Virus record (IMG/VR): IMGVR_UViG_3300035490_000040
Coordinates: 1-21,491 of that record
Length of the DNA: 21,491 nt
Reading direction: 5' to 3' (one strand)
Origin: a virus
The notes beneath the pieces were generated by a model that was not told where the DNA came from, searched no databases, and saw only the letters and a list, made by a program, of their open reading frames with translations. Both the position numbers and the translations under genes were made by a program. Position 1 is the first letter of the stretch. Each line of letters starts with the position of its first letter. Positions 1 through 21,491 of the stretch are shown here, piece by piece.

Positions 1-1303
1 AGCAAACACATGTGATATGACCGCTGGAACATATTCCGGTATTTGTCCATGTTATCGATCCCACTTGGCAAGCTAAAATATCCCATACCGCCATACAAGG
101 CAAGGCTAAAGTTACATAAGCATCTTGATCAGTTTGAAGTTGAGATAAAGAACTGTACGGCTGAGAATAAGAATAGCAACAAGCACAATATGATCCTGCT
201 CCGCATACCCTGTAACAAAGAGCATAACATACTGTACCATAATAATAACAACTTGGAGCGGTATTGTTGCACCAAAGTTGAAACTTGAATCTTACTGTAG
301 TGGCGCAAGTGCAAGCCTCAGTGCATACTGATGTACCAAAATTTACGTCTTTGATACATTCAACTCCGGTAGAATTATAGGTGGTAAGCAAAGCATGAAC
401 CGCAAAACAATATCCATAGCATTGGGACGAGGTATAATAACAAAGCGGAGGATCAGAATATACCTGCCATCCTTGGCATTGAGTAGGAGCACAAGCGTTA
501 TAACTCATAAGGCTTTTTATTGAAACCGCTACTTGAGGAGAGGATGTCCACCCGTTTAATACTACAAAACAGCCGGTATTGGCTGTACCCGAACAAAGGC
601 GTTTGACATAAGGAACATTGCCAAGCTGATCATGGAATTGGAGTGCTCCCGAATAAAGATAAGAATAATTGCAAGAACAATTAGGATCCTGCAATGTTAT
701 ATCAGAAGCTAAAACATGTCCATTGCATACCTGAAATTTTAAAGAATTACATGTATCATATCCGCGAATACCATAACCATCGAATACGGTTCGAGAAGCA
801 TTAGAGCATATCACCATGCCATTTACACAATCGTAAGTCATGGAAGCATTGCTATCGCCAATGCCTACGCCATAGGTATCATTGGCATAGTTAAGGAATC
901 CGTTAAGATTCCCCATTCTCATTTGAGTGGTAATACCGTTATTCCACGGTGTACCATTCTGGGTGACTACGCTGACGTAAGGAGCATAAGGATCAGAGGC
1001 GGTCATGTATACCATTCCGGCCCCGGCATTACCGTAATTTACTACCGTTGTACCTTTAGTCCATGCCGGCAAAGTATTGGCAGTATATGTATTAGCCATA
1101 TCTCTTTCGACGCAATAGGCCGGAGCGCAATTAGATTGACAAACCGTCATCCATTCATCATTTACGCCGTCTTTCATGCGAAGGATATTACCGGGGAAAA
1201 AGGCGGTATTACCTTGAATGGTTAAAGTATCTTGATTAGATACAAGACAATTCCCTGCGATATCTATGAGTTGATTCCCCGCGTTGTCGATGATGTAATT
1301 CAT
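1..1303 (-). CDS. Cysteine-rich tail fibre / host-recognition protein, partial (no stop in window)
   Basis: The frame from ATG 1303 stays open to base 1, giving 434 residues with no stop, so the C-terminus lies outside the window. Residues about 25-160 (DTLTIQGN, GNILRMKDG, NDEW, TKGTTVVNYG, MVYMTASD, MRMGNLNGF, YGVGIGD) resemble the module that in many phage fibre proteins directly follows the kind of segment ending the 2367-3287 protein (SSVGGNFLV, DSDVL); I infer this is the second half of a split fibre. From residue about 160 the protein becomes Tyr/Cys-rich. I count 34 Cys in 434 residues, many as CxC, CC or CxxxC. No Shine-Dalgarno sequence precedes the ATG, only AT-rich sequence. There is no signal peptide. 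The role of the Cys-rich part is unknown: disulfide-stabilised receptor-binding domain or metal binding are possible. Confident that it is coding, moderately confident of the fibre call. Confidence 0.82.
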   Translation of the reverse strand, partial: MNYIIDNAGNQLIDIAGNCLVSNQDTLTIQGNTAFFPGNILRMKDGVNDEWMTVCQSNCAPAYCVERDMANTYTANTLPAWTKGTTVVNYGNAGAGMVYMTASDPYAPYVSVVTQNGTPWNNGITTQMRMGNLNGFLNYANDTYGVGIGDSNASMTYDCVNGMVICSNASRTVFDGYGIRGYDTCNSLKFQVCNGHVLASDITLQDPNCSCNYSYLYSGALQFHDQLGNVPYVKRLCSGTANTGCFVVLNGWTSSPQVAVSIKSLMSYNACAPTQCQGWQVYSDPPLCYYTSSQCYGYCFAVHALLTTYNSTGVECIKDVNFGTSVCTEACTCATTVRFKFQLWCNNTAPSCYYYGTVCYALCYRVCGAGSYCACCYSYSQPYSSLSQLQTDQDAYVTLALPCMAVWDILACQVGSITWTNTGICSSGHITCVC

Positions 1304-1310
1304 TTATTTT

Positions 1311-1400
1311 TTAATACCATTCTGTCCATAAAGCCAAAGTATATGTTCCATCTAAAATTGTTACTGATAAATAAGTATTTTTATTTTTAAATGTTAACAT
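1311..1400 (-). CDS. Possible 29-residue reading frame in AT-rich gap
   Basis: This frame starts MLTFKNKNTY and ends ALWTEWY, eight bases before the ATG of the Cys-rich fibre gene at 1303. It has no clear ribosome binding site. The gap 1304-1407 is much richer in A+T than the genes around it. The alternating hydrophobic/polar residues would suit a beta strand, perhaps a remnant of fibre sequence. Translation through this frame could help initiation at 1303, which also lacks a binding site. It may equally be chance. Confidence 0.3.
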   Translation of the reverse strand: MLTFKNKNTYLSVTILDGTYTLALWTEWY

Positions 1401-1407
1401 AATTTTT

Positions 1408-2364
1408 TCATTGGTTTTTTAATCCATACAAATAAAAATTCCCCGAGGCTATATTGCCGTCATCGCAGTAAATGCCAACAGAATCAATCGCCACAGGTTG
1501 CGTATCTACCTCTCCGCCACCCTGCATATAAACATAATTTCCAGAAGCCCACAACCCGGACGCAGACCAGCAGGCATATTTATGAGTATCGGTAAGTGTA
1601 ACATCGAAAATAGTTACTTCAAAATTAGCACGTTGATTTGCCCCTGTTCCCAAAACCTCTGAAGCAGAACTTATTACCCAAGCTACATCGGATGTGCTAC
1701 CCCCAACACCAGAAGCGGAGCTTGTCCACCGCCATGTACCATGCTTATACCCGGTAGTAATAAATCCTGAACCGGTAGATACTCTGACGCATAAATTAGT
1801 GCCATTAATGATAGGCACCACATTATTTATAACAATCTTAAATGCGCTATAATTTGCCACTGCAAAACCCGTGAATATAACGTTTACTGCATTTGACGGT
1901 GCAGCAGAACCCAGAAGAATATAAGCCGAACCTGCGCCTCTGTCCACATATGCGGTAGTCGCAACCTTAGTAGAATTATCTCCTGCACTTTGTGTCGTCG
2001 CAGTCGTGCCATTAGCTAACGCTCCAGCGCCTCTGTCCACATATGCGGTAGTCGCAACCTTAGTAGAATTATCTCCTGCGCTTTGTGTCGTCGCAGTCGT
2101 GCCATTAGCTAACGCTCCAGCAGCGGCGTTACTGAAATCACTAGCCATTATTGTTTTGCTGGTAGATGGAAATGTCATCGTAGTCCCCGCAGTCGCAGAA
2201 ATTCCCATTCCGCTATCGGCCGGCAAACCGTTAGCGTCAAAAACCACAGCATCTCCCGCGACCGCCGCAGGAGTACCTGTGTGCGCTGCGGTAGAATTTA
2301 TCGCATGAACTTTTACGATGTGAAGATCAGAACCGGTTAAATTAGCATGATAATCATTACCCAT
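1408..2364 (-). CDS. Tail fibre-like protein with internal 31-residue tandem repeat
   Basis: A 318-residue protein rich in Ala, Thr, Ser and Gly, with no signal peptide. The N-terminal part (MGNDYHANLTGSDLHIVKVH, then VAGDAVVFDANGLPADSG) resembles the start of fibre or receptor-binding proteins in many environmental phages. Residues about 82-144 carry two nearly identical 31-residue units of the type LANGTTATTQSAGDNSTKVA ending in AYVDRGA; TTATTQSAGDNSTKVATTAYVD is a common phage fibre repeat motif. The C-terminal 170 residues are beta-rich and end GNFYLYGLKNQ, like a small receptor-binding domain. The start at 2364 is set by AGGGAG, which lies over the stop region of the fibre gene upstream. 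It sits between two halves of what looks like one fibre protein. Function by family resemblance only. Confidence 0.8.
   Translation of the reverse strand: MGNDYHANLTGSDLHIVKVHAINSTAAHTGTPAAVAGDAVVFDANGLPADSGMGISATAGTTMTFPSTSKTIMASDFSNAAAGALANGTTATTQSAGDNSTKVATTAYVDRGAGALANGTTATTQSAGDNSTKVATTAYVDRGAGSAYILLGSAAPSNAVNVIFTGFAVANYSAFKIVINNVVPIINGTNLCVRVSTGSGFITTGYKHGTWRWTSSASGVGGSTSDVAWVISSASEVLGTGANQRANFEVTIFDVTLTDTHKYACWSASGLWASGNYVYMQGGGEVDTQPVAIDSVGIYCDDGNIASGNFYLYGLKNQ
1934..2119 (-). repeat. 93-bp tandem duplication inside a fibre gene (two copies)
   Basis: Copies lie at 1934-2026 and 2027-2119 and are in frame (31 codons each). They differ at one base (a at 1987, g at 2080), which is silent (AGT/AGC, Ser). 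Near identity indicates a recent duplication or continual homogenisation, as expected for repeats that tune fibre length. Confidence 0.95.
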
Positions 2365-2366
2365 AA

Positions 2367-3287
2367 TTAACTCCCTATATTGTTGGCCAATACGTCGCTA
2401 TCACATACCAAAAAATTACCGCCTACCGAGGATATCGCTTGCTTTACAAAAGAAGAAGTCATTATCGCGCCCCTAGCAAAGATATTATTAAAAGTAGCCA
2501 TATTGTTATCGATATTCCAACCGCTGCCTAACGCGCCAGATTGGAAATCGGAAGTTCTTATGCGATGGTTAGCTCCATCAACCGTGATATAAGTAGATAA
2601 AGTCGAACCAACCCGGACCAAGTTATTTACGGGATCAAGCAATATACCGGCAGTGTTTAAGGTGACTGAACTAGCAAGGCTGGTGGTATTAATAACCCAC
2701 CCACCGATCGTACCCGACGAGGCGGTTAATACTCCGGCGAAAGTAACCCTGAAAGGGGCTTGCGTAGGATCTATGTTGCCGGCATAAAAGGGATAACTCC
2801 CAGGCAACAAACCCACTTCCCCCGCGCTGCCGGTCAATCCGAACTGATTTATCACCCAACCACCGATATCTCCCGATGTAGCGGCTATCTGGCCGGTTAT
2901 TGTGGCGCTATCGGCATAAAGATTTCCGTTCATATCCACCCTAAAAGGAGCAGTATTCCATGTTGGAGCGCCAAGCCACATCCCGTCTACAGAGTTAGCG
3001 CCAAAGAAATTCCCCATTGCGATACTGCCATCAAGCTGCACTGCGCCAGATTGACCAAAACTGATATAATTCCATTGACCATTAGCATAAGTATAAAGTT
3101 GTTGAGTATTAGGCGAGGAAGGATTGCCCGCTACAATTGTAGTTTCTCCCTGGTCTCCTACATAAGTAGGCACAGAATCAACGACATTAAATTGGTATTT
3201 ACCGTTATTCAATATCTGTTGGACATTATCAATAAAATCATTTAATTCCGGATCTTTGTCTTTGATCTCTACGTCTGCTACAGTCAT
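2367..3287 (-). CDS. Tail fibre / host-specificity protein, first half
   Basis: A 306-residue protein. The N-terminal region (VEIKDKDPELNDFIDN) is followed by a Gly/Gln-rich linker with LYTYANGQWNYISF, typical of phage fibre stalks. There are two related repeats, SGDIGGWVINQFGL and SGTIGGWVINTTSL, then VGSTLSTYITVDGANHRIRT, GSGWNIDNNMATFNNIFARG and SSVGGNFLV near the end. This pattern matches J-like or fibre proteins of environmental phages, where it normally continues without a stop into the module now found in the 1-1303 gene. I chose ATG 3287 over the in-frame TTG at 3371 because it overlaps the stop of a 26-residue reading frame as ATGA. The stop region carries the ribosome binding site of the next gene. 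Confidence 0.82.
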   Translation of the reverse strand: MTVADVEIKDKDPELNDFIDNVQQILNNGKYQFNVVDSVPTYVGDQGETTIVAGNPSSPNTQQLYTYANGQWNYISFGQSGAVQLDGSIAMGNFFGANSVDGMWLGAPTWNTAPFRVDMNGNLYADSATITGQIAATSGDIGGWVINQFGLTGSAGEVGLLPGSYPFYAGNIDPTQAPFRVTFAGVLTASSGTIGGWVINTTSLASSVTLNTAGILLDPVNNLVRVGSTLSTYITVDGANHRIRTSDFQSGALGSGWNIDNNMATFNNIFARGAIMTSSFVKQAISSVGGNFLVCDSDVLANNIGS

Positions 3288-3364
3288 GGGGTAAGTGACC
3301 TCACATATAAAACGATTGCCGCCGATATAAAAATAACCCAAAATAACCAATGATAAAATTTCAT
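3284..3364 (-). CDS. 26-residue single-pass membrane peptide
   Basis: A very short frame starting MKFYHWLFWVIFISA and ending YVRSLTP, with a hydrophobic core of about 17 residues, aromatic residues near the N-terminus and a positive C-terminal end. Its ATG overlaps the stop of the nozzle gene as ATGA, and its stop overlaps the ATG of the fibre gene as ATGA, so it fills the space between them exactly. AAAGGA lies upstream of its ATG. This double coupling is strong positional evidence that it is translated. It could be a small membrane protein (holin-like or antiholin-like) or a leader that couples fibre translation to nozzle translation. The function is unknown. Confidence 0.6.
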   Translation of the reverse strand: MKFYHWLFWVIFISAAIVLYVRSLTP

Positions 3365-5496
3365 TTGGCAATTCCTTTGGGCTTAGCTGCGATAGATGCC
3401 CTGATAAGCGTCCATGCCGGATTACTGGAAGATTCTGTCAATTTCCATTGCAATATTTCTTCAAACCTCGGCAAATCAATAGTAGTAGTGGGCGTATTAG
3501 CTGATAAAGTAATGCCTGAAGTATTGGCAATGCTACCGTCAAATGTTCCCTCCCAATCACATCTATATTGGATTAAAGGGGTAGAAGCCACTTGGGACAT
3601 GGTAAAATTTAAAGTACGCAACTCTTTCTTTTGTATTTCCTCCCCAAAATCCAATTTACCCGTAGAGAACCAATCGCTTATCGCTGTTCCGTCATCATTA
3701 TTGCCGTTATCCTGTAACCAGGAATAGTTAGTCCCCGCAGTATACATAAATCTTTGGCCTGTGCCGTTATCAGACAACATAGAGCAGGTAAAACCGTTAG
3801 CAAAGTGCATCGGCCAGAATGATTTTGCGTAATAATCATATACCAAAGCATCCATAGGCGTAGTAGAATTACCTAAACAAAAATAAAGGACATACCAATG
3901 CCGGCGGGTATAATTTACCGCATGGCATTTTATAAGCTGAGCGGCATTAACACCGTTGGCGCTGGTTGTGCTGAACATACAATAATTACTTATACCATTA
4001 TAGGTGGAAATAGACTCAGAGATAGGAATAGTATCGGCACCATCGAACATATAAATTTGAAGATCAGATCCAAGGAATAGTATTACTTCTCCTTTATCCG
4101 GTGTTTCAATGTTAACCACTGTACGAGGAGAAGCCGTACCGATCTGTGATTTAAGCTGTTTTACGTCTATCAAAGGATTACCACCAAGGAAGGTAACCCT
4201 GAAGATAGAAAACTTTTTAAAAATATACATTTTCCCGCGTAAAACGGCTAAGGCGGTCACTCCAACATCCCCGGGGGTATCGATTATATAATAATTACCT
4301 AGCCATGTTGTTTGATCATAAACCTCAGAGCGATAAATAAAATCCGAATCTTCCGTGGTGTTGGCAATCCAGAGGTAGGAATACCAAGGTATAATATATT
4401 TACCCTGAGGCGCTATGTTGGCAATAATCGGCTGGCTGGAAGTATTCGATGGATCTACATAAAATTGCCAATAATCATTTAAAGTATGTCCTGTGGCCGC
4501 AACAAAAGTAACTGTAACGCCAAGTTCAAGCGTTATTGGCGTACCGGCTACTATTGGTACATCATTTTGCGTCCATGAAACCCCATCGTCGTTAGACCAT
4601 TTAAAAGTATCAGGAGTACCCGTAGAGTCTATCTGTATTTGATAATAAGTAGTAACCGTAACGCTGGTAGTGCCTCCGGAAGTCATATCATTGAGACCAG
4701 TGCCGGAAAAATTGGCGGGAGAAACGTTAGTAATATCAAACAATCTGGCTATAGTTCCCGGGCCAGTGTGGGAAGAGCCATCCATAACGTAAACCATAGT
4801 GGTACCAGCCCGTTGATTAGACATGATATTAAGGAAACCCGAAGCGTCAACATAAGCTAATCCTACCGCAGAAAATCCAGAAACGGCGTTTATAGTAGAT
4901 ACTACGTTGGCTATCGTCCCATCGGCGGCTAAACTTATATTATCAAAGGTGTGAACGCTATCTATAATGATTTTTATATAATCTCCAGAAGCCCCCGTGA
5001 AGGAAGTACTGTTACCTGTAACCCTGCCATGAGAAGTTTCCCAATCGATATCAACATAATTTACGTTAACGCTGGGGTTATATCGTTGAGGAACATCTTT
5101 ATTTTCATCAGTTATAAGGATATCTCCTTTAAAGGTAGTGTTATACATAAAAGCGCTAGTTAATGCCGTTCCTTTATTGGGATCCTGGGATATTGCCGAC
5201 CATGTTCCCGACCATGCTCCGGCCGATATATCCATATCGTAAAGCCCTGCGCCCCACAAAGAAATAAGATGTTGCTCTGTCTCAGTCCTTATGTAATTAT
5301 AAATACCGTTGCATACCGCGGCCTGGGACACAGAATTAAGCTTGGCATATCCTAACCTCTTGGATAAAGATTTAAAAATATCCGAATGAACATTAAGACA
5401 ATCAGGAGATTGATTTGGTTGTAAGTTTAACTCAGAGCTCTTAGTAACAAGACCCCCAGAAAAATCATCGCCGCGTAGGATATTCGATGTTATCAT
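3361..5496 (-). CDS. Beta-propeller tail nozzle-like protein (P22 gp10 / T7 gp12-type role)
   Basis: A 711-residue protein. The N-terminus has the motif DDFSGGLVTKSSELNLQPNQ followed by SPDCLNVHSDI and SLSKRLGYAKLN, seen in many short-tailed phage proteins that form the tail nozzle or tubular part below the adaptor. Later segments (QHLISLWGAGLYDMD, VTALAVLRGKMYIFKKFSIF, LFLGSDLQIYMFDG) read like propeller blades. Residues about 150-350 are a Thr/Ser/Gly-rich beta insertion. It follows the adaptor gene with an ATGA overlap, as expected for adjacent connector proteins translated together. No catalytic motif is visible. The structural role is inferred from motif and position; a different beta-propeller virion protein remains possible. 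Confidence 0.72.
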   Translation of the reverse strand: MITSNILRGDDFSGGLVTKSSELNLQPNQSPDCLNVHSDIFKSLSKRLGYAKLNSVSQAAVCNGIYNYIRTETEQHLISLWGAGLYDMDISAGAWSGTWSAISQDPNKGTALTSAFMYNTTFKGDILITDENKDVPQRYNPSVNVNYVDIDWETSHGRVTGNSTSFTGASGDYIKIIIDSVHTFDNISLAADGTIANVVSTINAVSGFSAVGLAYVDASGFLNIMSNQRAGTTMVYVMDGSSHTGPGTIARLFDITNVSPANFSGTGLNDMTSGGTTSVTVTTYYQIQIDSTGTPDTFKWSNDDGVSWTQNDVPIVAGTPITLELGVTVTFVAATGHTLNDYWQFYVDPSNTSSQPIIANIAPQGKYIIPWYSYLWIANTTEDSDFIYRSEVYDQTTWLGNYYIIDTPGDVGVTALAVLRGKMYIFKKFSIFRVTFLGGNPLIDVKQLKSQIGTASPRTVVNIETPDKGEVILFLGSDLQIYMFDGADTIPISESISTYNGISNYCMFSTTSANGVNAAQLIKCHAVNYTRRHWYVLYFCLGNSTTPMDALVYDYYAKSFWPMHFANGFTCSMLSDNGTGQRFMYTAGTNYSWLQDNGNNDDGTAISDWFSTGKLDFGEEIQKKELRTLNFTMSQVASTPLIQYRCDWEGTFDGSIANTSGITLSANTPTTTIDLPRFEEILQWKLTESSSNPAWTLIRASIAAKPKGIAK

Positions 5497-6575
5497 CTAA
5501 CCCCGCCTCGCTTCATATATTGCCGCCCAAAACGCTTACGATTGCGCCTCGCCATGTCTAGGTCTAAAGCGCGTAAATATGCTTGCATATGGTTTGACGC
5601 TGATTTGCTCTCTTGCTCTACCGCAGTAAGATAACAAGCACCATAAAACAAGGCTATCTGAAATTGATAAGGCATTTGAGGCACATCGGATATCGTGATA
5701 GATTGGCCTGCCGTAGCCACAATGATTAAAGAATCAACTGTAATCCCATTTAAAACGGTAGTATCCGGATCGATAGCCTCTATTTTTACCCATTGTCCGT
5801 TAGCATCAATCCTTAAAAACTGCCCTACGCTGATCAATCCGTTTAAATTTACCGAAGTAAGTATCTTTGTCGAGGTGCATCCCGAAGCTGCCGATCCCGT
5901 AACCTCTTGCATCTCATATTGGGCCCTAATGTATTCATAAGATACTAACCTTACGGTATCTACCGGAGGCATTATCTGGATCTGATACAATCCTGTGGAG
6001 GACAAATCGGGTAATTCCCGCCAATTTAAGGGAAACTCAGCCGTTACCGTGGTGTAATGCTTCATAAACCATTCATCATTTTTCCAATCAAGCTTAGGGC
6101 GGCCTTGAGAATAATCATAAAAAAAGCCAGGTTCATTGGTAGGTTTACTATAATCTGAAGCTAAAGCGTAAGTATCTTGGAAAATCAAATAAGTATTAGC
6201 TGAATTAGTATCACCAAGGTAATTTTTATCTAAGGTTCCCGTTGTCGCGCCAGTATAGGTAAAAGTGTAAATTTCATTATCGGAAGGTACGGTAAATTTC
6301 ATGCCGGTCATGGCTGACGTCCAAGTCGTTCCCGTTCCTGTAATCGAATTACTTCCCTGCACTACGCTTACCGTACCTATATCATAACTCGCTTGCAATG
6401 TTATCTGACCGGTTTTATGCAACCAATCCCATTCAAAGCGAGAGGGTACATCCCGAACGTATACGTCATTAACCCTTCTCTTGTACTTGTTGCGGGTAGC
6501 CGTATCTGTGGCGGCATCCCGCATCTCAATCATTACATCGTCTACAATCTGAGAGAAGGGTTTAACGTATAACAT
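5493..6575 (-). CDS. Head-tail adaptor-like protein (tail tube A / neck type)
   Basis: A 360-residue protein. The N-terminal helical region (FSQIVDDVMIEMRDAA, then NKYKRRVNDVYVRDVPSRFEWDWL) and the C-terminal helical region (YQFQIALFYGACYLTAVEQE, then AYLRALDLDMARRNRKRFGR) bracket beta-rich middle sequence. This arrangement, a helical bundle with beta insertions, is typical of adaptors that sit under the portal of short-tailed phages. AAGGAG precedes ATG 6575 and the gene ends in an ATGA overlap with the nozzle-like gene. The C-terminus is strongly basic. The assignment rests on fold-level resemblance and on its neighbour. Confidence 0.68.
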   Translation of the reverse strand: MLYVKPFSQIVDDVMIEMRDAATDTATRNKYKRRVNDVYVRDVPSRFEWDWLHKTGQITLQASYDIGTVSVVQGSNSITGTGTTWTSAMTGMKFTVPSDNEIYTFTYTGATTGTLDKNYLGDTNSANTYLIFQDTYALASDYSKPTNEPGFFYDYSQGRPKLDWKNDEWFMKHYTTVTAEFPLNWRELPDLSSTGLYQIQIMPPVDTVRLVSYEYIRAQYEMQEVTGSAASGCTSTKILTSVNLNGLISVGQFLRIDANGQWVKIEAIDPDTTVLNGITVDSLIIVATAGQSITISDVPQMPYQFQIALFYGACYLTAVEQESKSASNHMQAYLRALDLDMARRNRKRFGRQYMKRGGVR

Positions 6576-6590
6576 AAATACTCCTTAAGT

Positions 6591-6947
6591 TTACGCCGCA
6601 GGAGTAGTAGGCGTAGTTGTCGCCGGAACTCCATACCTTTTCTGCCAAGTATTATAAGCATTCCCCAAAAACATCACTAAATGAGTAGCTAAACCACCAA
6701 CTAAACCTAAAGCCAATGACCCTATTTGAGAAGCAAATGGAGCCGTCACAGGGCTAGAAGATGCTCCAGCCGTCGCTGCCGCACCCGCCGCCGCACCCGC
6801 TGCTGTTCCAACGACACTTGCCGCTGCCGCCGTTTGTGCTGGGGTAATTGTGGGAGAATGAGTAGCTAACCAAGCACAGCCGGTAAACATCAAAATCATC
6901 ATCAAGATAACGAACATTCCATACTTACGAATTTTGATCAATGACAT
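6591..6947 (-). CDS. Small Ala-rich lipoprotein, possible lysis-cassette component
   Basis: A 118-residue protein with a positively charged N-terminus, a hydrophobic stretch at residues 11-22 and a lipobox-like FTGC with Cys24, so it is probably lipid-modified after signal peptidase II cleavage. Residues 35-65 are nearly all Ala, Gly, Thr and Ser; a second hydrophobic segment (IGSLALGLVGGLATHLVMFLG) lies near residue 85. It follows the holin-like gene with a good AAGGAG site. Short lipoproteins next to holins are often outer-membrane spanins, but I see no partner inner-membrane spanin and the second hydrophobic segment is unusual for one. The lysis role is an inference from position. Confidence 0.6.
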   Translation of the reverse strand: MSLIKIRKYGMFVILMMILMFTGCAWLATHSPTITPAQTAAAASVVGTAAGAAAGAAATAGASSSPVTAPFASQIGSLALGLVGGLATHLVMFLGNAYNTWQKRYGVPATTTPTTPAA

Positions 6948-6956
6948 AAAATCTCC

Positions 6957-7151
6957 TTACTTTATCGTGGTTGTAGAACTTACCCGGCCATAAACACCCA
7001 AAGCACCCATGATCGTAAGAGCTAACGACACCATGTGATTGTCAAGAATATTAACACCGAACTGTAAACCGATCGTCTGAGCCGCACCGACTAAAGCCGT
7101 AATGATACCGGCCCACACTGTTTTACTCATGTACCAAGGTTTTGTATTCAT
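6957..7151 (-). CDS. Holin-like small membrane protein
   Basis: A 64-residue protein with two predicted membrane segments: SKTVWAGIITALVGAAQTIG (about residues 9-28) and MVSLALTIMGALGVYGRV (about 40-57). The start MNTKPWYMSKTVWAGI and the end LGVYGRVSSTTTIK match a common small phage protein usually labelled holin. Its ATG overlaps the stop of the gene upstream as ATGA, and AAGGAG lies within that gene's last codons. Holins make timed pores in the inner membrane. No endolysin gene is visible in this window, so the assignment rests on size, topology and motif resemblance. Confidence 0.7.
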   Translation of the reverse strand: MNTKPWYMSKTVWAGIITALVGAAQTIGLQFGVNILDNHMVSLALTIMGALGVYGRVSSTTTIK

Positions 7152-7306
7152 CTTATCTCCTTTTTTTCACCGCCCATACCTTCCTGCAATACTGCCACCA
7201 TTTTACCGTTTTCTGAAATCAATTTTCTTTCTACCTCAGAAAGCCTCGCCTGCATGACTTTCATCTCGAACACCAAGCGTCCATACTCAGCGTACATATT
7301 TTCCAT
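7148..7306 (-). CDS. Small coiled-coil phage protein
   Basis: A 52-residue protein, MENMYAEYGRLVFEMKVMQA followed by a charged heptad-like region (RLSEVERKLISENGK). Small proteins with the YAEYGRL motif are frequent near phage lysis or structural genes and have no established function. ATG 7306 is preferred over the upstream in-frame start at 7336 because AGAGGAGG lies four bases before it and because the upstream start would sit inside the previous gene. Predicted to be a helical soluble protein. Confidence 0.65.
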   Translation of the reverse strand: MENMYAEYGRLVFEMKVMQARLSEVERKLISENGKMVAVLQEGMGGEKKEIR

Positions 7307-7316
7307 CAATCCTCCT

Positions 7317-7505
7317 CTATTTAAACTCCTCGACACTTAAGATACTGTTACCCTCTTTATGTTCAATAATCGCTTTATGGCAAATATAATGCTTATTCGG
7401 CCGGACCAAAAAAACTATTTCCGTAAAACGATTATCGCTATCTTTCTTAAACGATATTATCTTTGGTTTCTCGAACCCCGCTTTTATCAATATGGCCTCG
7501 GGCAT
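7317..7505 (-). CDS. Hypothetical 62-residue protein
   Basis: A small mixed alpha/beta protein (MPEAILIKAGFEKPKIISFK, later IVFLVRPNKHYICHK) with no membrane segment and no family I recognise. The start at 7505 has an excellent CGGAGG site. It ends ten bases before the ATG of the coiled-coil gene at 7306, so it fits the same transcript. The function is unknown. Confidence 0.62.
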   Translation of the reverse strand: MPEAILIKAGFEKPKIISFKKDSDNRFTEIVFLVRPNKHYICHKAIIEHKEGNSILSVEEFK

Positions 7506-7537
7506 CCTTCACCTCCGATTTACCGACAAATTTACCC

Positions 7538-7942
7538 TTAATGATCACCGGCGCATATCTTTTCGTCACTCTTCTCAGGGTTAGCAAGCGAAATAAACCT
7601 GTTGAAGGATAATTGTTTGTCACTAAAAACACCTACCGTTTTTTTAATCACCGCGACATCGGTTTTTAAATCGTTTATCGCTGCTATGGGTGCACTGGCC
7701 AAAGAAGTCACCCACCAAATAATGCCTACAGCGCCGCCCAAAATCAAAACAACCAAAGACCAGAGCCACGCTATTTGCCCCGCGTGAAGCTGGCAGGGGC
7801 GGTTACGGATAAAATTGAATATCTCCAAAAATTTATTCGTAGTGTCTGAATGACGTTCTACCGCATCCTTATCATGGCTCACCGTCCATTGGTTAAGAGC
7901 CGACAATTGCTCAAACACTTTTATTTTTTCTTCGTCTTTCAT
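7538..7942 (-). CDS. Single-pass membrane protein of unknown function
   Basis: A 134-residue protein. A charged N-terminal half (MKDEEKIKVFEQLSALNQWT) is followed by one strong membrane segment (WLWSLVVLILGGAVGIIWWV, about residues 60-79) and a charged C-terminal half (INDLKTDVAVIKKTVG) that could form a coiled coil. This topology resembles small phage membrane proteins near holins or i-spanins. The start at ATG 7942 overlaps the stop of the secreted fibre-like gene as ATGA; an in-frame TTG six bases earlier is less likely. A spanin role is possible, but the long cytoplasmic N-terminus argues against a simple i-spanin. Confidence 0.6.
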   Translation of the reverse strand: MKDEEKIKVFEQLSALNQWTVSHDKDAVERHSDTTNKFLEIFNFIRNRPCQLHAGQIAWLWSLVVLILGGAVGIIWWVTSLASAPIAAINDLKTDVAVIKKTVGVFSDKQLSFNRFISLANPEKSDEKICAGDH

Positions 7943-8805
7943 ATACAATTACACGTTCCATTGCCCGTATTATTCCCACTACAATGACCTAAAGATCCGG
8001 TAGCCTTCCAGCAAACTACGTTATTTGCGCTTATCGCCGTATTGCAAAGCGGCGCGTTACCGGAAGTCAAACTATAAGTCAAGGTAGTAGCGCCTGTGGT
8101 AGTAAAAGTAACCTTATTTGCGGAAGAAAAATTATCCCAATTGGCCTTATTCGCGTTCCAGTCGGCATAAGTAGAATTCCAGTTTGTACCGTTTGTATTC
8201 CACGCATTGTAAGAGTTATTCCACTTTGAAGAATTGGCAACGTAAGAATCGGTAATAGCGTTAGCGTTCCAAGTTCCGCTTGTTATCGTGCCGAGGCTAA
8301 CTATATTAGCCGTGCCGGTAAATGCAGAGGTAAGCCAACTCGCAGCGTTAGCGATATATGAATTGGCAATGGCTGTACCTTGCCATATACCAGAAACTAT
8401 TGTACCTACGGTGGTTATGTTACCTGTTCCAGCCCACGTAGAAAGCTTTGTGTTCTCGACATTACCCAAACCAACCTGGGTTGAGTTCATGTTGGCAACG
8501 TTAGCAGGCGTGTAACCTAATGCCGCCTGTTTACCTGTCCAAGCGGAAGCGTTGCCGGCGACAATAGAATTAGTGTTATTCCATGCGTTGATATTGTTGG
8601 CGGTAATTCCGCTCGCAGGAGAAGCGGTAAAGATGGGATCTGCTTCTGTGATCCCGTTATTCGACTGTAAATCACTGCCGAAAGAAACTAAAGAAGCTTT
8701 TTGTGCGTCTGTCAACGCAACCGCTGTATCGTGAAAAAATATCGCCAGGATAAAAACTATGAATACCAACAGGCCGATATGATAAATTAAATTTTTAAAT
8801 TTCAT
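7939..8805 (-). CDS. Signal-peptide-bearing fibre-like protein with C-terminal four-Cys motif (copy A)
   Basis: A 288-residue protein. Residues about 8-27 are a strong hydrophobic signal or anchor (LIYHIGLLVFIVFILAIFFH) with a plausible cleavage site after AVA near residue 30. The middle has fibre-type repeats: GLGNVENTKLSTWAGTGNIT, LGTITSGTWNANAITDSYVA, and several WN-rich units (NSYNAWNTN, NSTYADWNAN, ANWDN). The last 24 residues contain Cys at 265, 275, 285 and 287 in LGHC and NGTCNC, shared with the gene at 8812-9816. Phage fibres normally assemble in the cytoplasm and lack a signal peptide, so this may be a host-surface protein or a virion protein with an unusual route. The short GAGGTATTATG start region is adequate. 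Confidence 0.7.
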   Translation of the reverse strand: MKFKNLIYHIGLLVFIVFILAIFFHDTAVALTDAQKASLVSFGSDLQSNNGITEADPIFTASPASGITANNINAWNNTNSIVAGNASAWTGKQAALGYTPANVANMNSTQVGLGNVENTKLSTWAGTGNITTVGTIVSGIWQGTAIANSYIANAASWLTSAFTGTANIVSLGTITSGTWNANAITDSYVANSSKWNNSYNAWNTNGTNWNSTYADWNANKANWDNFSSANKVTFTTTGATTLTYSLTSGNAPLCNTAISANNVVCWKATGSLGHCSGNNTGNGTCNCI

Positions 8806-8811
8806 AATACC

Positions 8812-9816
8812 TCAATCAGCGCAAGTACATGTTCCGTTCGCCCCCACCAAGCTTGTACAATGCCCAAGAGTTTTACCATCTGCCATGAAACAACAAGCTC
8901 CATTGGCCGCGCCGCCTTCAAGGGCTGCGATATGCCGATCTACCACCAGCGAACCGTTATCGGCATTAGCGGGTAAAGATGTAAGATTAACCTGATCGCC
9001 AATCTCAAATGAAGGCATGGTCTCAGGGGTAGTCAAAGAATTATTAGCCGTATTACCTTTCAAACTATGGATCCTTACAAAAGGAGTAGAGGCGTTAGCA
9101 TATTGATTTTCCATTCCTAAACTAAATCCTATAAAATTACCAGAAGTAGCGCCCACGCTAGTTAAATATACGGGATTTGGAGAATTAAAATTATCAAATT
9201 TAGTAGTTCCAGCCAAAGCGACAGTATCATATACTAACGCTCCCGTCTCTAAATAATCTGTTTCATCGCCAAGGTGTACCATATCAATCTCAAGCAATCT
9301 TTGAGATATTCCCGATACACGATAGGTATATAAATTTTCTTGGCTTGAACCAAAACAAAAAAGGTAATCGTTGGCTATTCTCATTCTTGCAGATGTAGCA
9401 TCTGTTTGATTCCCCGCTGAAGTAGGTATTTTAAGGTTAGCAACGGTCAAGAGCTGTGATGAAGAATTATAGGAAAAATTCGCCGCATCGCTGGCAAAAG
9501 TTCCGCTTGATCCAGCAAATTGAATCGCGCCAGAATTACCGTTAGAAGAAGCTCCCGTAGCCGCAGTAGTTTGTGATGTTCCATCAGCAAAATTAGCGGA
9601 TACGATATAAGCATTAGAAAATCTTTTTGAAGCCGCGCCGAGATTATAAGTATTATTTGCATTGGGGATAATGCTTGTCATAACCTGCTTAAGGTAATTA
9701 GTGATCGAACCAAAAGCCCCGCCGCCGTCCCATTGAGAGAAAACAGGAGATAAAACACCAACCCCCATAATCAAAACTATTGTTGTCAATATAATTATTT
9801 CCCATTTCTTTTTCAT
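8812..9816 (-). CDS. Signal-peptide-bearing fibre-like protein with C-terminal four-Cys motif (copy B)
   Basis: A 334-residue protein. The N-terminus is a classical signal peptide: positive MKKKWE, hydrophobic core IIILTTIVLIMGVGVL, cleavage probably near VFSQ (about residue 28). Residues about 50-80 (NANNTYNLGAASKRFSNAYI, then ADGTSQTTA) are a well-known fibre head motif. The central region is beta-rich with no enzyme motif. The C-terminus holds Cys 308, 309, 320, 330 and 332 in ACCFMADGKTLGHC and ANGTCTC, matching copy A. AGGAGG precedes ATG 9816. The fibre-like body suggests a virion or surface protein; the signal peptide suggests export. The function is unresolved. Confidence 0.7.
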   Translation of the reverse strand: MKKKWEIIILTTIVLIMGVGVLSPVFSQWDGGGAFGSITNYLKQVMTSIIPNANNTYNLGAASKRFSNAYIVSANFADGTSQTTAATGASSNGNSGAIQFAGSSGTFASDAANFSYNSSSQLLTVANLKIPTSAGNQTDATSARMRIANDYLFCFGSSQENLYTYRVSGISQRLLEIDMVHLGDETDYLETGALVYDTVALAGTTKFDNFNSPNPVYLTSVGATSGNFIGFSLGMENQYANASTPFVRIHSLKGNTANNSLTTPETMPSFEIGDQVNLTSLPANADNGSLVVDRHIAALEGGAANGACCFMADGKTLGHCTSLVGANGTCTCAD

Positions 9817-9825
9817 ATAACCTCC

Positions 9826-10188
9826 TTAAACGCTTTCTACGAACAGATAAATTAAAGTAACTACCGTAGCCGCAGAATTATTCTCTATCACTTTAAATCT
9901 TATGTAAGGAGCCATCACAGGAGCAAAGACTATATATTTTCCCGTATTAACTGTAAGCGCCGTATATACAGAGCCTAAAGCGTTTCCCTGGGTATCTACA
10001 GCATCAAAAAAATTAACATTATCCCACGATACTTGTTCAGAAATGGTTATTGACCCCGCGGTAGATGAAACCAAAACGCTAGCATAACCTTTACTTAATC
10101 TGTTCAAAACAGAACTAGAATATACTGTAGCCGATTGGCCAACACTCACTGCATTCATCACCTTTTCTTGTGCTATGCCTGAACCCAT
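9826..10188 (-). CDS. Small beta-rich protein, possible virion decoration protein
   Basis: A 120-residue protein with no Cys, no signal peptide and alternating hydrophobic residues (SITISEQVSWDNVNFFDAVD, KYIVFAPVMAPYIRFKVIEN, TVVTLIYLFV), suggesting a compact beta sandwich. Its start at 10188 follows AGGAGG with good spacing. It sits between the head-associated small genes and the secreted fibre-like pair. Proteins of this shape are often minor capsid or fibre-attachment proteins, but I recognise no family. Confidence 0.6.
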   Translation of the reverse strand: MGSGIAQEKVMNAVSVGQSATVYSSSVLNRLSKGYASVLVSSTAGSITISEQVSWDNVNFFDAVDTQGNALGSVYTALTVNTGKYIVFAPVMAPYIRFKVIENNSAATVVTLIYLFVESV

Positions 10189-10218
10189 ATAATCCTCCTA
10201 ACCCCGAAGGGCATTAAA

Positions 10219-10695
10219 TCATCTTGGACGACGCATACGCTCTATATCATAATCCTTGGCGTCAGCGCCTACGGCCTTCATCGCCTTGGTAAAATAATCA
10301 ATTTTATCGCTCACCTTAAATTCACTCTTAATCATCTTATTCACATTGCGATCATTAGGATCCCAGCACTCATCCCGGGTGCATAAGTTATCCTTTATCT
10401 TCGATCTTAGCTCTTTAGCCTGTTTGTAGAGGGCATTTTTCTGATGCGAAGTAAGCTTACACTCCTTACCCTGCTCATCTACTATTCTTTCCGGCTGCTC
10501 AGTAGTAAAAGGTAATCCTCCAAACTCATCTGACGATTCAAATTGAGGATCCAAAACCACTGATCCACTCATCTTAGCGCTTATCGCCTCTGTTTCCCTT
10601 TGAAACCGCTCTCTGTCGGTGTCTGAACAGGTATTCAACTTGGATTCGCCAAATCCTGCCCCAGAAACCGAAAAAGATTTGTTCAAATACTGCAT
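10219..10695 (-). CDS. Hypothetical charged protein
   Basis: A 158-residue acidic-to-mixed protein starting MQYLNKSFSVSGAGFGESK, with a predicted helical charged stretch (KNALYKQAKELRSKIKDN) and four scattered Cys (NTCSD, KECKL, NLCTRDECWD). The ATG follows the stop of the upstream zinc-ribbon gene immediately (TAA then ATG), and GGAG lies just before it. Adjacent to virion genes, so possibly a virion or assembly protein. No family recognised. Confidence 0.6.
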   Translation of the reverse strand: MQYLNKSFSVSGAGFGESKLNTCSDTDRERFQRETEAISAKMSGSVVLDPQFESSDEFGGLPFTTEQPERIVDEQGKECKLTSHQKNALYKQAKELRSKIKDNLCTRDECWDPNDRNVNKMIKSEFKVSDKIDYFTKAMKAVGADAKDYDIERMRRPR

Positions 10696-11019
10696 TTAAT
10701 ACTCCGAAGCTGAGCAAAACGGACAACCGGCCGTTGATACGTTGTCCTCGACATTAGCCGTACCACCCGCAAGAGTGGTTATGGGGACAAAGTTATCGTT
10801 ACCCCATCCACTACCAGGCTGGTTTACCTTCTTATTTAAGATAAACCCACACTGTTTACAACGTTTAAAGTTAGACTCCTCGCCATCCGAACCGCCCCAT
10901 GCCGGCAAGTCACGACCCCTGAACTTAGACCCCGCATTCCCGCGGGGGTGTAAGTCTGCGGGAGATACTTCCGCGCCCTTAGTGATACGTTCAAAGCCTT
11001 TTGGGGCAGTCTTTTCCAT
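10696..11019 (-). CDS. Zinc-ribbon protein, hypothetical
   Basis: A 107-residue protein with a paired-Cys arrangement, CKQC at 54-57 and CPFC at 99-102, consistent with a zinc ribbon around a 41-residue loop. The N-terminal half is polar and probably disordered (GNAGSKFRGRDLPAWGG). It lies directly upstream of the 10219-10695 gene with no intergenic bases, and AGTAGG precedes its start. Small zinc-ribbon proteins are common in phage head regions, but a specific job cannot be assigned. Confidence 0.65.
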   Translation of the reverse strand: MEKTAPKGFERITKGAEVSPADLHPRGNAGSKFRGRDLPAWGGSDGEESNFKRCKQCGFILNKKVNQPGSGWGNDNFVPITTLAGGTANVEDNVSTAGCPFCSASEY

Positions 11020-11026
11020 TATTTAC

Positions 11027-11320
11027 CTACTTATGCGTGCCACGGGTCTGCCCACCAAAGCCTTTCTTCTGATGTTGCTCTCCGCTGGATCCGCTAAAAG
11101 AACTTACCGAACCTTTACCCTTGCCAAAACCATTGCCGCCATGACCGTGGCCTACCATGCCCCCCTGTTTCTTCTTCTGTGTCTCACCGTGGCCGCTGAT
11201 CGGGCCGGCATCACTAAGCTTACCGAACTTATAAGAAGCGCTGGCGCCGTCTTTATTGGGCCGACGATCGAACTCCGAACCTTCCGGTTTCCTTATCCCA
11301 TACTCAATCGCTTTTTCCAT
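11027..11320 (-). CDS. Disordered Gly/His/Lys-rich protein
   Basis: A 97-residue low-complexity basic protein: charged N-terminus (MEKAIEYGIRKPEGSEFDRR) then Gly/Lys/His-rich sequence (MVGHGHGGNGFGKGKGSVSS, later KKGFGGQTRGTHK). It has no hydrophobic core and is probably unfolded. The GAGGT site before ATG 11320 is good. It could bind nucleic acid or metal through its Lys and His, or act as a flexible virion filler. No family recognised. Confidence 0.55.
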   Translation of the reverse strand: MEKAIEYGIRKPEGSEFDRRPNKDGASASYKFGKLSDAGPISGHGETQKKKQGGMVGHGHGGNGFGKGKGSVSSFSGSSGEQHQKKGFGGQTRGTHK

Positions 11321-11340
11321 ATTTTACCTCAGTTTAAAGT

Positions 11341-11376
11341 GGGGTGAGAGAACCGCTTGGGCGGCGCTCCCACCCC
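11341..11376 (-). promoter_or_regulatory. Stable mRNA hairpin after the beta-helix gene
   Basis: On the minus strand GGGGTG pairs with CACCCC, GAG with CTC and CCGC with GCGG around the loop CCAA. Two of the three remaining positions are G·U only in the minus-strand RNA, so it fits an RNA structure of the transcribed strand. No U-tract follows, so it is unlikely to be an ordinary intrinsic terminator. It lies between the stop at 11383 and the next start at 11320. Confidence 0.7.
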
Positions 11377-11382
11377 GTTAAA

Positions 11383-12372
11383 TTACGCTATCGTTACTGG
11401 ACCAGCCAAACCTTGCTTAACTCCTGTACTCAATATCGGAGCAGATACATAAACATTGGAAGAATTAGCTGTAGTAATGTTACTATAACCAAAAACTCCA
11501 CCACCGTTAATGTAAACCGTACCAGATGTGGGAGCAGTAATCGCTCCGGTAGTCGTTACTACGCTAGTGCGGTTAAGCGCATTGGTTATCATACAGTTGT
11601 TCAACCATGTTGCCGTATGATAAGAACCTGCTGTAAAACTCATAGCCTTGAAGGTAGTCCCTGAAGTGTAACTATTGATGATACACTTATCAAAAATGTT
11701 ACGAGTACCTACCAGCTGAGTAGGCCCGATAATTACTTCAGTAACGCTGGTGGCGCGGATAACTGTATCCAAGCCAATATAGCAATTACCAAAATAATTC
11801 TCATCAGCCGCCACAGTCAAAGAGTTGGAACCTGCATAATCGCAAGTAGTATCACCAATACCTGAGATCTGACAATTGGTAATACTGTTGCGAGTTCCAG
11901 ATACTGTAAGGCAAGTTTGAGCCGCACTTAACGTAGTCGCGCCGACCCCTTGAAAAAACTCGATACCGCTGATCATGCAGTTGTTGGCGGATAAAGTGAA
12001 CAAGTTAGCAAAAGCATTGGCGCTAGACGAGGGGGCTACTCTAGCTCTCTGACCGATATAGAGACCAGACTGAGAGGCAGGAATACCGATCAGATGAACA
12101 CCATCTTTATTCCAATTTAAATTAACCGACTGATAATCTGTAGTCTCAGACGCTGTATTGTTCTCTTGACAGAAATAAACAATATCATTTTGATTAGCTG
12201 TGGCCGCGGATAAAGCGCCAGCTAAAGTTTTAAAGGCTGTGGCCGGAGAGGTACCGCTATTGGAATCGCTACCACTATACGGTTTAACGAACCATATGTT
12301 ACCTTGAGTTACAATGCCACCGCCCAAATTAGGCGTAGCAAAAATTCCATTCGGAAAATGCGTGAGTCCCAT
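11383..12372 (-). CDS. Right-handed beta-helix protein in the head module
   Basis: A 329-residue protein. Residues 28-60 (WFVKPYSGSDSNSGTSPATA, then FKTLAGALSAA) form the standard N-cap of parallel beta-helix proteins related to pectate lyases and NosD-type repeats. Turns such as NNCMISGIEFFQG, TRNSITNCQISGIG, DENYFGNCYIGLD and NIFDKCIINS repeat at coil-length spacing with Cys, Asn and Ile at comparable positions. There is no signal peptide. Phage beta-helices are usually tailspikes, but this one sits right after the major capsid gene, so a capsid-bound or head-fibre role is likely. No catalytic site is clear. Upstream hairpin and AAGGAG lie before ATG 12372. Confidence 0.7.
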   Translation of the reverse strand: MGLTHFPNGIFATPNLGGGIVTQGNIWFVKPYSGSDSNSGTSPATAFKTLAGALSAATANQNDIVYFCQENNTASETTDYQSVNLNWNKDGVHLIGIPASQSGLYIGQRARVAPSSSANAFANLFTLSANNCMISGIEFFQGVGATTLSAAQTCLTVSGTRNSITNCQISGIGDTTCDYAGSNSLTVAADENYFGNCYIGLDTVIRATSVTEVIIGPTQLVGTRNIFDKCIINSYTSGTTFKAMSFTAGSYHTATWLNNCMITNALNRTSVVTTTGAITAPTSGTVYINGGGVFGYSNITTANSSNVYVSAPILSTGVKQGLAGPVTIA

Positions 12373-12396
12373 TTTAATCTCCTTTTACAGGAACAC

Positions 12397-12423
12397 CCGG
12401 AGAAGGCGTTTAACCTTCCCCGG
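12397..12423 (-). promoter_or_regulatory. Stable mRNA hairpin downstream of the major capsid gene
   Basis: A 10-base-pair stem, CCGGGGAAGG with CCTTCTCCGG on the minus strand, closes a 7-base loop. The single non-Watson-Crick position is G·U in minus-strand RNA and A·C on the other strand. No U-tract follows, and the ribosome binding site of the beta-helix gene is 15-20 bases further. It may protect the capsid transcript or mark an RNA processing point. Confidence 0.7.
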
Positions 12424-12455
12424 CTGCCAGAACGAATTTAACGCTCTCTTACCCA

Positions 12456-12584
12456 TTACAAAAATCCATACAATTTTCTTCTCTCGAACAATGTCCAGCG
12501 AGATATATTTAATCTTCTCGCCGTTTCTTCAAGGCTCAATTTCCAACCAAGATAAACTAACTGACTATGATACCTTATTCCCAT
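12456..12584 (-). CDS. Possible 42-residue helix-turn-helix peptide
   Basis: This frame starts at an ATG inside the last codons of the capsid gene, overlaps it by 20 bases and runs on to a TAA at 12456. The last 27 residues (LSLEETARRLNISRWTLFER, ending KLYGFL) match the FIS/NtrC-type HTH pattern: a first helix with ETARRL, the turn NIS, then the recognition helix RWTLFERRKLYG. The remainder is too short for a dimerisation domain. No good ribosome binding site is visible, so translation would depend on coupling to the capsid gene. It could be a small DNA-binding regulator or a fragment of a larger gene. Confidence 0.45.
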   Translation of the reverse strand: MGIRYHSQLVYLGWKLSLEETARRLNISRWTLFERRKLYGFL

Positions 12585-13488
12585 AAACCCATCTAAAGTC
12601 ACTCCATCCAAAAGCATACCGTTCATACGCGCTATACTTCGCAATGTACGTATCGAAGCTCTTATCCTGGTTGAACTCCAACGGAACGCGGTCATACCAG
12701 AGCAAGAACATCTTCATCATGTTCTCGTCGATCATAAACCAGCTCTTGCCGCTGGATAAATAATCCCATACCGCCAATTTGTATTTACCAAAATGGAAGT
12801 TGGAGTTATTCTCCGCAGTGTCCACTTTACCCTTAGACGAAACAACCTCCCACGCTGTCTCTTCCAAATTTCTCGGGACAAGCAATAAATCCGACTGAAC
12901 CGAAATTTTATTACCGCGATCGTCAAGAAACTGGCTCATCAAAATTCGGGTAGCTTCTACCGATGTGGCCGACAAAGCCGAAGTGCCGGAATTACTCTGT
13001 GTTGCCTGTTTCGGTACCTTGGAAGTGTGAGCCGTGTTGCAAAGAGATAAACCTTCGCTGTTATTTAACACAACCGTATTCCCGACCTGGATAGTCCCAG
13101 ATCCGGCAAAAGCTGTATTAAATACCTGTGCGCCATACATCTCTTTTGTGCGCGATGCTGACATTGCCAAACCCTTAGGCTTCTTTGCGATGACACCATA
13201 GAGGTCATCATCAAACAGCCGGCGTTCGATCTTGAAACCTTTGGCAAACTCCTGATGGGTGTAAGTAACCGGGTAACCTTCATAGATATCGTCATACTGG
13301 ACGGTACCGGTGAAAGGATCCATGTTACCAAACGCACCCTCGGACGAATCTTTCTCATAACTCGTATCCGAACTTTGAGCGTTATACAACATCGGCCTCA
13401 TCTCGGGCATCTGATTGTATTGCTCCGTAAAAATTTTTCTCAAACCTGGTTCAAGTAAACTCGGAAAATCCTCGCTAATAGCTGGCAT
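12565..13488 (-). CDS. Major capsid protein, Mu gpT-like
   Basis: A 307-residue protein. The start MPAISEDFPSLLEPGLRKIF and segments QMPEMRPMLYNAQSSDTSYE, VTYTHQEFAKGFKIERRLFD, DLYGVIAKKPKGLAMSASRT and LSLCNTAHT are typical of the Mu-like major head subunit family (gpT), an HK97-fold shell protein. The C-terminal part (LLVPRNLEETAWEV, FMIDENMMKMFLLWYDRVPL, YERYAFGWSDFRWVYG) fits the same family. It is preceded by scaffold-like and zinc-ribbon genes and by a hairpin. AAAAGGAG precedes ATG 13488. No N-terminal cleavage site is evident. High confidence in the family. Confidence 0.87.
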   Translation of the reverse strand: MPAISEDFPSLLEPGLRKIFTEQYNQMPEMRPMLYNAQSSDTSYEKDSSEGAFGNMDPFTGTVQYDDIYEGYPVTYTHQEFAKGFKIERRLFDDDLYGVIAKKPKGLAMSASRTKEMYGAQVFNTAFAGSGTIQVGNTVVLNNSEGLSLCNTAHTSKVPKQATQSNSGTSALSATSVEATRILMSQFLDDRGNKISVQSDLLLVPRNLEETAWEVVSSKGKVDTAENNSNFHFGKYKLAVWDYLSSGKSWFMIDENMMKMFLLWYDRVPLEFNQDKSFDTYIAKYSAYERYAFGWSDFRWVYGNKVS

Positions 13489-13509
13489 ATTAAACTCCTT
13501 TTAAGTTAA

Positions 13510-13533
13510 GGGGAGGGATTTTAACCCCTCCCC
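13510..13533 (-). promoter_or_regulatory. Stable mRNA hairpin upstream of the major capsid gene
   Basis: On the minus strand GGGGAGGG pairs perfectly with CCCTCCCC around an 8-base loop. A ribosome binding site follows about 12 bases later, and no U-tract is present. It separates the 13548-14360 gene from the capsid gene and could set the 5' end of a stable capsid message after RNA cleavage. Confidence 0.72.
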
Positions 13534-13547
13534 GCGTTAATCAATCA

Positions 13548-14360
13548 TCAAGTAATGGGTCTCGTATTGGTCGTACCACCATTGCAAAGCAAATGGCTAG
13601 AGAACATTAAATCCGCGCTAAAAATAGGAGCCTCTGCCGCATAGTTACTTCCTGAATGGGTAGCAATATTAAGCGGTTGAGAAGCCCTGGTCGTAGACGA
13701 GATATAATTCTCTAACACAATCGCCTGGCCGGTATTACCACTGGCGATCAACCCTTGAACGTACGTCGAAGTCGAATCCAAACTTACCGATCCACCAACC
13801 ACCGTAGCGCCATAGCGAGGATGTAAAATCATGAAATAATCACCGATTACATTCCCGATAAGTCCGGCGGTATTGTTGGAAGTAGCCGTCAATACGGTAG
13901 TTCCCGTGGTGGCGCCTACGCAAAACAAATTACCATATCCACCGGTAGTGCCGCCCGAATTAGAAACGTACACCCATGCTCCCGTCTCATTAGCATCGCC
14001 CGTGTCAGCCGCCGTTACTGAAGTACCGGCTGTAGACGCAGTGGTGATAATAACCTGATCAGATGTACTCGTAGCATAGGCTGCACGCCATACCGCGAAA
14101 GGATTGATAATATGCTTGGCATAAGTTTCAAACCCTGTCGCTAATACCGCCAAAGCGTTAGCCGCGGTAACATCTTCCTGGATAACACCGATAATATTAG
14201 ACAAACTCGTAGGCGTAGCAATAATCGAACGTCCGCCATTAACTTGGGTAGCAACCGGTCCAGACGTCATCGCCGTACCGCGAGTGATCGCCCCACTATT
14301 GTAAACCGGAATATCCCTTAAAATCGGCTCTGCGCCGGTTACGTCATAACTCCATCTCAT
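13548..14360 (-). CDS. Probable capsid-associated (decoration-type) protein
   Basis: A 270-residue protein with no signal peptide, very rich in Thr, Ser, Gly, Ala and Val and low in charge, as is usual for beta-rich virion proteins. Segments such as IPVYNSGAITRGTAMTSGP, SLSNIIGVIQEDVTAANAL and ILHPRYGATVVGGSVSLD resemble decoration or stabilising proteins encoded just before the capsid gene. AGGAG precedes ATG 14360. I do not recognise a specific family; the role rests on position between scaffold and capsid genes and on composition. Confidence 0.6.
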   Translation of the reverse strand: MRWSYDVTGAEPILRDIPVYNSGAITRGTAMTSGPVATQVNGGRSIIATPTSLSNIIGVIQEDVTAANALAVLATGFETYAKHIINPFAVWRAAYATSTSDQVIITTASTAGTSVTAADTGDANETGAWVYVSNSGGTTGGYGNLFCVGATTGTTVLTATSNNTAGLIGNVIGDYFMILHPRYGATVVGGSVSLDSTSTYVQGLIASGNTGQAIVLENYISSTTRASQPLNIATHSGSNYAAEAPIFSADLMFSSHLLCNGGTTNTRPIT

Positions 14361-14369
14361 GATAAACTC

Positions 14370-14639
14370 CTAAATTTTTCTCCCTTGGAGTAATTGCTGA
14401 GGGGTTAAACCACGCTCAGTAATCCCTTGCCACTTCGTCTTATTGAAGGACGCATACGGATGATTGTAAGGGTTACTCGCGTATTCATACCGGAAAGCTA
14501 AACCACATTTACGGCAACGATACCGTTTCACATATGGCCCAACATCTTCTACAAAACGCAAAGCAAGACTATAACAAACGGGACAACTAAGGCTGCCCCC
14601 AAATGCGCCCGGGTTTTTATTTTTACTGAATATACCCAT
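14370..14639 (-). CDS. Small zinc-ribbon protein
   Basis: An 89-residue protein with CPVC at 19-22 and CRKC at 42-45, followed by an aromatic-rich tail (GLAFRYEYASNPYNHPYASF). This is a classic zinc ribbon. It starts ten bases after the scaffold stop and ends nine bases before the next gene. The role is unknown; similar small ribbons are frequent in phage head operons. Confidence 0.7.
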   Translation of the reverse strand: MGIFSKNKNPGAFGGSLSCPVCYSLALRFVEDVGPYVKRYRCRKCGLAFRYEYASNPYNHPYASFNKTKWQGITERGLTPQQLLQGRKI

Positions 14640-14649
14640 ATTCTAAGCC

Positions 14650-15579
14650 TTAACCCCTTGGCTTGTTGTAACGATACTTATCATAGTAAGTTGGCCCTAG
14701 AACCGGAGCGCGTTTTTTATACTTCCCATAGTCCGAATCCGACAGCCCGAGCCGCTTCGCTACAACCTGTTCATCTTGCGATAAAGTGACAGTAGCTGCG
14801 GGTACATGAGCACCAGATCCACCTGCCGAAGAAACCACACCGGAAGCTTGAACCGAAGCTTGCCGTCTACTTTCTTGTGCCGCGCCTTCTAACCTTGCCT
14901 TGCGTACAGATTCGGATTCACCGAATTTCTTTTCCGCAAGTTCCATAGCGATCTTAGGCGCCGCGGGAACATTATCGAACCCTGGGATCATCGTTCTTAA
15001 CTCCGCGTAAGCCTCATTTAAGGCTACCGCGAAAGGGACATCTTCATGTTTAGATTTCCCCTCATCAATATCAAGGATCTCAGGATGTTTTTCATAAACC
15101 AACTTATTGGCTTCTAGCCTGTCAGATTGGGCCTTCTCTGCTTTCTCAGCATTACTCAAAGCACCCATGACATTAGTCTGGGCAGCCGCGATCTTCTTAT
15201 TGATATATTCATCTACCTTTTTAATATCAATCTTGCCATCTTTGATATCTAAACCATCGGTAGAAACTGTGGCATCAGGAATAACTACTGGCGATGCGGA
15301 AGATGGTTTATTTTTTTCCAGAAGCTTATTAATCCTCTTCTGTATTTTAACTTTATCGGCCTCAGGCTCAACCTTCTCCACCGCGGCCGCTGGTTCGACC
15401 TTTACGGGTTCTGGTTCAACCTTAACCTCCGGCTTAACGCCCTCGGCTACCGAAGCCTTCAATATATCCTTATCAGATACTGGCGCCGTAACCGCCGGCT
15501 TAATGCCGGTTTCAACCGGAGTCTTAACCTCGGTCTTTACTTCCTTAACTTCTGGTTCTTTTACTACCGTATCTGGCAT
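14650..15579 (-). CDS. Scaffold-like head assembly protein
   Basis: A 309-residue protein. The first 75 residues are Lys/Glu/Val/Pro repeats (VKEPEVKEVKTEVKTPVETG), residues about 75-170 are charged and helical (KVKIQKRINKLLEKNKP, NAEKAEKAQSDRLEANK), and the C-terminal region ends YYDKYRYNKPRG. A disordered acidic/basic N-terminus, a helical core and a basic C-terminus suit a scaffold that binds capsid protein during head assembly. It lies between portal and capsid genes, the usual place. ATG 15579 is chosen because AAGGAG lies just upstream; an in-frame ATG at 15645 would extend into the gene before it and has no such site. No protease motif is seen. Confidence 0.7.
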   Translation of the reverse strand: MPDTVVKEPEVKEVKTEVKTPVETGIKPAVTAPVSDKDILKASVAEGVKPEVKVEPEPVKVEPAAAVEKVEPEADKVKIQKRINKLLEKNKPSSASPVVIPDATVSTDGLDIKDGKIDIKKVDEYINKKIAAAQTNVMGALSNAEKAEKAQSDRLEANKLVYEKHPEILDIDEGKSKHEDVPFAVALNEAYAELRTMIPGFDNVPAAPKIAMELAEKKFGESESVRKARLEGAAQESRRQASVQASGVVSSAGGSGAHVPAATVTLSQDEQVVAKRLGLSDSDYGKYKKRAPVLGPTYYDKYRYNKPRG

Positions 15580-15581
15580 AC

Positions 15582-15782
15582 TTACTCCTTTTCTTGCAGA
15601 GTACCAAGTTCCTTCGACATCAGCCGAGGTAACCCAATAACCCACTTTACCGCCTCGATCTTACCGAGGCATTTATGCGCCTTCTCCAACTCCCCCTTGT
15701 CCAGGTGCAACAGGGCTTGGCGCTGCTCCTGGTCCACCCGCTGCTCCAGGCGTTGCTTGACCATTAGCCAAAACTGGCCCAT
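15582..15782 (-). CDS. Small helical protein overlapping the portal gene's 3' end
   Basis: A 66-residue protein (MGQFWLMVKQRLEQRVDQEQ, ending LMSKELGTLQEKE) in a different frame from the portal. It overlaps the portal's last 110 bases and continues to 15582, where its stop lies next to the scaffold's ribosome binding site. An AGGAGG site lies five bases before ATG 15782, inside portal codons for a Gly/Pro-rich stretch. The predicted structure is helical with an IEAVKWVIGLPRLM motif seen in small phage proteins between portal and scaffold genes. Earlier in-frame ATGs at 15815 lack a site. Function unknown. Confidence 0.7.
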   Translation of the reverse strand: MGQFWLMVKQRLEQRVDQEQRQALLHLDKGELEKAHKCLGKIEAVKWVIGLPRLMSKELGTLQEKE

Positions 15783-17910
15783 TTGCCCCTCCTGGAGGAT
15801 ATCCTTGTCCTGCATTTGGCGCTCCTTGCGGGGCCTGTGACCCCATTACTTGTTGTGCCGAAGCGTTATCCGACATCTTCTGCAACAACTGTTGTTTAGT
15901 CGCTAAAATATGATCTTCTAAAAGCTGTTTATTCTCCGGCGGCATAGAATTGCCATCAGGAGAATCCCTAAACATTGTATGCCCATGTAAATGTTCTAAA
16001 ATATTATCCAAGGGGCTGGTCATAACCTTATGCCCCTGGAGCATTAACATGTTCTCGTCCATGACCGACTGCGCTAATTGATCTTGAGCCTTAGGCTTTT
16101 CTCCGATATATCTCTCCACATCCACCTTGCCGGCCGCACGGAAAGCATCCGCAGTAAGTTCCCATAACCCTCCGGGGTTACGTAATACCAAAGGATTCTG
16201 AATCATGCCTTGATAAAGGATAGAAGCTACTTGCTGCTGCATCGCCTTACTGCCGCCGGTAGCATCTAATCCTTGATAAACATCATAGCTGCCGGCAATA
16301 TCCTCGGGGGCGATACCATCGGGGAAGATGGGATCTCCGTCATCGCCAAGGATCCGATGCTCAAGCCCGGGCGGTATCTTTTCCTGATATTGCTGAAATA
16401 TACTCAGTAATATCTTAGCGAGAAATACCTGTATTCTCTTAGCCAAAGTGATAAATCTTTGATCTCCTTGCTGGATAATAGCTAAAGTGCCTCGGGCCGT
16501 AGACCGGCTGCGGTTAACGCTGGATTCCTGGCCGGACTGATACGATCCCACCGATGCGATCTTCTCCACCATATCCATGATCATCTTCTCTTCCTGGAAG
16601 CTGACCATAGAATTATTCGGCATTACCAGCCACTTGGCGTCATTAACATCATCCATCGGGATCCAAAGACCGGGACGTACCTGTATCTCTTCGGGTGTAA
16701 GCCCGGACGCGGCGCGATAAACGCCCATCGGCACAATACTCATAGTACCGGCGTCAAGGCGCTGGTTATGGATTGCATTCATTTCCTTTTCCAATTCTTT
16801 TATAAAATCGCCTATTGACTTGCCATACATGCGGTTAGTGCGTTTTACAAGCTGGCCGATAGAAAAAGGACGCTTATTGATACGACTGATAGCAAGTAGC
16901 GGCATGGCGCCTAAGAAAGTACGGCTTGATTTTTCCACCCAAAAGATACATTCAACCTTACCCATCTCGGGTATATAATATTTTCCATACCATTCGATGA
17001 GGCTTAGTGGCATGTTGTCCCGAGCGATATTGGCAGCCCTCACGCCTTCGGCTTCCATCTTAGCCTTGTCGAGGCCCTTGATCGACTCTTCCGTACAATA
17101 AGTATCTATACCATCAACATTTTCAAAGAAACCCATTTCCTGTTTATCTTTAAGATCGTCGAGGAACGGGTGAGTGCGATGCCAGATATGACGCAAGTCG
17201 TTCTCGTCAGATCCGGGGACAGAATATACGGGGAACCCTACGTCCTCTAAAGGAAGTACATCCACCGCACAATTCTCAAACTTTTTATAATCGTAACTTA
17301 TTTCCCAATCCGTCTCCTCAACTTTCTTCTGGATTTTTTTACCCATCATGTTGAGGATCATATTTTTAAACTTAGCTACTATCGCTTCTTTTTTCTTCAT
17401 GCGCCGCTGGATCCACTTAAACTCCTCTTCCCATCTGGTCTTAGTAACGCAAGTGCCTTCAAGAATTAAATTCTTAGTGACGTCATCGACGATAGAGGCA
17501 AACTTCATTGAGCGTAAAGCCCAGCGCATAAACTTAGAAACATTTTCCGCGGTATCGACATCGGCTTTTTCCTGGGGAATCCAGTAAACAAGTTCATCGT
17601 TATAAACCGTGGGGAATAATTTAGCGTGTAAGAGTTCAACGGTCATGGCGAGAACCATTGTACGTACGTTGGCGCATCCGGGGAAAGGATCGTTCTTCGG
17701 CTCCTTTTTACCTTCGTACATATTCATAATCTCAACGCGCTCGGCCATGAACTCAGCGCGGTCTTTCTCGTCATTCTCGACGTCAGCGATAACCCGGGAA
17801 ACAATATCCTGCTGAATCTCAGGAGATAAATCCAACATCATAGACATACGTTTTTTCTTTTCTTTCTTTAAAACGTCGTCCGATGTTTTTTTGTCAATGT
17901 TTTTGGGCAT
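15673..17910 (-). CDS. Portal protein
   Basis: A 745-residue protein forming, by family, the dodecameric ring through which DNA enters the head. The N-terminal region (DEKDRAEFMAERVEIMNMYE, then KNDPFPGCANVRTMVLAMTV) and core (SRINKRPFSIGQLVKRTNRM, IHNQRLDAGTMSIVPMGVYR, YQSGQESSVNRSRSTARGTL) match large portal proteins of P22/podovirus-like phages. A helical region (ITLAKRIQVFLAKILLSIFQ) follows. The last 70 residues are a Gly/Pro/Ala/Gln-rich tail, probably disordered, which also encodes the ribosome site and start of the overlapping 66-residue gene. The stop of the gene before and this ATG overlap as TAATG, with AAAGGA upstream. Confidence 0.85.
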   Translation of the reverse strand: MPKNIDKKTSDDVLKKEKKKRMSMMLDLSPEIQQDIVSRVIADVENDEKDRAEFMAERVEIMNMYEGKKEPKNDPFPGCANVRTMVLAMTVELLHAKLFPTVYNDELVYWIPQEKADVDTAENVSKFMRWALRSMKFASIVDDVTKNLILEGTCVTKTRWEEEFKWIQRRMKKKEAIVAKFKNMILNMMGKKIQKKVEETDWEISYDYKKFENCAVDVLPLEDVGFPVYSVPGSDENDLRHIWHRTHPFLDDLKDKQEMGFFENVDGIDTYCTEESIKGLDKAKMEAEGVRAANIARDNMPLSLIEWYGKYYIPEMGKVECIFWVEKSSRTFLGAMPLLAISRINKRPFSIGQLVKRTNRMYGKSIGDFIKELEKEMNAIHNQRLDAGTMSIVPMGVYRAASGLTPEEIQVRPGLWIPMDDVNDAKWLVMPNNSMVSFQEEKMIMDMVEKIASVGSYQSGQESSVNRSRSTARGTLAIIQQGDQRFITLAKRIQVFLAKILLSIFQQYQEKIPPGLEHRILGDDGDPIFPDGIAPEDIAGSYDVYQGLDATGGSKAMQQQVASILYQGMIQNPLVLRNPGGLWELTADAFRAAGKVDVERYIGEKPKAQDQLAQSVMDENMLMLQGHKVMTSPLDNILEHLHGHTMFRDSPDGNSMPPENKQLLEDHILATKQQLLQKMSDNASAQQVMGSQAPQGAPNAGQGYPPGGANGPVLANGQATPGAAGGPGAAPSPVAPGQGGVGEGA
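15788..15793 (-). promoter_or_regulatory. Ribosome binding site embedded in portal coding sequence
   Basis: AGGAGG on the minus strand, five bases before ATG 15782. It falls within portal codons and decides the start of the overlapping small gene. Confidence 0.75.
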
Positions 17911-18071
17911 TAACGGCGTCCTTTTTTCATTCCTTTTTTCCCTTTAGGCTTGCGTCCCGTAGCTAAAGCCTGGCCAGTTTTACTTTGTGCGATCTTAGCA
18001 CTCGCCGCCTTACCATAACCTAACCCTTTTAATTTCGTATATAACTTTTCAACTTTTGTTCCTTTTGGCAT
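17910..18071 (-). CDS. Small basic protein upstream of portal
   Basis: A 53-residue very basic protein (MPKGTKVEKLYTKLKGLGYG, ending KGKKGMKKGRR). It is too short for most gene callers. Small proteins with the motif GYGKAASAKIAQ-K-TG are frequent near phage portal genes. The stop overlaps the portal ATG as TAATG, and its last codons contain the portal's ribosome site, so the two are translationally linked. CGGAGG precedes its ATG. It may bind DNA or stabilise the head; the function is not known. Confidence 0.72.
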   Translation of the reverse strand: MPKGTKVEKLYTKLKGLGYGKAASAKIAQSKTGQALATGRKPKGKKGMKKGRR

Positions 18072-18090
18072 ATTTACCTCCGATTTAAAA

Positions 18091-18106
18091 ACTTACAAGG
18101 CTTCTC
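18091..18106. repeat. Perfect 16-base inverted repeat, left arm
   Basis: ACTTACAAGGCTTCTC here is the exact reverse complement of the arm at 18655-18670. The two arms flank the coiled-coil gene at 18114-18629 and both are intergenic. Allowing three inner mismatches the similarity extends another three bases. Confidence 0.92.
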
Positions 18107-18113
18107 GAACCTG

Positions 18114-18629
18114 TTATCTAAAATTTACTATCGACCCTGATACGTTGTACGAACCCACCGCTGCGTCTTTAGCCACCGAGCAATCGATCACGGCGGTATT
18201 ATAAGTCCCCATAGTCCCGTTAATGCCAGTCCCCATCGATGCTCCCGAAAGACAATTATCCCCTACCCATGTCTGATTCCAGGTGACTGTCCACGGTTGC
18301 CGCCACGGATTAACCGGAGGATAGACCGGATAAGGAACCGGTACTATATTCTCCCGTATCGTTTCTCTTTCAATGATCACCACGGAAACTCTACGCGCCC
18401 GATCATCTTTGTGCTGGCGCTCTTCGATCCTATCCAGCTTTCCATCTTTAAGGTCGTCAAGATCCATTTTCAGGATCCTACGTTCTTCCTGTAACTCCTT
18501 TACCCTCGTATCCAAATCAGCAATCTTTTCAAGCGTTCGATGCACTATCCTTTTAACCTCCTGCACCTGTTTTTCTCTGCCTTCTTTTTCGGCTAAGGCT
18601 ACGCCTTCTTTCACGATATCTTTTTCCAT
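18114..18629 (-). CDS. Coiled-coil protein flanked by inverted repeat
   Basis: A 171-residue protein. Residues about 1-80 are charged and heptad-like (EKEGREKQVQEVKRIVHRTL, then DTRVKELQEERRILKMDLDD), predicting a coiled coil. A Pro/Tyr-rich hinge (VPVPYPVYPPVNPWRQPW) leads to a small beta-rich C-terminal domain with two Cys (GDNCLSG, VIDCSVA) and ending SYNVSGSIVNFR. There is no signal peptide. AAGGAG precedes ATG 18629. Transcription from upstream should stop at the terminator at 18674-18720, so this gene needs its own promoter or read-through; I see no good promoter. Placement and the inverted repeat are compatible with an inserted cassette. No family name. Confidence 0.65.
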   Translation of the reverse strand: MEKDIVKEGVALAEKEGREKQVQEVKRIVHRTLEKIADLDTRVKELQEERRILKMDLDDLKDGKLDRIEERQHKDDRARRVSVVIIERETIRENIVPVPYPVYPPVNPWRQPWTVTWNQTWVGDNCLSGASMGTGINGTMGTYNTAVIDCSVAKDAAVGSYNVSGSIVNFR

Positions 18630-18654
18630 AATCCCTTTCTCCTTTTTTAGGCCG

Positions 18655-18670
18655 GAGAAGCCTTGTAAGT
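18655..18670. repeat. Perfect 16-base inverted repeat, right arm
   Basis: GAGAAGCCTTGTAAGT here pairs with the arm at 18091-18106. It lies between the terminator at 18674-18720 and the ribosome site of the coiled-coil gene. Confidence 0.92.
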
Positions 18671-18673
18671 CCT

Positions 18674-18720
18674 AAAATAAAAAAGCCCGAATCAGAACCA
18701 AGAAAGGTTCCGACCCGGGC
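18674..18720 (-). terminator. Intrinsic (rho-independent) terminator
   Basis: On the minus strand GCCCG pairs with CGGGC, TC with GA and GAACC with GGTTC around a 6-base loop, the remaining positions being G·U, for a 15-base-pair helix. A TTTTTTATTTT tract follows at once. This ends the transcript carrying the Com-like gene, 29 bases after that gene's stop. Confidence 0.9.
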
Positions 18721-18756
18721 GTTTTAAACGCTCTACGTCTATGGCGCTTTAAGCGC
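18719..18756. repeat. Pair of related 13-base palindromes
   Basis: GCGTTTTAAACGC (18719-18731) and GCGCTTTAAGCGC (18744-18756) are both palindromic, each followed by TCT, with centres 25 bases apart. The consensus is GCGYTTTAARCGC. The second overlaps the end of the Com-like gene, the first abuts the terminator stem. They could be operators for a dimeric protein, or small RNA hairpins helping termination. Confidence 0.6.
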
Positions 18757-18904
18757 TCTGTTGTTCTTTGGAAAAGATTAAATTATCTTTTCCACATTTC
18801 GCGCAACGTATCTCGATCTTAAAATTACAATCTCTTTCTAAAATTTTGCACAATAACCGCCGGCAACATTTGCATCTCTGTTCCACGGTTACCTCACAAG
18901 CCAT
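18749..18904 (-). CDS. Com-like zinc-ribbon protein
   Basis: A 51-residue protein with C11-K-C-C14 and C34-A-K-C37 in a pattern (QRCKCCRRLLCK, then FKIEIRCAKCGKDNLIF) close to phage Mu Com, a zinc-ribbon RNA-binding protein that activates translation of the mom DNA-modification gene. I chose ATG 18904, not the in-frame ATG at 18952, because AAGGA lies directly upstream and the product then has the usual Com length and start. It overlaps the previous gene by 11 bases. No mom-like gene is visible here, so its target may lie elsewhere or differ. It ends just before the terminator. Confidence 0.75.
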   Translation of the reverse strand: MACEVTVEQRCKCCRRLLCKILERDCNFKIEIRCAKCGKDNLIFSKEQQSA

Positions 18905-19064
18905 TTGCGTCCTTACATCGTTGTGGACGTAACCAATTAACGCCTTCAACATAAAGATCGTATAAAGGGCACCAATTCTTTTCCGAATAAATCCCCACCC
19001 AATGATGCAATAAAGGACAATCCGTACATTTATCTTTATCCTTTAAGTCTATCTTTACCCGCAT
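18894..19064 (-). CDS. Small Cys-rich protein
   Basis: A 56-residue protein with Cys at 13, 16, 32 and 50 (CTDCPLLHHWVG, WCPLYDLYVEG, RPQRCKDANGL), plausibly a four-Cys zinc site. The start at ATG 19064 sits directly behind the stop of the upstream small gene (TAATATG); the upstream in-frame GTG at 19088 would overlap that gene. Small phage proteins with CxxCPL and WCPL motifs are common and uncharacterised. Co-transcribed with the Com-like gene. Confidence 0.65.
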   Translation of the reverse strand: MRVKIDLKDKDKCTDCPLLHHWVGIYSEKNWCPLYDLYVEGVNWLRPQRCKDANGL

Positions 19065-19065
19065 A

Positions 19066-19230
19066 TTAGAAAGATTTCTTCGCCGCACGGGTAAAAAAAC
19101 TTTTATTAAATGATTTTATCCTGGGGGCACCGCCGGAAATTTTCTTCATTGTCGTAGAAGGAGATTTAATCTGTGCCATGTCAACAAGTTTTATTTTCTT
19201 CATTTTACCGATAGCACCTTTTGTTCTCAT
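19066..19230 (-). CDS. Small basic protein after promoter
   Basis: A 54-residue Lys-rich protein (MRTKGAIGKMKKIKLVDMAQ, ending KSFFTRAAKKSF) with an excellent AGGAGG site and an extended -10 promoter about 25 bases upstream of its start. No hydrophobic core. It begins a three-gene unit ending at the terminator at 18674-18720. It may bind nucleic acid. No family recognised. Confidence 0.68.
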   Translation of the reverse strand: MRTKGAIGKMKKIKLVDMAQIKSPSTTMKKISGGAPRIKSFNKSFFTRAAKKSF

Positions 19231-19253
19231 AATAAAACCTCCTACTTAATAAT

Positions 19254-19262
19254 ATTATACCA
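19254..19262 (-). promoter_or_regulatory. Extended -10 promoter
   Basis: TGGTATAAT on the minus strand is an exact TGn extended -10 element. No convincing -35 is seen at the usual spacing, which extended -10 promoters tolerate. It lies just after the stop of the terminase nuclease gene and would start a leader of about 20 bases before ATG 19230. Confidence 0.6.
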
Positions 19263-19275
19263 CACAAGGTATCAC

Positions 19276-20109
19276 CTAATACCCCGTAGAGGCATCAGCC
19301 GTTAAACGCTTACGGAACACCACCCGCGCCGGCCGTATAACTTCATAAGTTTTAGTATTAAACAATACGAGAAGGCCGTAGCGCAAGGCGTCCTGGCCGT
19401 GCTCGTAGAACCCGTCTTTTTCCGGGCTCTCTTCGTCCGATTCCGACCGCACATAACCCCCCAAAAATCCGTCTATAAGAATATGGCACTTGGTATCAAA
19501 CTTGATCCTGGCCGCACCATCATATTTAGGCAATAATAGATTACGGACAAGATTAATACCGTCCTTGACCTTGCTTGGCCGGGATTGTATCCGTATCCCA
19601 AACCCCCGAAGGATATCGGCCGTAGTCTTTTCGTTCTTATCCGATTTAGCCCTTACCGCAGGATCCCCGGCGTCCTTAAAGGTATAGCCGGCATAAAGCT
19701 TATCCGACATCTCCAAAACCTGCTCCGCGAACTTGTTAATAACAATATCCGTACCCATCAGCTCATTAAGCACCAAAGGGCTACCTTTCTCGTCGATCTG
19801 GAAGAATACGCAGAAGGGGTGGCGGTAGCCAAAGTCCCAACCGCGGTAGATATCCCGAAAAGGGATGGATTCTAAGGTGGTGACGTGCAGGTCAGACCGA
19901 AACTCAGGGTATACGCGCTTACCGCTAGACCTTGAGAAGTCCAGTTCCATCTCCTGATTCCATATATCGACAATATATCCTTTCTTGGTCGTTAACGCCC
20001 AGGCCTCATCCTTATCCGGATCCGCGGTATAATGCAGCCGCATGACGAGGAAACCGTTCTCGTTACGGTATTTATGTAAGCCCTTACACAATAATTCCGG
20101 TTTAGTCAT
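19276..20109 (-). CDS. terL: Terminase large subunit, nuclease half
   Basis: A 277-residue protein holding the C-terminal RNase H-like nuclease that cuts concatemeric DNA at packaging. Residues 14-36 (YRNENGFLVMRLHYTADPDK) are the linker that normally follows the ATPase domain. Catalytic candidates are D92 in YRGWDFGYRHP, D146/D149 in FKDAGDPA and D240 in EHGQDALRYGL; E116 is a further acidic residue. A complete terminase would have the ATPase domain in front, but here translation begins at ATG 20109 with no ATPase, and the ATPase half is a separate gene at 20988-21491. Only a weak site (AAGAGC) precedes the ATG. The two halves probably associate as separate polypeptides. Confidence 0.85.
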   Translation of the reverse strand: MTKPELLCKGLHKYRNENGFLVMRLHYTADPDKDEAWALTTKKGYIVDIWNQEMELDFSRSSGKRVYPEFRSDLHVTTLESIPFRDIYRGWDFGYRHPFCVFFQIDEKGSPLVLNELMGTDIVINKFAEQVLEMSDKLYAGYTFKDAGDPAVRAKSDKNEKTTADILRGFGIRIQSRPSKVKDGINLVRNLLLPKYDGAARIKFDTKCHILIDGFLGGYVRSESDEESPEKDGFYEHGQDALRYGLLVLFNTKTYEVIRPARVVFRKRLTADASTGY

Positions 20110-20120
20110 GCTCTTTGCTC

Positions 20121-20213
20121 TTACCCCTTGTAGAGGTCTGCCGGCGGCGATTTGGCCACGAGAGGCAAGGCGGCCAAGACGAAAATCAGGCTAGTGAGTA
20201 TGGTTTTAACCAT
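20121..20213 (-). CDS. 30-residue peptide with signal-like segment
   Basis: MVKTILTSLIFVLAALPLVA followed by KSPPADLYKG: a positively charged start, a hydrophobic stretch of about 15 residues and a possible signal peptidase I site after LVA. Its ATG overlaps the stop region of the 139-residue gene, and its stop lies 11 bases before the nuclease ATG. No ribosome site of its own, so coupled translation would be needed. It might be an exported peptide or just an inserted coupling frame. Confidence 0.5.
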   Translation of the reverse strand: MVKTILTSLIFVLAALPLVAKSPPADLYKG

Positions 20214-20625
20214 CAAAATTCATTAAAAAGGTATCGTATTCCTTAAAATCAACGCCTAAATGTTTACACCGTAGTTTTTCCAGCTTCTTAGCGAATTGAT
20301 GCTGGGCATAATAAGGCGCCGCAGGGGAATCGCCTGGATCAGCCTCCGGTCCATACACCCCTGCCAAGCGGTCTTTCTCGAACTGGACATCAAAGGCGGT
20401 AACTTGAGCATCCGTGACACCGGCCAGCCCGCAAAGGAACTGCTCATCCACTTCGTGCATAGCCACAAGAAATTCATATATTTTATTCTTCATATCAGAA
20501 ACCTTAACGACATCAACCTTTTTACGTTTACCTTTAGCTGCAGGCCATAATTCCGTAATCCAGTCTCCGACTGTTTCATACCTATGCTCTTTGTGTGGAA
20601 TTGTTTTAATGAATATGTTTAGCAT
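20206..20625 (-). CDS. Conserved-type phage hypothetical protein
   Basis: A 139-residue soluble protein (MLNIFIKTIPHKEHRYETVG, then DWITELWPAAKGK). The pattern of an N-terminal PHKEHRYETVGDW, a middle MKNKIYEFLVAMHEVDEQFL and a C-terminal DPGDSPAAPYYAQHQFAKKL is familiar from many phage genomes without known function. AGAAGGA precedes the ATG. It lies inside the segment that separates the two terminase halves. Function unknown. Confidence 0.7.
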   Translation of the reverse strand: MLNIFIKTIPHKEHRYETVGDWITELWPAAKGKRKKVDVVKVSDMKNKIYEFLVAMHEVDEQFLCGLAGVTDAQVTAFDVQFEKDRLAGVYGPEADPGDSPAAPYYAQHQFAKKLEKLRCKHLGVDFKEYDTFLMNFDG

Positions 20626-20798
20626 TCCTTCTCCCTCCTCTGTAACTCTTCCAACAAAGACTGTACCCCCGTAGAGGGTTTGAACGTAGCCATGACCAAT
20701 CGTATAAGTACCCGGGAGAATAACTGTCGATCGCTCATCTTGGATAGTAATTCTTTTTCCTTGACCGGATCTGGATTAGCACGTTTCTCATCAACCAT
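20619..20798 (-). CDS. Hypothetical small charged protein
   Basis: A 59-residue helical protein (MVDEKRANPDPVKEKELLSK, ending LLEELQRREKEC). AAGGAG precedes ATG 20798, and the stop of the previous gene overlaps this ATG as TAATG, so 20798 is preferred to the in-frame start at 20831. It overlaps the next gene by seven bases. No family recognised. Confidence 0.62.
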   Translation of the reverse strand: MVDEKRANPDPVKEKELLSKMSDRQLFSRVLIRLVMATFKPSTGVQSLLEELQRREKEC

Positions 20799-21004
20799 TA
20801 TTTTATCTCCTTTTTTACCGGCTTCCACCACGCTTCAACCCATGTCTGCCCATTAGGCTTATCCGGTTTAATATCCACAAGTTTATAAAGACTACCGCCC
20901 TTGCCATAGACCAGAGTATTAAGCTTACCGCAAAGATCAGCAATGTCGTAATAGCATAGCTTAGTAATAGTAAAATCTTTAGAATCTTCATTCATTAACA
21001 TCAT
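20798..21004 (-). CDS. Hypothetical small protein after the terminase ATPase half
   Basis: A 68-residue protein (first MMLMNEDSKDFTITKLCYYD, ending EAWWKPVKKEIK), overlapping the ATPase-half stop by 17 bases. An internal ATG at 20995 is an alternative start; neither has a good ribosome site. Tyr/Trp-rich with no membrane segment. Its last codons hold the ribosome site of the next gene. Unknown function. Confidence 0.58.
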   Translation of the reverse strand: MMLMNEDSKDFTITKLCYYDIADLCGKLNTLVYGKGGSLYKLVDIKPDKPNGQTWVEAWWKPVKKEIK

Positions 21005-21491
21005 GCACTAGTTTATAAAACAGGTTCCTTTTCCCATTCGGGGTAGAGACACCTACCATCTTGGGCAAGACGATAAATCTACCTTCGCCGAGGTCAAGCT
21101 TGGTCTTGCGCCCATCCAGGGTAGGCTTTAAGCTGGCAAATACCTGTTCCGATCGCTCCTGGAAGGCCATCTCATCACACAACACGCTTGACGAGGTATA
21201 TTGTCTTACTGCGTCTGAATCCTGCGATACACCATGTATGCAACTATTCTTCTTGGGAAAGGTAAGAATAGCCGGTTGAGTGCTGCGCTTAAAGCCATAT
21301 TGTAATTCCTTAGGAAGGTGCTCATGTATAAACATAGCCCGGGAGAGTAAAGATAGCTGAGAGGACCAGCCGGCATCATCTTCCTTCTTCGATATGAAGA
21401 AGATATATTGACCGCTATACTTCATGGCAAGCCATAGGTTAAGAGCTACAAACAGCCAAGACGCCATCATCTGCCGGCTCTTAACGACAAT
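20988..21491 (-). CDS. terL: Terminase large subunit, ATPase half (5' end outside window)
   Basis: The frame is open to the window edge, giving 167 residues with the N-terminus missing. At the edge IVVKSRQMMASW matches the Walker A region of terminases (K-S-R-Q with following helix). Walker B is SSVLCDE with D106-E107 (numbered from the edge), and the coupling motif is STPNGKRNLFY at 149-158. This is the packaging ATPase that drives DNA into the head. It then stops (VHDVNE) where intact terminases run on into the nuclease domain, found separately at 19276-20109. The protein continuity either side and the short residual ends suggest that little or nothing was lost. Confidence 0.87.
   Translation of the reverse strand: MVVKSRQMMASWLFVALNLWLAMKYSGQYIFFISKKEDDAGWSSQLSLLSRAMFIHEHLPKELQYGFKRSTQPAILTFPKKNSCIHGVSQDSDAVRQYTSSSVLCDEMAFQERSEQVFASLKPTLDGRKTKLDLGEGRFIVLPKMVGVSTPNGKRNLFYKLVHDVNE

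What the first reader, a model, noticed from the sequence alone, without database searches (positions are those of the whole stretch)
19276..21491. Large terminase split into separate ATPase and nuclease genes with four small reading frames between
The ATPase gene stops a few residues after the coupling motif (STPNGKRNLFYKLVHDVNE). The nuclease gene starts with the linker that normally follows it (KYRNENGFLVMRLHYTADPD). Together they would make one nearly complete terminase, but 878 bases with frames of 68, 59, 139 and 30 residues lie between. All motors I know of this family are normally single chains, so this is either a working two-chain motor or an intron-like insertion that is spliced out. 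The intervening frames look like ordinary phage genes, not a homing endonuclease.
Basis: partly seen in the sequence, partly recalled or inferred. Interest (0 to 1): 0.82.

Follow-up and report, generated by a model that had tools for sequence, protein, structure and literature searches.

The report
Two-chain DNA packaging motor in phages
This phage, and a large group of uncultured relatives, make the enzyme that pumps DNA into the virus head from two separate proteins instead of one, cut at a fixed place inside the motor part, so the motor very probably works as an assembly of two chains.

Summary
Window 20988-21491 (-) encodes a TerL ATPase core and 19276-20109 (-) a TerL nuclease, with 878 bases and four small co-directional frames between. 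It is neither an assembly error nor an intron. The same split recurs in more than 80 IMG/VR contigs, down to about 25-35% identity. The gap runs from a 34-base overlap to 3.9 kb: often only ATGA or 1-2 bases, elsewhere unrelated genes. Selection, intact motifs and a relative split under genetic code 25 argue that both chains function. No second terL lies in any record examined. The split is not at the usual ATPase-nuclease linker. The second chain carries a conserved new N-terminal element, the last ATPase strand, the lid, the linker and the nuclease. Five fused lineages contain that same element internally: re-fused genes, or descendants of a fused ancestor. Best explanation: an obligate two-chain packaging motor whose lid and nuclease are supplied on a separate polypeptide. 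A two-gene TerL is already published for Arthrobacter cluster AY phages, but cut elsewhere (at the linker). I rate this a new variant of a known kind. No biochemistry is available.

The parts
20988..21491 (-). ATPase chain of the large terminase (ASCE core; 5' end cut off by the contig end, complete 259 aa in L003)
   Evidence: phrog_2 E 9.3e-8; profile match to T4 gp17 ATPase E 2.5e-6; 100% identical chain in L003
21459..21488 (-). Deviant Walker A region VVKSRQMMAS; KSRQ invariant in 20 relatives
   Evidence: read directly; alignments A3, A5
21171..21185 (-). Walker B VLCDE with catalytic Glu; an intein sits next to this motif in L006 and L172
   Evidence: read directly
21036..21047 (-). Motif III / coupling motif STPN, 15 codons before the stop
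   Evidence: read directly; aligned to T4 gp17 TPNG
20798..21004 (-). Intervening frame 1, 68 aa, overlaps the ATPase stop; replaced by another frame in L004/L005, and preceded by unrelated sequence in L001
20619..20831 (-). Intervening frame 2, 70 aa (59 from ATG); a relative (59 aa) is the only gene in the gap of L006
   Evidence: no Pfam match, only weak PHROG hits
20206..20625 (-). Intervening frame 3, 139 aa, no known family; absent from L005, L006, L007
20121..20216 (-). Intervening frame 4, 30-31 aa, hydrophobic; weak candidate gene
19276..20109 (-). Second terminase chain, 277 aa: N-terminal element, last ATPase strand, lid, linker, RNase H-like nuclease
   Evidence: phrog_2 E 1.5e-8; D6E TerL profile match E 1.3e-6; AlphaFold2 pLDDT 83.9
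20053..20109 (-). N-terminal element MTKPELLCKGLHKYRNENG, predicted beta-hairpin, conserved in split relatives, absent from plain fused TerLs
19927..20052 (-). Last ATPase beta-strand (residues 21-25, in FLVMRLHYTAD) and lid/linker region (to about residue 61) carried on the nuclease chain
   Evidence: profile alignment to D6E TerL; secondary structure; ATPase domain of the fused relative L131 runs to about residue 260, split site at about 213-218
19336..19926 (-). RNase H-like nuclease domain, residues 62-258; Asp92, Asp149, Asp240 invariant
   Evidence: VIA Z 20.7, rmsd 2.2 over 172 residues to D6E TerL 234-417; invariant columns of A8

Best explanation
The large terminase of this phage is an obligate two-chain enzyme. 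Chain 1 (ATPase, about 230-270 aa) holds the P-loop, Walker B and coupling motif. Chain 2 (about 275-330 aa) holds a conserved N-terminal beta-hairpin element, the last strand and lid of the ATPase domain, the linker and the RNase H-like nuclease. Both genes lie in one co-directional gene run and are translated separately. Inferred: chain 2 docks on chain 1 through its N-terminal strands and lid, rebuilding the ordinary TerL protomer without a peptide bond, and five such pairs form the packaging motor. Small genes can sit between the two because the halves need not be joined. Shown: the split, its conservation, selection on both chains, absence of another terL in the records, the position of the split in the fold. 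Inferred: co-assembly, stoichiometry, DNA packaging.
For: (1) The same split at the same site in independent contigs: 19 lineages and 71 of 77 classifiable loci of a wider scan. (2) The gap varies freely: ATGA overlap in L079/L081, 1 base in L096/L113, 129 bases in L007, 878 here, 3,902 in L108. (3) Both chains keep their motifs: KSRQ and DE invariant, STPN region conserved, Asp92/149/240 invariant. (4) Selection: window versus L003 ATPase, synonymous difference 0.129, non-synonymous 0.000 over 167 codons; L003 versus L005 dN/dS 0.05 (ATPase) and 0.15 (nuclease). (5) No other terL in the window's record or in nine related records of 14-49 kb. (6) Five fused lineages (L120; L191; L195/L198/L201; L217; L221) carry the chain-2 element internally behind a variable linker; L191 nests in a split clade at 100/98 support. 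(7) L173 uses TGA as glycine and is split at the same site, with glycines at conserved positions in both halves under that code. (8) AlphaFold2/Foldseek place the second chain and the fused relative in the TerL fold.
Against: No expression, interaction or packaging data. All split members are uncultured contigs, none shown complete, so a second, very divergent terL outside a contig is not strictly excluded. The tree does not settle whether one split was followed by re-fusions or there were several splits at one site. The docking role of the N-terminal element is inferred from conservation and a single-chain prediction of moderate confidence there (pLDDT about 77).
Confidence: 0.88

Rival explanations
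1. The two halves are exons of one terL; the 878 bases are an intron (group I/II or an unknown type) removed from the RNA.
For: terL genes are known intron targets: in Jug phages terL is split into 2-3 fragments by group I introns, with RNA-read evidence of splicing (PMC12363816).
Against: No intron family in Rfam up to E 1; no homing endonuclease in the gap; gap of -4, 1, 2, 5 or 6 bases in many relatives, and unrelated gene content elsewhere; chain 2 starts with its own initiator codon and has an N-terminal element that plain fused TerLs lack.
Confidence: 0.03
2. The halves are joined after translation by a split intein, or during it by frameshifting or ribosome hopping.
For: Continuous inteins do occur in this family, in both chains.
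Against: The ATPase ends 15 codons after the coupling motif, and the N-terminal element of chain 2 is only 19 residues in the window, so there is no room for intein halves. The frame relation differs between lineages (0, 1 or 2) and complete genes with stops lie between.
Confidence: 0.03
3. A decaying terminase in a defective prophage or satellite, with packaging done by a helper's or another terL.
For: The contig is a 21.5 kb fragment, so completeness cannot be judged.
Against: Purifying selection on both chains, deep conservation of the split, intact portal and capsid genes, no second terL in nine related records of 14-49 kb.
Confidence: 0.04
4. Only the ATPase chain drives translocation; chain 2 is a separate cutting enzyme used at initiation and termination rather than a stoichiometric part of the motor.
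For: Translocation without a working nuclease exists: the phi29 packaging ATPase packages unit-length DNA without cutting (established knowledge, not tested here). The two genes can lie 3.9 kb apart.
Against: Chain 2 carries the ATPase lid and last strand, which chain 1 lacks, so chain 1 alone would be an incomplete ATPase; fused forms of the same family exist.
Confidence: 0.1

Closest known systems
Arthrobacter cluster AY phage TerL (BillyTP, PP978841; PMC11920828)
   Same: Large terminase ATPase and nuclease encoded by two separate genes, in cultured phages, so a two-gene TerL is compatible with life.
   Different: Split at the ATPase/nuclease linker: the ATPase chain of 359 aa includes the lid region and the 198-aa nuclease starts at the first RNase H strand. 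The genes are consecutive and overlap. Here the split precedes the lid and genes may lie between.
Intron-split terL of Jug phages (PMC12363816)
   Same: terL reading frame in pieces with other sequence between.
   Different: There, group I introns with RNA evidence of splicing; here no intron and separate start codons.
Large terminases of D6E, T4 (gp17), P74-26 and Sf6
   Same: Same ASCE ATPase, lid and RNase H-like nuclease, in the same order.
   Different: Single chain.
Fused relatives in LCP-89, Electryoneota and Calditrichota MAGs (L128-L134) and L116
   Same: Closest single-chain relatives of this deviant-Walker-A family.
   Different: One chain of 440-500 aa; the helix after motif III runs straight into the strand without the extra element.

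Membership tests
Large terminase (TerL), superfamily level | ASCE ATPase with Walker A, Walker B with catalytic Glu, coupling motif | tested here: met
   Motifs read in the sequence and conserved; T4 gp17 profile match E 2.5e-6. The Walker A is deviant (KSRQMMAS, no GK).
Large terminase (TerL), superfamily level | RNase H-like nuclease with conserved acidic triad | tested here: met
   D92, D149, D240 invariant; Z 20.7 to D6E nuclease domain
Large terminase (TerL), superfamily level | ATPase and nuclease on one polypeptide (usual, not universal: cluster AY) | tested here: not met
   Two ORFs with 878 bases between; conserved
Large terminase (TerL), superfamily level | Packages DNA into procapsids | not testable with these tools
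   needs experiment
Arthrobacter AY-type split TerL | Split at the linker between lid and nuclease | tested here: not met
   Here the split precedes the last ATPase strand and lid; BillyTP boundary read
Intron-interrupted terL | Group I/II intron core or homing endonuclease in the gap | tested here: not met
   Rfam search to E 1, Pfam/PHROG of gap ORFs, 4-base overlaps in relatives
Split-intein trans-spliced protein | Intein N and C parts at the break | tested here: not met
   No residues left for them at either terminus

The most novel reading that the evidence does not exclude
A packaging motor in which the force-transmitting lid and the nuclease form an exchangeable subunit separate from the P-loop subunit, so that lid/nuclease units could be swapped, regulated or present in a different number from the ATPases during packaging; this would separate translocation from cutting physically.
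Probability: 0.12. Interest if true: 0.85.

Novelty: new variant of a known kind. Interest (0 to 1): 0.63.

Why it matters
How ATP hydrolysis in the terminase core is passed to the lid and nuclease is a long-standing question, usually studied on single chains where the parts cannot be separated without damage. Here nature has cut the protein between the catalytic core and the lid and kept both pieces through deep divergence, with fused versions for comparison. Separately expressed chains would allow direct tests of lid-dependent ATPase activity, stoichiometry and coupling. It also warns annotators: both halves score weakly, Pfam and NCBIfam give no hit, and such phages may be recorded as lacking terL.

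Tried and rejected
Pfam and NCBIfam gave no family for either half. PF03237 and PF03354 searches of the window's record were empty, so PHROG profiles and session alignments were used instead. tblastn against cultured phages found relatives no closer than about 24-36% identity; the nuclease hits opened (H1, H3, H4, H35) are single-chain, as is H41, found with the ATPase. Literature searches for bipartite or split TerL found cluster AY and the Jug phages only; one query was malformed. One-origin tree: supported at 81/79 without long branches, but with more fused rows at least three label changes are forced, so re-fusion versus repeated splitting stays open. I first read L050-L058 as a second kind of split; it is an in-frame 30-nt insertion with stops, listed under noticed. 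The first DNA pattern for it was mis-spaced and was repeated correctly. dN/dS beyond the closest pairs is saturated. A two-chain complex could not be modelled: the structure tool folds one unchanged protein at a time.

Full report
Observation. On the minus strand the window ends with a 167-codon open frame (20988-21491) and, 878 bases further on, a 277-codon frame (19276-20109); between them lie small co-directional frames of 68, 70 (59 from ATG), 139 and 31 (30 from ATG) codons. Both large frames match PHROG 2 (terminase large subunit), the first to its ATPase part (281-414 of 807), the second to its nuclease part (441-603). Pfam and NCBIfam see neither. The portal gene (Pfam SU10_portal, E 2.7e-25) and a capsid gene lie downstream in the same orientation. 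The window's own record is a 21,491-base virus fragment with only these terminase pieces.

Not an artefact. Independent metagenome contigs (L001, L002, L003, L004, L005) hold the same nuclease gene, 98-100% identical at protein level, with the same start; L008 holds its first 106 codons. Where the contig reaches far enough (L003, L004, L005, L008) they hold a complete separate ATPase gene of 259-268 codons. Window and L003 are 98.5% identical across the whole 2.6 kb.

The split is old and exact. Profiles of both halves run over relatives show separate genes in every lineage near the window: L006 (73% identity in the nuclease), L007 (59%), L079/L081 (61%), L080 (56%), L082 and L083-L086 (48-49%), and in far ones (L095, L096, L108, L110, L112-L115, L118, L136, L137). 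The last viral scan found 268 relatives. Of the 80 listed, 71 are split, 6 fused and 2 show one half only (L096 was counted before). With few exceptions the ATPase stops shortly after motif III (STPNG..NLFY.LVHD) and the second chain resumes at the next strand (FLVMRLHYTAD in the window).

Gap content is free. The genes overlap by 4 bases in L079/L081, L159, L165, L177, L193, L199, L200, L207 and L209; they are 1-6 bases apart in L096, L113, L110, L149, L150 and L162; 129 bases apart in L007, 177 in L006, 331 in L005, 878 in the window and L003, 1,058 in L080. In L108/L109 the gap is 3,902 bases with several genes, among them an FkbM methyltransferase and a family 2 glycosyltransferase. Between near-identical phages the gap is a recombination boundary: window and L004/L008 are 99.9% identical from inside the first intervening frame onward, but 92% in the ATPase. 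L001 carries unrelated sequence where the ATPase end would be.

Not an intron. No Rfam intron model matches up to E 1, there is no homing endonuclease in the gap, and zero-gap members leave nothing to splice. Intron-split terL does exist in Jug phages, with RNA evidence (PMC12363816), so the test was needed. Split-intein trans-splicing is excluded because nothing but terminase residues and a short N-terminal element is present at the break. Programmed frameshifting cannot be general: the frame relation is 0, 1 or 2 in different lineages.

Both chains look functional. ATPase: KSRQ and DE are invariant and the STP(N) region is conserved. Nuclease: D92, D149 and D240 are invariant over 21 split and fused relatives. 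Window versus L003 ATPase: synonymous difference 0.129, non-synonymous 0.000 over 167 codons; L003 versus L005: dN/dS 0.05 (ATPase) and 0.15 (nuclease). L173 is a natural control: under genetic code 25 (TGA = Gly) both halves read open with glycine at conserved places, and they are still separated by a gap with other stops. Searches for another terL in nine related records of 14-49 kb returned only the pieces at these loci (phrog_2) or nothing (PF03354).

Where in the fold. The nuclease-chain profile aligns from its position 24 with D6E TerL from chain residue 196. In D6E the lid follows this strand (Y213, R224) and the linker is 230-241 (PMC5727402). AlphaFold2 of the fused relative L131 (pLDDT 86.7) has its ATPase domain, lid included, matching T4 gp17 102-360 over model residues 17-260 (Z 24.9, rmsd 2.6 over 241 residues). 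The split site corresponds to L131 residues about 213-218, in the loop between the helix at 206-212 and the strand at 219-223. The window's second chain (pLDDT 83.9) has strands 5-8, 11-15 and 21-25, lid helices 35-42 and 47-54, then the nuclease domain from residue 62 (Z 20.7, rmsd 2.2, 172 residues to D6E 234-417). So the break is about 45 residues inside the ATPase domain. Chain 1 lacks the final strand and lid, which makes association with chain 2 likely to be needed for ATPase function (inference).

A conserved new element. Split second chains begin with a short segment of the type (K)G[LIVM]..[WRK].[NT]..[GN][FY], predicted as a beta-hairpin in the window's chain; 56 of 66 sequences pass a simple pattern for it. 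Plain fused relatives (L128, L131, L116) pass straight from helix to strand without it. Seven other fused proteins in five lineages (L120; L191; L195/L198/L201; L217; L221) contain something like it internally, after a variable linker (the match is weakest in L221). L191 lies inside a split clade (100/98) and L221 beside split rows (96/97). These are re-fused genes, or descendants of a fused ancestor that acquired the element before several splits; the tree forces at least three changes but not their direction. In a smaller tree without long branches the split rows form one group (81/79). Either way, the fused forms suggest that the two chains belong to one machine.

Known precedents. Arthrobacter cluster AY phages encode ATPase and nuclease domains of TerL in two consecutive genes (PMC11920828). 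I read the break in BillyTP: the ATPase chain keeps the lid region and the second chain starts at the first RNase H strand. That is a different break in a different TerL family. PHROG also holds several partial TerL families (5653, 10250, 6672, 7579), one of which matches L096 chain 2 at E 5e-20, so fragments of this sort have been clustered before. No paper found in the searched library describes the present group.

Verdict. Observation confirmed; two-chain motor most likely (0.88); intron refuted; new variant of a known kind. Co-assembly and packaging remain to be tested.

Noticed in passing
L050 2607-2639, same insertion in L051, L053-L056, L058 (also held as L140-L142): In a different, single-chain terL family a 30-nt in-frame insertion carries two stop codons and a strong hairpin (GGUUGACC-GAAA-GGUCAAUC, z -4.6). 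It lies exactly between a GGT and the next conserved codon and ends in GGC: it looks like a T4-gene-60-type translational bypass gap, or else a restart at the Met before Walker B. Confined to one small clade.
   Followed up: partly
L173 900-2700: Split terminase written in genetic code 25 (TGA = Gly), pointing to an Absconditabacterota/Gracilibacteria host.
   Followed up: partly
L006:2402-3979, L172:4495-6000, and chain-2 ORFs of L156, L161, L163, L169, L175, L197, L210: Intein-like insertions repeatedly in catalytic motifs: next to Walker B in chain 1, before the third catalytic Asp or at the second in chain 2 (LAGLIDADG match in L006; sequences).
   Followed up: partly
L108 2346-6247: Several genes, including an FkbM methyltransferase and a family 2 glycosyltransferase, lie between the two terminase genes.
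   Followed up: no
L003:206-1060, L081:4254-4928: Proteins with a zinc-ribbon-like N-terminus upstream of the ATPase; weak match of the L081 one to a small terminase family (phrog_10899, E 0.003): candidate TerS.
   Followed up: no
window 2-1303 (-): Very cysteine-rich protein (434 aa, open at the contig end), unusual for a phage tail-region protein.
   Followed up: no
window 1408-2364 (-): Tail-type protein with a directly repeated segment GALANGTTATTQSAGDNSTKVATTAYVDR.
   Followed up: no
window about 20829-20983, versus L004 and L008: The start of the intervening region is a recombination boundary: the ATPase halves differ by about 8% in DNA while everything downstream is 99.9% identical.
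   Followed up: partly
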